Both the position numbers and the translations under genes were made by a program. Below the pieces are notes generated by a model, which did not search any database, was not told the origin of the DNA, and saw only the letters and a list, made by a program, of their open reading frames with translations. This document shows, piece by piece, positions 1 through 64,000 of a stretch of DNA of 64,000 nucleotides (position 1 is its first letter; each line of letters begins with the position of its first letter). This stretch comes from a virus, in IMG/VR virus record IMGVR_UViG_3300027917_002335, positions 1 through 64,000 of that record; one strand, written 5' to 3'.

Positions 1-945
1 GAACCACCATTGATTATCTACATACCATTTTACAGTTTTAGCAAAACCAGAATCTAAATCCCATTTTGATTGCCATCCAGTTGCCTTTATCTTTTCACAA
101 TCTAAAGCATATCTCCTATCATGTCCAGGACGAATGTTGTGGTCTGGTACAAGTTTAATGTTTTCTGGTCTTCCAACAAGCCTAGAGATTTTTTTAGCCA
201 AATCTATATTAGACAATTCTTGTTCGCCAGCCACATGATATATTTCTCCGGCTTTACCATTATCTAATAAGTGCATGATAGCTGAGCAATGGTCTTCTAC
301 ATAAAGCCACATTCGTTTGTGCTGACCATCACCATAAACCGGTAAAGGTTCTCCCATTAAAGCCTTCTTTATAAATACGGGAAATACTTTTTCTGTTCCT
401 TGGTATTCTCCATAATTATTTTCCGTTCTTGTTATGATGGTATCAATCCCGTAAGAATTGTGATAAGATAAAACTAATGAATCACCAGCCATTTTTGTGG
501 CTGCATATGGATTGGTTGGATTTGGTCGTGAATCTTCTTTATACTTGCCTTTTAAAATAGCACCATATACTTCATCAGTAGAAATCTGAATATATTTTTT
601 AACTGTGTTGCTTTTTCGAACCTCTTCTAAGATTTTGAAAGTACCAACTACATTGCTTTGAATAAAAGGAGTTGGATCTCTTATCGAATAATCGACAAAT
701 GTTTTTGCTCCAAAATGAACAACTACATCTACATCTTTGAAAGCATCGGTAATGTCATCCTTTGCAAAATCTGCGTAATACATATTAAATCTTCTTTTAT
801 TCCAAGCTTCTTCTAACCTTGCTCTATTCTTAACATACGAATTTCTGTTTAATCCAATTACTTCTATATCCTTAAAATTGTTTAGAACATATCGTACAAA
901 ATGAGAACCGATAAATCCTAAACATCCAGTTACGAGTATTTTCAT
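1..945 (-). CDS. rmlB: dTDP-glucose 4,6-dehydratase-like protein, C-terminus cut by window edge
   Basis: An extended short-chain dehydrogenase of the RmlB family, which converts dTDP-glucose to dTDP-4-keto-6-deoxyglucose, the entry to rhamnose and other deoxysugars. The reading frame is open for 315 codons from the ATG to the window edge. The NAD-binding motif TGCLGFIG lies at residues 6-13, the STDEVYG catalytic block at about 122-128, and the YxxxK pair at Y147/K151. The start overlaps the stop of the upstream glycosyltransferase as ATGA, so the two are probably translationally coupled. It is the last visible member of a glycan block. A related nucleotide-sugar epimerase is possible, but the TDE triad favours a 4,6-dehydratase. 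Confidence 0.88.
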   Translation of the reverse strand, partial: MKILVTGCLGFIGSHFVRYVLNNFKDIEVIGLNRNSYVKNRARLEEAWNKRRFNMYYADFAKDDITDAFKDVDVVVHFGAKTFVDYSIRDPTPFIQSNVVGTFKILEEVRKSNTVKKYIQISTDEVYGAILKGKYKEDSRPNPTNPYAATKMAGDSLVLSYHNSYGIDTIITRTENNYGEYQGTEKVFPVFIKKALMGEPLPVYGDGQHKRMWLYVEDHCSAIMHLLDNGKAGEIYHVAGEQELSNIDLAKKISRLVGRPENIKLVPDHNIRPGHDRRYALDCEKIKATGWQSKWDLDSGFAKTVKWYVDNQWWF

Positions 946-2237
946 TTCATCATTTCACTCCATTTTTTTAAGTAAGGATCATCTGGAAAGTAAGAATGAT
1001 AATTATGAACGCTTCCTTTTGTTTCTGTTTGCCAAGAAGGATTCTTAGCCAGTTCTTCTATCTTTGTTACACACTGCCCACAATTCCATTTCTTGTGGTC
1101 TTTAAAACTATTTCCATAATGACCTAATGATTCTATAAATACATCAGCATGAGTTATTTCTTCTCTATTCTTAATCCTCCATTTCTTTGGAGTTTTAGGC
1201 TCTTTCAGAACTATTTGTAACACTCTTTCCCAAGAACTATCAAGATTATCTAATGTAAATCTTTTAATAGCTTCTTCTCTTGCTGCTCTGCCTATTTCTT
1301 TTCTCCAATTAATATTGTTATATAAATCTTTTATAGCTTGAACATAACCTTTCATATCTCTGACAATTATTCCTGTTTTGTTATTTTTAACCATATATTT
1401 CTCCATATCATTATCAAAAACAACAGAAGGAACACCAGCACCCATTGCTATTTGTAAAACTAAATCACATGTACCATAATGATAAGGAGCTAATGGATAA
1501 CCAAACACATCAAATGTAGAGAGATAATCTTTTAGCTTTGACTTATGAACATAGCCAGTAAATTCAATGTTTAATCCTCTCTCTTTTGCTTCTGCTTCAA
1601 TCTCCTTATGTTGTGCTCCACCAACAACAACAAATTTAACATTATGTATAATTCTTGTAATCAATTCACACATCCCTAAGAAATTAGGATGCATTTTAGC
1701 GTAATCAACTGTACCAATATAACCAATAACAAATCCTTTATGTTTCTTCTTTTCTAAATTAATATATTCATCTACACCATCAGTAGACCAAACATCAAAC
1801 ACTCTTATAAATCCTCTTTGTTTTTCTACATCCTTTACTTTATAACTCAGAGGCGTTGTGAATACAAATAAATCTGGATATCTTAATATCTTTTCAGTAT
1901 AAATATTAGGAGGATGAAAACCAGAATTATGTCCCCACATAACAACTCTACAAGGAGGCAATTCAGTTCTAACTAAAAAGTCATATAATAATGGGTGATT
2001 CCATTGATGAATAAGAATTATATCAGCATCTGGTATTTTCTTAATAATTTCTTCATAACTAATGTTATCTTTGTAAGATATGCCTAGCGATTCTATTTTC
2101 TCTTCAACATAATCCATGGTATAACCAAGAGATAGAATTTCATGTTCAAATGTTTTATTCTTAGATATATAACCTAATATTGTACTTCCTACGCCACCAC
2201 CTAAATGCGGTGTGATATGTAATAATTTATATGTCAA
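942..2237 (-). CDS. GT-B fold glycosyltransferase (GT4-like)
   Basis: Probable sugar transferase of the two-Rossmann-domain GT-B type. The N-terminus has a glycine-rich loop (GGGVGSTI) and the C-terminal half has the typical GT4 sequence with GAGVPSVVFDNDMEKY at roughly residues 268-283, followed by a loop that would hold the nucleotide sugar. About 70 residues after the GT-B core form a tail with a short CxxC segment (CGQC near residue 389), which is unusual for the family. It sits between a methyltransferase and RmlB with overlapping ends, consistent with synthesis of a surface or virion glycan. Acceptor and donor cannot be told from sequence. Confidence 0.8.
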   Translation of the reverse strand: MTYKLLHITPHLGGGVGSTILGYISKNKTFEHEILSLGYTMDYVEEKIESLGISYKDNISYEEIIKKIPDADIILIHQWNHPLLYDFLVRTELPPCRVVMWGHNSGFHPPNIYTEKILRYPDLFVFTTPLSYKVKDVEKQRGFIRVFDVWSTDGVDEYINLEKKKHKGFVIGYIGTVDYAKMHPNFLGMCELITRIIHNVKFVVVGGAQHKEIEAEAKERGLNIEFTGYVHKSKLKDYLSTFDVFGYPLAPYHYGTCDLVLQIAMGAGVPSVVFDNDMEKYMVKNNKTGIIVRDMKGYVQAIKDLYNNINWRKEIGRAAREEAIKRFTLDNLDSSWERVLQIVLKEPKTPKKWRIKNREEITHADVFIESLGHYGNSFKDHKKWNCGQCVTKIEELAKNPSWQTETKGSVHNYHSYFPDDPYLKKWSEMMK

Positions 2238-3267
2238 TTATTTCACCTTTAAATCCTAATTCTTTTGCTTTCTTTGTAAGAGTTTCTTTGTGAACTGAAG
2301 CTGTAATAATAAGAAATGAATTCTCATCTGCTTCTTTTAATATTTCACTGCTGTGGATTTTCATCCCTTTGAATGTCTTTTCTTGCTTTGCTGGAATATC
2401 ATCAACAAGAATTAAATTTAGGTGTTTTAATCTAGTATAAGGATAGAGATACATAAATTCTCTTCCTATTCCCCAGCAATATATTTGACCAGTAACTTTT
2501 AACATAGCTCTTATAAGTGGTAATTTTAATGAACCAATCATTTTTGTTTCTCCTGCTTCAAAATTGATTAATTCAAAACCAAATTTCTGAGCTAATACCT
2601 TTATACCAACTATATTATAATGTTGGATATGTTCACGCATCAAATAAAAATAATCGCTATTATATTTATCTGCATTTGGAACACTTATATAAATAAATCC
2701 TCCTTCCTTTAACACTCTTTTCATTTCCATAAAAGCCTTGTGAGGATCATTTAAATGTTCTAACACTTGATCTAAGATTAACATGTCAAAAGTATTGTCT
2801 TCAAAGGGAATTTCATACACACTTCCAACCTTTATTCTATCCATATTAGCCTTATCTACATATGCTTGTATTGGCTCTATTCCATAAACATTAAACCAAC
2901 CTTTCGTTTCACAGTATTTTATAAATCCACCAAGAGCACAGCCGACATCTAATATCTTACCTTCATATTTTGCATAAGGCAATATGAAATCAAATAATTC
3001 TTCATATCTTTGTTCATTATCAGCTCCTGGTCTATCAGTTACATCATCGTTAGCACTTAAATTTATAGGAGCATATTCTTCTTCATAATATTTTCCAAGA
3101 TTTTCAATTTCTTTCTTACTTAATGAATTAAATATATGACCACAATTTTTGCATTTTCTACTTGTTATATCACTATATAAGAAAGAACCATCAAATTTTT
3201 CACAAGTAAAGAACTTGTACAAATCAGAATAATCTCCACCACATACTGGACAATTCATTTTAACCAT
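2227..3267 (-). CDS. SAM-dependent methyltransferase with N-terminal zinc site
   Basis: Class I methyltransferase. The N-terminal 50 residues hold two CxxC pairs (MNCPVCGG and CKNCGH) as in the sugar C-methyltransferase family with a zinc domain. The SAM-binding motif ILDVGCALGGF lies near residue 103, and the region with LILDQVLEHL matches motif II of class I enzymes. The C-terminal part resembles the nucleotide-binding domain of the same family. In known members the substrate is often a dTDP-keto-sugar, which fits the neighbouring RmlB, but this is inference. Translation may start at the first ATG (3267) or at the ATG three codons later (3258), which has a better spaced upstream purine stretch. 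Confidence 0.78.
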   Translation of the reverse strand: MVKMNCPVCGGDYSDLYKFFTCEKFDGSFLYSDITSRKCKNCGHIFNSLSKKEIENLGKYYEEEYAPINLSANDDVTDRPGADNEQRYEELFDFILPYAKYEGKILDVGCALGGFIKYCETKGWFNVYGIEPIQAYVDKANMDRIKVGSVYEIPFEDNTFDMLILDQVLEHLNDPHKAFMEMKRVLKEGGFIYISVPNADKYNSDYFYLMREHIQHYNIVGIKVLAQKFGFELINFEAGETKMIGSLKLPLIRAMLKVTGQIYCWGIGREFMYLYPYTRLKHLNLILVDDIPAKQEKTFKGMKIHSSEILKEADENSFLIITASVHKETLTKKAKELGFKGEIIDI

Positions 3268-4253
3268 CTTTTATATATTTCTTTTGCCTGAAAGTCTAAA
3301 TCAACAGGCATTCCATGTGATAATTGAGAACAATTACCACAAATTTCATGTGTTTTTCTTAATTTATTTATATGGAATTCTTGATAAAATCTCATTTCAT
3401 CTCCATTCCAAATTTCTTTTACTGATTGTTTATTTACATCTCCTATCTGTAATTCTCTTGCCCAATCAATAAAGCAAGCGCTTACAATACCGTCAGAATT
3501 AATTGACATTTGATAGAAGACATATGGACATACTTCTACTTCATGTATTGGTTGACCATATATTCCAACTTCTTCATTCTGAGGAGGACCATCAAAATTA
3601 TACCAACAATTCATAGTGTGTTCAATGGCTATGCCATCACATATATCTCCAAAGATTTCAAAGAACTTATCTTTCTCTTCTTCATATAAGAAATCACCAT
3701 TAATCTTAATAAATATTTCTAATTGTTTCCTATTCTCGTATAGGTATTTAATATTATTTACTAGTCTATCAAAGTTAATTCTCTTATTAGCAAACTCTAA
3801 ATATTGATCTCCATTTACGCCTTCGATTGAAATGTTAATTCTATCTAAACCTGCTTCCACAATATCTAAACTGGTTTTAGGATTTAACAATGAACCATTT
3901 GTAGTTGTATCTACCGCATTACAGCAACCGCTGAGTTTGGCGTACTTTACCATATCTGCAAACCGTGGATTTGCTAACGGTTCTCCGTGTAAATATAACC
4001 GTAATACTTTTATTGGCTTTTCAAATTCACAAATGTCATCTACAATCTTTTTAAACAGGTCAAATTTCATAAAGGTTTGTGGTCTTCCAACATCATTTAA
4101 TAATGATTTATCTCCAGATGGACAAAACCTACATCTGAAATTACACCAATCGCAAGGATCTACAAATATAACCCAAGGAGTATTAAGAGGAATATTATCT
4201 GCCAATGACTCTCTATTTTCTAATTGAATTCTTGTTTTTATTTTAGCTTTCAT
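3255..4253 (-). CDS. Radical SAM/SPASM domain protein
   Basis: The 4Fe-4S ligands of the radical SAM core are C37, C41 and C44 (CNFRCRFC). The C-terminal region (about 240-310) carries further cysteines with the usual SPASM spacing, including one in a SINSDGIVSACFID context and a final CGNC pair. SPASM enzymes usually modify peptides or proteins, though some act on sugars or alcohols. The gene overlaps its neighbours by 4 to 13 nt inside the glycan block, so either a sugar-modifying or a protein-modifying role is possible. It is distinct from the radical SAM gene at 17964-19067. Confidence 0.85.
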   Translation of the reverse strand: MKAKIKTRIQLENRESLADNIPLNTPWVIFVDPCDWCNFRCRFCPSGDKSLLNDVGRPQTFMKFDLFKKIVDDICEFEKPIKVLRLYLHGEPLANPRFADMVKYAKLSGCCNAVDTTTNGSLLNPKTSLDIVEAGLDRINISIEGVNGDQYLEFANKRINFDRLVNNIKYLYENRKQLEIFIKINGDFLYEEEKDKFFEIFGDICDGIAIEHTMNCWYNFDGPPQNEEVGIYGQPIHEVEVCPYVFYQMSINSDGIVSACFIDWARELQIGDVNKQSVKEIWNGDEMRFYQEFHINKLRKTHEICGNCSQLSHGMPVDLDFQAKEIYKRWLK

Positions 4254-4756
4254 CTTGTCTTATTTTTATGAGGAAATTTCTTTTTTGGTATATTTTTATT
4301 TAAAAATTTACAAATTGGTTTCCAACCAAAATTCTTGTTTAAATTTAATACTAACAGTTCCCTATCTTTAAAATATTCAAAGACTTCTTTGTGATGTCTT
4401 TCATAAACTTCAGTATATTTTTGTCTGTTAAAATTCTTATCTCCATACATTAATTCCCTAAATTCATCGTCTCTTTTTAATGCTATTCCATTTTTCAGAA
4501 ACCATTTACAAGATTTTAACCAATCATCTAAAGGTCTTGTTGTGAAGATAAACTTAGAATTTGGAAATAATTTATCTAATTCTTTATATTGATAAGCTAT
4601 AGGAGAATCGCTAGCTCCATCAAATCCTTTCAATTGTTTTGCCATTTGTGGTAACAATGGCGGTCTTGGATGATGATTTATTTTATATCCTAACATTCCT
4701 AAAGCGTTCTTTAATGAAGTTGTTCCCATCCTAGACAAACTTATTATAAAAATCAT
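4250..4756 (-). CDS. Sulfotransferase-like protein (P-loop, short)
   Basis: Resembles small sulfotransferases that use PAPS. The protein begins MIFIISLSRMGTTSLKNAL, in which SRMGTTSL is the loop that binds the 5'-phosphosulfate, and a later TRPLDDWLKSCKWF segment matches the region that contacts the 3'-phosphate. At about 168 residues it is shorter than most family members. I chose the ATG at 4756 because a GGTGA ribosome site precedes it and because this start avoids a long overlap with the upstream gene. It sits beside glycosyltransferases, so a sulfated glycan is a reasonable inference. Confidence 0.65.
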   Translation of the reverse strand: MIFIISLSRMGTTSLKNALGMLGYKINHHPRPPLLPQMAKQLKGFDGASDSPIAYQYKELDKLFPNSKFIFTTRPLDDWLKSCKWFLKNGIALKRDDEFRELMYGDKNFNRQKYTEVYERHHKEVFEYFKDRELLVLNLNKNFGWKPICKFLNKNIPKKKFPHKNKTR

Positions 4757-4760
4757 ATTG

Positions 4761-5528
4761 TCACCAATAACTATTATGTATTTTTTTCTTATTAACATAA
4801 AGATTTTTAGATAAATCACTAATCATATTATCAACAATTCTAAATCCTTTTCTTCTTCTGTCTTGTGGCACTTTATCAATGTGAGGTCTTGAGTGAAAAA
4901 TATGAACAAAAGGAAAGAAATGGGAATCTTCTTTTAGTTTATAAACTTTTGTTAATATTCCATGAGCATAGTTTCTAATGCCTGCATTATAATCTGTTCT
5001 CTCGTCATAACCACGAGCTTCATATAAGAATGGTCTATAAATTAAAGTACAAACAGAATGACTGGCTCTCTTATGATTTGTTTTGAATAATTTACCATCT
5101 TGATAAGAAGCATACCCTGTCATTCTAAGATAATAATCTTTTCCATTAAATCTATTCAACCAACCTTTTAAATGTTCTTCAAGATTTTCTGGATAATAAA
5201 TCCAAAAGTTTAAATAACACATAAAGTTTTCCTTCATTTCATTTATTATCTTATTAGCAATTTTGGGTTCGTGAAAGAACACTCCTTTTGTTTTCTCAAT
5301 AGTTAAGAAAGTGAAACCATATTCTTCTGCAATCTCTTTAATGTTATCAGTAGAACTATAATCTCCAATATAAACTCTTTCTCCATACTGTTTAACAGAA
5401 TCAAATGATTTTCTAACTTGCTTTTCTCCTACATATTCTACTGGATTGCGTGAATAATAATAATATCCTATGGTTTTTTCTCCACCATATTTCTCTACTA
5501 TATCATTTTTTACTTTTGTTGGATTCAA
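4761..5528 (-). CDS. Divergent GT-A type glycosyltransferase
   Basis: Probably a family-2-like nucleotide-sugar transferase. The segment VYIGDYSSTDNIKEIAEEYG (residues 52-71) corresponds to the DxSxDxT region of GT2 enzymes, and later residues (YLRMTGYASYQDG, ADGR-like DERTDYN) fit a degenerate GT-A fold. The start is a TTG with a strong GGAGGAA site about 8 nt upstream, inside the end of the preceding gene, so the 26-nt overlap is likely real. No close subfamily is recognised. Acceptor unknown. Confidence 0.55.
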   Translation of the reverse strand: MNPTKVKNDIVEKYGGEKTIGYYYYSRNPVEYVGEKQVRKSFDSVKQYGERVYIGDYSSTDNIKEIAEEYGFTFLTIEKTKGVFFHEPKIANKIINEMKENFMCYLNFWIYYPENLEEHLKGWLNRFNGKDYYLRMTGYASYQDGKLFKTNHKRASHSVCTLIYRPFLYEARGYDERTDYNAGIRNYAHGILTKVYKLKEDSHFFPFVHIFHSRPHIDKVPQDRRRKGFRIVDNMISDLSKNLYVNKKKIHNSYW

Positions 5529-6225
5529 GAGGATTCCTCCAGCGTTCTATTTTATTCCAATCACTAATATGTTTATGATAAAACCAACAATCTTTTATTA
5601 CAAACATTCTACCTTCATTTTCTCTCATTCGTTTTTGGAGAATTTCTTCGCCGCCACTCCATTTCCATTTCATATCGCAAAAATCTCCATTAGGAAGTTT
5701 AAATTTTTGGTAAAATTCGTTAGTAAAAGCCATTAAAAAACCATTGATATGGTCTCCAGAATTGTTCGTTATCTCCTTTATCCCTTTTCCCGCCTTTTCT
5801 GCCAGTTGAGGACTCCGTCTTATAACGCCGTTAGTTAATGGACCATATAAGCCAACATTTTTATGAGGATGATTTCTTATGGTATCTATAAATAAATTAA
5901 TTGAATCATTAATAACAACATCATCATTAACAAGTATAATCAAATCACAATTATCTTCTACCGCCATTTTAATACCATCATTATAAGGACCAGCAAGTCC
6001 TCTAATCAATTGGTCTTCAATATAGGTATATTTTATATTGTCATAATTAGGAAGTATAAATTTCTTGTCAGATTGGTTGTCAAATAAATATAAGAAGAAA
6101 TCCTTGTTACAAAATTTGTAAAGAGAAGCCACAAGAGAATTAATGGTGTTAAAATTTTTGCGTGAACACTTCTGACAGGAGTGCATTATGCAAATAAATC
6201 CCACCATAGGATTACTCATTGTCAT
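5503..6225 (-). CDS. Family 2 glycosyltransferase
   Basis: A GT-A fold transferase. The N-terminus VGFICIMHSCQ is followed by FDNQSDKKF and a clear DxD-type metal site in ILVNDDVVIND. The GGEEILQKRMRENEG segment in the C-terminal third matches the GT2 region that closes over the donor, and WFYHKH resembles the usual terminal histidine motif. It overlaps the next gene by 26 nt. It is the first enzyme of the glycan block reached by leftward transcription. Confidence 0.78.
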   Translation of the reverse strand: MTMSNPMVGFICIMHSCQKCSRKNFNTINSLVASLYKFCNKDFFLYLFDNQSDKKFILPNYDNIKYTYIEDQLIRGLAGPYNDGIKMAVEDNCDLIILVNDDVVINDSINLFIDTIRNHPHKNVGLYGPLTNGVIRRSPQLAEKAGKGIKEITNNSGDHINGFLMAFTNEFYQKFKLPNGDFCDMKWKWSGGEEILQKRMRENEGRMFVIKDCWFYHKHISDWNKIERWRNPLESNKSKK

Positions 6226-6562
6226 CTTTTATCGCTTTTTCTAATTTATCAACTTTATTTGTTAATTTACTTATAAGCAATCTATTTTCAGCTACTGTAT
6301 TATTAGCGGCCAATAAAGACGCTTGTTTCTCAGTTGATTTGTCACCGAAAGATTGACCTCCTCTTATAGCATAAAAATAATTTAAAAGAACTGTCCAACA
6401 TGCTGGGGTTATAATCCAATTGTTACTATTTAATGCTATAATAAATTGCAATAAGGCTATGAATGTCGAAAGTAAAAGAGAGCCTATACTTATATATATT
6501 GTATCCGTAAATTTAATCTTTTTCGATAAATCAATCTTTATCACTTTTTCTTCTTTTGACAT
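6212..6562 (-). CDS. Small two-helix membrane protein with C-terminal coiled coil
   Basis: Unrecognised protein of about 116 residues. Two hydrophobic stretches (ISIGSLLLSTFIALLQFIIA and the following WIITPACWTVLLNYFYAI) are separated by a short loop, and the last 40 residues are a charged helix with heptad spacing. The start at 6562 is favoured because GAAGG lies 9 nt upstream. Position after the tail fibre genes and size are compatible with a holin or a membrane anchor, but no holin family is recognised. Confidence applies to it being a real gene. Confidence 0.6.
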   Translation of the reverse strand: MSKEEKVIKIDLSKKIKFTDTIYISIGSLLLSTFIALLQFIIALNSNNWIITPACWTVLLNYFYAIRGGQSFGDKSTEKQASLLAANNTVAENRLLISKLTNKVDKLEKAIKDDNE

Positions 6563-6650
6563 GATTTTCATCCTTCTCGTCTTTCTTTTTATTCCAGAAG
6601 TCCAACTTTATGTCGTGGTTTCCGTTTGTTGTTATTATTTTTAGTTTCAT
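6531..6650 (-). CDS. Short highly charged protein, 39 residues
   Basis: The frame begins MKLKIITTNGNHDIKLDFW and then becomes a lysine/aspartate-rich tail. An AGGAGAA ribosome site lies just ahead of the ATG, and the start overlaps the stop of the upstream membrane protein as ATGA, which supports expression. No function can be offered. Confidence 0.45.
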   Translation of the reverse strand: MKLKIITTNGNHDIKLDFWNKKKDEKDENHVKRRKSDKD

Positions 6651-6928
6651 GTTATTCTCCTCTTCTTTTTTTCTGTTACAAAATAGCGCAAAGTTTCTGC
6701 TACAATATCCGTTATCAAAATCAGTCCAAAGAAAAAAGCACCGACTTCTCCACCATAAATTATGTCTTCGTTCCAATCGTGAACTCTTAACATATATAGT
6801 CCACTTCTCTCTAATACAAATATTATTAAGAAAAATATTAATGTTTGAATGAAGCTAACAAAGAATAGTTTGGATAACCACACAAACCAGCCTTTGAAAT
6901 GATCTCTCATATAACTTCCAAATCCCAT
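6647..6928 (-). CDS. Small membrane protein, possible holin
   Basis: Ninety-three residues with two predicted membrane helices (roughly residues 20-40 and 62-80), a positively charged N-terminus and a basic C-terminal tail EKKKRR. It lies directly downstream of the large tail fibre gene and upstream of two further small proteins. Size and topology fit class II holins, but archaeal virus lysis genes are poorly known and no lysin gene is seen nearby, so the role is a guess. Confidence 0.5.
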   Translation of the reverse strand: MGFGSYMRDHFKGWFVWLSKLFFVSFIQTLIFFLIIFVLERSGLYMLRVHDWNEDIIYGGEVGAFFFGLILITDIVAETLRYFVTEKKKRRIT

Positions 6929-6938
6929 TTAAACCACC

Positions 6939-9269
6939 TTAAGATAAATTATGTTGATCAACTACACCAGTTCCGGCAAGTGATTTTCCTTCGCCATAAG
7001 CGTTGTTTCCTACCCATATACAATAATCTGGATGGGTTGTTATGTTATCATAAAGTCCATAAGCAGTTCCTGATCCAGTATTCGTTATATTATAAACAGT
7101 ATTTCCTGTAATTGTTGAATAATCTGCATCTGAATATGCGTATATTCCAGCAGCATTAAAACTTGAGCTTGAAGACTGTCCATGAACATCTTGTATAACA
7201 TTTCCAGTAACACTAGCGTGGTCGTCACCTATCCATATTCCAGCAACCCAAGATGAAGAACCAGTTCCACCTTCTATTTGTTCTATTGTATTGCCACTGA
7301 TAGCAACAAATGAACCGCTTGTGTATATTCCAAAGGCTGCACCAGAAGATGCATCAACATCAGTTATATAATTATTAGATATATTATCATAATTAGTATT
7401 TGATTCTATACCGTAACATCCACCATTACCAGTTATATTTGCTATATAATTTCCTTGAAATATTTTTCCATATTGAATGCCATAGCTTGCGCCAGAAGTA
7501 TTTGCCACACCATTAATGTAATTTCCAATTACAAAATCTGTGCTATATATACCAACAGCCTCATAACCAGATCTACCTTCTAAATCGTGAATGTAATTAC
7601 TTGTAGCGTATGTAACATTCCAAATACCAATACGAATTTCTTTTATCTCACAATTAGAAACTAGATAGTTTGTTGAGCCAACATTGTAAACACCGTAACC
7701 ATAACCAGTGTTAGGTCCTTCTATATAACATCTTTCTATACGAGTATAATTTGTACCAGCTCCACTAATAGCACCTACATCTGATGTAAACGATGTAGCT
7801 TGTATATACAAATCTTTTATTATAATACTATCCATGCCAGCAATAGTAAAAGCAGGATTATTTCCTGTTGTTTGTAGAATAGTATTTACTCCTTGTCCTT
7901 GAATTACAAGAGAACCACCTGAACTTATGCTAACATTCCAAGCTGCGTAAGTTCCACTTTCTATAATTATTGTTCCTCCGCCAGTTCCGATAGCTGATAC
8001 AGCGCTATTAAAAGCAGATTCAGAATCAACAATATAAACATTAGAATTAATACTTGCAACTGAACCTAATGCTCCAGAACTTTCTGTAATAGTTGCGTTT
8101 TCAATCTTAGTTCCTGTTGAGTTATATCTTAATAACCTTGTATTAGTTAAGGCGTCTACATGAACATTATCAACCTGTTCAACATTTAAATTACTAACCT
8201 TAGTTGTGCTAGCTACTGATAATGGAGCAGTTCCAGTTGATAAAGTGCTTGTTAACTGTCCACTCATATTTATTGTAGTAATTCCACCTAATGCTCCAGC
8301 TGTTTCTGTAACCGTAGCATTCTCAAGTTTAGTTCCAGTAGAATTATATCTTATTAATCTAGCGTTAGTAAGAGAATCTACTTGAACACCATCAACAGCA
8401 TCTGCATTTAAGTTTGTTACTTTAGTTGTTGAAGCAACTGTGAAAGGAGCAGTACCAGTTGTTTGAGTTGATGTTACTCTAACAAACGAAGGACTTGCTG
8501 TCGTAGCAACATCTTGCATAGTAGCAACATATCCCCATTCTGCTGAACTTATTGCTGCTCCTCCTATATTACTTAATTGTTGTAATTCTGCGTTGCTTAT
8601 ATCTACACTAGTTCCTACAATAGAATTAGCAACTAAATTAAGGTTATCATTAACAATAATGGCATCTCCGCCACCATCAATAGCCTTAACATCTTTTAAG
8701 TCAGTGTTATTTAAATCAATATCAGAATGAACATCAACAGTTCCAGATACATCAAGAGTTCCATCTATATCTGTGACATCCAAATTAGATATTCCATCAA
8801 CATCTAAGTCTCCAAGAATATCTACATTATCTTGAATATTTAAACCATATATTTGTAAGACATTATTTAATTGTCTAAATCTAATATCATAAGGAGTTCC
8901 GCCAATATCTTGTGTAATCATAACACCAGCTTTGGCTGTTGCTTCTACCGCTGTTGCGTGACCAATTCCAGATGAATCTATATAAAGCCATTCACCAGTT
9001 CCAACAGCAATAGATTGTTCGTTAACTTGAATAACTTTACCATTATACATTATATATCCTTTTGATAAAGTACCACCTGACCAAGAACAACCTTCTATTA
9101 CAAATCTAGGCAATAAAAGCCTACCAAGTATTTGATGAATCATCCATTGAATTCCAGGAATACCATCACCAGCATTTGGTGTGTATTGAAGTATTCTTGG
9201 ATCAAATCTGCCTGGTCTTTGTTGCTGACTTACATCATTCATATCCCTATTATATTTATTGCTTGCCAT
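6939..9269 (-). CDS. Tail fibre/spike with right-handed beta-helix
   Basis: A 776-residue adhesin-type protein. Residues 1-140 look like a virion-anchoring and head domain. Two tandem copies of a roughly 75-residue block follow, each with the signature GTAPFTVASTTKVTNLN or GTAPLSVASTTKVSNLN and then NARLIRYNSTGTK or NTRLLRYNSTGTK, a module common in phage tail fibres. The last 300 residues are rich in N, G, I and Y with repeating IxGNxI units (for example ISNNYITDV, ISGNTIEQI, VTGNVIQDV, ITGNTVYNI), typical of the pectate-lyase-like beta-helix. It probably binds or cleaves a host surface polymer. Confidence 0.82.
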   Translation of the reverse strand: MASNKYNRDMNDVSQQQRPGRFDPRILQYTPNAGDGIPGIQWMIHQILGRLLLPRFVIEGCSWSGGTLSKGYIMYNGKVIQVNEQSIAVGTGEWLYIDSSGIGHATAVEATAKAGVMITQDIGGTPYDIRFRQLNNVLQIYGLNIQDNVDILGDLDVDGISNLDVTDIDGTLDVSGTVDVHSDIDLNNTDLKDVKAIDGGGDAIIVNDNLNLVANSIVGTSVDISNAELQQLSNIGGAAISSAEWGYVATMQDVATTASPSFVRVTSTQTTGTAPFTVASTTKVTNLNADAVDGVQVDSLTNARLIRYNSTGTKLENATVTETAGALGGITTINMSGQLTSTLSTGTAPLSVASTTKVSNLNVEQVDNVHVDALTNTRLLRYNSTGTKIENATITESSGALGSVASINSNVYIVDSESAFNSAVSAIGTGGGTIIIESGTYAAWNVSISSGGSLVIQGQGVNTILQTTGNNPAFTIAGMDSIIIKDLYIQATSFTSDVGAISGAGTNYTRIERCYIEGPNTGYGYGVYNVGSTNYLVSNCEIKEIRIGIWNVTYATSNYIHDLEGRSGYEAVGIYSTDFVIGNYINGVANTSGASYGIQYGKIFQGNYIANITGNGGCYGIESNTNYDNISNNYITDVDASSGAAFGIYTSGSFVAISGNTIEQIEGGTGSSSWVAGIWIGDDHASVTGNVIQDVHGQSSSSSFNAAGIYAYSDADYSTITGNTVYNITNTGSGTAYGLYDNITTHPDYCIWVGNNAYGEGKSLAGTGVVDQHNLS

Positions 9270-9468
9270 TTACCTCACTTAAATCTTTTCTTAATTTTTC
9301 TAATTCGTTTTTCCGTAAAGCAATTTCTTTCTTAATATCTTGTATTTCCTTCATATGTTTGTGTATGAGATAACCTTTATATGCCTTTTCAGCTTTAGCC
9401 TTTGAGTCATACATGCATTTACCGCTACCAATTCTATATTTTCCATTAGGACATTTGTGAACAGGCAT
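9256..9468 (-). CDS. Small CPNGKxRIGSGKC protein with C-terminal helix
   Basis: The protein starts MPVHKCPNGKYRIGSGKCMY and continues with a KAKAEKAYKGYL helix and a charged coiled coil. The two cysteines frame a glycine-rich turn. Similar short CPNGKWRIG-type segments occur in other tailed viruses next to structural genes, but I cannot name a function. The ATG at 9468 is chosen over an upstream in-frame start because GGTGAG precedes it and it avoids overlap with the upstream gene. Confidence 0.6.
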   Translation of the reverse strand: MPVHKCPNGKYRIGSGKCMYDSKAKAEKAYKGYLIHKHMKEIQDIKKEIALRKNELEKLRKDLSEVNGKQ

Positions 9469-9469
9469 T

Positions 9470-10123
9470 TTATAACTCACCAAATTTCCATCTAATTTCA
9501 ATATCTTCATCAGGTATTAGCGGTTCATCTATATAGATTCCCGTTCCTCCAACCATCCCACTACCATAGATAGAAACCCTACATAACATTGAATTAGGTT
9601 TACTAGCTTCATGGTAAGAAGGATCGTGTGTAGGACCTGAACTTCCTAAGAATAGACCAAACTCTCTTATCATTGCTCCTGTGGGCAAATTACCTGGAAC
9701 ATTAAATCGACCGGTAAATTCAAGGGTTTGATCTCTCCTCGTTACACTTAATTGGATTCTATTTCCAATTTCGTTAGATAAAGTAGAATCTTCTGGACTT
9801 ACAAGCACAGTATCTGTTATAGTATAATCTGTACTTCCACTTGGTACTCCATAAATTCCACCTGCTCTTTCTACTGATGCGTTGTTAAACATGCATGTAC
9901 CAGCCGCGCCATATCTAGGTTGATACCATAACCCTACATTCCCTGTTCCATAATCACCAGGATCTTTTGGATTATGCCAAGTCTTCCTTCCTCCGAGAAA
10001 ATCTAATATATATTCTTTTCCATCATCAACAAGAAGATTTGGAAATTCTCCCCAAACTTTCTTTTCGTATTTCTTATTTCCTTTTATTATTTCTACTTTT
10101 CCTTCTAATCCAAATAATTTCAT
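9470..10123 (-). CDS. Virion structural protein, tail fibre or collar type
   Basis: About 217 residues, beta-rich, with GAMIREFGLFLG at residues 155-166. The REFGLF pattern is typical of tail fibre proteins that carry a small jelly-roll region after the baseplate genes. The frame also opens at a GTG at 10132, but the ATG at 10123 has a GGAGTG site and forms a TAATG overlap with the upstream stop, so I use it. It lies between the third baseplate protein and the large fibre. Confidence 0.6.
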   Translation of the reverse strand: MKLFGLEGKVEIIKGNKKYEKKVWGEFPNLLVDDGKEYILDFLGGRKTWHNPKDPGDYGTGNVGLWYQPRYGAAGTCMFNNASVERAGGIYGVPSGSTDYTITDTVLVSPEDSTLSNEIGNRIQLSVTRRDQTLEFTGRFNVPGNLPTGAMIREFGLFLGSSGPTHDPSYHEASKPNSMLCRVSIYGSGMVGGTGIYIDEPLIPDEDIEIRWKFGEL

Positions 10124-11949
10124 TATAAACACACTCCAGTTCCTATATTGAATGGCATATCTGGTAAGAAATAATTTTCATACAAATCAGTTACGCCACT
10201 TAAACAATCTGTGTGATTCAAACCCCAACCCCAAGGATATAAGGTTTGCCAATTCTTATTTTTTGTATAACCAGAAACATTTGTTATACCAAATCCATCT
10301 ACAAAACCAGTTCCTTCGGTTGTGTTGTGGAATTTAATGTAACCAACATTTCCGGGAGTATTACCACTTGAAAATTGTGTTTTATTTATAAAAGTTCTTC
10401 TTTTAGAAGCACTTTGATCATAATATATACTTATATGAAACTCATTGTCTGGATAAGAATTATAAATCAAACCACTAGGATCTACTAATCCATTTTGAGA
10501 TTGATTATATTCTATCCAATATAATTCTTCTAAGCCTGTGCCTAAAACGCTACATCTTAATGTTGAACTTTCTGGATGAATCCAAAAGTCTATATGACCA
10601 CTTGTATAAGAGCCAACCATATAATTCATTGAGCTTCCGTTGCCTTTAAGCCTTGCAACATGCCTGAACTTGTCATTAGCGTTGAATATATCAACCGCTC
10701 CGCTAGTTTGCCAGATTCCTGACAAGGCAACGCCTGTAGTTTCGAAATTATCCACCGCTTCAATCCATCCATTATAACATCTGAGTCTACTATTCCAATC
10801 ATCATATATATAATCTAAACTCCCTAAATCCCAATATTTTTTAGTTAAAATTTTAGGTTTTGTCTTCATATAGAAGACTTCTTGTTCGAGAAGATCATCA
10901 AGATTTCCAATATATCTTGTTTCGTAAAATCCTACAAATACACTCACACCAGCTGGTGTAACAGACTGAGCAATATATTTTGCTAATTCTGTGTCTCCTG
11001 CATCAAAAGGAGCACCTAATTCTGCTTCTAAAGGCAAATCAATTTGCCAATGAGGCATTGAATAATGGTATCTTTCTGTGATAATAATAGAAGATTGTGG
11101 CACATTATAGAAATGCGCAAATAATCTTTTAATTTCTGTGATTGTTGGAGTTACCCACCATTTCTGAGTCCAACATTTATTCACAAATTCCCATATCTTA
11201 GCGTTTTGTGCATCTGTTACAGGATATTCAGAATATTTCGTTCTTGTTAATCTTACATCATAACCTTTATCAATTTGGATTCCTTTCTCAGCATTATATC
11301 CACTATAACCATAAGAAGAACATTGCGGACATGTATCTCCAGTATCTGGATCTATTCCACTACCATTACAATATGGACATTTTGCTGGTGCAACCCAAAT
11401 AGAATTTATTATTTCCTTAATCATGTTGTGGATTTTATACATACCTAAAAGCCATATTAGTTGGCTACCAACACTTGCTAAAAGATAAAACTTAACTTTT
11501 CCTCCTCGTTGACCAAGTATTTCAACATTAGATTGCACATCAGTTATTTCATATATCTTATTACCTAAACCAGATATTAACCAACATGCTCCATGTCTTG
11601 TGAATCTAGGAATTTCCAGAGTTGCTTCAACTGTTTCAGAACCTTCTCCATAAGTTTCTTTTGTTAATTCTCTACCAATTTGATTCCAAGTTTCTGTTCC
11701 TGTGACTTCAGCTATTTTACCAGTTATAGTCAATGTTAAATTAGATTCTCTTATTTGTTCGTCTACGATTGCTATTACTGGTCCAGGAGCTGTAACAGTT
11801 CCATACTTAGAAACATTCTTTTGTATGAAACCCTCTGTTCTATTCCATTCAGCAAGTTCGATTATATTTGCTCCAGCGTGAGGTGTTTCTTCTCTAACTC
11901 TTTTGAACGCCGTGTTCACATAATAATCAATTTGGTCACGAATATCCAT
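10123..11949 (-). CDS. Baseplate-associated tail protein with DnaJ-like zinc knuckle and jelly-roll C-terminus
   Basis: This 608-residue protein follows baseplate J, the place where gpI-type or fibre-attachment proteins normally lie. Around residues 188-210 are CPYCNGSG and CPQCSSYGYSG, separated by a short loop, like one zinc finger of DnaJ. The middle has a conserved-looking WWVTPTITEIKRLFAHFY segment. The last 200 residues (FETTGVALSGIWQTSG onward, with HIDFWIHPESS and FHISIYYDQ) look like a concanavalin-type jelly roll that may bind carbohydrate. The function is inferred from position. Confidence 0.6.
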   Translation of the reverse strand: MDIRDQIDYYVNTAFKRVREETPHAGANIIELAEWNRTEGFIQKNVSKYGTVTAPGPVIAIVDEQIRESNLTLTITGKIAEVTGTETWNQIGRELTKETYGEGSETVEATLEIPRFTRHGACWLISGLGNKIYEITDVQSNVEILGQRGGKVKFYLLASVGSQLIWLLGMYKIHNMIKEIINSIWVAPAKCPYCNGSGIDPDTGDTCPQCSSYGYSGYNAEKGIQIDKGYDVRLTRTKYSEYPVTDAQNAKIWEFVNKCWTQKWWVTPTITEIKRLFAHFYNVPQSSIIITERYHYSMPHWQIDLPLEAELGAPFDAGDTELAKYIAQSVTPAGVSVFVGFYETRYIGNLDDLLEQEVFYMKTKPKILTKKYWDLGSLDYIYDDWNSRLRCYNGWIEAVDNFETTGVALSGIWQTSGAVDIFNANDKFRHVARLKGNGSSMNYMVGSYTSGHIDFWIHPESSTLRCSVLGTGLEELYWIEYNQSQNGLVDPSGLIYNSYPDNEFHISIYYDQSASKRRTFINKTQFSSGNTPGNVGYIKFHNTTEGTGFVDGFGITNVSGYTKNKNWQTLYPWGWGLNHTDCLSGVTDLYENYFLPDMPFNIGTGVCL

Positions 11950-11950
11950 T

Positions 11951-13789
11951 TTATCCTACTCCTCTTTGGAGGTTTCTACTTCCTAGGTCAGGTATTTCGT
12001 CGTCAGCTAAATATATATCTTCTTGTTCCCACACTGATTGATCTGACCTTTTAATATAAAGTTCTTTTTGTCTCCATACATTTGGATGTTTCATTATCTC
12101 ATACTCAATACGAGAATAAATAACATTATCTCCAGTTTCTAAAGATTCAAGATAACTTTCAATATTAGCTATTACATCTTCTCTTACTGTAGCAAAATCT
12201 GATAATTCAGTTACATAGATAATACCTTTAATATCTATATCAATTTCTTCTGACTCTAATATTTGGTATTGAATTCCTACTGGACTATATCCTCCGCCAT
12301 CAATATAATCCAATTGACCATCTAACACATCTTTTAGATTCTCAAAACCAAATCCGTCTTCTGGAGATAAAATAACTGTGTAACCAGCACCATTATACCA
12401 ATTTTTAAACATTAAATGTATTCCAGTTGGTTGTTCTTGTGCAACGCCAGACACATATTTATATAAACTATATCTTGAATCTCCTCCACCATAACTTTCA
12501 AGACTTGTTCTAATTTCCCAATAATTTGTAGCAAAGTCTATACCAGTTACACCATCCTCTGGAGGATGACACCATAAATCAAATCTATAAGTTTTAGTTT
12601 TATCCAATCCATTATACTTTAGGTCAAAGTTAATATCTTGAAATCCTGTGAGTCCTGGAATTAAATCAATTTCTTCTATTAAAGTTTCGTCTAAATGTAA
12701 ACCAGTTTGCACAGTGTTTAATCTAATACCACATTTTATTCCTGGTGGTGCATTAACAGCTCTTCCACTTAATGTTATTCTACCTAATGAAAGAACTAAA
12801 TCACCTGGCACAAAAGATTGGCTCCATATTAAACCGTAAGAATCAACTCTTTTCACTGTACCAGTAGTAGGAGAATCCCAATTGAGAACTGAAGTTTGGT
12901 CAACGCCTTTATCTTGATAAACTTTTACTGCTCTGACTCCCTCTATATTTGAAGCTAAATCTTTAACTTTTGCTAAAGTAAATGTTCTATATCTTGCTTC
13001 TAACTGTCTTGCTCTGTAAACATCATCAGATTCTTTATCTGTTCCAGATGTTATATCTTCACTGTTTGTAACAGTTAAGAATGAATATGTAACGCTATTT
13101 GTTATTTCTCCAACTTTTGCATTGCTAACAGCACCAGAAGCAACAGAAGTAACCTCAACCCTTCTTGTAACTTGTCCTTCAACTTCTACATAATATCCTT
13201 CATTCTCAATTATATAACCAGAACTAGCATCGAGCCAATGAATGTTATTGTGATAAGTTTCATCAAACTCCCAAACACTTTCTGGTATTACAGTCAGGTT
13301 TTCTTTTAGAACTTGAACTACGCTTTGGGCATAAGGATAATCACTTGAAAAATAATCATAAGATTCTCCAGTTTTACTTTTAGTTCCTTGAATTCTATAT
13401 GGAATATAAGAATCTTCATCTGCCAAATAAGAATTAAGAGATGACCTAAATTCTGCTCCTTGTGCAATTAAAATTGGTGCTCCATTTATTGTTGCTGTAC
13501 AATCGACATATCCTTCAGCATGTGTAGCACCTCTTCGAGGCATTCCATTTTCTATTCCATGTTTATCAAGCCAAGTACCAACAGCTTGTCTTATAGACAT
13601 TTGTTCTGCTGCTGTTTCTAAAAGTGTTTCATAATAAAATTCGTCAAGGCTGTGAATCTTCATTTGTTGCCAAAGCCAAGAACTAGGAGTAAAGTTAACT
13701 ACATCCATTATATCTTTTGCTTTTTCTTCATAGTCTTCTATAATTTCTTTTGCGCTTCTTGGAGTAAATCCATCATCATTATACGGCAT
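11951..13789 (-). CDS. Baseplate J-like protein
   Basis: Homologue of the Mu gp47/P2 gpJ baseplate wedge family. Signs are an N-terminus ending in QAVGTWLDKHG, the central VTSVASGAVSNAKVGEI, and SGTDKESDDVYRARQLEARY followed by the IEGVRAVKVYQDKG segment. A beta-rich insertion of about 170 residues (roughly 320-490) sits inside the last third, and the C-terminal VREDVIANIESYLESLETGD is usual for the family. Its product joins with gp25/W to form wedges of the contractile baseplate. Confidence 0.88.
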   Translation of the reverse strand: MPYNDDGFTPRSAKEIIEDYEEKAKDIMDVVNFTPSSWLWQQMKIHSLDEFYYETLLETAAEQMSIRQAVGTWLDKHGIENGMPRRGATHAEGYVDCTATINGAPILIAQGAEFRSSLNSYLADEDSYIPYRIQGTKSKTGESYDYFSSDYPYAQSVVQVLKENLTVIPESVWEFDETYHNNIHWLDASSGYIIENEGYYVEVEGQVTRRVEVTSVASGAVSNAKVGEITNSVTYSFLTVTNSEDITSGTDKESDDVYRARQLEARYRTFTLAKVKDLASNIEGVRAVKVYQDKGVDQTSVLNWDSPTTGTVKRVDSYGLIWSQSFVPGDLVLSLGRITLSGRAVNAPPGIKCGIRLNTVQTGLHLDETLIEEIDLIPGLTGFQDINFDLKYNGLDKTKTYRFDLWCHPPEDGVTGIDFATNYWEIRTSLESYGGGDSRYSLYKYVSGVAQEQPTGIHLMFKNWYNGAGYTVILSPEDGFGFENLKDVLDGQLDYIDGGGYSPVGIQYQILESEEIDIDIKGIIYVTELSDFATVREDVIANIESYLESLETGDNVIYSRIEYEIMKHPNVWRQKELYIKRSDQSVWEQEDIYLADDEIPDLGSRNLQRGVG

Positions 13790-14156
13790 TTGGTATTCCC
13801 TCTTCTAATAATACTATATCTCCTAATTTTGATTGAACTGCAACTTTAATATGTAATTGCTGACCATCCCGCCAAGCCTCAATTGAGTCTATCGCAAAAA
13901 TTAATCTTTCTTTTGCTGGATCGAGAGCATCGGCTAATAAGCTCTTTATAACTTCTGTTGGTGCACCGCCACTGTTCATTCTTACCGCAGAACGCAAATC
14001 AAATCCATAGTATAAATTCCATATTTCAGAACCAGTTTGAGTGTTTAACAGATTGTCTATAATTTGATAAAATGCATAATTGTCTTCTATTTCTATGTAA
14101 TCTCCATCCTCCATAATTGGATCACCAGTTCGGAGGTCTAACAGAATTCCAGGCAT
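13779..14156 (-). CDS. Baseplate wedge protein, gp25/GpW family
   Basis: The 125-residue product matches the gp25-like family. The family block is present with NLLNTQTGSEIWNLYYGFDL (residues 37-56), followed by the helix that ends in ADALDPAKERLIF and a final beta-rich part. Wedge proteins of this type connect the hub to baseplate J. The gene is the first one downstream of a strong TATA-type late promoter at 14202-14227 and overlaps baseplate J by 11 nt. Confidence 0.85.
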   Translation of the reverse strand: MPGILLDLRTGDPIMEDGDYIEIEDNYAFYQIIDNLLNTQTGSEIWNLYYGFDLRSAVRMNSGGAPTEVIKSLLADALDPAKERLIFAIDSIEAWRDGQQLHIKVAVQSKLGDIVLLEEGIPNAV

Positions 14157-14201
14157 TTTTTACCATTCCTCACATTTGTCATTTTTTTTCCTTCCTTAAC
14201 C

Positions 14202-14227
14202 TTATATTGTTTTTAAAGTTTATAAAG
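14202..14227 (-). promoter_or_regulatory. Late promoter copy 1, before baseplate operon
   Basis: On the minus strand this reads CTTTATAAACTTTAAAAACA followed by ATATAA. The TATA box TTTATAAA lies at the upstream end and the motif is nearly identical to those at 33910-33935 and 45857-45882. The upstream part overlaps the stop codon of the sulfotransferase gene. The baseplate W start is 45 nt downstream. Confidence 0.7.
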
Positions 14228-14903
14228 TTATGTATTTTTTTATTTTTGTTTTAGTATCCATGTGTTTAATACTTCTCATAACATTCCACAATTCTTTATA
14301 TACATCAAAAGGAACATCAATAAAATCAGCAATCTTCTTCATTTCTGTATCAAAATCATTCATTAAATCGTGGAAGTTAATTCTTAAAACCAATTCTTTA
14401 GGATACTCAGCCAAAAACTCTTCTTCTTTCTTTTCTTTTAACACATTCCAAAATACAACAGTTTTATAATCTTTTGGTACAAAACCAAATTCATCTATAA
14501 AAATTTGCTGAAATGCTTTTGATTTTGAAACCAGATTCTTCCATAATCCATCTTCCCATATTTTTATATGAGAATTTATTCTTTCCATTAAAGGTCTATC
14601 CAATTTTATTATCTTACTATTTGGATATATTTTTATAAATTCTTTAATAAGAAAGATTAATTCTGGACATTTACATATTTCCCATTTATATTTTGGTATA
14701 ATTTTATCCATGTTAATTTTAGGGTATTTGAACCATAAATTCATTCTAACTTCTGGTGGTTCAGAATCGTGTGTATGTAACGACCATAAACCCCAATTAA
14801 GTAATCCTGTTAATAAGAGACATTTATGAACTAAACTTGTTGCTGCTCTACTACCTAATATAATTATCTTATCCTTCCTTAAATTTCTTGTCCATTTAGT
14901 CAA
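14220..14903 (-). CDS. Sulfotransferase-like protein
   Basis: A 227-residue P-loop protein. KIIILGSRAATSLVHKCLLL (residues 12-31) corresponds to the PAPS 5'-phosphosulfate loop, and SKIIKLDRPLMERINSHIKI fits the strand and helix that bind the 3'-phosphate. The C-terminal helix (EMKKIADFIDVPFDVYKELW) is usual in sulfotransferases. The start is TTG with a GAGATGAG site. It is the last gene of the inserted modification block. Target unknown; a tail protein or glycan is likely given the location. Confidence 0.62.
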   Translation of the reverse strand: MTKWTRNLRKDKIIILGSRAATSLVHKCLLLTGLLNWGLWSLHTHDSEPPEVRMNLWFKYPKINMDKIIPKYKWEICKCPELIFLIKEFIKIYPNSKIIKLDRPLMERINSHIKIWEDGLWKNLVSKSKAFQQIFIDEFGFVPKDYKTVVFWNVLKEKKEEEFLAEYPKELVLRINFHDLMNDFDTEMKKIADFIDVPFDVYKELWNVMRSIKHMDTKTKIKKYITL

Positions 14904-15597
14904 TTAACAAACTCATCTCTGTAATAAAATTTTGTATAAATTCGGCGCTATCAAAATCTTGTATTAATTCGTCTAAACCTACAACATCAGTGTCTATGTC
15001 ACCAAACACATAATTGTCTATTCCTTGCCTTCCCATCACATTAACTCTATAAGCATGATATTCATTATCTGGTAATATTGTTTTCATCATTTCTCTATCT
15101 ACATGAAAAAATATATCACTATGAACAGCCATAATCTTATTTGGTATTCCGTTATCAATTACCCACCCAAATAGTTTATCATTTTGTGTTTTTAATCCAT
15201 AGGCTTTATCTTCTACTCCTAAGACAGCATCTTTTCTTATAAGTATATCACAAGGAATACTATAATGTTTTTCAAGAGTATTTTTAACAGCTTGAAAACC
15301 TAATCCTTTCCCCTTTCTATGGAAAACAGCCCAAGAGAAATTCATAGGTTGGTATATCATCGTTTCTGCTTTTATATTTGGAGTATTTATGACATAGGCA
15401 TCATAAGAACCTGCTTGGAAGGTGCTGTTTTTACATTTAAATATTATTGGTTTTGTATGCCATTGATTATAACTAAATCTACCTATTAAATGGCTATCTT
15501 CATAACCAGCTCCAGTTCTTATTCCACTCATTACATTTTTTATTTCAAATAAATCAAAAAATACATCCTGTTGCGATTCGTTTATTTTAACTCTCAT
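14896..15597 (-). CDS. Unrecognised protein in modification block
   Basis: A 233-residue protein with no family I can name with confidence. It lies between two sulfotransferase genes and overlaps both, so it is probably part of the same pathway. The second half (IRKDAVLGVEDKAYGLKTQN and then NKIMAVHSDIFFHVDREMM) has a loose resemblance to the lipoate/biotin ligase fold, where a lysine-bearing strand is followed by an HxxIxxxxD segment, but the diagnostic RRxTGGG motif is missing. Treat that as a weak suggestion only. Confidence 0.5.
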   Translation of the reverse strand: MRVKINESQQDVFFDLFEIKNVMSGIRTGAGYEDSHLIGRFSYNQWHTKPIIFKCKNSTFQAGSYDAYVINTPNIKAETMIYQPMNFSWAVFHRKGKGLGFQAVKNTLEKHYSIPCDILIRKDAVLGVEDKAYGLKTQNDKLFGWVIDNGIPNKIMAVHSDIFFHVDREMMKTILPDNEYHAYRVNVMGRQGIDNYVFGDIDTDVVGLDELIQDFDSAEFIQNFITEMSLLID

Positions 15598-16189
15598 TTA
15601 TTTTCACAATATTTTCTTCATTAAGGTAATTTTTCCAATCACCTATTATTCCTTTTCTACTACAAGGTATTAAACCTATGCTTTCCATAGGCTTAAATCT
15701 TTCACAAACCTTATTTATTTCTTCATCAGTTTTGTGAACATTAAGAAAATTCAACACTTTCTTTATTGTATCATTTAAATTATTCCACATATCTTCATAA
15801 TGAATTAACAAATAGTTAGGATGTTTAAATTCATTATACATTTTCCATTGTGTAACTGTGAAATCAAATAATTGCTTGTCTTCTGATATCTTTCTATTCA
15901 TAAAACTTTCATCTCTTTCCATCTCTACACTATAAATGTACCATATTTTAGATACAAATATATCTTTTAATTCTCTGGTTAAAGAGATTACCTTTGCAAA
16001 TTCACATAAATCTTTTGGATTAACCCAATGACATCTAACTCTTTTGTGCTCTTCTAATAACTTTTTTATATTATCTGGATTTTGTTCTCTTACTGTGATA
16101 GGAATAAATTTAAATTTTAATAAAGATCTTAATATATGGTTTAACCAATTAGAACCGACTCTCATTTGTGTTGATATTATATATTCCAT
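15587..16189 (-). CDS. PAPS-dependent sulfotransferase
   Basis: Clear member of the sulfotransferase family. After the start MEYIISTQMRVGSNWLNHIL the STQMRVGSNWL loop fits the 5'-phosphosulfate binding site, SLTRELKDIFVSKIWY fits the 3'-phosphate strand, LLIHYEDM the core strand, and RKGIIGDWKNYL near the end matches the RKGxxGDWKxxF motif of cytosolic sulfotransferases. The ATG at 16189 is chosen because GGAGC precedes it and an upstream in-frame start has none. It transfers sulfate from PAPS to a hydroxyl or amine; the acceptor is not known. Confidence 0.85.
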   Translation of the reverse strand: MEYIISTQMRVGSNWLNHILRSLLKFKFIPITVREQNPDNIKKLLEEHKRVRCHWVNPKDLCEFAKVISLTRELKDIFVSKIWYIYSVEMERDESFMNRKISEDKQLFDFTVTQWKMYNEFKHPNYLLIHYEDMWNNLNDTIKKVLNFLNVHKTDEEINKVCERFKPMESIGLIPCSRKGIIGDWKNYLNEENIVKINES

Positions 16190-16191
16190 TA

Positions 16192-16617
16192 CTATGCTCC
16201 ATATAATATTTCTCTTATTGCATCTATTCTTGCTTGGCATTCTTCCAAATTTTCAACATTACAATCGTGGCAGAGTATATTTAATTCATTCAATCTTGTA
16301 TGAGTTTCATCGTCTAAACCCATAACAATTGTATATCCACAATCATTAAACCAGTCTTCATCTTCCCTATTTCTTACTTGTGGGAAATCTCTACATATAT
16401 CTGGTCTATTTTCATATATATTACATACCGCCAATCCTTCAGCATCAAAACTTAAGTGTTCACAAGGTTTTCTTGTGCCACCAAGTTCTGGTCTTTTATC
16501 TAAGAAATAACAACACTTACCACATCTTTTACAACTTCCTGTTATGATAAATGGATTATTATCTTTAACCATATCATAAAATTCTTGTATTTTTAAAGGA
16601 CATTCTTTTATCGGCAA
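16192..16617 (-). CDS. YkgJ-family CxxCxxCC protein, copy 2
   Basis: Belongs to the zinc- or iron-chelating YkgJ family (PF03692 type). The motif GSCKRCGKCCYF is at residues 27-38, followed by PCEHLSF, CNIYENRPDICRDFP and a CGY near residue 98, and two more cysteines near the end. Flagellin lysine methylase FliB belongs to the same broad family, so protein methylation is one option; metal chelation is another. The start appears to be TTG with an AGAGGA site. It is paralogous to the next gene upstream (16608-17048). Confidence 0.75.
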   Translation of the reverse strand: MPIKECPLKIQEFYDMVKDNNPFIITGSCKRCGKCCYFLDKRPELGGTRKPCEHLSFDAEGLAVCNIYENRPDICRDFPQVRNREDEDWFNDCGYTIVMGLDDETHTRLNELNILCHDCNVENLEECQARIDAIREILYGA

Positions 16618-17048
16618 TTTTGTAATATATCCTCTATTAATTCTATTCTTAATTTACAAGCTTCTTGATATTTTTGAGTTGGACAGAAATAACATTTTAA
16701 ATTTAATCTGTCTAATGCTTCTTGTTTTTCTAATTCAATATTTGCTCTAAATGTATAACCACAATCTTTATACCACTCTTTATCTTCTTCTGTTTTGTAT
16801 GGTAAAACTGGATGATCTTTACAATTCTGTGGTCTTGTTTTATATATTAAACACACCGCTGTATTACCATCATATCTAAGAAACTCACAAGGTACTCTTT
16901 CTCTTGTTTCCCTATTTATTATAAAATGACAACATTTACCACATCTATTACACTGTCCTTCTCTCATAAATGGATTATTATCTCTTACCATTTCATAATG
17001 TTTTTGTGGATCTACTTCCAATCCATTTCTTAATTTCATTAACACCAT
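16608..17048 (-). CDS. YkgJ-family CxxCxxCC protein, copy 1
   Basis: Paralogue of the downstream gene. EGQCNRCGKCCHF (about residues 30-42) gives the CxxCxxCC core, followed by PCEFLRYD, CLIYKTRPQNCKDHP and CGYTFRA. A tail with CYFCPTQKYQEACKLRI adds three cysteines. Its ATG overlaps the stop codon of the cysteine-repeat protein as TAATG, so the two are probably made together. This coupling suggests a role in metal supply or covalent modification linked to the cysteine-repeat protein or other virion proteins. Confidence 0.75.
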   Translation of the reverse strand: MVLMKLRNGLEVDPQKHYEMVRDNNPFMREGQCNRCGKCCHFIINRETRERVPCEFLRYDGNTAVCLIYKTRPQNCKDHPVLPYKTEEDKEWYKDCGYTFRANIELEKQEALDRLNLKCYFCPTQKYQEACKLRIELIEDILQNCR

Positions 17049-17998
17049 TAGTTATACTCACAACTACACACTTTATCACAGCTACATTCATTGTAACAAT
17101 CACAATCATCATCACAGGTACAATCTGTATTACATCCACAGCCTTGTGATTGACAGGTACATTGATTTTCACAACTACAGTAACCATATTTATTACAACT
17201 ACAATCTAAGCATGTCATCCAACAAACATAATTTAAATCACAGCCACAGTCGGTATTACACCCACAACCTTGAGCTTCGCAAGTACATGCTTCTGTGTTA
17301 CAATCACACTCATTACCACAACTACTATAATATGTGTTGCAGTCACAGTCATTGCCACAATCATTGTCACATAAACATCCTTCGTCTTCGCAAGTACATT
17401 GTGATTCACAGGTACATTGGAATTCACAGGTACATACTAAAGCACAGTGACCAGAACATCCACATATATCTATATTACACGCACAGGAATAATCGTCACA
17501 ACCACAGACAGTATCACATCCACAACCTTCTGCTTGACAGGTACATTGAGCCTCACAATTACAGTAACCAAAACAAGTACAATCGTCATCACAACCACAT
17601 ACCAAATCACAAGAACAGCTGTAAGTTTGACTATATGTATCGCAATCACATTGAGCTACCAGATTATCTATATCAGCATCAATCTCATTTATGTTAACGG
17701 CAGTAATCTCATCACCTGCATCGTGATCACCTGAAGATGCCGTAAGAGACAATGTTGTTCCTGTTTTAGTTGTATCTCCTGCGTCACGATCACCATCTGC
17801 TTCACAATAACAATGATGAGCATTAATAAGAGAATTCTGAGAAATCATATCTTTAAATTTTTGACCCAAAATTTCAGCATCAGCACTGACACTACCTATA
17901 TCGGTGAGTCCAACTCCCCTACCATTTTCCTCGTTGTTAATTTTAGTGATAATTGCGTTAATATCACTGGCAGTTATTTCGTTGTCTTGGGTTACCAT
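17048..17998 (-). CDS. Cysteine-repeat (CxC) protein, about 60 cysteines
   Basis: A 316-residue protein with a striking layout. Residues 1-110 hold two related EITAxxINxI segments (EITASDINAIITKIN and EITAVNINEIDADIDN) and two GDxDAGD stretches, resembling virion-anchoring N-termini. From about residue 115 to the end, 59 cysteines occur almost entirely as CxC pairs spaced by 2-5 residues, often as CTCxxxGCGCxTxCxCD repeated at least four times, with many D, E, N and Q and almost no lysine. No signal peptide is seen. Its start lies inside the end of the radical SAM gene (35-nt overlap) and it has almost no ribosome site, which suggests coupled translation. Likely the substrate of the adjacent radical SAM enzyme; structural virion use is inferred. 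Confidence 0.85.
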   Translation of the reverse strand: MVTQDNEITASDINAIITKINNEENGRGVGLTDIGSVSADAEILGQKFKDMISQNSLINAHHCYCEADGDRDAGDTTKTGTTLSLTASSGDHDAGDEITAVNINEIDADIDNLVAQCDCDTYSQTYSCSCDLVCGCDDDCTCFGYCNCEAQCTCQAEGCGCDTVCGCDDYSCACNIDICGCSGHCALVCTCEFQCTCESQCTCEDEGCLCDNDCGNDCDCNTYYSSCGNECDCNTEACTCEAQGCGCNTDCGCDLNYVCWMTCLDCSCNKYGYCSCENQCTCQSQGCGCNTDCTCDDDCDCYNECSCDKVCSCEYN

Positions 17999-19067
17999 CG
18001 CTAATATTATATTTGCGTTTTAATTCTTCTATTGCTCTTGATAATTCAGTAAACATTATATTGTATTTTGCGTTTTGATAATACACAGTATTGCTTGTTT
18101 GAATATTTGTGGCAGGACACCACATAAACCATGGAATTTTAAATCCTTTTTGTAAATCTGTAATTGAAGAATACATTTTTTCTTCTTCTTTCAATCTCGA
18201 ATAAGAATTATACTGTTTGTAATTTTTGAATTCTTTTGGCTTATATACATTACCTAATTTATAATTTTCTCTTTCTGGTACAGTTGCTAAACGATGACAA
18301 GGATATATATCAAAATTTTCATCAATTGCTAATAAACTAGTACCAGCACCGCAAGACGCACCAATTCTGTTAAATAAAGACGATAATGTTGTAATCTTTT
18401 CTTTATATGTGAAATCTGGAAGTTTCATAATCATTTCTGTAAATTTATAGAACTGTTCAATAATAATATCTACATCCTTATCATCCCAATCTTCTTCAAA
18501 TATAACTTGAATTGTGTTTTGTCTTAGATGTTTTGTAGCTTCTTCCTTACTTTGTAACCTATATATTTTAAAAAACCAAAATAAAGATTCTGCTAAATAA
18601 GGTAATGTTTCTTTTGTGCAAACTCCGTGAATAGACCAAGGAACTTTATGCTTAATACAAGCAGATATTCCTTTTATAATATCATCAAAAGTTCCTCTTC
18701 CATTTGCATACTTTCTATTAATATCATTAACATGTCTTGGTCCATCGACACTTATTTGCATGTGTAAACCAAGTTCTTTAATCTTTTCTATATATTTAGG
18801 AATAAGAACGCCGTTTGTTATAAGATTCTCTTTAATAAGTTTTTTCTTATGTTCATCTGCAGTTTCTAATATCTTTTCTAATAATTCCAATCGTAATAAT
18901 GGTTCACCACCAAAAGGAAAGAACGCTGTAAAACAACCTTCTTCAACATATTTTCTAAATTTTTCAACATCCATATTTCCATTATATTTATGTTCAAAGC
19001 AATATTTACACCTTAAATTACATTTACCTGTAAGCATTACATCTGGACAATTAATATGAAACATCAT
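17964..19067 (-). CDS. Radical SAM protein-modifying enzyme (anSME/SPASM-like)
   Basis: C16, C20 and C23 (CNLRCKYCF) bind the catalytic cluster, FPFGGEPLL near residue 50 is the GGE motif that contacts SAM, and ENLITNGVLI plus LHMQISVDGPRHVND follow in the order seen in anaerobic sulfatase-maturating and peptide-maturase enzymes. Further cysteines near residues 250-275 (GASCGAG, YPCHRLA) and 325 (FMWCPATN) could bind auxiliary clusters as in SPASM or twitch domains. A GGAGGT site precedes the double ATG. It directly overlaps the cysteine-repeat gene and a degenerate partner, so it is probably the maturase of that protein. The chemistry (thioether, oxidation or other) is not shown by sequence. 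Confidence 0.85.
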   Translation of the reverse strand: MMFHINCPDVMLTGKCNLRCKYCFEHKYNGNMDVEKFRKYVEEGCFTAFFPFGGEPLLRLELLEKILETADEHKKKLIKENLITNGVLIPKYIEKIKELGLHMQISVDGPRHVNDINRKYANGRGTFDDIIKGISACIKHKVPWSIHGVCTKETLPYLAESLFWFFKIYRLQSKEEATKHLRQNTIQVIFEEDWDDKDVDIIIEQFYKFTEMIMKLPDFTYKEKITTLSSLFNRIGASCGAGTSLLAIDENFDIYPCHRLATVPERENYKLGNVYKPKEFKNYKQYNSYSRLKEEEKMYSSITDLQKGFKIPWFMWCPATNIQTSNTVYYQNAKYNIMFTELSRAIEELKRKYNISDGNPRQRNNCQ

Positions 19068-19969
19068 TTTAATATACCTCCTATAAATTTTGTTATATAA
19101 GCCTCTTCAACAAAATTACCCATTATTTTCTTATTCTGATAGAAATCTGTAAGACCATCAAAATCCTTTTTCATATCTATATAACTTCTAAGAATGTTAA
19201 GCTCTTTAAAGGGAACTTCATTTCCATTGTGTTTATAGTGTTTTGCTAAGTCAAACAACATATCTCCTTCTTCAAACGCTTGTTTAGTCACATATAATTT
19301 GAAATCTCTTGATACGAATATTGTCTTCCCTTTTCTTCTATAATACATCATTGGTTGCTTATTCTTTTTATTCTTCTTATCCATAGAACTTATTTTCCAT
19401 ATATTTAACTGGCGCAACCAAAATTCTAATTTGTGTAATTCTTCAATTGTCATTTTATCAAAGGATTCATAATCAAAATTTATTTTAAAGAATCTATAAC
19501 CAAGTTTCATATAGATTTCTATAATCTTTATAACTGACTCTTCAAAGTTGTCGTAATTAATATTGGTTTCAATCCATAAAGGATTAGACCGTGTCCAAGA
19601 TAAGAATGATTCTATAATGTGTAAATCAAATCTGTTTATTTCTATGTCGTCTGTTGTTGTTATACTAAACCTTTTATTTTTTATTGGTTTGCTTCTATCA
19701 AAAAATGTTTCTAATAAATCTGGCTTAATAAGCAAATTAAAATTTGTCATTTCACACATATAATTTTCTGCAGCCAATTTTACAAATACATCTATTTCTT
19801 CAAAAGTTTTAACAGGAAGATTAATTATAACTTGTTTCGTTAGAGTTATTGTGTCTTTCTTTAAACATTCTGTAAATGTTTTGAAGTTTTCGAATTCTAT
19901 TTCTTTAAAGGCGTTTAGTATATCTTTAGAATTAAATAAATCCTTAATAAAAAGTTGTCTTTCTATCAT
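19064..19969 (-). CDS. Possible degenerate radical-SAM-like partner protein
   Basis: A 301-residue protein with no CxxxCxxC motif and only two cysteines in all. The middle (RFSITTTDDIEINRFDLHII, then WIETNINYDNFEESV and YRFFKINFDYESF) looks like the later half of a radical SAM barrel as seen in SPASM enzymes, and GKTIFVSRDFKLYV could correspond to a SPASM-like strand. This resemblance is by eye and weak. It overlaps both neighbours by 4 nt in the form ATGA. A role as substrate-binding partner of the radical SAM enzyme is an inference from position and shape. Confidence 0.5.
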   Translation of the reverse strand: MIERQLFIKDLFNSKDILNAFKEIEFENFKTFTECLKKDTITLTKQVIINLPVKTFEEIDVFVKLAAENYMCEMTNFNLLIKPDLLETFFDRSKPIKNKRFSITTTDDIEINRFDLHIIESFLSWTRSNPLWIETNINYDNFEESVIKIIEIYMKLGYRFFKINFDYESFDKMTIEELHKLEFWLRQLNIWKISSMDKKNKKNKQPMMYYRRKGKTIFVSRDFKLYVTKQAFEEGDMLFDLAKHYKHNGNEVPFKELNILRSYIDMKKDFDGLTDFYQNKKIMGNFVEEAYITKFIGGILK

Positions 19970-21141
19970 AATACTTTAACCCAATGTCTATCGTTAACCC
20001 AAACACCTCGGGTTTTAATTTTTGTTTCTTTAAACATATATTTAGCAATTGCTTTTTGCATAATAATCTCTTCTTTTGTTGCTTTAGTTAACCATCCTTT
20101 TTCATTTGGAACTAATAAGTCTCCTGCTTCATATACTTCGTCAACATGAGCTAATAAGAAACCACCAATTGAAATTGGAACGGCTCTTTGTTTAGAACCA
20201 ACAGCATGTCCATAAGTATCAGAACAAATACCAATACAAGCCTTGTCAGCTCTTTTACTAGTTATCCTCAATCCTTTCTTATTAAGAGAATAACAATATC
20301 CTGGTAATTTTGAAACACCTACTTCGGCTTTCCAATAATCTGCGTAGTCGTTATATACTGCGTTATAAACTCTGGTTGCATAGAAATAACCATCATAATT
20401 TAATCTTGTGGTGTTTGTTGGGTCAGTTGAACCAGCATATAAATATGCGCTAGTTTTAGTTGTTCCAGCAATTTTTAATATTCCACTTAAATCAAGTGTG
20501 CCTTCTGCCTCAACAGCACTTACTGCTTCTGAATCAGCATATCTTACATGATGAGCACTTGTTGGAGCATCACTTAAATTTGCGTGTGCTCTTGTTGCTA
20601 AATCAGCTAAACTTGAGCCTGTCTTATCTAAATCGCTCCAAGGTAAACTACCAAAATGAACACCTGAAGCAGTTGTTAAGGCGTGAGAAGATGGTGCAAA
20701 TTCAGATGGTTTATTTGCTAAGTCTCCCCAATTTAAATAACCTGCATTAAAATCATCACCATCTGCTTTCAACACAAGACCAGATGTATAAGCAATGTTA
20801 CCTACATCTGATAAATCTGTTAAAGAGCCAACAACTCCTCCTCCTCCACCATACAGAGAAAACCAAAGACCAGAAGCTTGATGCCATCCATAAATACCAG
20901 AAGCATCTATTCTTATTTTATTATGATTATATAATCCAATTTCTACTTTTTGAACACCGCCATTAGCTCCACCCAATCTCCAATATGGATCAAGAGTAGA
21001 AATATGACTTCCATAGTCTATTGTTTTCCAATTAGGATCAATATAATTACCAGAAGCATATCCACCTAAGAACAATCCAACCCATACCATTGGATTTGCT
21101 TCATTGAATCGGCTTCCGCCTTTAATATAAAATGTTGACAT
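19966..21141 (-). CDS. Tail fibre with C-terminal peptidase-G2-like chaperone domain
   Basis: A 391-residue virion protein. The first 110 residues form a beta-rich anchor, residues 110-230 contain short hydrophilic fibre-like repeats (LSDVGN, LANKPSEF, LSDAPTSA), and the last 140 residues match the intramolecular chaperone/autoprotease domain of phage appendages: NDYADYWKAE, then RADKACIGICSDTYGHAVGS and ISIGGFLLAHVDEVYEAGDL. Such domains trimerise the fibre and may cleave themselves off. It lies right after the hub/spike gene and right before the modification block, so it is a candidate substrate of those enzymes. Confidence 0.7.
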   Translation of the reverse strand: MSTFYIKGGSRFNEANPMVWVGLFLGGYASGNYIDPNWKTIDYGSHISTLDPYWRLGGANGGVQKVEIGLYNHNKIRIDASGIYGWHQASGLWFSLYGGGGGVVGSLTDLSDVGNIAYTSGLVLKADGDDFNAGYLNWGDLANKPSEFAPSSHALTTASGVHFGSLPWSDLDKTGSSLADLATRAHANLSDAPTSAHHVRYADSEAVSAVEAEGTLDLSGILKIAGTTKTSAYLYAGSTDPTNTTRLNYDGYFYATRVYNAVYNDYADYWKAEVGVSKLPGYCYSLNKKGLRITSKRADKACIGICSDTYGHAVGSKQRAVPISIGGFLLAHVDEVYEAGDLLVPNEKGWLTKATKEEIIMQKAIAKYMFKETKIKTRGVWVNDRHWVKVL

Positions 21142-23028
21142 TTAATCCGCTTCCGTTTTTAATGTTCCTTCTAATGAATTTGTTGGTGGTGGTACTGTGA
21201 TACCTAAGTTTCCTATATTATGAGTGTGAATAAAGTGAGCTAGTTTCTTTCCTCCACCAGCAATATTTACAGCTCCAGCATTTGCTCCTATGTTAACTAT
21301 TCCGCCTGTATTTATGTTTATTGTTCCGTTTACTATTCCTCCAACCCCATCTCCAGTCTCTATATCAATTGTGGTTCCTGCTTTATTTGTCTTTATTTTT
21401 ATTGCGCTTTCAGCATATATTTCTACAAATCCTGCATCATTACGACAAATAAATTGATATCGTCCTGGACCATCACCTTGATCGTTAGTGCGAGGATCGA
21501 GAAAGAAACATCCTCCTTGTAAGAGATACATTCTTGAAATATTAGTTTGTAACATAAAATCTCCTCCAAGAAAATACATATGATTTACATCAGATAATCC
21601 TAAATGATCACATTTCTCATCTGGAGGAGTTATCTTTTGTTTATAAACTATTCCATGCTCAGATTCAATTATCCAATTCTTATTTTCTTGGTCAAAATAA
21701 ATATCTCCTTCTGGAAGTTTGAGTCTAAAATCTTTTGCATCTTTTATTGGTACTACAAATTCTTCCTTTCCGTTTCCAAATACAAAAGGACCTTGAACAG
21801 TGTTTTCTATTCTATCATCTGGCATTAACATTATAAAGTTTGCTGGATCATCAGGCACTGGGAATTGTATTCCTTCTCCACTACCAAGATATGGAGTTGT
21901 TCTATCAACTTTATATAAGACATAAGAAGGATCTGTTACATTTAGAACTCTTCTTCTTGGAACTTTTTTTGTTAATTCATTCCTGTCTTTTTCATAAGTT
22001 ATTCTTTCAATATATCGTTGATCATAATTTGTTTCATCGTCATCAAGATAATCTTCAACAACCGAACCTACTTTTATTTGTTTGAATAATTTCTTTCGAG
22101 AAAATCTTGTATATGCTTCAGAAATTTCTCTTTTTCCTTCTAAACTATCAAGATAAATATCTTTTGTTATTTTTTCTCCTATTGGTACAAAACAACCTAC
22201 TGTTTTATCACCATTTGCTCCGACTTCATGTCTAACCCAAACACATCGAAGTTCAGTCATATTTTGTCCTTCTCTGAATTGGTAATAATAAGGAACATCA
22301 AGTGGCATTCCATGTGAATAAATCTTAACAGTATGTGGAGTTTTTACAATTTTAATAACTTCTTTTGAGTCAATCATATCAGTTGCATTAAGTTCTTCAT
22401 AAGTCCATAATTCTGGACCAACAAATAAGATACCATTCTTAACTGTCCATTCTAAAGCATTTTCTTCTGTAACATAATCAATAAAATCATAAACTGTCCA
22501 ATCTTCTTCAAATGCAAAGTTTGGATACTCAAATAAAGTTGTTTTCTTTTCTTCTTCAAAATGTTCTTGAAAAACTACTGGTAATAAACCACTTTTTTGT
22601 AAAACTTCATATAATAATGTTTTTATATTCCTTGTTTCATCATAAGGAAGAGCATAAGTTTGTGACATATATACTGCTGTTCTTAATAAAGCATATTCTT
22701 CTTGAACAGCAAACAAAACTTTTCTTGAAGAATTGTAATCATCATAAACTGTTACAACTCTATATTGATCTTGATGATATATTTCGTCTTTATCACCAAC
22801 AAGATATAATCTTAAATCTAAAGAATATTTTGAGAAATCATAACTTTCCATATCTTGATGAACATACCAAAGCATGAAGTCTGGTATTCCATACATACCG
22901 CTAAATACTACTATATCGTCGTGATATCTACCGTCAGCATTATCAAAGCTACCAACAAATGTTAGACTTTCATCATCTGTATCAAATGGAGAATAAAATC
23001 TTATTGCCCATCTCGCTAGTTGTGGCAT
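21142..23028 (-). CDS. Baseplate hub and tail spike protein
   Basis: A 628-residue protein that combines a gpD-like hub (first 330 residues, with SLDLRLYLVG, TYALPYDETRNIKTLLYEVL and a WTVYDFIDYVTEENALEW segment) and a C-terminal spike. The end has a short beta-helix with repeats INGT-like NGTININTGGIVNIGANAG, and a tip with AHFIHTHNIG. HxH at the tip binds iron in the P2 and phi92 spikes, so the needle function is well supported. It sits upstream of the fibre and downstream of the two tail-initiator paralogues. Confidence 0.75.
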   Translation of the reverse strand: MPQLARWAIRFYSPFDTDDESLTFVGSFDNADGRYHDDIVVFSGMYGIPDFMLWYVHQDMESYDFSKYSLDLRLYLVGDKDEIYHQDQYRVVTVYDDYNSSRKVLFAVQEEYALLRTAVYMSQTYALPYDETRNIKTLLYEVLQKSGLLPVVFQEHFEEEKKTTLFEYPNFAFEEDWTVYDFIDYVTEENALEWTVKNGILFVGPELWTYEELNATDMIDSKEVIKIVKTPHTVKIYSHGMPLDVPYYYQFREGQNMTELRCVWVRHEVGANGDKTVGCFVPIGEKITKDIYLDSLEGKREISEAYTRFSRKKLFKQIKVGSVVEDYLDDDETNYDQRYIERITYEKDRNELTKKVPRRRVLNVTDPSYVLYKVDRTTPYLGSGEGIQFPVPDDPANFIMLMPDDRIENTVQGPFVFGNGKEEFVVPIKDAKDFRLKLPEGDIYFDQENKNWIIESEHGIVYKQKITPPDEKCDHLGLSDVNHMYFLGGDFMLQTNISRMYLLQGGCFFLDPRTNDQGDGPGRYQFICRNDAGFVEIYAESAIKIKTNKAGTTIDIETGDGVGGIVNGTININTGGIVNIGANAGAVNIAGGGKKLAHFIHTHNIGNLGITVPPPTNSLEGTLKTEAD

Positions 23029-24069
23029 TTAAAAATATTCACCTTCTATATCTTGTTTCATTTCTATATTGTTTGTTCCAACACCAGCAATATTATTCAT
23101 AAACTTGTTGCTTATTGCACCAACATATTTTCCTACATCAAATATATTAATCATAAATGATGGGAATAATTCCACTGCCGCTTTTATCATTGAGTTGTAT
23201 AATGGATGATTCTCTTCCTTTTGTCTATAAACAATTTTGGTTTTTGCCTTATCTCCTCTTGTAGGAAAAACCATTTTCTTAAATTCATATTTAGGTTCTG
23301 GATCATATTTTCTAAAGAATATTGTATATTCTATTTGTTTCATTCCAGTTCTATCAACTGATTGTCTCCATGAATAAGTTTCAATATACATTGATAAATA
23401 TATACGATGTTTTGTAATAACAGGAAATGTTAAATGTCTATCATGGTAACCAGTACCAATATTTTTTAAGTCAAATTCTTCCCATGCTTGATTATTTGCT
23501 TCAACCCTTCTTGCTACATCCACAATAGCTTGAGTTCCATCTGGTCTTGTAACAACAACTCTATTCTTATTAACTGGTAGATTTACAAGTTGAGAAAAAT
23601 CTGTATAATAATGAAATGGAGGAGAAGTTTTCGCTGCTTCAGATTGTAATTTTAATAAATCAATCCTAGTACTTGAACCATACAAAAATAATAAATCAAG
23701 CATATTAAGAAAGATAAATCTATTTGGACCATATGCTTTTCCAACTATTCTTAATGATTCATTTCCTCCGTCTTGGTGTGCTAAAAATATACCTCCATTA
23801 GCTCTATATCTCACATCCCTATCTGAAATGCCGTGACTTAGTTCTTCTATTGTTCCTAAAGGTATTCCTCCTATTACAGCTGAAGGTTTAATACGATCTA
23901 AGTTTCCATAATAATATCTTGCTAAAGAGTAAGACATAGCTATACCATTTAACATTGATGCTTTTGAATCATAACCTAAGTAATCATTCATAACTTTACC
24001 TAGTATTACACCTCCGCCAACTCCACCAACCGAACCTAATGTAGTCAGAATAATATTTTGCATGCTCAT
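23029..24069 (-). CDS. Baseplate/tail-initiator protein, paralogue B
   Basis: A 346-residue protein of unknown family located between the tape measure and the hub. Its core (IPLGTIEELSHG, then RANGGIFLAHQDGGNESLRI and GPNRFIFLNMLDLLFLYG, and later HLTFPVITKHRIYLSMYIET) is clearly related to the core of the upstream gene, so the two arose by duplication. In contractile tails this position is taken by LysM-type or gp53-like baseplate proteins. An N-terminal glycine-rich hydrophobic stretch (residues 10-27) could be a membrane or packing segment. Confidence 0.6.
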   Translation of the reverse strand: MSMQNIILTTLGSVGGVGGGVILGKVMNDYLGYDSKASMLNGIAMSYSLARYYYGNLDRIKPSAVIGGIPLGTIEELSHGISDRDVRYRANGGIFLAHQDGGNESLRIVGKAYGPNRFIFLNMLDLLFLYGSSTRIDLLKLQSEAAKTSPPFHYYTDFSQLVNLPVNKNRVVVTRPDGTQAIVDVARRVEANNQAWEEFDLKNIGTGYHDRHLTFPVITKHRIYLSMYIETYSWRQSVDRTGMKQIEYTIFFRKYDPEPKYEFKKMVFPTRGDKAKTKIVYRQKEENHPLYNSMIKAAVELFPSFMINIFDVGKYVGAISNKFMNNIAGVGTNNIEMKQDIEGEYF

Positions 24070-25388
24070 ATTACCAAACCTCCTAATGCTAACATAAATG
24101 TCATACCGACATCTACTGCATCTACATCATAATAATTTTTAATTTTCCAATTCTTATTATCAATAAACCAAGTTTCTTGACCCATTCTAAACAATCTATA
24201 TGTGAAGTTTATTGCGTAATTTATAACTTCTTGAACTTTTGTTTCTTTCTTTAATCCATAATATGTTTTTTCAGCATTAGCTAAAAATTCAGTTGGTTCA
24301 GTATAAGTTCTTAACAATAAATCATATTCAATTGTGTCTTTTTTCCCTTTTAAAGTTTCTGAAAAAGAGAATGTTTCTATATAACAGTTTGGTATTATTT
24401 CATGTGTTAAAACAACTGGAAATGTTATATGTTTTTCAAACGCAGGAGCTTGAACTACCACATCATCCATTTTCTGCACACTCATTAATGGACCAGCAGT
24501 TTCTCTAAATACTTCAACATCTAATTTAGTTGAACCTAAATTGGTCACTATTGGAGAATCCCAATCAAACATTTGCATATATCTTTGAGTTAATAAAGAA
24601 AGTATCCATAAACAAGTTAACCATATATAGCGTCCTGGACCAGTTAATTTTCCACTTATCTTAATTGCGTCACTTCCTCCTGCTTGTTGGTGAGCTAAAA
24701 AGATACTTCCAATAGCTCTGAACTTTACAACTTTATTGGAGTGAGCAACTTCTATATTCTGTATTGAAGTAGGATGATCCGTACCCATAGAACCTAATGG
24801 TAAAAATCCAACAACACATTCATTTTCTGCACCTGCCACTAAAGCACCAGCCATTAGTATCATATCAAATCCTAACTTTAATTGCTCTAATGGTGTCATA
24901 GCTAATAGTTTAGCTTTTAATTCAGATCCAGTAGATACTACATTTTTTTTAAGAGTATCCCAATATTGTTTTATTCTTTCTTCTAATGCTTTTTTTGCGT
25001 TTGAAATAGGATTTGGAAACAATTGATCCCAAGTTAAACCAGTATCTTGTATTTCAACTGGATCTTTTCGTTCAATCCATTTATTAATTTCTACAATTGC
25101 ATTTGCATATTTTAATCTCTGTTTAAGAGCTAAGATTTGTGTTCTTGTAACCTTAAAATTAGGATCATTTTCTAATGCATTAAGAAGAGCTTTTAAAGTT
25201 CTGTATTTACTGGTTCTAACTTGACCAGTTCCATATTCATTATAAGTAACCCAATGAGGACCGCTGGCTTTTAGAATTTTTTCAATTAACCATTCTGAAA
25301 TTTCCATAGAATTTGAGACACTAAATCCCTGTCTTCGAAAACCAGCAAAAATTCCCATCCTAAATTGTAGTTCACTTATTGGCGCCAT
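24066..25388 (-). CDS. Baseplate/tail-initiator protein, paralogue A
   Basis: A 440-residue protein. The C-terminal half contains LPLGSMGTDHPTSIQNIEVA, FRAIGSIFLAHQQAGGSDA, GPGRYIWLTCLWILSLLTQR and HITFPVVLTHEIIPNCYIETF, which match the downstream gene in order and spacing. The first 190 residues (helical, with a WSEWLIEKIL-like region and GTGQVRTSKYRTLKALLNAL) are extra and have no counterpart there. It overlaps its paralogue by 4 nt. Confidence 0.6.
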   Translation of the reverse strand: MAPISELQFRMGIFAGFRRQGFSVSNSMEISEWLIEKILKASGPHWVTYNEYGTGQVRTSKYRTLKALLNALENDPNFKVTRTQILALKQRLKYANAIVEINKWIERKDPVEIQDTGLTWDQLFPNPISNAKKALEERIKQYWDTLKKNVVSTGSELKAKLLAMTPLEQLKLGFDMILMAGALVAGAENECVVGFLPLGSMGTDHPTSIQNIEVAHSNKVVKFRAIGSIFLAHQQAGGSDAIKISGKLTGPGRYIWLTCLWILSLLTQRYMQMFDWDSPIVTNLGSTKLDVEVFRETAGPLMSVQKMDDVVVQAPAFEKHITFPVVLTHEIIPNCYIETFSFSETLKGKKDTIEYDLLLRTYTEPTEFLANAEKTYYGLKKETKVQEVINYAINFTYRLFRMGQETWFIDNKNWKIKNYYDVDAVDVGMTFMLALGGLVI

Positions 25389-26984
25389 TTATAACGGTTC
25401 CTCTCTTCTCTTCTTTTGTTTTTCTCTATCATCATCTAAAGTTCTTTGTGCTTCGTCACCTCTTGGATTAATATCATCCAGAGAATCTAAAGCTTCATCT
25501 AATTTATCATCTATACTTTGTAATTGTCTTTCAGCATCAGTTCCTTTAAATATTAAATTTGGTGAAATAGTTGTGCCTTCTCCTCTTAACATTCTTGCTC
25601 TTTCTTCTTTTTCGTATTTCTCCATTGCGTTATATAAATCAGTTGATAAATCTCTCTCCAATTCTTTTTCAGTTATTTCTTGCTCCAATTCTTCCATTGC
25701 TTCTGGATTATTGAGAGTATTTAATACTCTATAAAGTTCAGTAAATTCTTGGTCAAAGTAAGCATTAATTTCTCGTTTAAGTTGTTGAGCTATATTATCT
25801 TCCATATTTGGAAAATGTCTATCCAACATATCTTTTACTACTTTTTGCCATCTTTTCTCTTTGTTAAATTCATTAAATTCTCTTGTAAAAGTATTAAGAG
25901 TATCTTCCATGCTCCACAATCTTAAATCAGTTACTTCTACACTTTTAAAACTTTCTCTAACTTCTTTTCTAAATTCATCCCAAACAGAAAAAGTAACCGC
26001 TTGATGTGCAGCATTTTCAATTTCTCTAAGTCTATTATCTAATTCTTCCATTTCATCTTGTATCTTATTTTCAACAATACTAGTAAACATATCAAAATCA
26101 TCATCACTTAATTGTGGATTTATAATATCATAAGAAGGTTGTGTTATAATAGTTGGTACTCTTTCTCTCTCTTCTTTTAATATATCTTCAATATTCTTTT
26201 CACTATCTTCAATTTGCTTTATAACACGATAAAAATAATCTTGTAAATCTAATGGTATATTCTGTAAAAGCTGTCTTGTTTGTGAAGATATAAAATCTTT
26301 TAATTCATCAATATTTATATTAGCAGGTTCTTTAATTTTCTCTTCAATACTATCTAATATATCCTTTATTTCTGGTTCAAACCTTTCCTTGTTTTCTATT
26401 ATTTGTTCTAATAATTCTTTATTAGTACCAATCATTTCATCAAGTTTAGCTTTATCTAAAAAGTTCTTTATTGCTGTGATTTTCTTACCATAATCTATAA
26501 CTGTTTTTCTTAGAGTGGTTAATTTTCTTTCTATTCCAGCAAAGAGAGTTTCATCAACCTTAACTTTCTTAAGTTGGTCAATTATATAAGAAAGTTGATT
26601 CATTACATCCATTTTAATATAATTATCAACATCTTGAAGTTTATCTAAAAAGGCTAAGATTTGATCTCCAAATCCAGCATCAATTGCCATTACCACTCCA
26701 TCGGTAATAACTTGAATTGCTGTAATGAATTGTTCACTAATAAAATGTTCTAATGCTTCTCTCATTGATGGTATTAAACCATGTAATTCTCTGCAACAAT
26801 CCCTAATATTATCTAATCTTGTTAATAGTCCTCTCCAAGCTTGTTGAGAAAACCAACTTGGCATTGTAGCTTCTATTGTTCCACCTGAATCTTGTATGTC
26901 TCTTAGCATTCGATATAGATCCATAAGATTGGAACCTTGTTCAATCCTTACCGCTATTAGCAGTTCGTCTATTGGAGCGCTCAC
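25389..26984 (-). CDS. Probable tape measure protein (short)
   Basis: A 531-residue, almost wholly helical protein with many charged residues and long heptad stretches, in the usual tape measure position between the chaperone-like gene and the baseplate genes. The start is GTG with AGGTGA 8 nt upstream, inside the end of the preceding gene (44-nt overlap). With the usual rule of about 1.5 angstrom per residue, the tail would be about 80 nm. No domain is recognised, so assignment rests on position and helix content. Confidence 0.6.
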   Translation of the reverse strand: MSAPIDELLIAVRIEQGSNLMDLYRMLRDIQDSGGTIEATMPSWFSQQAWRGLLTRLDNIRDCCRELHGLIPSMREALEHFISEQFITAIQVITDGVVMAIDAGFGDQILAFLDKLQDVDNYIKMDVMNQLSYIIDQLKKVKVDETLFAGIERKLTTLRKTVIDYGKKITAIKNFLDKAKLDEMIGTNKELLEQIIENKERFEPEIKDILDSIEEKIKEPANINIDELKDFISSQTRQLLQNIPLDLQDYFYRVIKQIEDSEKNIEDILKEERERVPTIITQPSYDIINPQLSDDDFDMFTSIVENKIQDEMEELDNRLREIENAAHQAVTFSVWDEFRKEVRESFKSVEVTDLRLWSMEDTLNTFTREFNEFNKEKRWQKVVKDMLDRHFPNMEDNIAQQLKREINAYFDQEFTELYRVLNTLNNPEAMEELEQEITEKELERDLSTDLYNAMEKYEKEERARMLRGEGTTISPNLIFKGTDAERQLQSIDDKLDEALDSLDDINPRGDEAQRTLDDDREKQKKRREEPL

Positions 26985-27585
26985 TTACTAAATCACCTAA
27001 TATATCACCAAGTTTCATTGTATCTCCTGTTTTAGAGATAGAACGACCTACTGGTTTTTTATCTTGTTGTTTATCTAATTTTGATAAAATAAGAAAATCT
27101 CTCTGAAGTTTGGTCAATTTTGAAAGTTCAGCCAAAGGAACATTTAAATTAAAGACAATAGTAGCAATATGTTTTCCTTCTTTATCTCTTATTATCTCTT
27201 CAATAATTTCTTTTGGTCGATAAGATGCATCATAAATTCGTCTTGCTATTTCGTGAACATGTTGCATTTTCTTAATATCTTCAATAGAAAAAGATTCGTC
27301 TTGGAAGTCTTTCATTCCATAGTAAACAACCCAATAATCAAGATGATTGAAATAATTCCCTAGTTCAGCAAGTAGATTGTTGTCGTATGCTATTTTTTGA
27401 CTTCCTTTAATTATATCCATTTTCAGTTTAAGAAAAATTTCAGCTGTTTGTTTGTCAGCACCTTTTAAGGCTTTAAAAAAACACTGATCTAGTTCATAAC
27501 TAGAAATAGGACGGAGAGGTATTTTCTCTCCATTATAATTAAAATATATTACCTCATTAATCCCATGTATAATGTGTTTGATCAT
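26941..27585 (-). CDS. Probable tail assembly chaperone
   Basis: About 214 residues, starting MIKHIIHGINEVIYF. It lies between the tube gene and the tape measure gene, where tail assembly chaperones are found, and it overlaps the tape measure by 44 nt in another frame. It has a folded-looking first part and a polar C-terminal tail (SISKTGDTMKLGDILGDL). I saw no classic slippery sequence for a frameshift product. An alternative GTG start at 27594 is possible. Confidence 0.5.
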   Translation of the reverse strand: MIKHIIHGINEVIYFNYNGEKIPLRPISSYELDQCFFKALKGADKQTAEIFLKLKMDIIKGSQKIAYDNNLLAELGNYFNHLDYWVVYYGMKDFQDESFSIEDIKKMQHVHEIARRIYDASYRPKEIIEEIIRDKEGKHIATIVFNLNVPLAELSKLTKLQRDFLILSKLDKQQDKKPVGRSISKTGDTMKLGDILGDLVSERSNRRTANSGKD

Positions 27586-27594
27586 TAAAAACAC

Positions 27595-28182
27595 TTAAGC
27601 TTTATATGGTATTGTGTCTAAATAATTTCCATCTCCTTCAAGCATGGTATCGAAGTTTGCTTCTAAGTCGTCAGATTCTTTTAATCTGCGTCTTAATGCC
27701 ATGCACTCAAATTCCCTAACGGGAAATTCTGCTACTGTATAGTTAGTTCTTTCGTTCGTAACCCTACAGCCTAGATATTCCTCATAACCGTCTATCCAAA
27801 TTCCTTTATGTGGATTGTCTTCTAAGTTAGCATCTATATCTGACGCTAAAACTAAAGACACATCAAAAGGTTGCTGTGTTGCTGAAAGTCTCCTTAACTT
27901 TTCAAATGACGCACCACTTTCTTTTGTAAAGATAGTCAGTCTTATATCAGGGACTCCGTGTTGGTATCCTTGATTGTATCGTTCTAAAGAATTAATTCTG
28001 GTTAATGGTCTTGAAATTGAAATGGAACCCCTATCAACTCCATAAATTTCAAAACTATCTTCATCAGCACCAGAAATAGGAGCAAAGAGTTCTGAAGGGT
28101 ATGTTACCGTCCAGATAAGTTTAACATCCCAAGTCTTAAAATTATCTGATAACAATGGATCAGATGATGGTTGTTCACTCAT
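27595..28182 (-). CDS. Tail tube protein
   Basis: A 195-residue beta-rich protein directly downstream of the sheath, which is the usual tube position in contractile-tail operons. Sequence features are an N-terminal flexible segment, then a conserved-looking DRGSISISRPLTRINSLERY, and a terminal long loop with ECMALRRRLKE. The length fits the tube family, but sequence identity to known tubes is not evident by eye. Confidence 0.6.
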   Translation of the reverse strand: MSEQPSSDPLLSDNFKTWDVKLIWTVTYPSELFAPISGADEDSFEIYGVDRGSISISRPLTRINSLERYNQGYQHGVPDIRLTIFTKESGASFEKLRRLSATQQPFDVSLVLASDIDANLEDNPHKGIWIDGYEEYLGCRVTNERTNYTVAEFPVREFECMALRRRLKESDDLEANFDTMLEGDGNYLDTIPYKA

Positions 28183-28186
28183 TTTT

Positions 28187-29626
28187 TTACGCCTCGTTTC
28201 TAATTGATGTGATTATAATTTTTTCTAAAGAACTCCACCAGTAGAAACCTATTTCAATGGCTGGAATTGTTCTTGCTGCTCTTGCTGCTTGTCCTGCCGC
28301 TGTATTGTTCTTTAAGTCAATTTCAATAGGAATTTTAACATATGCTAAACCGTCTACAATTCTTTGGTCTTGTAGAGTTTTGAATATGCCAGTGATTTTA
28401 CTTCTCACTTTTTGCATTCCTTGATATGACATTTGAACTGTTCTTGAAGCAAGCAATGCCCAAAGACCATTTACAAGGTTTTGACTGATTATGTATTTAC
28501 ATCTCACATAATTTATTCTTGAAGAGTATCCTACACCAAGAGTAAATCCGTGTGAAACAAGATATGGTTCGCCAGAAAGCTCTTTCCTCTTCATAGGAGA
28601 GGCTATTTGTCCACCATTCCAATATGTTCTATTAATAAGGCTTTCTTCTTCTTGTATTCCCATATGAAAAGTAGCAAAACTCATGGTTGTATGTGGATGA
28701 GTTCCAGCTGTCATACCCATATATCCAGCAGCCATATCGTGATTTAAAGCACTTGGCTTTGCTTTAATAAGAGCTACATCTTCTCTCTGTCCAATTAAAT
28801 TTTTCATATCTTCCCATTTTGCTCCTAAAGTACAACCGCTTGCACCTGGTGCGGAACCACCTGGTAAAGCGTAAAAGAGAATACAATTTTTACCCGCTGT
28901 TGCGTTTGTAAATCTTCCAATGTCAGTTAACATATCTCCATAATAAACATTATTATCACCAGAGTTATAACAAGCTTTATTATAAGCATTTTGATATGAA
29001 ACTGCCATCATATTTATTCTAAATTGTTCGATAGTTTCCGTAATATCTGCTACTGCTTTCCCTATTTTGTAAGAACATGTTATTTTAGAGCCTGTTCTTG
29101 GAGGCTTATCTATTACATTACCTGAAAGTCCATTACTGAAATTAAGTTGTCCAACCCAATTACCTAGTTCATCTGTTACTAATGAAAAGCCTAAACCTGT
29201 TACTCCATCTTGTGTATTAATCCAATATCCTGTATTTTCAGCTACTGGAAAATATTTGACTTGTTGTGTACCAACAAATCCTAATGGAGGTTTAGCCGCT
29301 GTTTCATAAATGTAATCTGATACATACAACATTGGTTGGTCTATGTAATTTTGTACAGCACCGCTAACTAAAGCTAACACATATAATGTGCAACCTGGAG
29401 TTGGAGTTGCGGAAAAGAATATAGAAACTGATTCATAGGCTTGGTCACTAGCTGTAAACCCTGCATTTACTAATTGGGTTGACCAATCATCTGCAGTACA
29501 AGCTATAACAGTAGAGCTTGATAAACTTGCTTCACTTCCTTGTACGACTAACATACAGTTATCCCAAGGAACTTCAGCAGCCGATGGTGTTTCAGCATCC
29601 CAAATTATTGTTAAATATTCACCCAT
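28187..29626 (-). CDS. Contractile tail sheath protein
   Basis: A 479-residue protein whose C-terminal third matches the sheath core: RINYVRCKYIISQNLVNGLW, then KITGIFKTLQDQRIVDGLA and VKIPIEIDLKNNTAAGQAAR and a final ARTIPAIEIGFYW strand. The central region includes INMMAVSYQNAYNKA. Sheath plus a following tube gene shows that the tail contracts (myovirus type). GGGTGA precedes the ATG. It overlaps the upstream terminator gene by 8 nt. Confidence 0.8.
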   Translation of the reverse strand: MGEYLTIIWDAETPSAAEVPWDNCMLVVQGSEASLSSSTVIACTADDWSTQLVNAGFTASDQAYESVSIFFSATPTPGCTLYVLALVSGAVQNYIDQPMLYVSDYIYETAAKPPLGFVGTQQVKYFPVAENTGYWINTQDGVTGLGFSLVTDELGNWVGQLNFSNGLSGNVIDKPPRTGSKITCSYKIGKAVADITETIEQFRINMMAVSYQNAYNKACYNSGDNNVYYGDMLTDIGRFTNATAGKNCILFYALPGGSAPGASGCTLGAKWEDMKNLIGQREDVALIKAKPSALNHDMAAGYMGMTAGTHPHTTMSFATFHMGIQEEESLINRTYWNGGQIASPMKRKELSGEPYLVSHGFTLGVGYSSRINYVRCKYIISQNLVNGLWALLASRTVQMSYQGMQKVRSKITGIFKTLQDQRIVDGLAYVKIPIEIDLKNNTAAGQAARAARTIPAIEIGFYWWSSLEKIIITSIRNEA

Positions 29627-30230
29627 TGAAAATCACCCTAAATCTCGTAGGAGTTTCTGCATTACCAATATGAACTCCTCGTATTTCTTCTGCAACTTTC
29701 TCATCTACTTCGTAGTCATCTGGCATTCTTGACCATCTGACATCTGTCCTAATATATACATCTAATTCGTACTCATGGATTCTATCTCCACTTTCAGCAC
29801 GAAAGTTTGTTAAATCCTTCACCGGAGTTGGTTTCGATCTATCTATCGAAGCATTTTGATCTCGTAAAATATCATTCCAAAAGCCTAGAATTCTTCTTCT
29901 TATTCTATCGGCTATAATGATAGCGTAGTTCCTGCCACGCACAGTATTATTATTGTGATATTTTTTTGCATAGACTGTTATTGTGACTAATTCTACTTCA
30001 CAATAAGCATATGTAAAATAAACATCATCTATTCTGCCTACTATATCGGCTAAAGAAGGAAATTTCTTTTCACTCGTTTGAATGAAATCTATTGCTACAT
30101 ATGGAAATTCTCTTTTAAATCCCTCTCCAGCTCTCCAAACTTGAATTGAGGGATTCCAAGAGCCATATGAAAAATCTACTTGATTTTGTATATCATCAAT
30201 CATTCTATCTTTAGTAGATTCATATAACAT
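29619..30230 (-). CDS. Tail terminator/completion protein
   Basis: A 203-residue protein positioned between the stopper-like gene and the sheath. The internal FPYVAIDFIQTSEKKF and the long EVELVTITVYAKKYHNN strand followed by ADRIRRRILGFWNDIL fit tail terminator folds that cap the tube and join it to the neck. Assignment is from position and secondary structure; no exact family is named. Confidence 0.5.
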   Translation of the reverse strand: MLYESTKDRMIDDIQNQVDFSYGSWNPSIQVWRAGEGFKREFPYVAIDFIQTSEKKFPSLADIVGRIDDVYFTYAYCEVELVTITVYAKKYHNNNTVRGRNYAIIIADRIRRRILGFWNDILRDQNASIDRSKPTPVKDLTNFRAESGDRIHEYELDVYIRTDVRWSRMPDDYEVDEKVAEEIRGVHIGNAETPTRFRVIFNG

Positions 30231-30579
30231 TTCTTTTCCTCACTAGTCTTAATTCGGCATTTTTAAATTTGGGTTTTGAAGTATAATCTACTATATCCAT
30301 AACCCTGTATGTGTTGCCATTCCAAATTACCTTAGTTCTCCCTGGAATAAGAGAAACTTTGTCCATTTCGGTTTTGCGGATATGGGCAAACAAGACTTCT
30401 GTCATTGTATAGCCACCATTTCTATCCTCTTCATAAATTGAATCGTCTGGAAGTATAAGCATCTTGACACTTTGTAGAGAACCATCAGTAATTATACCAA
30501 TTCCACCTGAACCTCTAGTGGTTGTGGATTCGTTTAATACTGATACAGTTTCCTCGTATATTTTTTGTGTCTTAAACAT
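30220..30579 (-). CDS. Head closure/stopper-like protein
   Basis: A 119-residue beta-rich protein in the stopper position. The segment GRTKVIWNGNTYRVMDIVDY (residues 79-98) resembles the beta-barrel part of SPP1 gp16-like proteins. It overlaps the adaptor gene by 1 nt and the terminator gene by 11 nt. Confidence 0.5.
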   Translation of the reverse strand: MFKTQKIYEETVSVLNESTTTRGSGGIGIITDGSLQSVKMLILPDDSIYEEDRNGGYTMTEVLFAHIRKTEMDKVSLIPGRTKVIWNGNTYRVMDIVDYTSKPKFKNAELRLVRKRNVI

Positions 30580-31178
30580 TATAAAGGTTCATCATCCAAA
30601 TATTGATAATGTGCTAGTTCACCCTCTTCCAAATCGAGTAAACCAGATTCACTTGAAATATCTGCTGCTTCTATTAGTGATTCATCTATGTTCCAGCTCC
30701 AGCCCCTTGAGGAGTCATCTTTAGCAACTCTTGGAATGGGTGTTGGAGAATTATAATTTTTAAAAAAATCATCACGGCAATAAGCCCTTACATAAGCGTA
30801 AGCCATCATTCTATAAGTATCATGGGGTAATAACTGATAGAATGGTTCTGCTGCTCCTTGTGCAAAAAAGAACATGGGTTGCCATCTTTGATACGCATAA
30901 GTCACTCTGTTTAATCGTTCTAAAGCTACATCACCAGTTGCCCACTTTACAAAGCCGAAATAACATAGCATTTCTAAGCCCATGCAAACTGCGGCACACC
31001 ACAATAGATTAAACCTATCAACTATGTTAACAGGTCTCATTCTATTGGATATAATCATCTGATCTATCCTAGCCTCTATCATTCTCATAAATCTGTCAGT
31101 TAACTTCGATTCATCAAAGTCCTCGTCGTATAACTTGACAAAATACGAGATATCCTCTTTTTCTGCGTATTTTCCCAT
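30579..31178 (-). CDS. Head-tail adaptor protein
   Basis: A 199-residue protein directly downstream of the major capsid gene. The N-terminal helical part (DRFMRMIEARIDQMI, then NLLWCAAVCMGLEMLCYFGF) has the arrangement of gp6/gp15-like adaptors that bind the portal. The C-terminus is acidic. The role is inferred from gene order. Confidence 0.5.
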   Translation of the reverse strand: MGKYAEKEDISYFVKLYDEDFDESKLTDRFMRMIEARIDQMIISNRMRPVNIVDRFNLLWCAAVCMGLEMLCYFGFVKWATGDVALERLNRVTYAYQRWQPMFFFAQGAAEPFYQLLPHDTYRMMAYAYVRAYCRDDFFKNYNSPTPIPRVAKDDSSRGWSWNIDESLIEAADISSESGLLDLEEGELAHYQYLDDEPL

Positions 31179-31192
31179 GTTTATTAACCTAC

Positions 31193-32314
31193 CTACTGCA
31201 TTGCTGTTTGATCAATTCTCAAAGCATTTGCGAAATCAGTTACCACTGGGCATACTGAAATTTCTGCAATGTTTTTGATTTCTAAAGGATCATGCTCTAT
31301 GACTTGGTGCATATAGAATTCAGTTGGAGACTTTCTTGCTGCTTTATGGAGTTTGTGAGTCCATCCACAAGCGGTATAACCGAGTTGTCGGTTTGCCATT
31401 AAGCCCCATTCCCATCGACCAGAAGCGTATTCTTTGGTCATCATATCGACTTTATTTAATCTATCCCAAGTTTGTCTTAAGTAGTCACCCTTGCCTGGAT
31501 AACCTTCTAAATCAGTGTTAATTCCAGGAACTTCTTTATAGGTATTACCAACCACACGAACAATTTTTAACCCTTGAATTGCACTTCCCAACACTCCTTG
31601 GGTTGTGTCTTTGATGTTAATCAATCTTTCTAAGAGTTTATCATTGTCTTCTAAATGTCTTGTGGTAACTCTTCCTAAAGCTAGAAATTCAGGCAATTCT
31701 CCAGACATAAACTCAAAGCGATCTTTAAGATAGTTAATATCTTTAAAAACATCTTTGGTTGTATTGCTCCAAGCTCCTGCTGCTAAATTGCTGTCAGCCG
31801 CTCCTCTAAAGGTTCCAGTTCTGACATTTGCAGTTGCTTGTCTCTCTAATGTCTGGTTGGAGAATGAAGCCATAACAATAGGATCTCCATAGACATATTT
31901 GGTAAGAGTAAATTCGATGAGACGGTTTATAAAACGGATTAAGTTCCTATCAAGCATTAAACGCTTGCTTTGGATAACACCGTTTTCAAAGTCTTCTTCA
32001 AACTCTTCCATATCTTCTGGATAGCCGTTCTTAATAGTACGGCAGTTAAATGTAATTCCTTCAATATGTGGTGCAGCCATCATATCTACTCTTTCACGGG
32101 GATCGTGAAATCGAGCCATCCCTTGTGGATCAGCTAACCAAGGTAAACTAAAGTGTTTCTTGGAACCTGGTCCAGGAGCCTCTTTTTTAGGCATGAATCT
32201 CATAAACATTGGCATCCACTCTTGATCAAAGAAGTCAATTGCAGCGATATAGCGCCTGTATAACCAAGTGGGTATCAGGGCGGGTTCAGTTAAATTAGAC
32301 CAATCTATACTCAT
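31193..32314 (-). CDS. Major capsid protein (HK97-like)
   Basis: A 373-residue protein in the major capsid position, downstream of protease/scaffold and decoration genes. It has an N-terminal helix, an E-loop-like region (FEEDFENGVIQSKRLMLDRN), a spine-helix-like segment and a C-terminal A-domain-like part ending VTDFANALRIDQ. AGAGGT precedes the ATG. The length is usual for the HK97 fold after N-terminal processing. Assignment depends on order and size plus general likeness to GpE-type capsid proteins. Confidence 0.72.
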   Translation of the reverse strand: MSIDWSNLTEPALIPTWLYRRYIAAIDFFDQEWMPMFMRFMPKKEAPGPGSKKHFSLPWLADPQGMARFHDPRERVDMMAAPHIEGITFNCRTIKNGYPEDMEEFEEDFENGVIQSKRLMLDRNLIRFINRLIEFTLTKYVYGDPIVMASFSNQTLERQATANVRTGTFRGAADSNLAAGAWSNTTKDVFKDINYLKDRFEFMSGELPEFLALGRVTTRHLEDNDKLLERLINIKDTTQGVLGSAIQGLKIVRVVGNTYKEVPGINTDLEGYPGKGDYLRQTWDRLNKVDMMTKEYASGRWEWGLMANRQLGYTACGWTHKLHKAARKSPTEFYMHQVIEHDPLEIKNIAEISVCPVVTDFANALRIDQTAMQ

Positions 32315-32327
32315 TTTTTTAACCTCT

Positions 32328-32855
32328 TTAAGTCATTGGATATTTATCATGTGTTTGTGGATTAACCCAAACTAATCCAGGAACTCCAGGTGGAGCATCT
32401 TGCAATGCTTTTCCTAAAGTGTACTTATCAGCTCTAGCGCCAGTAGGTACGCTTCCTAGAGATTCACATCCACCGTTAGATGGAATTACAGTTTGGTTGA
32501 CTAAAGTCGTATATCCAGTGTGAGTGTTTACAACAGGACAAATTCCTATTTGCATCACTAACATGTCTCGTGGCCAGTAATAATCAGGTCGCATAATCTT
32601 GTCGTCATTAGATACGCCAGAAATAGCATATTTAATGTCTAATGAAACTCCAAGAGCCTCTTCAGCTCCAGCTGTTGCATTATCGTAAGATTTTACTTTC
32701 TTTTTATTAATTGGATTTCCTACGAAACCAGTGTCAGCATGTCGACAAACAGGTTCTCCTAATTCAACATCACATTCGTCAGCAAGCCAGTACTTTCCCT
32801 TAGTTAAGGCAGTAGTGTGTTCTTTAAACCATCCTTCTCTTCCTTGGTAAGACAT
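32328..32855 (-). CDS. Capsid decoration/stabilisation protein
   Basis: A 175-residue protein between protease/scaffold and capsid genes. TALTKGKYWLADECDVELGE near the N-terminus fits small beta-barrel decoration proteins of the DUF2190 type, which often start with a short strand, KG and a long loop. It has four cysteines. It may cover the capsid surface or act as a cement protein. Confidence 0.55.
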   Translation of the reverse strand: MSYQGREGWFKEHTTALTKGKYWLADECDVELGEPVCRHADTGFVGNPINKKKVKSYDNATAGAEEALGVSLDIKYAISGVSNDDKIMRPDYYWPRDMLVMQIGICPVVNTHTGYTTLVNQTVIPSNGGCESLGSVPTGARADKYTLGKALQDAPPGVPGLVWVNPQTHDKYPMT

Positions 32856-32859
32856 TTAT

Positions 32860-33888
32860 CTAATCACCTTTAAACCATTTTGAAAATTCTGGAGGCATGT
32901 TCTTAAAAGCTGATCTATCTCTCTTATTTCTAAGTCCCTCATCTTCTAATTCCTCATCAATGACTTTTTCAGCACTTTCCCTAAGGTCAGTAACTTCTGC
33001 CATTGGTTTGTCCTTTTCCAAAGATTCGAGTCTTTCTAAGAGAAATTTCTTAGCATCTTCGAATTTGCCCTCTTTTACTAAAGATTTCGCCTCTTTTGTG
33101 TAAATTGGACGCATTAATTCACCATCTTCTTTCACTGCTCGTTCAATCAATGGGTTTAACTCATCCATTTTTCTGGCTTCCTTTAGTTCGTCTACGACTT
33201 TCTCTTGTTCGTTAAGTTTTTTATTAACTTCCAAGAGCTTATCAAGGATTTCTTTACGCTCTCCTTCCTTTTCCTCTAAGAGACTATCTTTATCAGAAAT
33301 GGATTTTTCGAGTGTAACGACCTTGACTTCCAAGTCTTCGAGTAATTTTTCCTTTTTCGTCAATTCTGCTTCAAGAGCCTTAATCTTTTTTAGCTCTTCA
33401 GCTTTTTCATTGTCGTCAGGCATAATATCACTCTCGTTTACAAAATCTATCATTTTACATTCTGCACACGCCGGTGTCGGTGTGAGAGAATGCTCAATAA
33501 CATCGTAATGTATTGGACTTCCACCTCTATCATACTGTCTAAATCGCATCGAAATTTTTATTGGTTCTCCCAATTCATGTCTTTTTTTTATAACCTCTCT
33601 CACCTTACGATGATCATCGGTATGGTTATAAATCTCATATTCGCTTAAAATAGAACCATCTTCGGCTTTAGATTCTAAGACCGTACCATAGATGTGTGTG
33701 TTTTTGAAATCCGGAATAATTGGGTGTTCATGTCTCCATACTACTGGTTTATTTATGGAGTCTTGTGCCAATCTATTCAATCCTTTTTCACAAACGAAGT
33801 CTTTTGTAATAGATCTGGCGGTAAACCTAAACCTATCTTCCAAAATTTCTATATCTTCTAATGCAAAATCAATATTGTAATCAGTCAC
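32860..33888 (-). CDS. Prohead protease fused to scaffold
   Basis: Residues 1-150 match the HK97-type prohead protease: catalytic His in WRHEHP (H53 or H55) and Ser in KISMRF (S113), followed by EHSLTPTPAC. Residues 155-260 form a long coiled coil typical of a scaffold or delta domain, and the C-terminus (NMPPEFSKWFKGD) is a likely capsid-binding tail. Internal ATG codons such as at MPDDNEKAEE could start a separate scaffold product. The start is GTG with a strong AAGGAGGT site. It is the first gene behind the second late promoter. Confidence 0.78.
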   Translation of the reverse strand: MTDYNIDFALEDIEILEDRFRFTARSITKDFVCEKGLNRLAQDSINKPVVWRHEHPIIPDFKNTHIYGTVLESKAEDGSILSEYEIYNHTDDHRKVREVIKKRHELGEPIKISMRFRQYDRGGSPIHYDVIEHSLTPTPACAECKMIDFVNESDIMPDDNEKAEELKKIKALEAELTKKEKLLEDLEVKVVTLEKSISDKDSLLEEKEGERKEILDKLLEVNKKLNEQEKVVDELKEARKMDELNPLIERAVKEDGELMRPIYTKEAKSLVKEGKFEDAKKFLLERLESLEKDKPMAEVTDLRESAEKVIDEELEDEGLRNKRDRSAFKNMPPEFSKWFKGD

Positions 33889-33909
33889 GGTTTAATTACC
33901 TCCTTGGTA

Positions 33910-33935
33910 TTATATTGTTTTTAAAGTATTTAAAG
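33910..33935 (-). promoter_or_regulatory. Late promoter copy 2, before protease/capsid operon
   Basis: The minus-strand sequence is CTTTAAATACTTTAAAAACA then ATATAA. It matches the copy at 14202-14227 in 23 of 26 positions. The TATA box TTTAAATA lies 40-47 nt ahead of the GTG of the protease gene, and an AAGGAGGT ribosome site fits in the short leader between. Confidence 0.7.
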
Positions 33936-33942
33936 GTAAACA

Positions 33943-34290
33943 TTAAAATCTGCATCGACTATCAAATATGTACTGGTTAGTCATTGCACGATGATCTACA
34001 GTCTTATAGTTTATCTTATATTGACTATCACCATTTATATTTCCTGGACAAAGTGGTTTACGACATGACATAATAATTGAACCTTGACCATCGTATTCTG
34101 CTGCATACATTTCTTGTCCACACCATTTACAATAGAATATTCTATTAAAAGTTTTAAGAAAGTTCTTATCATGCGCCCAACCATCATCCCACGATTTTGA
34201 TAATGTTTTCTCTACAATACTATTTCTATGCTCTAAATATTTTTTAGAGTCGTGAAATCTTCTTATTTTTTCTTGTTTTGTTATTGGCAT
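33943..34290 (-). CDS. Small zinc-finger protein
   Basis: A 115-residue basic protein. FYCKWCGQEMY gives one CxxC pair and SCRKPLCPGN a second cysteine pair, as in zinc ribbons. The N-terminal 50 residues are helical and lysine-rich. It lies between the portal-proximal small genes and the protease promoter. A role in packaging or DNA binding is possible but not shown. Confidence 0.55.
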   Translation of the reverse strand: MPITKQEKIRRFHDSKKYLEHRNSIVEKTLSKSWDDGWAHDKNFLKTFNRIFYCKWCGQEMYAAEYDGQGSIIMSCRKPLCPGNINGDSQYKINYKTVDHRAMTNQYIFDSRCRF

Positions 34291-34292
34291 AT

Positions 34293-34850
34293 TTAACTTG
34301 CCTCCGCTATTCTTCTATAGGCGTGTGTAAGCCTAGTCATTATATCTTGCCAACCAAATACTATGGTTGCTTTTAAAATTGATTTCCTTCTTTCGTGAAT
34401 CGGTCCGAAATTATAATAATAAACTCTTCCCGTTCTTGGATTTATTCTTAACCTTGTTGTTGGCGTAACATGTGAAGGATTTATTGCGCCAGAAGGTATT
34501 CCAAATAAAACTCTATTTGCATGTATATCTACAAATATTGCTCCAGTCATTGTTCCAGTTAGTACATGAGGAGGAAGTCCATGTTTAACTTTAAATGCTC
34601 TATAATCTGGATGATATCTACCTCTTCTTGGAGTAGCTCCAGTAGCCATCAATAATCTCATTTCTCCTGCATCTGTTATCTCCCATATATCATCTAAATT
34701 ATCAACTAAAACATGCATATTAAGATTAGCTAGTATTCCAGCACGAACTCCTAATAGTGCTGCTCCCATAGCCGTTCCGTCTCTTAATCTATCAAGAAAA
34801 CGGAGTGCTCCATCTAATGTTTTCCTAACTATAACTCTTCTTACTGACAT
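34293..34850 (-). CDS. Minor head or tail-completion protein
   Basis: A 185-residue basic protein. A long N-terminal helix and a C-terminal FGPIHERRKSILKATIVFGW segment recall HK97 gp10-like or head-morphogenesis proteins that bind at the neck. Its place between portal and protease genes supports a virion role. Confidence 0.45.
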   Translation of the reverse strand: MSVRRVIVRKTLDGALRFLDRLRDGTAMGAALLGVRAGILANLNMHVLVDNLDDIWEITDAGEMRLLMATGATPRRGRYHPDYRAFKVKHGLPPHVLTGTMTGAIFVDIHANRVLFGIPSGAINPSHVTPTTRLRINPRTGRVYYYNFGPIHERRKSILKATIVFGWQDIMTRLTHAYRRIAEAS

Positions 34851-35090
34851 TTATATATATGTTCCTCTACAATCGGGATTCATTTCAAGAGGTTCTTTTT
34901 CTCTATCTTCTTCTATATTAAAATTTTCATATAGAGATTGTATTATTTTCTTAATATCAGAACTATTAAAGCCAATTTGCTTAGCAAATGTTTGAAGTAT
35001 TGGTTTCAAAGCTCTAATTTGTTTATTATTAAGAGCAATGATATTCTGCAACCTCTTTACTTTTTTCTTCAATTTTTCTAATTCATCCAT
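34851..35090 (-). CDS. Small coiled-coil protein
   Basis: A 79-residue protein with an N-terminal lysine- and leucine-rich coiled coil (LEKLKKKVKRLQNIIALN). No family recognised. It overlaps the upstream gene by 8 nt in the head operon. Confidence 0.5.
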   Translation of the reverse strand: MDELEKLKKKVKRLQNIIALNNKQIRALKPILQTFAKQIGFNSSDIKKIIQSLYENFNIEEDREKEPLEMNPDCRGTYI

Positions 35091-35418
35091 TAATTTTCAT
35101 TTGATCTATTTGGTTCAATATCCAATGTGTTTTCTTTAATAATACCTTTTTTGTTTCCTTTATTGTTTCAATTATATCTTGGTAAAAGTTTTTCTCTATT
35201 ACATCATAGAAGTATGAAATTGTTTCATCATACAACGATTCTAACTTATTAGATAATAACCTTAAATCGGTATGGTTAATATAATTACATCCAATTAATG
35301 CTTCATCAATTTCTTTGTAGAAATTAATTTTATTTATCTTTTCTTTGTTGATTATATGCCACAAGTCGTCCTCTAGCGCCTGCTTGATTTTGCATAGGAG
35401 ACGATTGTTTGATTTCAT
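35083..35418 (-). CDS. Hypothetical helical protein
   Basis: A 111-residue helical protein starting MKSNNRLLCKIKQALEDDLW. It overlaps the 3' end of the portal gene by 89 nt in a different frame, which is a long overlap even for this compact genome. No family recognised. Confidence 0.5.
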   Translation of the reverse strand: MKSNNRLLCKIKQALEDDLWHIINKEKINKINFYKEIDEALIGCNYINHTDLRLLSNKLESLYDETISYFYDVIEKNFYQDIIETIKETKKVLLKKTHWILNQIDQMKING

Positions 35419-36790
35419 CTTTTTTCAAATCCTCATAGGTTTTGTTTTCGCCATCTGGTAATTTATTCAAAAATGGAAAAGAGCTTTGTGCCGCTTTTCT
35501 TGCTTCATTTATATCCTTAAAAACATGTGAATTAACACCTGTTTCTATTGCTTTCATTAAATCTAATGTTTCTTCAAATATTAAATTGCTCCATTCTACA
35601 TCTATATCAGTTGGCTCTATTTCTTTAATTCCATGATAGGGTAATAAAACATTTGCATAAAAATCTGTTAATAATAATTCATATTGTCTTCGTATACCAG
35701 ATATAAATCTCAACCATCCTTTTTCCAATATTCTGGATGTTGCTAATTCATTTCCAGTAGCATCTCTCTGACCCATTGAGCCAAAGATTGTATACATTAT
35801 TTGTTTATCTAATTCTTTTATGTATGTTACATATATTTCGGAACTTCTTGAAGTTTGTTTCTCCAAAGTTTCGAAAGTATAATCTCCAGGAACTGCTGCT
35901 CCTCCAAATGATGTTATTTGTTTAACAAATAGACTAGCATTATCTATTGCTTTTTGCATTTCTTGTGGACTAGTAGGATAAGTACTAGTTCTTGGATCTC
36001 CAATTTTTATTATTACAAAAGGAGCCCAATGCTTTTGCGAATATTTTCTCATAAACCAAAGAATCCATCTTTTATATACAATGTAGTGCATCGCATTAGC
36101 GATGGGTGGTTTTTCGAAGAAATCACCATATAATACATTGTGTAGTTCGTCTGGTATATGTATTTTGTTTGCAATGTTGTCTCTTTGTCTAAAGTCATTG
36201 CCGTAATTAATTGATTTAGAGTCCCATTTTTTCCAGTCATGCTCATTATCCTTACCTGCCTGTCTGTAAAACTGTTTCTTTGTCCTATAGTAACTAAAGT
36301 TACCAACATGTTGAATAAATTTCCGGTATCCCATTACAGGATCTTCTCTTATTTCAATTGATTTAGGATCTAGTCGCTGAACATCTACATTATTATATTC
36401 TGGTGTCCTGTCATCAACTCTCCACATAAACTGTTTATGAATAATTGCGTCAAACCAACTATCTCTTATAAAGTCTTCAACTGTTTGTCTTTTAACATTG
36501 ATTCTCCTATTCCAGTCATCTATAATCTTTTTAGCATTATCATTTTTATCAAGTCTTATTCGCAAACCATCGCCAATGATGACATGTGCCGTTATATCTG
36601 TAAAACTGGTTGATATCGAGTCATTCCAAAAAGCCTCTTCAAGATTCATGTCATTCATTTTAATCATAACCTTTTTAAGGTTCTTGAGATCTTTGTCTAA
36701 CTCATACTCATCGGCCGCTATATTTGCTACAACAGCCTTATGGCTTGGTAAGTATTCAGGTTTATTCTCCTTTTCTCTCCTTATCGGCAT
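35330..36790 (-). CDS. Portal protein
   Basis: About 486 residues from the ATG at 36790, which has GGGTGG in the right place. Typical portal features are the ITAHVIIGDGLRIR segment, VDVQRLDPKSIEIREDPVMG, the GDFFEKPPIANAMHYIVYKR wing-stem region, and the TIFGSMGQRDATGNELATSR clip-crown region. It lies two genes downstream of the large terminase, and together they form the packaging motor. Confidence 0.85.
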   Translation of the reverse strand: MPIRREKENKPEYLPSHKAVVANIAADEYELDKDLKNLKKVMIKMNDMNLEEAFWNDSISTSFTDITAHVIIGDGLRIRLDKNDNAKKIIDDWNRRINVKRQTVEDFIRDSWFDAIIHKQFMWRVDDRTPEYNNVDVQRLDPKSIEIREDPVMGYRKFIQHVGNFSYYRTKKQFYRQAGKDNEHDWKKWDSKSINYGNDFRQRDNIANKIHIPDELHNVLYGDFFEKPPIANAMHYIVYKRWILWFMRKYSQKHWAPFVIIKIGDPRTSTYPTSPQEMQKAIDNASLFVKQITSFGGAAVPGDYTFETLEKQTSRSSEIYVTYIKELDKQIMYTIFGSMGQRDATGNELATSRILEKGWLRFISGIRRQYELLLTDFYANVLLPYHGIKEIEPTDIDVEWSNLIFEETLDLMKAIETGVNSHVFKDINEARKAAQSSFPFLNKLPDGENKTYEDLKKDEIKQSSPMQNQAGARGRLVAYNQQRKDK

Positions 36791-36992
36791 CCGAAAAACC
36801 ACCCATAAATCTTTTTATTTCATCAAACAATACATCAAATGGATTTTCGCCTGGAGGAACTTCAACAACCCTAACTTTAAATTTAGGTCTTTCAGGCTCT
36901 ACCGCTATGCATGGCATACCATCAACCCATACGATTTTTGTTTTATCTAATTTATTTAATTCTTCCTCAGTTAATTCTTTTTCTTTTTCCAT
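36762..36992 (-). CDS. Small acidic protein between terminase and portal
   Basis: A 76-residue protein rich in glutamate, starting MEKEKELTEEELNKLDK, with a basic-proline middle (EPERPKFKVRVVEVPPGENP). It overlaps the terminase stop as TAATG and the portal start by 29 nt. Function unknown. Confidence 0.55.
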   Translation of the reverse strand: MEKEKELTEEELNKLDKTKIVWVDGMPCIAVEPERPKFKVRVVEVPPGENPFDVLFDEIKRFMGGFSDADKERKGE

Positions 36993-38668
36993 TATCTTAC
37001 ACCATATATATCAAAACTTAAGCCTCTTGGCTTAACTTGATGAACAATAATAGGTTTTTGTCTGTGACCCCATAAACTAAGAGCAAATGCAATAACTCTA
37101 TCATCGTGAAATGATTGAGTTCCGTATTTAATATAATCAGTTCCTGGCATCACTTCTGCTTCAAATCTTAAGCATTCCTCCCTAAATTCTCCAATTTCTG
37201 GTTCACTAGCTGGAGGTATTTCAATTAATCCTTTTGAAAACATCTTAATTACTTCTCCTATTAGATCAGGTTTATTTGCACGGGAAATTATAAATCCTCG
37301 TGAATTCATTTTATTGTCAAAAATTTTAGTATTAATATCTTTATCAGTTCTAAGTATATACTTCTTCCCATCCTCTTTAAATACCAATATTTTTTCTCTT
37401 TGTAAAGTTTTTATGTCATCTTCGAATAATTCTACAAGAGGATCTCCCAATCCTGTGGCGTCCAGGACTGCTAAATATGGATTAAATTTTTCAACGACCA
37501 TCATTAATTTTCTTCGAATATATTTATAAGTTCTTCTTAAGTCATTGTCACCTGCAACTGATAAAGCATAATCAAGAATAACATGACCAGTCTTTTTATC
37601 TCTATGTGTTACATAAAAACAAGAAGCATCATGTTTTCTACCATAATCTACACCTAATACATAAGCCTCTTTTTCATAAGAAACAAATGCATTTCTTAAT
37701 TTTTGATTTGTACAATTTGTAAGCCACTGTCCTAAGATAACCATTGAGGCATCTGAGACAATTTCTCCTAAATATTCTTGTCTTCCCCATGGAGTCCAAC
37801 CGTCATCATCTAATAAATCTTTTACATCAGCAGGATCTCTTAAACCATCATTCCAAGGATCAACCCAAGGAACTGAGAATCTTCCTATTCCGTATTTGTA
37901 ATCTAAAGCACCACAATCAACACAAGGATACATTTCGTCTAGTGGCATTCTTCCATTTGGAAAATTATCAACATTAAATGCAGATTGATGGTATTCTGAA
38001 CCACAATTGTTACAAATTATTGGTCTTGTTTCTAAACCTCTATAATAATAATCAATGAATTTTCCTTTTGGACCGTATGGAGTTGATAACATTATCCAAC
38101 GCTCTCCGTGAGTGGTTGTTGGCAATGCTGCTGCGAATAAGATCTCTTCTTCTATTTGGGCTGCTTCGTCGGCAAACAGAAATGTATATGTCGACCCCCG
38201 AATGTTGTCGGTGCATGGCCATACTTCTATATAATTCCCGTTGGCGATCTCTAAGAAATCTACTCTTAATGATTTCTGAACGACATATTTCCAAAATATT
38301 GAAAACCTCAAAATTGCTTTAATTTTACGATATAATTTCTTTGCTGCTTTATCTGATGCTGATATAATTCCAATTGTACAATTTGGAAACATTAATAAGA
38401 AAGCACAAGCAGCATAAGCACAAGCACTGGTTTTTCCAGTTTGTCTTGGCCAAATCATTACAGATCCTTTAGGGATTCTTTTTGCATCACTAAATTTATA
38501 TTGTGATAGAGGAAATCCAAATTGAATTGAATCAATTGCATCTTTTTGAGCCTGAGTTAATCTACATTTATGACCAGAATGATAAATATCTGGTAAGAAT
38601 TCTTCTATAAAATCAACGGCTCTAAATGCAACATCTTGAAGATGTTGGATTTCTTCTGCACTAATCAC
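36992..38668 (-). CDS. terL: Terminase large subunit
   Basis: A 558-residue packaging ATPase/nuclease. Walker A is WPRQTGKTSA (K79), Walker B is FLFADEAAQIEEE at about 164-176, and the RNase H-like nuclease domain begins with VLGVDYGRKHDASCF near residue 325, with AVLDATGLGDPL and FHDDRVIAFALSLW as the other acidic sites. A cysteine-rich insertion (CNNCGSEYH and CVDCGALD, about 217-250) forms a possible zinc ribbon within the linker. The start is GTG. Confidence 0.92.
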   Translation of the reverse strand: MISAEEIQHLQDVAFRAVDFIEEFLPDIYHSGHKCRLTQAQKDAIDSIQFGFPLSQYKFSDAKRIPKGSVMIWPRQTGKTSACAYAACAFLLMFPNCTIGIISASDKAAKKLYRKIKAILRFSIFWKYVVQKSLRVDFLEIANGNYIEVWPCTDNIRGSTYTFLFADEAAQIEEEILFAAALPTTTHGERWIMLSTPYGPKGKFIDYYYRGLETRPIICNNCGSEYHQSAFNVDNFPNGRMPLDEMYPCVDCGALDYKYGIGRFSVPWVDPWNDGLRDPADVKDLLDDDGWTPWGRQEYLGEIVSDASMVILGQWLTNCTNQKLRNAFVSYEKEAYVLGVDYGRKHDASCFYVTHRDKKTGHVILDYALSVAGDNDLRRTYKYIRRKLMMVVEKFNPYLAVLDATGLGDPLVELFEDDIKTLQREKILVFKEDGKKYILRTDKDINTKIFDNKMNSRGFIISRANKPDLIGEVIKMFSKGLIEIPPASEPEIGEFREECLRFEAEVMPGTDYIKYGTQSFHDDRVIAFALSLWGHRQKPIIVHQVKPRGLSFDIYGVR

Positions 38669-39014
38669 TAATTCTCGCCTTTACTTTAATTTTATCTTTA
38701 ATTACAATATATTCATCGGTACCTAACATTACTAATACATCGTATTGATATGTTCTTGGATCAATTGTTTTTGTATCAGCTGGTTTTAAATGAATTCTAA
38801 ATTCAGAATTTGGTAAATCTGTATCTTGAATTTCATCTGCTCCTCCACCAGCATCAGTATTTCTTTTTAATAATACAATTTCAGCAGAATCATCTTCTTC
38901 ATCTTCTTTCATTGTAAAATAAATTTTAGCGCCAGTTAAAACAACGGCTCCTCCATTAACAGTTACATCTAATTTAACTGTAGTACCTTGAAATATTTCA
39001 ATATAATTAGTCAT
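38661..39014 (-). CDS. Beta-sandwich virion protein (BppU-like N-terminal fold)
   Basis: A 117-residue protein with EIFQGTTVKLDVTVNGGAVV at the start, then KIYFTMKED and a YQYDVLVMLG strand, which is the layout of BppU-type baseplate or Ig-like domains. It overlaps the terminase start by 8 nt. It may be a small fibre- or capsid-surface protein. Confidence 0.5.
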   Translation of the reverse strand: MTNYIEIFQGTTVKLDVTVNGGAVVLTGAKIYFTMKEDEEDDSAEIVLLKRNTDAGGGADEIQDTDLPNSEFRIHLKPADTKTIDPRTYQYDVLVMLGTDEYIVIKDKIKVKARISD

Positions 39015-39210
39015 CTAATTCTCCCTCTAATTGTTCTGTATAGGTTAATGTTCCTATTAATTCTTCTACTTGCTCAAGAGAGCCAGTTAATACCTCTGCT
39101 TGTTCTATAATTCCTGTTAAATATGTTACCACTTGTAAACCACCTTCTCCACCTTCTCCAAATCCTCCTCTCCAACCACGAGTGGCTTTTCTTAAAGTTA
39201 TAAATGGCAT
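39007..39210 (-). CDS. Small protein with LTGxxEQxExL repeats
   Basis: A 67-residue protein with a glycine-rich basic N-terminus (GWRGGFGEGGEGG) and then about three 11-residue repeats: LTGIIEQAEVL, LTGSLEQVEEL and IGTLTYTEQL. Each has the same pattern of hydrophobic, glycine and Glu-Gln residues. It is preceded by a TTGGAGGAA site. A structural virion role is likely from the location. Confidence 0.55.
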   Translation of the reverse strand: MPFITLRKATRGWRGGFGEGGEGGLQVVTYLTGIIEQAEVLTGSLEQVEELIGTLTYTEQLEGELDD

Positions 39211-39341
39211 TTAAATTTCCTCCAACTTATTTCTTTTTTATTTCCTTTTCCGTCTTGTGTATAAAATTTCATATATCGAGCATGAAAATTCCTGTTTTCT
39301 CTGTCTTTCTTAGTAATTTCTGATTCTCTTTGATAAGCCAT
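39198..39341 (-). CDS. Short basic protein, 47 residues
   Basis: An ATG-started frame that begins MAYQRESEITKKDRENRNFH and ends in KCHL. AAGGAGAG lies upstream of the ATG, and the end of the frame contains the ribosome site of the next gene. It fills what would otherwise be a gap of 131 nt. It overlaps the next gene by 13 nt. Function unknown. Confidence 0.5.
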   Translation of the reverse strand: MAYQRESEITKKDRENRNFHARYMKFYTQDGKGNKKEISWRKFKCHL

Positions 39342-40547
39342 TTAATCACTCTCCTTCACAAGATATGGATCGGTGTCTCCTAAATTTTTATACCATAAGT
39401 ATAATTCTTGTATTTCTACACCAGAAACTGTCCAATCTGGATCTTCTGTTTTTTTATACTTGAAAATTACTTTATCTACAACACCAGAAGCTACATTTCT
39501 TGGTGCATAATCTGTTAATGCTTCTATGAATTCATAAGAAACATTACCTTCTTTTAGCATGTCTATTGTTTTCATAAGTACTCCATATGTGTTTGGAGTC
39601 ATATGAGCTGATAATAATTCATCCCACACAGCATTTGTTATATCGTCTAATGAATGTATATGTTCTGCTCTAACTTCAAAATCATCACCGTTGGCGGGTG
39701 CTTGTGGTAATGGTTTTACTAAATGAATATTATGTGTTGCTGAATCGTAATGAGCTATTATTCTTACAATTCCTTCTAAAGCTCCACTTGTAAAGTATAT
39801 ATATTGATCGTCATAAAATCCATCAATGGATTGTGTTAAATCTGTTATAAAATCTGTTGTCGTAGGTGATGGATCATTAATTTGTCCTACTTGTACTTCT
39901 CCTAAAGCTCTTAATCTTCTTCCAGCTGAATATTGAACATTATGAGTTATTGCTGTTAATGGTTCATCCCATATTTTATCTACTAGAGCGTCTTCGTCAA
40001 TAGTAACGCCACTTGCTCTATAATCTTCAATGTTTTCTGATGGAACTAATTTTTGATTTTTAGCTCCAAATGTACTAGGCGTGTTGTGTGCTGATATTGC
40101 TTGATCCCATACTAATCCTGCTATCTCAGTTTTATCTTCTGGAAGTACTGCACTTCCTACTTCTACTGTTTGGGTTAGTGGTGATGTGTCAAACCTTACA
40201 AATACATTACAGGCTCCAGATGGTTTAATATGTATTGGTTTTGAAATATCAGCTGGATATAAATTTCCAACGATTGTTAATTCGTAATCTCCACACCAAG
40301 GAACTATTCTCCATCCTTGAACTCCAGAAGCAATATTTTGATTCTGAAACATGTAGTAGTCTCCTGCTAACCTACCTCCTCCTAGTGGATTACCTCCAAA
40401 TGTGTCAAACATAGGATGAAACATTGCGCCTGAACCAGATTTAACCCATTCTTTCCAATCTGAGTATAAATCAATTTGAGTATCAATTTCTACTACTCCT
40501 GTTATGATTCTAGCGTAATAGTTCTTACCATCAAAATTTATTTTCAT
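39342..40547 (-). CDS. Virion structural protein with VWDxxxxxHxTPxTxG repeats
   Basis: A 401-residue protein. At least two copies of a segment seen in viral minor structural proteins are present: GLVWDQAISAHNTPSTFGA (about 144-162) and NAVWDELLSAHMTPNTYGV (about 311-329), with a partial copy DKIWDEPLTAITHN between. The N-terminal 120 residues are beta-rich. The protein may be a neck or capsid-fibre component. Confidence 0.6.
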   Translation of the reverse strand: MKINFDGKNYYARIITGVVEIDTQIDLYSDWKEWVKSGSGAMFHPMFDTFGGNPLGGGRLAGDYYMFQNQNIASGVQGWRIVPWCGDYELTIVGNLYPADISKPIHIKPSGACNVFVRFDTSPLTQTVEVGSAVLPEDKTEIAGLVWDQAISAHNTPSTFGAKNQKLVPSENIEDYRASGVTIDEDALVDKIWDEPLTAITHNVQYSAGRRLRALGEVQVGQINDPSPTTTDFITDLTQSIDGFYDDQYIYFTSGALEGIVRIIAHYDSATHNIHLVKPLPQAPANGDDFEVRAEHIHSLDDITNAVWDELLSAHMTPNTYGVLMKTIDMLKEGNVSYEFIEALTDYAPRNVASGVVDKVIFKYKKTEDPDWTVSGVEIQELYLWYKNLGDTDPYLVKESD

Positions 40548-40909
40548 ATTTTCTGACCTGTAAATGCAGTTGGTTCACATACAATTATTCCTCTTTTTTT
40601 CCAATAATCACTAAATCCGCCTCCAGCTCTAACCCATTCACCAGAAGCTACTGTCATAAGAGGAAACTGTGGATGAACATCCCATAAAAAAGTAAAGTTC
40701 GTCCAATCCATTAATTCTTCATTAACATACCTAAACTGCTTTTCAAAAATGATTTTGAGCCCTGGGGCTCGTTCTTTGTACCATTTATCAAAATCTCTAC
40801 TTCTATTACTTCTAATACGATGAAGGATTTGTCTAACATTCCTTCTCGTAAGTTTACCAAGTTGAATTTCGCTTGTTACCAATTCCATAGAATCTATAAC
40901 ATTCATCAT
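40544..40909 (-). CDS. Hypothetical protein in structural operon
   Basis: A 121-residue protein, basic in the first half (TRRNVRQILHRIRSNRSRDF) and aromatic in the second. It lies between two large virion proteins with a 4-nt overlap. No family recognised; a packaging or morphogenesis role is possible. Confidence 0.5.
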   Translation of the reverse strand: MMNVIDSMELVTSEIQLGKLTRRNVRQILHRIRSNRSRDFDKWYKERAPGLKIIFEKQFRYVNEELMDWTNFTFLWDVHPQFPLMTVASGEWVRAGGGFSDYWKKRGIIVCEPTAFTGQKI

Positions 40910-40914
40910 ATCAC

Positions 40915-43305
40915 CTAAGGATTACTGTAGTTCCTCTCCAATGGTGCTACTAATGAAAAGTTATTAGTCTTCGTTCTCTCAATAGTTCCAGTTGTTTTAA
41001 CGAAAGTTGCTGTTTGTAATCCAATTGCAACTATAGTTACTGGCGCGTCTTCTCCTGCTGATGCTTCTCCTCTTTGAACATTGCCATCATAATCATAGTC
41101 AAATGATATGCTTGGTGATCCGCCAACATTACCTTTAATTTCAGAAGTATCATTCTTTTGTACGATTATAGCATTTATTGTACCATAATCATAACCAGCG
41201 TCATCTCCTGCATCGTCGTTTGTAAAGAACATCCAATATTTAGCATTAGCATCTCCTTGCAAGTTAGTATTAAATGAAATGTTACCTGCTGCTATATATT
41301 TTTCAGTTCTTGAAACTCCAGTTGCATCTATATAAGTTATGTTGTTGGCATCTGCCGCATTCAAATCATCAATTACCATATCATAAGTTGTTGCTGTAGG
41401 AAAAGAATAAGCCATAAGAATATCAGTAATATCTCCTCTGCTTATTTCAGGTCCATGATCTATGTCAGTTGTTTGTCGTAATTGATGTTGACAATATTGA
41501 TAACAATCTCCAAGAGTGGCATCATTTCCTAATAATCTCCACTTAAATCCATAAACAACTGAATTAATTGTTCTTCTGAATCCACGATAAACATTCTTTG
41601 TACAACTTACTGCTCCTTCATCAACTATTGTATCAGTAGAAACTACTGTTAATTTACTTGATGTAACTCCTGCTACTGTGAAAGAACCATTGTTGTTAGT
41701 TGTTCCTGAAATTACAATTATATCTCCAACTTCTACACCGTCAGATGACCAATCACCAGAAGCTCTTTCAATTGTACCATCTGTTGGATCAGCATCGTTA
41801 AATGTTAAATTACCAGTTGCGGATAATGAGATTTCATCCCATTTATATTGTAGAAACATTCCAGGTTCTACTATGTAGAAATCTATACTTCCAACGGAAG
41901 TGAATGCTTTATCTTCAGTGTTTAGTACCAAAGTATCGTCATCTGTGACTGAAACTACTTTATAAACACCTCTGTGGTCAGAACCAGATTCAACAATTAT
42001 TACTAAATCGTCTGCGGATACAACACCTGAAAATCCTGCTGTTGCTGAGTCTAATGTACCAGTATCTCCATCAATATCAGCTAAAACTCCATCAGTTCTT
42101 GGAGTTTCTGCGTCAGCAATAATGAATCTTGTGTATAGAGTCCAAGTAAGAACTGTATCTCCAGTAAATAATCCACCACTGTGTTCCCAAGTATCACAAG
42201 TTAATGTGGTGTCGTTTACAACTTCTGTAACTTCCCAGTAACCTGCATCACTACCAGTTGTAATGTATAAAACATCTCCTACATGAGCTGTAGTTAAGAA
42301 GTTTTGTCCAGTTTCTGAGAATGTACTTGAACTTGCTGTGGTAACTCCGTTAGTTCCAGAATCGGCTGTGGTTCTTGCTGTATATGGACTTGTTCCCATA
42401 ATTTCTCCGTCAGTATCTACTATTGCTGCATCTGTGACATGAGATAATGGAAACTGGTAAAATGTATTTTCAAGAGCAACATATTCTTGTTCAGTATTCA
42501 AGTCATATGAAGAATATGTCTTGTATTTCTTTCTAAGAAATGCCTTGAAATAAGTTCTTCGATTGTCCATTGGCTCCCATATTAATACTGATTCGTTAAC
42601 TTTTCCTGTGAATTCAAAATCAACAGGATCTTGTGTTGCTGAATATTGTTGATAATATGGTTGAGCGTCAGAATCCATATCGCCTAGTGAACCCATTCCT
42701 GCCCAAGATTGAACTAAACCCCCAGTTGAGTTCTTAGAATCCCAACCGCCATCTCTTATTTTCTTTCTGGTGTAATAATTGAAGAATTCCCAATCCCAGT
42801 TGTCGTCTCCGCCTCCAATTTCTGCTTGTTTAGGCGTAATCATTTCAAATGGAAACCAGTAACGGATCAAATCGTCTCCAGCGTATAATTCAGAGTCAGT
42901 TCTCCATTCAATTTTTGAAAATGAATAAAGACATTGTTCTGTAACACCGTCTTCAACTGCTCCTCCAGTTGGATCTCTAACTTCAAACCATAATCCACTT
43001 TCAGCCACATCTACAACATATCCTGTAATTGTGACTCCAGTTTCACTATCAACGCTTGCTATTCTATGATGTGCTGCTTGTCCCTTGTTAAATACTAAGA
43101 GAATATCATTTGGTGCAGCACCCCAACTTGAGAATGTTGCAGATGTTGATGTGAATGCGTTGGTAACTGGCCAGAATCTTCCGTCAATTCCAGAAGCTCC
43201 TGCCCCAACTAAACTTCCAACTGGCCAAATCGAAATTTCTCGGCTTTCTGTACCGAATATAACCTCTTTTCTATCCAGATTATCTGGATCAGTTACTTTT
43301 GCCAT
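40915..43305 (-). CDS. Large beta-rich virion protein
   Basis: A 796-residue protein made of beta-strands with many T, S, D and G. Repeats of a short pattern are visible, for example GDVLYITTGSDAGYWEVTEV, VSADDLVIIVESGSDHRGVY and VGDIIVISGTTNNNGSFTVA, each describing a beta-hairpin with a xGxYxVxxV turn. That is typical of fibre-like or surface virion proteins. Position upstream of the terminase is unusual for a tail protein. Confidence 0.6.
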   Translation of the reverse strand: MAKVTDPDNLDRKEVIFGTESREISIWPVGSLVGAGASGIDGRFWPVTNAFTSTSATFSSWGAAPNDILLVFNKGQAAHHRIASVDSETGVTITGYVVDVAESGLWFEVRDPTGGAVEDGVTEQCLYSFSKIEWRTDSELYAGDDLIRYWFPFEMITPKQAEIGGGDDNWDWEFFNYYTRKKIRDGGWDSKNSTGGLVQSWAGMGSLGDMDSDAQPYYQQYSATQDPVDFEFTGKVNESVLIWEPMDNRRTYFKAFLRKKYKTYSSYDLNTEQEYVALENTFYQFPLSHVTDAAIVDTDGEIMGTSPYTARTTADSGTNGVTTASSSTFSETGQNFLTTAHVGDVLYITTGSDAGYWEVTEVVNDTTLTCDTWEHSGGLFTGDTVLTWTLYTRFIIADAETPRTDGVLADIDGDTGTLDSATAGFSGVVSADDLVIIVESGSDHRGVYKVVSVTDDDTLVLNTEDKAFTSVGSIDFYIVEPGMFLQYKWDEISLSATGNLTFNDADPTDGTIERASGDWSSDGVEVGDIIVISGTTNNNGSFTVAGVTSSKLTVVSTDTIVDEGAVSCTKNVYRGFRRTINSVVYGFKWRLLGNDATLGDCYQYCQHQLRQTTDIDHGPEISRGDITDILMAYSFPTATTYDMVIDDLNAADANNITYIDATGVSRTEKYIAAGNISFNTNLQGDANAKYWMFFTNDDAGDDAGYDYGTINAIIVQKNDTSEIKGNVGGSPSISFDYDYDGNVQRGEASAGEDAPVTIVAIGLQTATFVKTTGTIERTKTNNFSLVAPLERNYSNP

Positions 43306-43317
43306 TTTCTAACCTCT

Positions 43318-44958
43318 TTAAGGATTGTTAAAATTTCTGTCTGTGCTTTGAAACACAGGTATACTTTGATTTGAGCTACTAAGAGTAGCACCAAATCTTA
43401 TGTACTCATAATCTATGTGAAGGACAGTTACCCATATGTCTATGTCTCCTGTCCAATTATAATTGTATTGAAAACTTGTACCTGAATTTTCAATACCATC
43501 TATTTCAGAATTGTCAGATTTCTTAATTAATCTAACTTCTGAATTTGCTATTAAATCTGTAAGTGCAAATGTTACTGGAGTAACAAAATAAACTGTTCCA
43601 GTTCCAGTTGCTGTGAATGAAGAAGCATTTGAAGTTCCAACATTGTTGACTGTTAAATCTCCAGATGCTGCTGTGAAATAAACATCTTTTGTGTTGTCGA
43701 TAAATATTAAATCGTTATAATCAACTTCTTCGGAAACGGTATGTCTAATTGCGTATCCATTGTTAATGAATTTAGAGTCTTGAATGCTTAAATCCATATT
43801 GGTGTACCATAACAACGAACCATTAGAACTTGCGGTGTTTGAAAAGATTGTGTTTCGTATTTGTCCTGCGTATCCATTCATATCTACTTCTTCGCAATTG
43901 TCGAATACGCAACTGAATATATCTACATTTGAATTATCAATGAAGTAAACATAGCCATCTATTCCGAAAAATTTAGTGTTATATAAGAGAACATATGAAC
44001 TTGAATTTGTTAAATTGCTACAATCGTAATAACAAGAAACATCAAGATTTCCCTCAAATGTGCTTCCATTTCGACCAGAATCAGTTCCTACTATAATTCC
44101 GTCAGTGTGTCTCGTGTAATAACTTCCATTATCTTCGTAATCAATTCCAAGGTAATTGTCATTAACCATTGGAGTCCAAGCAGAACTGTACCAATATACT
44201 GTTCTTATGAATTGAAAGTTTTTGCCAGAATCGGTTAAAACTGTGTTTGCTATTTGATCTGTGTCTCCTATTGTTAATTTTCCCATTGAATAAATAATTT
44301 TATTAGAATCGTCGTATTGTATCATTCCCCAAGCTCTAGTTGCGTAGGCAGTACAATAATCTGCCGCATCAAATAATCCGTCAGTATCTGTTCCAGTAAC
44401 TTGTATTCCATAGCCAACAGCTATGGTATCTATCATTACATTTTGAGTCTTTGAATTTGCTGTAGTCTCTATATGTATCCCTACCCAATTTATAGCTCCA
44501 ATATCACAACCGCCACCATTAGTTCTTGTTGGTGTAGTTGTAGGATCGAGAGCAAAACAAACAAAGCCTCCTTTCTTTCCTCTGAAGTTTCTTAGATCAT
44601 CGTAGCCAGCTATTGTCCAGTCAGACCAAACCGTTGAACCAGAATAAAGTCTAATACATAAACCGTAATTTGCTACACTTTCTAAAATACCTAAAGTAGT
44701 ACATCCAATCCACATAAATAATAGTTGCCCTTCGTCTGCTCCAGATGTGTCGAAATCTAAATTTCTTCCAAATTCTGTTGCAACATCGCAGTAGAGTTCA
44801 CCAGCTTTGTTTGATGCTTGTGCTGAGACACAGTAAGAACCTTGAAGATAGAAATCTCCTTCTTGAGTTTCAGAACCGATAGTTACTGTGTTCCAATTGG
44901 TTGTTGTTTCCGCGTTAGTAATAACGCCAGTTCCATTAATAGTTACTGTTAGAGCCAT
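43318..44958 (-). CDS. Virion protein with beta-helix core
   Basis: A 546-residue protein. The first 200 residues look like a jelly roll; residues 280-430 have the rung pattern of a parallel beta-helix (for example YDCSNLTNSSSYVLLYNTKF, IDNSNVDIFSCVFDNC, IRNTIFSNTASSN, IQDSKFINNGYAI). The C-terminal 70 residues form an Ig-like strand set. Likely a surface or fibre protein of the virion. Confidence 0.6.
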   Translation of the reverse strand: MALTVTINGTGVITNAETTTNWNTVTIGSETQEGDFYLQGSYCVSAQASNKAGELYCDVATEFGRNLDFDTSGADEGQLLFMWIGCTTLGILESVANYGLCIRLYSGSTVWSDWTIAGYDDLRNFRGKKGGFVCFALDPTTTPTRTNGGGCDIGAINWVGIHIETTANSKTQNVMIDTIAVGYGIQVTGTDTDGLFDAADYCTAYATRAWGMIQYDDSNKIIYSMGKLTIGDTDQIANTVLTDSGKNFQFIRTVYWYSSAWTPMVNDNYLGIDYEDNGSYYTRHTDGIIVGTDSGRNGSTFEGNLDVSCYYDCSNLTNSSSYVLLYNTKFFGIDGYVYFIDNSNVDIFSCVFDNCEEVDMNGYAGQIRNTIFSNTASSNGSLLWYTNMDLSIQDSKFINNGYAIRHTVSEEVDYNDLIFIDNTKDVYFTAASGDLTVNNVGTSNASSFTATGTGTVYFVTPVTFALTDLIANSEVRLIKKSDNSEIDGIENSGTSFQYNYNWTGDIDIWVTVLHIDYEYIRFGATLSSSNQSIPVFQSTDRNFNNP

Positions 44959-45445
44959 TTATTAATTCCTCTAAAAATTTTACTAAATGTCTATCTTCTC
45001 TTTGGTTCCATTTATCTACAATTTCGTTGTATTCTAATCGATCTTTTCGCCATTCTAAGGCTAAATTTTTTATATCAAATTCTTCACCTTTTCCAATTCC
45101 TGGACAAGAATTATCCCAAATTATTTGTTCTGTGAAACCGTCTTCATATTCTATAAAAATTGGATTGCAAGGATACATTCGACAGGCAGTTGGACGGTAT
45201 TTATGAACAGAGCATTTATTATCTTTTAAGAAAATACATTGCTGATTTAAATGTTTTAAGATGAGAACTCCTTCGTAATCATTTCCTTTGACGAGTTTGC
45301 CTTTAGGATTATAAGAAAAAGGTACAAAGTCGATGCATTCAAATATGTTTGTGATTTCTGATAAGCGTTGAATGTCTCTTTTAGTTAGAGCAACAATTTT
45401 CTTTTTGCAACAAGAATCTTCACACATTTGACATTCAAACTTCAT
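44936..45445 (-). CDS. YkgJ-family CxxCxxxCC protein, copy 3
   Basis: A third CxxCxxCC-type protein, 169 residues. FECQMCEDSCC at residues 3-13 gives the N-terminal cysteine cluster, followed by CIFLKDNKCSVHKYRPTACR and YPCNP and a late SCPG. It differs from the pair at 16192-17048 in spacing and in length. It lies between the small-terminase-like gene and a beta-helix virion protein, and overlaps both. Confidence 0.72.
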   Translation of the reverse strand: MKFECQMCEDSCCKKKIVALTKRDIQRLSEITNIFECIDFVPFSYNPKGKLVKGNDYEGVLILKHLNQQCIFLKDNKCSVHKYRPTACRMYPCNPIFIEYEDGFTEQIIWDNSCPGIGKGEEFDIKNLALEWRKDRLEYNEIVDKWNQREDRHLVKFLEELINGSNSNY

Positions 45446-45848
45446 CGCGGTTCCTCTTCCAATTTTCTAAAGCTTCTTCAAACTTTTCAGGTTTGACTTT
45501 GGCTATTTCTAAAATTATTTTGGCTTTCGTTTCCAATGCTATTTTTTCGGCATCTTGCTGAACTTCTCCGCCAGCTAATTTCCAAATATCATTTTTCGTA
45601 AGACGGGCTTCTCTTATCCAAGCCAGAAGCTGAGGATTAACATGAGTCTTTTGACCAACCACAGTTCCTTCTTCATCTTTAAGTTCTTCAACTCTGGTGT
45701 CTTTGAGCAATTTTTCTATAACATCGTTGACAATGTCATAGCCCTTTTTCATCTCTTGCGCAACATCGAACGCCAGGGTTGGTGTTTCTTCGTATAAGGT
45801 CAAAGCTCCTTTTGTTTCTTTTTCCACTTTTGATGTTTTTTGCGCCAT
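45435..45848 (-). CDS. Possible terminase small subunit
   Basis: A 137-residue helical protein and the first gene of the leftward late cluster. NPQLLAWIREARLTKNDIWK followed by a glycine-containing turn and a long helix with EKIALETKAKIILEIAKVK recalls small terminase oligomerisation regions. A small terminase is expected upstream of the large one, but 6.8 kb of structural genes lie between, so the call is tentative. Confidence 0.4.
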   Translation of the reverse strand: MAQKTSKVEKETKGALTLYEETPTLAFDVAQEMKKGYDIVNDVIEKLLKDTRVEELKDEEGTVVGQKTHVNPQLLAWIREARLTKNDIWKLAGGEVQQDAEKIALETKAKIILEIAKVKPEKFEEALENWKRNRDEV

Positions 45849-45856
45849 CTCTAATA

Positions 45857-45882
45857 GTATATTGATTTAAGGGTTTATAAAG
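45857..45882 (-). promoter_or_regulatory. Late promoter copy 3, before the late gene cluster
   Basis: On the minus strand it reads CTTTATAAACCCTTAAATCA then ATATAC, equal in length to the copies at 14202 and 33910 and matching the first of them in 21 of 26 positions. The TATA box is 25-33 nt ahead of the ATG of the terminase-like gene, so the mRNA is probably leaderless or nearly so. Confidence 0.68.
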
Positions 45883-46049
45883 GTTGAGTTTATGAAAACA
45901 TAAATTAGTTCGTAATTCCATTGATTTTGATCCTCGTTTTCGCGTATTTGGGGATGTTTAGTTCAGGAAAAAGTAAAGAAGTGCCTAAAAGGTGACGAGT
46001 TGGGAAAAAAAGCTCGTTAATTTAGGAAAAAGTAAATAAATTTATAAAA

Positions 46050-46123
46050 ACATTTACCCCCCTATTATATAAGGGGAGTTAATGTAATTTGAAATGAATA
46101 AATGAAAAGGTAAACTATAAATG
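46050..46123 (+). repeat. Promoter/palindrome element, copy A
   Basis: ACATTTACCCCCC, a TATATAAG core and GGGGAGTTAATGT form an inverted arrangement. The 74-nt stretch aligns without gaps with 59616-59689 at about 70% identity, including TAATGTAATTT and AACTAT. The centre holds a TATA box, and each copy ends in ATG. The likely role is a promoter with an operator. Confidence 0.55.
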
Positions 46124-46134
46124 CCAAAAAATTT

Positions 46135-46166
46135 CCCGGGAAAGAAAAAAATATTTTTCCCCGGGG
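46135..46166. terminator. GC-rich inverted repeat with A/T centre
   Basis: CCCGGGAAA and TTTTTCCCCGGGG face each other across an A/T centre. It could form a hairpin that stops transcription or serves as a protein-binding site. It lies just downstream of promoter copy A, so attenuation is another option. Confidence 0.35.
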
Positions 46167-46318
46167 TGGGGATTTAAACAGACTCGCCGCCGATCGCGTG
46201 AAAAAAGAATTCTTTTCTTCCAAAATTCAAAACCGGTAAATTTCTTACGAGATTTCAAGAAAAAAAAGAAGGAAAAAAAAGAGATTTAAATTCCGGATAA
46301 TTTCCTAAGAGATATTCC

Positions 46319-46837
46319 TTATTTCTCTTTTTTAATTATCCAGTTTTTTAATTCGGATTTATTAGTTGTCTTATTCTCTAGTATGAATTTCAGAATTCTC
46401 TTGGTACTGAAAACCGGTTGATTAGATTCAATTTCTTTCGTCTTAACTATCTTAAATTCATCCAATATTTGAGATCTTTCAAAATCGTTATTTTCATCTA
46501 GTAAATCTTTCATTTCTTTATTCGTCTTAGCGATCTGGCTGAATTCTTTTCTCAAATTTGAAATATCTTTAACGGATTTCATCTTAGTAATTAATCCGTT
46601 AATCTGAGCGCTATATCCGAGAATTTCGACTTTATTAAGAGCCGGAATTTTAGTTTCTTTCACGGTTTCTTTCGATTCTTTGATCTGGTCAATCTGATGA
46701 GATTTCAATAATTCATCTTTCGTAATTTTAAAGACGGCTAGGAGATCTTGAATTTCTTTATCCGAAAATTTAATCCAATTGCCCTTAGCGGCTATTCTGA
46801 ATTCAATTCCTAGGAATTTGACTAGTTTATATGGCAT
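46319..46837 (-). CDS. Hypothetical helical protein, possible regulator
   Basis: A 172-residue lysine-rich helical protein. It starts MPYKLVKFLGIEFRIAAKGN behind a GGAGGA site. The C-terminal 40 residues (STKRILKFILENKTTNKSEL) look like a small helix-turn-helix. Its own promoter at 46933-46962 carries an inverted repeat across the TATA box, which would suit an autoregulated DNA-binding protein. No family recognised. Confidence 0.5.
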   Translation of the reverse strand: MPYKLVKFLGIEFRIAAKGNWIKFSDKEIQDLLAVFKITKDELLKSHQIDQIKESKETVKETKIPALNKVEILGYSAQINGLITKMKSVKDISNLRKEFSQIAKTNKEMKDLLDENNDFERSQILDEFKIVKTKEIESNQPVFSTKRILKFILENKTTNKSELKNWIIKKEK

Positions 46838-46932
46838 TTTTATCTATTCCTCCAATTTTTGATTTCGGACAATCCTATTAATGGATTCTATTTTTCCGAG
46901 ATTTTTATTAAATTTATCGTTCATTAATACCT

Positions 46933-46962
46933 AGTAAGATAAGCTAGTATTTAAATCTTACT
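46933..46962 (-). promoter_or_regulatory. TATA promoter flanked by inverted repeat (operator)
   Basis: AGTAAGAT at 46933-46940 and ATCTTACT at 46955-46962 are perfect inverted arms. Between them on the minus strand lies ATTTAAATAC, a good archaeal TATA box for the gene starting at 46837. A repressor bound to the arms would block TBP. The adjacent CTACTAGTAG at 46961-46970 is a further palindrome. Confidence 0.5.
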
Positions 46963-47433
46963 ACTAGTAGAATGAGCCCCTGGAGCTCCTACTATCATTC
47001 TGTAGGAAATTGATTCTATTAAGAGATGGAGCTATCGTCCTGGTGCTAGTAGGGAGTCCCTAGTCTTAATCCGTGAAATGATCAAAATTGATCGTTGGAT
47101 GATCGATTTCGGCGGCCCCGTGATCAAAAGGATGGGATTCCAGACTCCTTCGTACTCCAAAATTTTCTTAGTAAAAAAAGCCGGCTTCTGACTCCAGGTC
47201 CAGGGAAGGTATTTTTTTTGGGATCTGACTCCGAATAGGGTGGTATAGAGAATGGGTTAAAAGCCAAGAACGGACCCTGTTTCTTCCAACATTTTCGTAG
47301 AACCATTTTTGGCTTATGTCAGATTTCCCTATATTTTATAAGGCTCCGCACTCCGAACTATATAGTCAATAAACCGTCGTCTCTTATTTGTCTTACTCGC
47401 ATCCCGTGAATTCTCTTGTCCTAAAAAGGAAAA

Positions 47434-47447
47434 GTTTAAATAGGATG
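47434..47447 (+). promoter_or_regulatory. Early promoter with TTTAAATAGGATG
   Basis: GTTTAAATAGGATG gives a TATA box preceded by a purine-rich BRE (GGAAAA). The inferred start of transcription is near 47460, about 40 nt ahead of the ATG at 47501. The 13-mer TTTAAATAGGATG recurs on the minus strand at 54999-55011. Confidence 0.6.
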
Positions 47448-47500
47448 CTACATTATAACCCCTAAAGCTATTCTATGAAGAGATCAGAGCTCTTGGTAGA

Positions 47501-47683
47501 ATGCCAACCAAAAATGAGAGATTGGAAATGAAAATTGTCGATAAAATTGCGGAATTGGAACAGGAAAAGAGAATAGCTCTATATCTTGTCTTTCGCTATC
47601 CGGCTTATTCGGATTATAGTTGGCAACAATTCGTTTCCATTTCTCGCCTTATAAAATTATGGAAACTAATGGAGGGAAAATAA
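47501..47683 (+). CDS. Hypothetical small protein, 60 residues
   Basis: Begins MPTKNERLEMKIVDKIAELE, with an aromatic second half. It is the first gene behind the early promoter and its stop overlaps the next ATG as TAATG. Function unknown. Confidence 0.5.
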   Translation: MPTKNERLEMKIVDKIAELEQEKRIALYLVFRYPAYSDYSWQQFVSISRLIKLWKLMEGK

Positions 47684-47898
47684 TGAGAAAATTGTCAGAT
47701 TTTATATTTTTTAAGAAGGAAAAAGGAATTAAGAAAGTTGTGAAGAAAATCTTATCTTTAATGGATTATCTTGACAAATTCGATTCTGAGCCTTACAATA
47801 CAATTTTTGATTCTTTAGAAGGAATTATTTCTGAGGATTTAGAAGATTGTATTTTCTATAAAGAAGTATGGGAAGAGTTATTGGAAGAAGAAAATTAA
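47683..47898 (+). CDS. Hypothetical small acidic protein, 71 residues
   Basis: The start MRKLSDFIFFKKEKG is chosen because GGAGGG lies 6 nt ahead; a longer frame from 47620 lies inside the preceding gene. The C-terminus is glutamate-rich. Function unknown. Confidence 0.5.
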   Translation: MRKLSDFIFFKKEKGIKKVVKKILSLMDYLDKFDSEPYNTIFDSLEGIISEDLEDCIFYKEVWEELLEEEN

Positions 47899-47916
47899 AA
47901 AAAGGAGGTAGATAAT

Positions 47917-48114
47917 ATGGAGTTAAACCAACAAGAGGAAAGAGCATGCCGGGCTATTATGATGGGAGCTCCACTTTCAGTAGTGGCTCTCTCAGAATCA
48001 AATATGGAAGAACTCAAATCATTTACCAGATTTCACGCTCAAATCAGTCGTTGGGAAGAAATGGCAAGAGCCAATTTTTTCGCTGCGTTAAAGTCATTAA
48101 ATAAACCCGGATAA
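47917..48114 (+). CDS. Hypothetical small helical protein, 65 residues
   Basis: Starts MELNQQEERACRAIMMG after AAAGGAGGT. Mainly helical. Its stop codon is embedded in the CCGGATAATTTCCT word that also occurs at 46293. Function unknown. Confidence 0.55.
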   Translation: MELNQQEERACRAIMMGAPLSVVALSESNMEELKSFTRFHAQISRWEEMARANFFAALKSLNKPG

Positions 48115-48166
48115 TTTCCTCATAATCCTCTGATGGGAATCATCTCGATTCTCACAGGGGAAGATT

Positions 48167-48367
48167 ATGCCAGGATGCAACATTGAAATATATTGGAGGA
48201 AACTCAAAGAAGCAACGGATCTTTGTATTCAATTATCCCAGCTTTTCGGCGTTTATTCCAAAAGGGAAGGCCCGGAATTTCTACTCAGAAAGCTGGAAAC
48301 AACAATCAACAATTTGGAATTTATCAAAGAATTTCTCCAATCAAATTTACCAAAAAAAGAGGAATAG
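48167..48367 (+). CDS. Hypothetical small helical protein, 66 residues
   Basis: Starts MPGCNIEIYWRKLKEATDLC behind AGGGGAAG. Two helical segments rich in leucine. It ends 4 nt ahead of the MoxR-type ATPase start. Function unknown; an ATPase partner is possible. Confidence 0.55.
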   Translation: MPGCNIEIYWRKLKEATDLCIQLSQLFGVYSKREGPEFLLRKLETTINNLEFIKEFLQSNLPKKEE

Positions 48368-48371
48368 AATT

Positions 48372-49229
48372 ATGTTAGATAAAAAATATATACAGGTAAA
48401 GAATGAATTTGATTACTTGTCAGAAGTAGTCGATAAATTCCCAGAAGGAAGAACGCTCTCATTCTTACTAGTAGGTCCGCCAGGATGTGGAAAGACATTA
48501 TTTGGTGTCTCTCTCGCCAAACATTTCTCTTCTTCTTACGAAATCATTGACGGAAGTCCTCAAATGGATCGTAGGGATATAGAAGGATGTTGGGAATTAC
48601 AAAATGGTGAAACCGTCTTTACTTATGGACCTTTGGCTCGTGCTATGATGAAAGCCAATGAAGAAGGAATTTGTTTCGTCATTTTTAACGAACCTAACGC
48701 TGTAAGACCTAGTGAGCAAATCTCCCTAAATGCCGCTTTGGCCGAATCTCACATAAATCTTATTTCTAAAGCTGGGGAAAGAATCTCTCTTAACCCAGAT
48801 GCTAAATTAGTAGTTATTGGAACTATGAATACTAATGTGCTTGGAATTAATAATCTCCAAGAAGCCTTCTCTGATCGTTTCTATTTAACATGGAAATTTG
48901 ACTATCCAGAAGAACGGAAAGAGATTGAGATTATTAAGGAAGTCACGGGTTGTAAGCATGGATTTGCTAGCGCGTTGGTAGAAATAGCTCAAGAATTACG
49001 GAAAGCAGCAATCCAAGATAAGGTATTAGCTAACACTTTTTCTACAAGATTATCAGTTCATTTCGCGGAAATAGTTCTTGGAATGAAGGATAGTTTTCTT
49101 ACGGAAAATATCAAAGGAATTATAGTTAATAAACTTACAACGGATGAAAGAGAAAGAAGATTTGTAAAAGATTTATTACAGGGCAAAGATTTTTTATGGA
49201 AAATAAAAGAATCGTTAAAGGATGAATAA
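48372..49229 (+). CDS. MoxR/CobS-type AAA+ ATPase with altered Walker B
   Basis: A 285-residue AAA+ ATPase starting MLDKKYIQVKNEFDYL after GAGGAA. Walker A is GPPGCGKT at 35-42. The Walker B position reads CFVIFNEPNA, so the usual Asp is Asn107 before Glu108, which may alter hydrolysis. Sensor 1 is VVIGTMNTN, and SDRFYLTWKFDYP fits the arginine-finger region. It is paired with a VWA protein as in MoxR/VWA and CobS/CobT systems, which act as remodelling machines or metal chelatases. Known archaeal viruses such as ATV also carry MoxR and VWA proteins. Confidence 0.82.
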   Translation: MLDKKYIQVKNEFDYLSEVVDKFPEGRTLSFLLVGPPGCGKTLFGVSLAKHFSSSYEIIDGSPQMDRRDIEGCWELQNGETVFTYGPLARAMMKANEEGICFVIFNEPNAVRPSEQISLNAALAESHINLISKAGERISLNPDAKLVVIGTMNTNVLGINNLQEAFSDRFYLTWKFDYPEERKEIEIIKEVTGCKHGFASALVEIAQELRKAAIQDKVLANTFSTRLSVHFAEIVLGMKDSFLTENIKGIIVNKLTTDERERRFVKDLLQGKDFLWKIKESLKDE

Positions 49230-49230
49230 A

Positions 49231-50874
49231 ATGCGAGCTAAGCCAAGCAAGAAAAAACAACACGCTAATAGGAAATTAGCCGTGAGAATCTCAGGTAATA
49301 AGAATGTTGAGATCATCTACGGCAAAGGTCCTTGGGTTGAAGATAACAAAACTATCAATATCCCATATCGTGGCGTTAATTACGAAGAAATGCTTGGCTT
49401 GCTTGCTCACGAAGCTGGACATATCGGATACGGCTCTTTCTCAACCAAGATGAATAAACTACGGGATTATCTTCAGATGAAATACGGTTTATCCAATACG
49501 GAAGCACAATCATTAATGAATGTGGTAGAAGACTGTCGAATTAACAGAATTAATTCTAAAGTTTATCCGGGTTTTTATAGACCATTACGGGAAGTAGAAA
49601 CCAAGAATCTTAAAGAATTAAGACGGCAATTTGATTTTTTCACTCAACTGGGTTTATTCATGGAAGATCATATTCAATATTTCCCATACGATTTAGATAT
49701 GGAAAAGATGGAAAAAGCTAAAAATCTAGTTTGGAAACATCAACATATCGGAGCTACGGTATTAGCCACAGATTTAATTGCTTCCGTAATCCACTCAGCT
49801 GGAAGAAAAGAAGTGGAAAATGATGATGGAAGGATGGGAAATCCAAGATCAGAAGGCAATTTATCTGATTCTAAACATCCAATAAATGATGACTTGGATA
49901 AATTCATGGATAAAATGGAAAAAATGTCGGATGCCGAAAAAACCGAAGTTGTAGAAGAATTACTGAAAGAACCGGAAGAAGAAGAACGCGTAGAACCAGA
50001 AATCAGAGAATTAGACAAGCCAAAAGTTATTCCGGAAGAGCTACTCAAGCTCGCTAAGGATTTTAATAGATGGCTTTACGAAGTTGTAGAACACCCAGAA
50101 GATAAGAAAGAACGAATTTGCCGGGAAGAGACAATTCAAGAAGACCGTATGACACCTGACGGAGATCCTTATCATGTTGTTGTAAATCGAAATCGAAATG
50201 CCATTGAAATGCTAAGAAAATATTTCCAGCTTAAAGCAAAAGTTCCTACAACTATGCATAAATCCGGAAGACTAAATTCTACTTGGATTAAAGCCTACAC
50301 TAGCGATTATAAATTTCCATTTACTAGAGATTGGGAAGCCGAAAAAGTTAAAATAACTTTGATGGTAGATATATCCGGTTCAATGAACGGATCAAAGATG
50401 AGAGCGGCCCGGGAAGCTATGATAGTTTTTAATGAGGGATTACAAGATGTGGCTGATTTACGCGTTATTTTATTTTGCGGAACAAGAGAAGCATTGAATA
50501 TTGTTGTAAAAGATTTCGGAGAAAAGACAAAAGAAGAGAATTTTAATGCCATCGGAAATAGATATGGAGAAGGAGAAAATATTGACGGAAGATCATTATT
50601 ATATGAAACGGAGAAAAATCCAAAAGGAACTATCATAGTCTTCTCGGATGGGAGACCATGCGGAGTAGATTATGGATTACATAAAGCGATTAAGGAATTT
50701 GAGCAAGCTAAGCCAAGATTGAAATCTTTGTGGAATTTCTCGATTGATGCTTACGGGGATCATTTAGAGAAATTATACGACAAAAATTTCGTGGAAGTTT
50801 CAGTGCGTAATAGAGACGATTGGATTCACAAATTTCTAAAATTAGGGAGGATGATTTGCGATTATCTGGGATAA
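49231..50874 (+). CDS. VWA-domain protein with HExxH metallopeptidase-like motif
   Basis: A 547-residue protein. HEAGH at 60-64 gives a zinc-binding HExxH helix followed by NVVEDCRINR, which supplies the next ligand as in the DUF2201/CobT-like group. The middle (190-290) is acidic and disordered. The C-terminal VWA domain begins near 370 with the MIDAS motif DISGS (379-383) and continues with VIVFSDGRPCG-like IIVFSDG. The ATG at 49231 is preferred over 49222 because AAAGGATG is correctly spaced. It probably forms a complex with the upstream AAA+ protein. Confidence 0.82.
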   Translation: MRAKPSKKKQHANRKLAVRISGNKNVEIIYGKGPWVEDNKTINIPYRGVNYEEMLGLLAHEAGHIGYGSFSTKMNKLRDYLQMKYGLSNTEAQSLMNVVEDCRINRINSKVYPGFYRPLREVETKNLKELRRQFDFFTQLGLFMEDHIQYFPYDLDMEKMEKAKNLVWKHQHIGATVLATDLIASVIHSAGRKEVENDDGRMGNPRSEGNLSDSKHPINDDLDKFMDKMEKMSDAEKTEVVEELLKEPEEEERVEPEIRELDKPKVIPEELLKLAKDFNRWLYEVVEHPEDKKERICREETIQEDRMTPDGDPYHVVVNRNRNAIEMLRKYFQLKAKVPTTMHKSGRLNSTWIKAYTSDYKFPFTRDWEAEKVKITLMVDISGSMNGSKMRAAREAMIVFNEGLQDVADLRVILFCGTREALNIVVKDFGEKTKEENFNAIGNRYGEGENIDGRSLLYETEKNPKGTIIVFSDGRPCGVDYGLHKAIKEFEQAKPRLKSLWNFSIDAYGDHLEKLYDKNFVEVSVRNRDDWIHKFLKLGRMICDYLG

Positions 50875-50890
50875 TTTAAATTTTAACAAC

Positions 50891-50910
50891 TTTTTTTTAT
50901 TTATTTTTTT
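50891..50910 (+). terminator. T-rich terminator
   Basis: Two runs of seven to eight T follow the VWA gene stop within 40 nt. Archaeal transcription stops at such T-runs. A new ribosome site follows at 50932, so some read-through or a new promoter is needed for the next gene. Confidence 0.45.
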
Positions 50911-50943
50911 GTTATTTAAAATTAAAATATGGAGGAAAATATT

Positions 50944-51222
50944 ATGATGAAACCAACAGAAAATTGGGAAGAAGTTATGATGAAAATGGTGAGATACGAA
51001 AAAGAACGCGGTTTTGAATTTCTCTTATTACAACTCAGCGAATTTAATTATGCCACCTTACATCAGTATAGAGGATCTGGCTGGTATATACAAGAAATTG
51101 GTATGATTGACGAAGATATTGTGTTAAATTTAACCAAGAGAGAATTCATAGACGATCACGCAATTATTCACATAACACCCAAAAAATATACAAAAATTTG
51201 GCGTAATAAAGAATTTAGATAA
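50944..51222 (+). CDS. Hypothetical protein, 92 residues
   Basis: Starts MMKPTENWEEVMMKMVRYEK behind TATGGAGGA. It has an alpha-beta layout with a C-terminal HIIHITPKKYTKIW-like basic end. No family recognised. Confidence 0.55.
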   Translation: MMKPTENWEEVMMKMVRYEKERGFEFLLLQLSEFNYATLHQYRGSGWYIQEIGMIDEDIVLNLTKREFIDDHAIIHITPKKYTKIWRNKEFR

Positions 51223-51235
51223 GGAGGTAAAAAAG

Positions 51236-51394
51236 ATGTGTAAACACAAATGGAGAATCTTGGAAGAATTCGTTCGTGATTCTACTCGGTTCGTGAAATG
51301 GATTTGCCAAGATTGTAGAACAACAGCGGAGCGGGAAATTAAACCAAGGATGTGTCATCCTACTCCGCTGGTATTATTCGGAGGTGAGAAATGA
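51236..51394 (+). CDS. Zinc-ribbon microprotein, 52 residues
   Basis: Starts MCKHKWRILEEFVRDS after AAGGAGGT. CxxH and CQDC pairs (residues 2-4 and 24-27) form a likely zinc site; the C-terminus is MCHPTPLVLFGGEK. It is the first of four consecutive microproteins with cysteine pairs or membrane helices. The stop overlaps the next gene region. Confidence 0.6.
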   Translation: MCKHKWRILEEFVRDSTRFVKWICQDCRTTAEREIKPRMCHPTPLVLFGGEK

Positions 51395-51550
51395 ATGTGG
51401 GATACAAGTTCTTTCTTACTCGGAATGATAGCAGGAATCTGGACTCTTGGAGGACTTATTTGTTTAAAACTCGCACTCGATATTTGGAAAATTAAAAGAG
51501 AAACCAAAAAAGCTAGGAGGGAATATGAAGAATGGAAGAAGAATCAGTAG
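51395..51550 (+). CDS. Single-helix membrane microprotein, 51 residues
   Basis: Starts MWDTSSFLLGMIAGIWTLGG, giving one membrane helix (residues 6-30) and a basic C-terminal helix. GGAGGTGAG lies 6 nt upstream of the ATG. Function unknown. Confidence 0.55.
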   Translation: MWDTSSFLLGMIAGIWTLGGLICLKLALDIWKIKRETKKARREYEEWKKNQ

Positions 51551-51675
51551 AATATTGTAAAGGAGAACATAAATGGGAAGAAGTGTCCAGGACTAACAGA
51601 ATGGGAACTGAAATAGTTTTCCATCAATGCGCAGAATGCGGAATATTTAAAATGGAGGTAAAGAAGGATGATTAG
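51532..51675 (+). CDS. Zinc-ribbon microprotein, 47 residues
   Basis: Starts MEEESVEYCKGEHKWEEVSR after AGGAGGGAA. Cys9 with His13 and the later CAEC pair form a zinc ribbon like that of the microprotein at 51236. Overlaps both neighbours. Confidence 0.6.
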   Translation: MEEESVEYCKGEHKWEEVSRTNRMGTEIVFHQCAECGIFKMEVKKDD

Positions 51676-51811
51676 AGAATTTTTCCAGGATCTAGTAAGC
51701 CTAGAATACATACTCGTAATACCCAATATATCTGATGAAGAAAAACTACGGCGAATATCAAAGGCAATCGTGGAAATTAAGAAGAAGTACAACAAACAAT
51801 TGTTCGGGTGA
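51668..51811 (+). CDS. Hypothetical microprotein, 47 residues
   Basis: Starts MIREFFQDLVSLEYILVIPN, with a charged helical C-terminus. TGGAGGTAA is near the right spacing upstream. No cysteines. Overlaps neighbours on both sides. Confidence 0.45.
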   Translation: MIREFFQDLVSLEYILVIPNISDEEKLRRISKAIVEIKKKYNKQLFG

Positions 51812-51933
51812 TTACAACGGAAGAATATTACGAACCAGAATACACTCCCGAAAGAGTGTGTTTTGAGTGTAGACAGGATTATCGCGGGATAGAACCGCCG
51901 TGCGATCAATGTAATCTGAATGAGGAGGAATAA
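51808..51933 (+). CDS. Zinc-ribbon microprotein, 41 residues
   Basis: GTG start overlapping the preceding TGA. The sequence has CFEC at 18-21 and CDQC at 32-35, a compact zinc ribbon, and an acidic end. Likely a DNA- or protein-binding accessory. Confidence 0.5.
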   Translation: MITTEEYYEPEYTPERVCFECRQDYRGIEPPCDQCNLNEEE

Positions 51934-51936
51934 ATA

Positions 51937-52233
51937 ATGAAGACAACAAGCTATATTGTGCGAATCACGACACCCGACTCCGAAGAATTTGACTCCGATC
52001 TCTTACAACAAATATTTTTTGATTGTCCCGAACTCGAAGACTGTCTAATAACCGTTAAAAAGGAGCCAATGAGATTGATAGATATATGCCTAATAGATGA
52101 ATCAGAATTGTCGGAAGATAAGAAAATAGAACACTGTGAATTAACCCTAATTTGTGAAGATTGTAAGTATTGCGACAAACAGGCTTACGAAAGAGCTTAC
52201 AATCACCTTAAATCAAAAGAGAAGGGAGATTGA
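51937..52233 (+). CDS. Hypothetical acidic protein with terminal cysteine cluster
   Basis: A 98-residue protein preceded by GAGGAGG. The first 65 residues are an alpha-beta domain with many acidic residues; near the end CELTLICEDCKYCDK gives four cysteines close together. No family recognised. Confidence 0.6.
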   Translation: MKTTSYIVRITTPDSEEFDSDLLQQIFFDCPELEDCLITVKKEPMRLIDICLIDESELSEDKKIEHCELTLICEDCKYCDKQAYERAYNHLKSKEKGD

Positions 52234-52297
52234 TTCTCTCTTACTCGCAATTTTTTTCCTTTCTAATTTTGGGAACCATTTCAACAACGAAAAAAAA
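52234..52297. terminator. Bidirectional T-rich terminator
   Basis: The plus strand has T7 at 52251-52257 and the minus strand has T8 (A8 at 52290-52297) between converging genes. Both strands are therefore likely to end transcription here. Confidence 0.5.
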
Positions 52298-54649
52298 TTA
52301 AATTAGTAAATACTTTTCCCTTGTATCAAAATTCTTCATATACAATAAATCGAAGACATCCATAAATAACTCTTTAAAATCTCCCGCTATTGCTACATCA
52401 ATTAACAATTTCAAAAGCGTAGATGTTTTAACCATTCTTTTATCCTTTGCTGATTCACTTAATCTTCTATATCTTGCATCCTCTTCAAATGTTTTGGTAA
52501 ACTTCGGCCACATATCAATATCTTTCTTTAACGGTTCAAATACAATATAAGAATCCCTATATTCGTGAAATGTTCTATCTCCATACTTCGTCCATTTTCT
52601 TACTGGAATTATATTTAGATTATTTGCCATTAATTTAGCTACTGAAACCATCGGTCTATGAATAATTACTCGTCTTCCATAAGTAGATTTACAAAATTCA
52701 GTAAGAGGCTTAATTAATAATCTCGTTAATTCGGTAGTATCATACACTAAATTCTTTCTTATATGCCATAATGTCTTCTTTGTTGAATCATACCTCTTTA
52801 ACCGTCTAGGCATATTATGTAGAGCCTTAATAGAAGCATGGTATTTCAAAGACAACGCTTTTTTATTAACCTCTTCGACCTCATCAGAGTCCAGAATCTT
52901 TTCAATTCCCAAAGTTTCTTCTACCAATGATTGTATGTCATCAGAGATTTCCTTCATCTTCTTTAGTTTTTCCTTCTTTATAAAATTAACAAGATAAGGT
53001 ATTTCTGCTTTACACCTAACTATTCCAGTATTTACTATCCTATAAACGGATTCAATAATGCTACTACTAACAGTTTCCAGAGGATCTTCTGACTCCAATC
53101 TTAATAAAACTGGTTCTAATGCTTTAAAAAGACTAGGTATCTTATATTTTGTTGCTTGGAAGAATATTTCTAAATCGGAATCTTTACATCCGCCAAACAA
53201 TTTCATGTGATTGCCCCCTGAGGATAATCCTCCATCTTTATTATATCTTACTTTATGATGGAAGCTACCCCACAAAGATAAATACTCGTTTTTCTTATGC
53301 TCTTTCTGTAATTGTTGTATACTTCCTACTCTCTTTTTAGGTGGAAAATATATCTGATAAGGGTTAATGGTTCGATATGTAAAGCCGTCAGAATTAAATG
53401 GATTATAATCTTTCTGAGCAGATAATCCAGTTAATTTCAATTTACTACAAAAAATAGCGTAATTCTGAGACATTCTAAATTGTGTGTTTATATCAGAATA
53501 ATATGGAAAATCAAAGTCGATCAGCACCTCAGCTTCGATTTCTAAGGGTTTTTTCGAAAGCCAACAATCTATTTTGTTTTCTAATCCTCTAATTGTCTTT
53601 TCGTTAAACCATTTTTTTGGAGCACAATAGTCGTAAATAAGATAGAACTTATTGCCTGTTGAGCCTGTTTTATATATCTTGACATTTGGATTCTCTTCCA
53701 TACTCTTCCATAAATCCATAGCTCTTTTCTTTCCTTGTTTATATGTTAAATCAACTGTAATTGTATTAAGATTAAAATCCTTTATATCTAAACAATCTAA
53801 CTCTTCCATATAATCTAAGCAAACACTAGGTTCTCTGATTAATTTTGTTATATCGTCTCTTGCGCTGTAAAATTCATCAGGCACATGACCATATTTCTCA
53901 TACAAAACAAATGCTTCAAAGTCTTTCCTTAATTGTTTGAGATACAATTTAATCATTTCGTCTTCCACTATGAATTTATTGTCAATTATATATTTTTTTA
54001 CATCGTCCGAAATTTTCGCCGATTCGAGATGCGAAAGGACCGTTGATTCTAATTTTACCAAATCTTTTTTAACATCTGCCTTCTTCCGTCTTGAGGCTCG
54101 GTTAATAATTGGATCGGATAATCTAACCATCTCTTCTCTCAGGTATTTATGATACTCCAACAAGTCTACTAACTCATAAGCATCTTGGTTAATTTCTTCA
54201 TAGCTTTTGTTTTTCTTCTTTATTCTATCATACCAAACTTCTTCGCTTGTCAATACCTTCTCATCTTTAATGTATTTATAATTGTCTATTAACCACATTG
54301 GAATATAAGTTTTTATTCTTTCATCAATACATCTTTCTACGCATTTAATTGCGTGATCGACTATTTTCTGAAAAGAAGCAACTTTCTTATTGTTCTTAAA
54401 TTTGTACCTTAGTTGTTTCTCTAACTCGTATCTAATAAGATTCTTGACATTATCAATAGACAAAACTCCTAGTATCTTCTTACTTGATCTTTTAGTAAAT
54501 GTATCAAAAAAGAAATCACAAGAAATTTTCGAACCATCTCTTAACCATTCGTTTATGATTTTTTTGATAGTTGCCTTATTACCAGCCATGATTTTCTTTG
54601 AAAGTTTGTCCAGCTCCTCATCTGGTATCTTCTTCATCTTTAGTTTCAA
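52298..54649 (-). CDS. Large unrecognised protein, possible primase-like core
   Basis: A 783-residue mostly helical protein. Residues 296-400 show TITVDLTYKQGKKRAMDLWK, then KTGSTGNKFYLIYDY and later VLIDFDFPYYSDINTQFRMS. That order is similar to archaeo-eukaryotic primases: acidic strand, SGxxGxH-like loop, second acidic strand and an R..S segment. However, the first DxD is incomplete and the loop lacks His, so this is only a suggestion. The TTG at 54649 and the ATG at 54637 are both possible starts. It is the largest gene of the middle region and may act in replication. Confidence 0.55.
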   Translation of the reverse strand: MKLKMKKIPDEELDKLSKKIMAGNKATIKKIINEWLRDGSKISCDFFFDTFTKRSSKKILGVLSIDNVKNLIRYELEKQLRYKFKNNKKVASFQKIVDHAIKCVERCIDERIKTYIPMWLIDNYKYIKDEKVLTSEEVWYDRIKKKNKSYEEINQDAYELVDLLEYHKYLREEMVRLSDPIINRASRRKKADVKKDLVKLESTVLSHLESAKISDDVKKYIIDNKFIVEDEMIKLYLKQLRKDFEAFVLYEKYGHVPDEFYSARDDITKLIREPSVCLDYMEELDCLDIKDFNLNTITVDLTYKQGKKRAMDLWKSMEENPNVKIYKTGSTGNKFYLIYDYCAPKKWFNEKTIRGLENKIDCWLSKKPLEIEAEVLIDFDFPYYSDINTQFRMSQNYAIFCSKLKLTGLSAQKDYNPFNSDGFTYRTINPYQIYFPPKKRVGSIQQLQKEHKKNEYLSLWGSFHHKVRYNKDGGLSSGGNHMKLFGGCKDSDLEIFFQATKYKIPSLFKALEPVLLRLESEDPLETVSSSIIESVYRIVNTGIVRCKAEIPYLVNFIKKEKLKKMKEISDDIQSLVEETLGIEKILDSDEVEEVNKKALSLKYHASIKALHNMPRRLKRYDSTKKTLWHIRKNLVYDTTELTRLLIKPLTEFCKSTYGRRVIIHRPMVSVAKLMANNLNIIPVRKWTKYGDRTFHEYRDSYIVFEPLKKDIDMWPKFTKTFEEDARYRRLSESAKDKRMVKTSTLLKLLIDVAIAGDFKELFMDVFDLLYMKNFDTREKYLLI

Positions 54650-54678
54650 AATCGTATTAGCTCTTAATTCCGTAAGCT

Positions 54679-54933
54679 CTATGCCTTCTCACCTCGCTTG
54701 TATAAGATATAAAATCTTACCATACAACCGACACACATTAAGCAATAAACAATTTCAAGGGATAGCATAAGATATAAGCCATTTTGATACGCTAATATTG
54801 CGTACAATCCGTTGGCTATGAATGCTATGAAATTGGTTATTATTTGTGTTTTAGGCTTGAGAATCCGTTTCGAAAAGCTAATGAAACCTAAAACGAAAAA
54901 CAAACCAGTGCCAATTATTTCAATGGTATTCAT
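54679..54933 (-). CDS. Three-helix membrane protein, 84 residues
   Basis: Three predicted membrane helices (about 3-20, 31-48 and 55-75) with a basic C-terminal tail RFYILYKRGEKA. The first helix pair resembles small PnuC- or YgjV-like inner membrane proteins, but no motif is decisive. GGAG precedes the ATG. It is the first gene behind the minus-strand promoter at 54999-55013. Confidence 0.55.
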   Translation of the reverse strand: MNTIEIIGTGLFFVLGFISFSKRILKPKTQIITNFIAFIANGLYAILAYQNGLYLMLSLEIVYCLMCVGCMVRFYILYKRGEKA

Positions 54934-55233
54934 TTTTTTTTCTCCATTGTTGGTAAATAGATAGTTTTTAGCGCTATCTATAATTAATATATAGCGTTCA
55001 TCCTATTTAAATCTTTCGATCTATATCTACTTTTGTTAAATTAATCGAAATGATTAGATCTTTAAATCTATTGACCAGATCGATTAGATCTTAAAAGATC
55101 AATATCGAAAAAGGTGTATAATGGCGCTTAGCTTAACCAGCTAGTTCTCTCCTAGCACGGATTAAGAGATCAACTTTCTCATATATATAGTATAGAAAGA
55201 AAAAATTTACTATAAAATTTGGAAAGAAGAATT
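54934..55233. other. Divergent intergenic control region, 300 nt
   Basis: No gene seen. It contains the minus-strand promoter, an inverted repeat CGCTAT/ATAGCG (54972-54977, 54991-54996), direct repeats GATTAGATCTT at 55052 and 55082 spaced by 30 nt, and a plus-strand TATA stretch CATATATATAG near 55180-55190 for the gene at 55234. CACGGATTAAGA here (55156-55167) recurs inverted near 47064-47075. Confidence 0.55.
54999..55013 (-). promoter_or_regulatory. Early promoter with TTTAAATAGGATG
   Basis: On the minus strand this reads GATTTAAATAGGATG, giving a TATA box about 70 nt ahead of the ATG at 54933. It shares TTTAAATAGGATG with the plus-strand promoter at 47435-47447. Confidence 0.55.
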
Positions 55234-55683
55234 ATGGCAAAATTAACCAAAGAACAGATCGATGCTCGTACCAAAGATTCGTCATACATCACTCTGGGAT
55301 CGAAGGATCATATCTCCAAGATTGTTATGCAATTACAGGAGAAGGATCAAGTAAGATGCTTTGCTAGTTCAAAGACGATTAAACCATTATCCCTAATCGA
55401 AGCACGCGGATTGGTTGGATGGTTCCCAAATCTTGATAAGATTGACAACCGACCCCTATCAAAGATTCCCTTAAAAGATTTGTATGGAATCATCCAATCC
55501 CAACTAAAAACAAACAAAGAATTTGCTAAGTTTGTTGAGGAAGCAGGGTATGGCGAAGAGGCAACTGTTTCTAAAGAGACGGATGTACCTGGTGATTTTT
55601 CACCAAGCGGTTTATGGGCAGTCCTGGACGATTTACTTCCAGATTTAGACCTAACTTCTCCACCTAAGAAGAAGAAGGAATAA
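55234..55683 (+). CDS. Hypothetical protein, 149 residues
   Basis: Starts MAKLTKEQIDARTKDSSYIT with GGAAAGAAG upstream; an earlier in-frame TTG at 55219 lies ahead of that site and is unlikely. Mixed alpha/beta; an acidic region ends in LDLTSPPKKKKE. It is the first gene of the right-hand early cluster. No family recognised. Confidence 0.6.
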   Translation: MAKLTKEQIDARTKDSSYITLGSKDHISKIVMQLQEKDQVRCFASSKTIKPLSLIEARGLVGWFPNLDKIDNRPLSKIPLKDLYGIIQSQLKTNKEFAKFVEEAGYGEEATVSKETDVPGDFSPSGLWAVLDDLLPDLDLTSPPKKKKE

Positions 55684-55717
55684 TTCTGTAAAAGTTGTCC
55701 AACTCAAATTTTAAAAT

Positions 55718-55735
55718 CTTTTTTTTTCTTTTTAT
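55718..55735 (+). terminator. T-rich terminator
   Basis: A run of ten T with a second run of five follows the gene at 55234-55683. It fits an archaeal terminator. The next gene starts only 13 nt later. Confidence 0.45.
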
Positions 55736-55747
55736 TGGTGATGTAAA

Positions 55748-56032
55748 ATGTTAGATAACAGAGAAGCATTAATGATTTTGGATGGATTATATGGTGCGGT
55801 TGAAGAAATAATTAAAAATACTAAGAATCAATTTCTACAAAACGACCTAGGTTTTTATATAATCCGACATCTGAAGATGGTACTTCTTAAACATGGAATA
55901 GACGAAGAGAAATTTTTCAAAGACTTTAATGGAGTAATCCTTGACAAGGAACATTTACAAAAATTTAAAAAAGAATGGAGGAAACAAATATGGAGTGCAA
56001 TTTTAAGTACCGTCAATTTAGAGAAAAAATAG
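55748..56032 (+). CDS. Hypothetical helical protein, 94 residues
   Basis: Starts MLDNREALMILDGLYGAVEE behind GGTGAT. Helical throughout, basic C-terminal half. Function unknown. Confidence 0.5.
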   Translation: MLDNREALMILDGLYGAVEEIIKNTKNQFLQNDLGFYIIRHLKMVLLKHGIDEEKFFKDFNGVILDKEHLQKFKKEWRKQIWSAILSTVNLEKK

Positions 56033-56154
56033 TCTTCTTTTTACAAAAATGGTATAGAAGGAGAGTATTAGCCTGTGAGCAAAGAAGAATAAAATTTGCG
56101 AATAAATTCTACTCACTCGGCGGTGGCTTAATATCGGATGTGAAATATAGATGA
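55990..56154 (+). CDS. Basic microprotein, 54 residues
   Basis: Starts MECNFKYRQFREKIVFFLQK and is rich in Arg and Lys (WYRRRVLACEQRRIKF). TGGAGGA lies 8 nt ahead, inside the preceding gene. Overlaps both neighbours. Nucleic acid binding is possible. Confidence 0.45.
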   Translation: MECNFKYRQFREKIVFFLQKWYRRRVLACEQRRIKFANKFYSLGGGLISDVKYR

Positions 56155-56348
56155 CTGAATCAAACGAAATTACATTTGGATTTGGTATTTTCCACTTTAT
56201 ATTTCTTATAGTCTTCTTCTGTGTGTTTTGGGGAAGGCAATTCGGAGCAATATATGTTTGGGAAATTTTTATGCTATATCTCTATTGCGTAATAATACCT
56301 ATACTAGTTATAATAATAATAATTTTTATAATGTGGGTGTTAAATTGA
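56151..56348 (+). CDS. Membrane microprotein, 65 residues
   Basis: Two hydrophobic helices (about 9-27 and 37-63) and very few charges. ATG overlaps the previous stop as ATGA. Function unknown. Confidence 0.5.
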   Translation: MTESNEITFGFGIFHFIFLIVFFCVFWGRQFGAIYVWEIFMLYLYCVIIPILVIIIIIFIMWVLN

Positions 56349-56533
56349 AAGTAAAAGCATTTAGCTCTAGCTCGTTTATGGAATTGACAAAAAAAATAAA
56401 CGATTTCTTTAATGGATTAGAAGAATATGCAATTTGGCACATCTCAAACATTATTGAAGTGGAAGAACGACACATGAATAAATACTTTAAAATTTTAATC
56501 TTCTACGATGAAGAAGTGGAAGAACTCAAATAA
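56345..56533 (+). CDS. Small KVKxFSxxSFxELxxKIN-type protein
   Basis: The likely start is the TTG at 56345, overlapping the previous TGA, giving MKVKAFSSSSFMELTKKIND followed by a beta-rich end ILIFYDEEVEEL. Small proteins of this pattern are common in tailed viruses of bacteria and archaea. Function unknown. A longer frame from 56228 is a shadow of the preceding gene. Confidence 0.45.
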   Translation: MKVKAFSSSSFMELTKKINDFFNGLEEYAIWHISNIIEVEERHMNKYFKILIFYDEEVEELK

Positions 56534-56550
56534 TCTTTTTTTTTAATTAA

Positions 56551-56622
56551 GGGCTCGTAGTAAAGCGGAATTACATCTCCTTTGCACGGAGAAGAGCGAG
56601 GGTTCAAATCCTTCCGAGTCCA
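56551..56622 (+). tRNA. tRNA-Ala (anticodon UGC)
   Basis: A full cloverleaf can be drawn. The acceptor GGGCUCG pairs with CGAGUCC, with the third pair G-U, the G3:U70 identity element of tRNA-Ala. The D-arm is GUAAAGCGGAAUUAC, the anticodon arm UCUCC-UUUGCAC-GGAGA, and the T-arm GAGGG-UUCAAAU-CCUUC. No CCA is encoded. A viral tRNA-Ala may help decode GCA. Confidence 0.88.
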
Positions 56623-56629
56623 TAAAAAA

Positions 56630-56700
56630 GGGAGAGTAGTTTAAAGGTAGAACAGACAGCGTGAGAGCTGTTAACGAGGGCTCAATTCCCTCCTCTCCCA
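56630..56700 (+). tRNA. tRNA-like gene with non-standard anticodon arm
   Basis: Acceptor GGGAGAG/CUCUCCC, D-arm GUUUAAAGGUAGAAC and T-arm GAGGG-CUCAAUU-CCCUC are good. The anticodon arm GACAG...CUGUU leaves an 8-nt loop (CGUGAGAG) with a 3-nt variable loop, or a 6-nt loop if a C-G pair is added. The anticodon could be GAG (if U33 is kept) or GUG, and neither can be fixed. T54 is C. It could be a diverged or degenerate tRNA or one that reads a shifted frame. Confidence 0.6.
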
Positions 56701-56715
56701 ATTAAGGTGATAATT

Positions 56716-56865
56716 ATGATTTGGTATTGTGATAATTGTGGAACTGAAATCAAAGAAGGAGAAGACTTTTACACAGTTGAAAGCCGTAAAATGGGAAAGG
56801 ACGGCGAAATCGAAGAGTTTGAAAGTGTTCTCTTTATTTGTAAAAATTGTTTAAATATAGCGTGA
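56716..56865 (+). CDS. Zinc-ribbon microprotein, 49 residues
   Basis: CDNC at residues 5-8 and CKNC at 42-45 form a zinc ribbon around a short acidic beta-hairpin. AAGGTGAT precedes the ATG. It overlaps neither the tRNA nor the next gene. Function unknown. Confidence 0.6.
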   Translation: MIWYCDNCGTEIKEGEDFYTVESRKMGKDGEIEEFESVLFICKNCLNIA

Positions 56866-56869
56866 TATA

Positions 56870-57277
56870 ATGACAGAAGAAAAGAAAGAATCAATAATGG
56901 ACAAAGAAGTTGAAGACTTTTTTGAAAAATATAAAGAACAAACCAATAAGATGCAAGGTTTGTTTTTCCATTTTGGTAGATTTTATCAAGTCTACACTCA
57001 AGTACCATCACAAGCTATGGCAATCCTCTACGAAGAGATTTTTAAAGTTCACGAAGCACTACTCGGAACTTTTTTGGAAGAAGAAAAAGAAAAATTCCAA
57101 AAGATTAAAGACACAATGAAAGAATCTCTTACTACATTAATTGGATTGATTGATAAATTAGATCCAGAAGAAATGAAAGAGGAATGTAAAGCTAGGTTAG
57201 ATGTTATTAAGAAAGCTATACCTCTGATGGAAGAATTTTTCAAAAAAGAACAACGAAGAGATAATCTTTATATTTAG
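56870..57277 (+). CDS. Hypothetical helical protein, 135 residues
   Basis: Starts MTEEKKESIMDKEVEDFFEK. Helical, lysine- and glutamate-rich, with a coiled-coil centre. No family recognised. Confidence 0.5.
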   Translation: MTEEKKESIMDKEVEDFFEKYKEQTNKMQGLFFHFGRFYQVYTQVPSQAMAILYEEIFKVHEALLGTFLEEEKEKFQKIKDTMKESLTTLIGLIDKLDPEEMKEECKARLDVIKKAIPLMEEFFKKEQRRDNLYI

Positions 57278-57286
57278 GTGATTTTT

Positions 57287-57622
57287 TTGACATTTAAAGG
57301 AAAAATTACTCATGTTCCGCCAGTACTCTTGGACTTAAAAACATATTTTCAGAGAGAAATTCGAACTGCAAAAGCATGTAATTGGCGGGAAGATGGAAAG
57401 TGGTATATTTGGATTAATTTAGATAAAATTCACGGTAACAGCAGTTTAAGGAAGATTGTAGAAGATATTAATGATCTCTACATACAAGAATTACTCTGCG
57501 TTATAATACGAGGAAATACTGTAGGAGAAATTCCTCCCTGTGAAAGTGATGAATTTACTGCTAAAGTATATTGTTCTTGTTATCAACCAAGAATGTTTTT
57601 AAAAATAAGTGAAAAATTATGA
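57287..57622 (+). CDS. Hypothetical protein, 111 residues
   Basis: TTG at 57287 with AGGTGA 6 nt ahead is the likely start; a GTG at 57278 is part of that ribosome site. Four cysteines in the last half, two in CSCY. No family recognised. Confidence 0.5.
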   Translation: MTFKGKITHVPPVLLDLKTYFQREIRTAKACNWREDGKWYIWINLDKIHGNSSLRKIVEDINDLYIQELLCVIIRGNTVGEIPPCESDEFTAKVYCSCYQPRMFLKISEKL

Positions 57623-57894
57623 CTCATTTAAAAAAAGTTAGTAGAGAAGATCCAATGTTCTCAGGCAGAGCAATCTATTTTCAACCAATTTTGAAAGATG
57701 GTTCACCTGGTATTCCAGAAAAAATAGCAGATGTACCAGATAATGACATTATTTGTGACGGTTGTAATAATCTAATAGAAGATGACGAAGTTTACCTTCT
57801 TATTCTCCAAGAAGGAGATGAAGAGCCTAGAATTTGGGGAACTCAATGTAAAGAATGTGTTGAAGAATACTATTCTGAGCTTGAAGTAAAATGA
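57619..57894 (+). CDS. Zinc-binding protein, 91 residues
   Basis: CDGC at residues 46-49 and CKEC at about 77-80 form a zinc ribbon in the C-terminal half, with an acidic loop between. ATG overlaps the previous stop as ATGA. Function unknown. Confidence 0.58.
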   Translation: MTHLKKVSREDPMFSGRAIYFQPILKDGSPGIPEKIADVPDNDIICDGCNNLIEDDEVYLLILQEGDEEPRIWGTQCKECVEEYYSELEVK

Positions 57895-58163
57895 TATTAC
57901 AAAATTTTGGAAAGGTAACGCTCGAAGAGGCGGGTAATGGTAGATACATTGTTGCGGAAATTGACACAGAAGTTAAATACATTAAAGATAGGCTTAAAAT
58001 GATAGGTATTTATGAAGGAGCCTATATTGAGAAAGAATGGACACAAGAAGGAACTGGTGTGTTTATTATAATTAACAGAGAAACTAAACTAATAGGAATG
58101 GGCGTAGCAAAACAAATTATGGTAAAAGATTATAATAATCCTTTTGCTAGGGATATAGAATGA
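57891..58163 (+). CDS. FeoA-like SH3 domain protein
   Basis: A 90-residue protein in which RLKMIGIYEGAYIEKEW, FIIINRETKLIGMGVAKQIM follow the FeoA-type pattern of LxxxGIxxGxxI, a beta-barrel and a final helix with A..I.V. FeoA domains bind partner proteins, for example in iron regulation. The viral role is unknown; protein binding or regulation is possible. Confidence 0.55.
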   Translation: MILQNFGKVTLEEAGNGRYIVAEIDTEVKYIKDRLKMIGIYEGAYIEKEWTQEGTGVFIIINRETKLIGMGVAKQIMVKDYNNPFARDIE

Positions 58164-58273
58164 CACACACATATTTTGGAAGAGACCATCTGGGGCATAA
58201 TGGAGTCGAAGGATGGTATGGCTTACCTAGTGTCTTTGGAGATATACTCCATTCGTCCAAAAAGAAAAGGTGA
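58160..58273 (+). CDS. Aromatic-rich microprotein, 37 residues
   Basis: ATG overlapping the previous stop. MTHTYFGRDHLGHNGVEGWY continues to a KKKR end. Size is small and confidence is low; the overlap geometry is the main support. Confidence 0.4.
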   Translation: MTHTYFGRDHLGHNGVEGWYGLPSVFGDILHSSKKKR

Positions 58274-58729
58274 CAGAAATTTTCTTTCGGTTTTTTAAGG
58301 TTTCAGAGCTGATGGTAGTACCGAAGTTTTTTGCCGAACAAAAAACGATAAAACAGAGACAGGAGTAAACTTTCGTCAGTTTTAAATACTCTAACAAGAA
58401 AGCTGTCTCAAATTGCGTATTGAAGCAACGCGTTATAAGAACAGAAGGTTAAGTTTATATCCTCAGCTTCCAAAAAAACTCAACTACTCATTGTCCCGTT
58501 CGTAAGTCGTAGAGAGAGAAATGTGAATGAGTGAGTAAATCGTTAGATGAAAGCGGAATTCCATTTGGCCGGACGCAATACGGTGGAGAGGTGAGTAGTT
58601 CAAACAATAAGTCGTACCCTGAGGGCGTAGGCTTAGTCTACATTGATGGGTTCTATAACAAATGAGATGACAGGTCCAATCTCAGCGAGTTATTGGATAT
58701 GATGGGTTAATATATAGAGGTGTATAAGA
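58274..58729 (+). ncRNA. Non-coding stretch, candidate structured RNA or long leader
   Basis: No frame longer than about 18 codons is open. It has two TATA-like sites (TTTTAAATACTC near 58381 and GTTTATATCC near 58453), and above-average G+C toward the 3' end. Hairpins visible by eye are CCAAUCUC-AGC-GAGUUAUUGG (58676-58696), GUAGGCUUAGUCUAC (58627-58641) and CCCUGAGGG. GAGAU (58664-58668) can pair with AUCUC (58679-58683) instead of the first hairpin, a switch-like choice. It ends right at the ribosome site of the gene at 58730. Confidence 0.4.
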
Positions 58730-59299
58730 ATGGATTTAGACAAAGAGTTTGAATTGTATCGGAAGTTGGAAGTAATGGCTTTTCGTTACTTTCGTATGGC
58801 AGAATTCTTAGAAATCTGCCTAAAAACGAACTTGAAATTAAAAGATGAACTCGGCACTATCCTTGATCCTAAAGGATACCGAAAACTGTCGTTCTTAGAA
58901 GGCAATAAATACTTTAAAGGATCGATACATATCCCTCACAATCCTTTTTACAATAATACCGAAGATCAACAACTTTGGAGAACGATCTATCCCGAAGACT
59001 TTACTTGGGTTACAAACACTAAGAAAGATATTGTTAAAGCATATCAAGAAGTGTGGCGCAGAATCAATGAAATTAAATTCTGGTTAGGAATTACTAAAGA
59101 CACGCAATTTTGCGGGATTAGATTAGAGAGCAGATTAACCACATTATTGGAGAATCTACTCCGCACTAATATCCCTGAATTTAGATATGATTTTGAATTC
59201 ACAATTTTCTATGAAATTGACAGATACACAATTCAGAGATTCCTTAGAGTTATGAAAAATAGAAGCAGAAAAGGAAGGGTGATTCAACTAATAAAATGA
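58730..59299 (+). CDS. Hypothetical protein, 189 residues
   Basis: Starts MDLDKEFELYRKLEVMAFRY behind TAGAGGTG. Helical N-terminus, basic C-terminus ending MKNRSRKGRVIQLIK. It is the first gene after the long non-coding stretch, so its expression may be controlled by that RNA. No family recognised. Confidence 0.58.
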   Translation: MDLDKEFELYRKLEVMAFRYFRMAEFLEICLKTNLKLKDELGTILDPKGYRKLSFLEGNKYFKGSIHIPHNPFYNNTEDQQLWRTIYPEDFTWVTNTKKDIVKAYQEVWRRINEIKFWLGITKDTQFCGIRLESRLTTLLENLLRTNIPEFRYDFEFTIFYEIDRYTIQRFLRVMKNRSRKGRVIQLIK

Positions 59300-59427
59300 T
59301 AATTTGTAGCGAATGTGGTTTTACATTGGAGGAGGATAAAGCAGGAATGCATTATTGTCCTCAATGTGATATCGAACAATGGTTTTGGGAAGAACCTGAC
59401 GACGACGATTATTTCAAGTTCACATAA
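59296..59427 (+). CDS. Zinc-ribbon microprotein, 43 residues
   Basis: CSEC at residues 4-7 and CPQC at 21-24 form a compact zinc ribbon followed by an acidic, aromatic tail (WFWEEPDDDDYFKF). ATG overlaps the previous stop as ATGA. Function unknown. Confidence 0.58.
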   Translation: MIICSECGFTLEEDKAGMHYCPQCDIEQWFWEEPDDDDYFKFT

Positions 59428-59682
59428 ATGGGTGTAGGAAATAGATCTAAAAGATCGACTCAGATTTTCGGGTTTTGATATCAGATAAACAAATTTGTGA
59501 TAGTTAGAAAGATTCTACTCGCATTTTGGGATTTTTAAAGTCATTTGAAAATCTGATATCAGATATTCAAAATCTGAATTTCTGAGTTTATGTTTTTATT
59601 TATCAATTTCGATTTACATTAATTCCCCATATATATTAGTGGGATAAATGTAATTTAAAATCGATCAATGTTTTGATTAACT
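59428..59682. other. Intergenic control region, 255 nt
   Basis: No gene seen. TTGATATCAGATA at 59475-59487 recurs as CTGATATCAGATAT at 59553-59566, 78 nt apart. AGATCTAAAAGATCG at about 59444-59458 is an inverted pair. The right part is copy B of the promoter/palindrome element. Confidence 0.55.
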
Positions 59683-59689
59683 ATGAATG
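59616..59689 (+). repeat. Promoter/palindrome element, copy B
   Basis: ACATTAATTCCCC, a TATATATA core, and GTGGGATAAATGT. It aligns without gaps with 46050-46123 at about 70% identity. The TATA box would start transcription near 59660, ahead of the microprotein ATG at 59683. Confidence 0.55.
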
Positions 59690-59838
59690 AAAAAAATAAA
59701 ATTTGTCCATTCTTAATATTTCACAAGGAGCCTATTCCTTTTGAATATTGTGGATTGGAAAAGATAAAATATAAGGCAATCTGTAAAAATGGTAAATGGA
59801 GGAAATGTAGATTTGTCGTTTCTAATAGTAAAAAATAA
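59683..59838 (+). CDS. Cysteine-containing microprotein, 51 residues
   Basis: Starts MNEKNKICPFLIFHKEPIPF and carries cysteines at 8, 23, 34 and 42, spacing compatible with a small zinc fold. It lies directly behind repeat copy B with almost no leader. The next gene starts inside its 3' end. Confidence 0.5.
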   Translation: MNEKNKICPFLIFHKEPIPFEYCGLEKIKYKAICKNGKWRKCRFVVSNSKK

Positions 59839-60022
59839 GAAACATCTACTCAAAACTCTTAAAAAGATTGGTGATGATATTGTTATTGTTAAGCAAGAAG
59901 CAGTGTATGCCTTTCCTAAGGGTATGTATGAACAGGTAAAAGATAACTTTGCTAAAGCTATTAAAAGTTATCAATATTACAGAGTAGATGAATTTGTTAA
60001 AAAAATTAAGGTGAAAAAATGA
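59789..60022 (+). CDS. Hypothetical lysine-rich protein, 77 residues
   Basis: The frame opens at ATG 59789, but a TTG at 59813 has GGAGGA at proper spacing and may be the real start. Basic throughout with VDEFVKKIKVKK at the end. The 3' end overlaps the next ATG. Confidence 0.5.
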   Translation: MVNGGNVDLSFLIVKNKKHLLKTLKKIGDDIVIVKQEAVYAFPKGMYEQVKDNFAKAIKSYQYYRVDEFVKKIKVKK

Positions 60023-60417
60023 ACCTAAAACAATTAAGAGATTGGGAAGAAACACTCCTTAACAATATTGAGCAGGCTTATGAAGAATACGGTAAAAAAT
60101 TTGTGGGGAGATTTTATATTAAGCGAGTTAGAAAAGGAATTAGGGGAACTACTTTTCGTTACTTAACCGCCATGAAAGACACAACAAAAGGAGTAGTTGA
60201 CGAACCACAGTTTAGAGGTAATTATATTTACATATATGGTGTAGATGGACAAAGATTACTCTGTATTAATTTTGAATGTGGTGGTATCCATAGTTGGTGG
60301 CTTATGGCGGAACAATTAAAAGAAAGTTGGGTTCAAATAACTAAGGAAGAAGGTATACAAAAATTAAAAGAATTACTCGCATATTTAAAAATAGAGGATG
60401 TGTTAAAAGTTGTTTAA
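60019..60417 (+). CDS. Hypothetical protein, 132 residues
   Basis: Mixed alpha-beta with a basic middle (FYIKRVRKGIRGTTFRYLTA). No family recognised. Translational overlap with both neighbours. Confidence 0.52.
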   Translation: MNLKQLRDWEETLLNNIEQAYEEYGKKFVGRFYIKRVRKGIRGTTFRYLTAMKDTTKGVVDEPQFRGNYIYIYGVDGQRLLCINFECGGIHSWWLMAEQLKESWVQITKEEGIQKLKELLAYLKIEDVLKVV

Positions 60418-60703
60418 AAATACATGGGAAATGTATGAAATGATCAGCAAAGTTAAGAAAACAGGATTTAAAATGCTTAGATTCTTAATGGGCTGGTCGG
60501 AAAGAAAGACAAAAAGACATTTGAAAAAATTACTCAAATATGGATTGGTACAAAAAGCAGAGGGATGTGAAATGTGTGGAAATGAAGAACCATTTTATTT
60601 CCCTACTCCGTGGTATGAACTTATAAACTGGAACGAATTTTTTAAAGAAGACGATGGAGATGATGATGTTCCAGACTGGGTAATGTGTGGAGGTAGTGAT
60701 TAA
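60410..60703 (+). CDS. Winged-helix-like protein with zinc pair
   Basis: TTG start behind GAGGATG. MGWSERKTKRHLKKLLKYGL (about 27-46) looks like the recognition helix and wing of a winged helix, followed by CEMCGN and an acidic end that has one more cysteine. Probably a DNA-binding protein. Confidence 0.5.
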   Translation: MFKNTWEMYEMISKVKKTGFKMLRFLMGWSERKTKRHLKKLLKYGLVQKAEGCEMCGNEEPFYFPTPWYELINWNEFFKEDDGDDDVPDWVMCGGSD

Positions 60704-60822
60704 TGAAGAAGAAGAAAAATAGGTGTAAGAAATGGAAATGTAAACAATGTATCTTCTCTTATATCATTTTTAGGAAGAAAAGAAAGAAGAACAAAAGAGT
60801 GGTGAAATGTAGTCTTGACTGA
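60703..60822 (+). CDS. Very basic microprotein, 39 residues
   Basis: MKKKKNRCKKWKCKQCIFSY, with 17 or so lysines and four cysteines. Resembles small nucleic-acid-binding zinc proteins. ATG overlaps the preceding stop as TAATG. Confidence 0.42.
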   Translation: MKKKKNRCKKWKCKQCIFSYIIFRKKRKKNKRVVKCSLD

Positions 60823-61096
60823 TGTAGAAGAAGAGATTAAAGAATTGGCTAAAATCATAGATGAAACAATTCGAACTACTCCTAATCATCTAAGAGGTTT
60901 ATTAATTCCAGATAAACATATTGATAGATTCTTACATCTTTGTAATTATATGATGGGCAAAGCAAGAGATAGTGAAAAATATTTCAAGATGATGATGGAA
61001 GGAGAGGCTGTAAGAGAACAAATGAAGTTGGAACTTGTTACAAAACTTTGTAAACATTTTGCAACCGATGACAAAGAAGAAAAAGGATTGGAATAA
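60815..61096 (+). CDS. Hypothetical helical protein, 93 residues
   Basis: TTG start with GGTGA upstream. Helical and acidic with several methionines. No family recognised. Confidence 0.48.
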   Translation: MTDVEEEIKELAKIIDETIRTTPNHLRGLLIPDKHIDRFLHLCNYMMGKARDSEKYFKMMMEGEAVREQMKLELVTKLCKHFATDDKEEKGLE

Positions 61097-61370
61097 AATC
61101 CTAGAACAAACTTATGAATTACTTGAAGATGGAGATTGGTATATTGTTTCTTTAAAAGAAATAGATGAATTATACGAAGAACTTGCTGCGATGTCTGGTC
61201 ATTTTAATCCAGAGACAAAAGAATTCAAAGATGGTAAAGAATGGACAGAATTAGACCACAAAATCCATGATATTTGCTACAATTGGTACATCAGAATTAT
61301 AGAGAAGAAACTGAAGATAACAAAATATTATGAGAAATACTATGGAAAATATTTAGGTGATAAGAAATAG
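61071..61370 (+). CDS. Hypothetical protein, 99 residues
   Basis: The start MTKKKKDWNKILEQTYELLE is used because the longer frame lies inside the preceding gene. Helical, acidic, many Tyr. No family recognised. Confidence 0.5.
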   Translation, partial: TKKKKDWNKILEQTYELLEDGDWYIVSLKEIDELYEELAAMSGHFNPETKEFKDGKEWTELDHKIHDICYNWYIRIIEKKLKITKYYEKYYGKYLGDKK

Positions 61371-61384
61371 ACTATTGTGAGTTT

Positions 61385-61621
61385 TTGAGAAAATTGTTCG
61401 ATATAGATTTTCCGTGTTGTGCTAGTTGTCACGATGAGTATGAATGGGGTTTGGAAAATGATGTTTATATTCCACTCTGCGAACATGGTGGAGATTGGGA
61501 AGGAGATGAATATCCTCATTTAGCTCTTTGTTGTGCTTTTAATGACTTCATGGATAATCTAACTGAAGAACAAAAACAAAAGATAAGAGATAATTATGAC
61601 AAAGTTTTTCACTCTGGTTAA
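61385..61621 (+). CDS. Hypothetical cysteine-containing protein, 78 residues
   Basis: TTG start behind GTGAG. PCCASCH near residue 11 and CEHGGDWE and LCCAF suggest a metal site. Acidic C-terminus. No family recognised. Confidence 0.5.
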   Translation: MRKLFDIDFPCCASCHDEYEWGLENDVYIPLCEHGGDWEGDEYPHLALCCAFNDFMDNLTEEQKQKIRDNYDKVFHSG

Positions 61622-62003
61622 GGAAGAAGTATGTTTAGCATGGATGGATTTTCATAGTATAGGGCATTTTATAATGGGTCAATTGTGCTTTGCTGGAACT
61701 TATTTAGTTCTACTCGGCGGATTACCATTCGAATTAAATTTGCCCTACTCTCTTATATCTTCAATTATATTTGGTGTATTATTTGAAGTAATTGAAAATG
61801 GACCCTGTGTTAAACTGAAATTTGCTGGTCGAAAAGATTCTGTTGAAAATTCGGTTGCTGATATTGTTTTAGTGATATTAGGAGCAATCTTTGAATTTGT
61901 ATTAATTGGTTTTGCTTCATTAACAATTAATATCGTTTTAAACACGACAGTCTTTGTAGTTTTAATGATTTTGTATCTCAAATTGAGAATGTTAACATGT
62001 TAG
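61596..62003 (+). CDS. Membrane protein with EN-x-D-type motif (DUF2585-like)
   Basis: A 135-residue membrane protein with about four helices. FHSIGHFIMGQ near the start, EVIENGPCVKLKF and KDSVENSVADIVLVILGA follow the order of DUF2585/VanZ-like proteins, where the acidic and Asn residues lie at helix ends. The catalytic role of those families is not known for a virus. Confidence 0.5.
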   Translation: MTKFFTLVKEEVCLAWMDFHSIGHFIMGQLCFAGTYLVLLGGLPFELNLPYSLISSIIFGVLFEVIENGPCVKLKFAGRKDSVENSVADIVLVILGAIFEFVLIGFASLTINIVLNTTVFVVLMILYLKLRMLTC

Positions 62004-62473
62004 TTAAATTACATTGCGGAGCAGAATATGACTTTCATACCATAAAAAGTATAACTGATTTAGGAAATGGAACGCTTGAGATAGTAGGAAATTTTAAACC
62101 TAGAGGTAAGTACCAAACAATTGTTATTTTTATAATCTCAATTGAGAATTGGGAAGAGGTTTCAAAAGAAAAGATATCATTAAAGCCTTATTTTTGTAGT
62201 GAATGTAAAAAACTCCATAAAAATGGAGAAATATTTGAGGCTCATAAGAAGTATTATATGAAAAAAGATGAAGCGATTCCAAGTGATAAAATCCTTGAGG
62301 CAGATTTAACAAAACTAAAAGAATTTAGTAAAAGACAGTTAAAAAGTCTTATGGATAGAATGAAGTGGAATCCGAATAAAACAGATTTATATACAAAAGA
62401 AATAAACAAGCTATTAATATATGAAGGAGTGGTGACTGATGAGGAGTTTCTCGAAAATTACCAAATTAAATGA
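61997..62473 (+). CDS. Hypothetical protein with central CxxC, 158 residues
   Basis: The first 55 residues are a beta-rich domain, then YFCSECKKLHK provides a CxxC...H site, and the rest is helical and lysine-rich. No family recognised. Confidence 0.5.
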   Translation: MLVKLHCGAEYDFHTIKSITDLGNGTLEIVGNFKPRGKYQTIVIFIISIENWEEVSKEKISLKPYFCSECKKLHKNGEIFEAHKKYYMKKDEAIPSDKILEADLTKLKEFSKRQLKSLMDRMKWNPNKTDLYTKEINKLLIYEGVVTDEEFLENYQIK

Positions 62474-62645
62474 TAAAAAATTGTTGGAATTTATTGTCGA
62501 AAAATGCAATAATGATAACACATTTTACATGACTTTACTTGAAGAGTTGACTGATGATTGTCCCTTTAGGGAAAGTTGTGGAGAAGAATATATGGAAGAT
62601 TATGGAGGTAATTACGATGACGGCAGATATGATGCCTACGACTGA
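62439..62645 (+). CDS. Hypothetical acidic protein, 68 residues
   Basis: MRSFSKITKLNDKKLLEFIV, then CPFRESCGEE and an acidic tyrosine-rich tail. Overlaps its neighbours. GGAGTGG is upstream. Function unknown. Confidence 0.48.
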   Translation: MRSFSKITKLNDKKLLEFIVEKCNNDNTFYMTLLEELTDDCPFRESCGEEYMEDYGGNYDDGRYDAYD

Positions 62646-62769
62646 ATGTGAATATATTGGTGAATGTAAACATTTTAATGAGGATAGTGTTTTATGTTTT
62701 TCCAAATTAAAATATGCTTGTTCTCATTATCATTATAGAATGTATTGGGATGAAGATGAGAAAGATTAA
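62617..62769 (+). CDS. Cysteine-containing microprotein, 50 residues
   Basis: Starts MTADMMPTTECEYIGECKHF behind GGAGGT, with four cysteines (near 11, 17, 27 and 35) that fit a zinc or iron-sulfur site. Function unknown. Confidence 0.5.
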   Translation: MTADMMPTTECEYIGECKHFNEDSVLCFSKLKYACSHYHYRMYWDEDEKD

Positions 62770-63088
62770 AAAACAAGTTAATAAATATTTTGAGGATTTA
62801 AAAATGAGTAAAGCAAAAGAAGAGAAGAATTTTTTGGCTGATTTTACGCCAAACGGGATGGAACCATCTAATGGAGTTAGACATCATCATTATAAACTTT
62901 CAGATGTTGTATGTAAACTTCTTACTAAGATGGAAGAAATTGAGAATACAATTGAAGTAGTGAAACATTTTTTGGGAGAAGAACTCTACTGCGCTATGAG
63001 TAAAAAAGTTAAGAGGATAAAACAACAAGAGAAGAAAATATTGGAAGAACAGCAGAAACTTGTTGAATTAAAGGGAGGATTATGTTAA
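62756..63088 (+). CDS. Hypothetical coiled-coil protein, 110 residues
   Basis: Start MRKIKKQVNKYFEDLKM is used because the longer frame would run through the preceding gene. A histidine cluster VRHHHYKL precedes a long coiled coil. Its end overlaps the RNase HI start. Confidence 0.5.
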   Translation: MRKIKKQVNKYFEDLKMSKAKEEKNFLADFTPNGMEPSNGVRHHHYKLSDVVCKLLTKMEEIENTIEVVKHFLGEELYCAMSKKVKRIKQQEKKILEEQQKLVELKGGLC

Positions 63089-63534
63089 GACTATTTATTG
63101 ACGGGAGTGCAACACCAAATCCAGGACTAGGTGGAATTGGATTTGTGTTGTATGATGACGACAAACAAATTATGCACGGATATACATATCTTGGTGAAAA
63201 CATAACAAATAATATGGCTGAATTCTTAGCTGTTCCTCACTCTCTTTTTCATATCATTAACGCATTTAAACCAAAGGAGTTAGAAATTAATACTGACAGT
63301 GAACTTGTTTATTCAGCATTTATGGGAACGAAACAAGTGAGAAATGTTAAACTTGTTGATATATTTGAAGCAGGTCTACAAACAACTTCTCTTATTTCAG
63401 AAATTCATTGGAATAAAATAAGTAGATTGCTTAATGGATATGCCGACAATTTAGCAAGAAGAGCTATTAATAAGAAAGATTCCGAGGTTTATATAAATGC
63501 GAGCAGAATTCCAAAAACTGGTAAAGAGGATTAA
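63082..63534 (+). CDS. rnhA: Ribonuclease HI
   Basis: A 150-residue type-1 RNase H. Catalytic acids are D7 (FIDGSATPNPG), E47 (NNMAEF), D72 (INTDSELV) and D122 (YADNLA). It would cleave RNA in RNA-DNA hybrids, for instance primers, so it fits replication. Lacks a basic handle region, as in many archaeal forms. GGGAGG precedes the ATG. Confidence 0.9.
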   Translation: MLRLFIDGSATPNPGLGGIGFVLYDDDKQIMHGYTYLGENITNNMAEFLAVPHSLFHIINAFKPKELEINTDSELVYSAFMGTKQVRNVKLVDIFEAGLQTTSLISEIHWNKISRLLNGYADNLARRAINKKDSEVYINASRIPKTGKED

Positions 63535-63727
63535 GGAAGTATGGGAAATCTTGTTTATATTTGTTACTTTTGTTATTACTATGATTATTATGATTGTGTT
63601 TGTTGCTCATAGTAGTAATGATCTTGAACAAAATATAGCAATGATGATAGGAAGTGTATTTTATTTTACTATGATGGCGGTGGTATTAGTTGTATTGCCC
63701 AGAATGCGGAAAAGAAAGCGCAAGTGA
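63497..63727 (+). CDS. Two-helix membrane protein, 76 residues
   Basis: Two hydrophobic helices (about 19-37 and 47-68) with a basic end RMRKRKRK. Its start lies in the RNase HI gene (38-nt overlap), and its end overlaps the TFB-like start. Function unknown. Confidence 0.48.
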   Translation: MRAEFQKLVKRIKEVWEILFIFVTFVITMIIMIVFVAHSSNDLEQNIAMMIGSVFYFTMMAVVLVVLPRMRKRKRK

Positions 63728-64000
63728 ATATGTTTGTACTAATTGTGGATTAGTATTTGAAGATAAACCTATAACAAATCAACCACCTATTTCACCTGAG
63801 AGCGAGGTAATCAGAGGTGGGAAGTTTAGATCCAAGTATCTTAAGGATCTACTCTCTCCCACCAAAATTAATTTAAAACATGTAAATGACGATATGAAGA
63901 GAATCCTAAAAAAGAATACTCCGTTTTGGGATTTGAAAAGAACATTAATCATTCACAATGAAATCAAACGATTATGTTGTTTATTAAATTTAAATAAAAA
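63690..64000 (+). CDS. TFB/TFIIB-like transcription initiation factor, cut by window edge
   Basis: The frame starts at a TTG and runs to the window end (103 codons). CPEC at 3-6 and CTNC at 16-19 form the N-terminal zinc ribbon with the classic YVCTNCGLVFED sequence. The B-finger/linker region (ESEVIRGGKFRSKYLKDLL) follows, and WDLKRTLIIHNEIKRLCCLL could begin the first cyclin fold. TFB recruits archaeal RNA polymerase to TATA promoters with TBP. A viral copy may direct host polymerase to viral late promoters. Confidence 0.75.
   Translation, partial: MYCPECGKESASEYVCTNCGLVFEDKPITNQPPISPESEVIRGGKFRSKYLKDLLSPTKINLKHVNDDMKRILKKNTPFWDLKRTLIIHNEIKRLCCLLNLNK

Follow-up and report, generated by a model that had tools for sequence, protein, structure and literature searches.

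What would a tailed phage do with a radical SAM (RS) enzyme whose gene overlaps that of a protein carrying 61 cysteines? The question is raised by a cassette in the window, by which we mean the whole 64,000-nt stretch of DNA analysed here (positions 1 to 64,000 of IMG/VR record IMGVR_UViG_3300027917_002335, a tailed phage record of 99.5 kb). The cassette lies on the minus strand and reads from 19969 to 16192: a partner protein of 301 aa without a cysteine motif (19064..19969), an RS maturase of 367 aa with a PF04055 domain and a reduced SPASM-like C-terminal region (17964..19067), a CxC-array protein of 316 aa that is its probable substrate (17048..17998), and two CxxCGxCC proteins of 146 aa (protein 1, 16608..17048) and 141 aa (protein 2, 16192..16617). 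Short overlaps join these genes, of 4 nt between partner and RS, 35 nt between RS and array, and 1 nt between array and CxxCGxCC protein 1, and a strong ribosome site, AGGAGG, belongs to the RS gene. The first-pass annotation had described three overlapping genes, with the substrate start inside the enzyme gene; the overlaps are confirmed and the array-gene ATG does lie within the RS gene, but the unit is larger, as the two CxxCGxCC proteins follow at 16192-17048.

The cassette lies between a tail-fibre-like gene and a baseplate gene. Directly upstream of the partner, and overlapping it by 4 nt, a minus-strand gene encodes a tail-fibre-like protein of 391 aa (19966..21141) that matches phrog_15949 (E=6e-5) and has a weak Peptidase_G2-like C-terminal region (PF11962, E=0.049, below the cut-off); a tail-fibre-like gene of the same kind (PF11962, E=1.6e-6) adjoins the RS gene of locus L149. 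On the other side, also on the minus strand, is the gene for a J-like baseplate wedge subunit (11951..13789; phrog_6, E=1.2e-44), which places the cassette inside the tail module. Sulfotransferase genes lie near the cassette.

The enzyme itself proved, as proposed earlier, to be an intact CxxxCxxC radical SAM protein with extra cysteines. It has the cysteine motif of the superfamily (C16, C20, and C23) together with a partial TIM-barrel core, a GGEP motif at residues 53-56, and a PF04055 score of 68.9 bits (cut-off 29.5). Its best NCBIfam model was the PapB ranthipeptide maturase (NF047865, E=4.6e-38), at 131.3 bits against a curated cut-off of 340 bits for this equivalog, and it scored lower to TIGR04115 (E=4e-23); judged by these scores, it is a relative of PapB and not a member of NF047865. 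When solved structures were searched by profile, CteB ranked first (E=2.7e-18) and the anaerobic sulfatase maturase (anSME) second. An AlphaFold (AF2) model built from 16 array-linked RS sequences (pLDDT 81, pTM 0.82) likewise had CteB as its top fold in the PDB (E=4.5e-16, TMq 0.70), followed by anSME, ChlB, and TigE. We checked these nearest relatives for unrelated small-molecule substrates, and all four modify peptides or proteins instead, which leaves the idea of a protein-maturing enzyme standing. Six cysteines are invariant in all 16 array-linked RS proteins: the cluster triad C16, C20, and C23, and in addition C239, C257, and C317. In the enzymes of the window and of loci L148 and L190, no SPASM ligands beyond the latter three are kept. 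Across the 16, the consensus carries a CxxC...CxxC set that includes SPASM ligands without counterpart in the window RS, which lacks the full auxiliary-cluster cysteine set of SPASM-domain RS enzymes.

The putative substrate comprises a helical-motif region (residues 1-116), the array (117-313), and a C-terminal CSCEYN, and the array proteins of the window, L148, and L190 have a CxCEYN C-terminus in common. Its 61 cysteines and 28 CxC pairs agree with the initial estimate of about 60 cysteines in CxC repeats. The repeat motif CTCxxxGCxC[ND]xxC occurs in 4 copies in the array and in none of 100 dinucleotide shuffles of the window. No NCBIfam match was found for the array, the CXXX target models (TIGR04114) included, and family profile searches gave no match to a metallothionein family. 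Array proteins as a group are 130-550 aa long; in CxC arrays a Cys spacing of 2 alternates with longer steps (2/4 or 2/3) and most arrays have N or D as the residue following CxC, and CxxxC arrays contain zero CxC. Four related copies of another array show up to 17 nucleotide differences and at most 1 amino-acid difference, from which it follows that such arrays are selected as protein; purifying selection thus acts on a related array.

We found the pairing of RS and array genes to recur across phages. A motif-based DNA scan identified another virus (L127/L148) with the partner (33% identity), the RS (47% identity), a CxC protein, and a CxxCGxCC protein, joined by overlaps of the same kind, and the RS and array genes were found again in L189/L190 with a partner homologue near them. 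An RS-profile scan of viral contigs yielded 40 loci. These include about 14 independent groups in which a Cys array lies near the RS gene, with repeat units unrelated between groups (CNCNYSC, CDCDARTAV, CNSRT, CDCDRC, and CxxxC types such as CTGSC). Cys-array or Cys-rich genes accounted for 17 of 155 genes within two genes of RS versus 11 of 648 further away, with the first figure inflated by near-identical loci and the L148 array missed by the gene calling used for the comparison. The 11 distant genes include further arrays in L156 and L162. In the reverse direction, a search for the array motif that was blind to RS returned 46 records, and 42 of these (the record of Campylobacter phage CP220 included) contain an RS gene versus 2 of 40 arbitrary viral records, a contrast to be read as a guide and not as an exact odds ratio, the control records being generally shorter. 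The four array records without an RS gene are fragments of one virus type, and RS genes in array loci lie on the array strand without exception (154:0). The proposed coupling of an RS enzyme to the CxC protein is borne out by these counts, in which we had also looked for array genes occurring mostly without an RS gene; part of the pairing could, however, come from late genes being co-transcribed in general. When the window RS and CxC protein were each used in single-protein homology scans of IMG/VR, nothing matched, and in 84,980 cellular genomes the window motif located no convincing homologue. As a search motif, the plain CxCx3 DNA pattern was discarded, having returned low-complexity repeats only. 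Glycosyltransferase-like or nucleotide-sugar genes are present in some array loci.

The type of array also matches the RS subfamily beside it, as one would expect of an enzyme whose substrate is the array. PapB was the best-scoring family for all 11 scanned RS proteins beside CxC arrays, and TIGR04115 was best for 5 of 6 beside CxxxC/CxxC arrays, reaching E=3e-87 and 293 bits in L152 (cut-off 350). On a quick tree of the RS proteins, one change separates the two array types. Some phage CxxxC arrays in turn match TIGR04114 weakly (E=0.006, 17 bits; cut-off 20).

To what structure, then, would such a protein belong? Peptidase_S74 (PF13884) is a self-cleaving chaperone of trimeric tail fibres, also found in endosialidases. 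Related CxC arrays are fused to it: the domain directly follows the array, above the Pfam cut-off, in L204, L205, L236, and L242, and in L171 it is in the ORF next to the array. SDxxLK, the start of the S74 domain, continues 22 of 39 distinct arrays. The window protein has no S74 domain, nor does any other protein of its record, so its own role in a fibre is one that we infer. We built a profile from 34 residues of the segment before S74-linked arrays, with the Cys array excluded, and it matched the window protein (E=1.7e-4) as well as those of L148, L190, L152, and L154. Its best 8 matches are all Cys-array proteins, and among the window ORFs it picks the array protein. By this helical pre-array segment, held in common with S74-fused arrays, the window protein can be placed on sequence grounds in a phage Cys-array fibre superfamily that we describe here, and the product of the window CxC array is probably a virion protein.

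Related modules occur in cultured phages that infect Campylobacter, Salmonella, and Erwinia, and nothing points to the archaeal host that had been suggested for the window virus. In Campylobacter phage CP220, the array protein is gp140 (35 Cys, CDCNYCTC repeats), encoded beside an RNA ligase/tail fibre attachment gene and near the RS gene gp136. CP220 and CPt10 carry 11-12 RS genes, which were called highly unusual and for which metabolic roles were proposed; the same study recorded a 21-bp repeat within a coding sequence, and cysteine goes unmentioned in its main text (Timms et al. 2010, PMC2853527). In the jumbo phages Seoulvirus SEGD1 (Salmonella) and phiEaH2 (Erwinia), CxxxC-array ORFs of 134, 127, and 155 aa adjoin the gene of a virion structural protein, and two RS genes follow closely downstream. 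In the GenBank annotation these array ORFs are missing or replaced by ORFs in other frames; one example of an unannotated array ORF lies at 5488-5889 of L192 (KU726251).

The partner had been read as a possible degenerate radical-SAM-like protein. We rejected that reading: hhalign detected no likeness to RS (probability 0.1-0.3%), and no family matched. Its AF2 model was too poor to use (pLDDT 43.7), and a PDB search with it was uninformative. CxxCGxCC protein 2 scored 22.7 bits against PF03692 alone and 28.1 bits with its in-frame neighbours (cut-off 23); CxxCGxCC protein 1, which has a homologue in the corresponding position in L148, scored 15.2 bits, below that cut-off, with E=8e-5 to the YcgN family. 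These proteins were rejected as a general part of the cassette, being found in the lineage of the window and L148 only; other matches to the CxxCGxCC motif ran antisense to arrays. FliB, a flagellin lysine methylase with a CX4CX3CC motif, has been compared with PF03692, and this Cys-rich [4Fe-4S] enzyme modifies a surface filament (PMC8598068). The window CxxCGxCC proteins resemble it through their PF03692-type motif, although the likeness is at the motif level only.

We judge it probable, though well short of certain, that the phage encodes in this cassette a RiPP-like system for maturing a structural protein, the array being cross-linked by the RS enzyme as part of, or attached to, a tail fibre. 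The RS/SPASM-type enzyme would bind the array protein, probably through the folded N-terminal region, which would serve as both leader and attachment domain. It would then oxidise many cysteines of the CxC[D/N/E] array, most likely forming thioether cross-links from Cys to carbon on neighbouring residues, as PapB and CteB do, and the cross-linked array would make a rigid rod or tip within or on the fibre. PapB accepts Cys-Xn-Asp with n=0-6, provided that the Cys precedes the acceptor (PMC9413430), a tolerance that suits CxC[D/N] arrays. The L148 array, with 42 Cys, has few acidic residues (Asp/Glu), so that strict PapB-type Cys-Asp/Glu linkage cannot hold throughout. The partner and the CxxCGxCC proteins may be lineage-specific helpers in substrate delivery or in Fe-S or electron supply; that the CxxCGxCC proteins provide electrons or a second modification is a guess.

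Several known systems resemble parts of this arrangement. Like the PapB/freyrasin system, whose family scores best for the window RS and for every scanned RS of a CxC array, the cassette combines repeated Cys sites in a substrate with an adjacent substrate gene, but its enzyme falls far below the family cut-off and has reduced SPASM ligands, and its substrate, in a phage tail context, has 316 aa of CxC-unit protein versus the six CX3D units of freyrasin. The CXXX-repeat system (TIGR04115 maturase, TIGR04114/TIGR04117 targets, TIGR04119) also pairs an RS enzyme with a Cys-repeat target; the window array, however, is of CxC type without a target-model match, its enzyme is nearer PapB, and its setting is a phage tail. 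CteB, the SCIFF thioether maturase (PDB 5wgg), stands nearest to the window RS among solved structures, in sequence as in fold, yet it has ~20% identity to that enzyme, acts on a short six-Cys peptide, and aligns from near its residue 102, the window RS being without that N-terminal stretch.

The main rival, which we think unlikely, is a metal-binding fibre in which Cys replaces His: CxC pairs from three chains would hold iron or zinc ions down the length of a trimeric needle, and the RS enzyme would act elsewhere on the fibre or on part of the array. The tip of T4 gp37 is a precedent, with HxH pairs that coordinate metal along a trimeric needle. CxC and CxxC are metal-ligand motifs, their spacing here is regular, the S74 fusion implies a trimer, and a family of iron-binding type (CxxCGxCC) follows the window array. 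Metal binding leaves unexplained, however, why RS genes stand beside nearly every array and why the RS subfamily changes with the array type.

Less likely is an alternative in which the RS enzymes act on a glycan or on a different component of the fibre, and disulfides that form after lysis hold the array together. The nearby sulfotransferase genes and the sugar-related genes of other array loci would fit this, but both sequence and fold match the RS enzymes best to peptide and protein maturases, and what recurs beside the RS gene from locus to locus is the Cys array, while other genes change. Slightly more doubtful still is an array protein that is not part of the virion and serves as precursor of a secreted RiPP, an antimicrobial or superinfection-exclusion peptide. 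RiPP precursors are the substrates of the PapB, CXXX, and SCIFF relatives according to their family descriptions, and phages do carry accessory genes; against this stand the S74 chaperone fusions, the tail-gene neighbours, the length of the array proteins with a folded N-terminal region in common, and an immediate cassette in which no protease or exporter was noticed. A soluble metallothionein-like or thiol-buffer protein, adjacent to RS by chance, would account for the very high Cys content and is highly improbable, being largely refuted by the recurrent RS pairing and the S74 fusions in relatives, with no metallothionein family match in its favour.

RS maturation of peptides is known from bacterial RiPPs, including Cys-repeat peptides. 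In the open-access literature that we searched, we found no description of phage RS genes with Cys arrays, of S74 fibres that have such arrays or an RS maturase, of a viral tail-fibre substrate, of the CxC class, or of its distribution across phages. We know of no earlier virion protein matured by radical SAM chemistry, and a stapled fibre array would, if true, be the first. Whether the cassette represents a widespread class of tailed phages, in which the fibre shaft or tip is an RS-made, multiply thioether-linked Cys array covalently stapled by a phage RiPP-type enzyme, is a proposition on which we are evenly divided.

RS maturation would here be joined to viral tail fibres, with dozens of cysteines in each substrate and with two enzyme subfamilies that correspond to two array types. 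If true, stapled arrays would account in part for the dozen or so RS genes of Campylobacter phages, and for at least one of these, gp136 with the array gp140, they offer an alternative and testable answer to the proposed metabolic role. The same reading, if right, would correct the annotation of jumbo phages, in which array genes are overlooked or assigned to the wrong frame, and would provide natural enzymes to staple long repetitive proteins and a reason for the toughness of phage fibres.

The GenBank annotations of two jumbo phages lack their Cys-array genes: for Salmonella phage SEGD1 (KU726251; L192:5488–5889), ORFs in another frame are annotated instead, and for Erwinia phage phiEaH2 (NC_019929), the genes at L193:3090–3470 and 3416–3880 are absent from the record's annotation. 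Elsewhere, a single phage carries five consecutive array genes (L162:9–5797; 15, 54, 55, 35, and 57 cysteines) upstream of two radical SAM genes. At L171:11788–12086 and from L223:1087 onward, the S74 chaperone domain is split, the array ORF ending after SDxxLKxxIxY(I/M) and the remainder of the domain forming a separate ORF downstream. A Cys-rich family different from the arrays is represented by two related proteins, encoded at L195:24206–24574 and L197:38106–38528 (Campylobacter phage CP220), each of which has 27 cysteines and a CxxC motif recurring at five-residue intervals; one of the two genes lies <1 kb from a radical SAM gene.

Within the window, we found a second radical SAM protein (3255–4253, minus strand), which is unrelated to the array enzyme and has a tungsten-cofactor-maturase-like best match; its gene adjoins a methyltransferase-like gene, with a glycosyltransferase-like gene close by. 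A third CxxCxxCC protein (44936–45445, minus strand; PF03692, 35.9 bits) is encoded far from the cassette, by a gene overlapping its neighbor. A tRNA-like gene at 56630–56700 (plus strand) adjoins tRNA-Ala; its anticodon has 2 bases and cannot be read. The cassette's CxxCGxCC genes are separated from the baseplate genes by an insertion (14220–16240, minus strand) of two sulfotransferase-like genes and one gene of no assigned function, and the sulfotransferase-like products could possibly sulfate fiber or host glycans.
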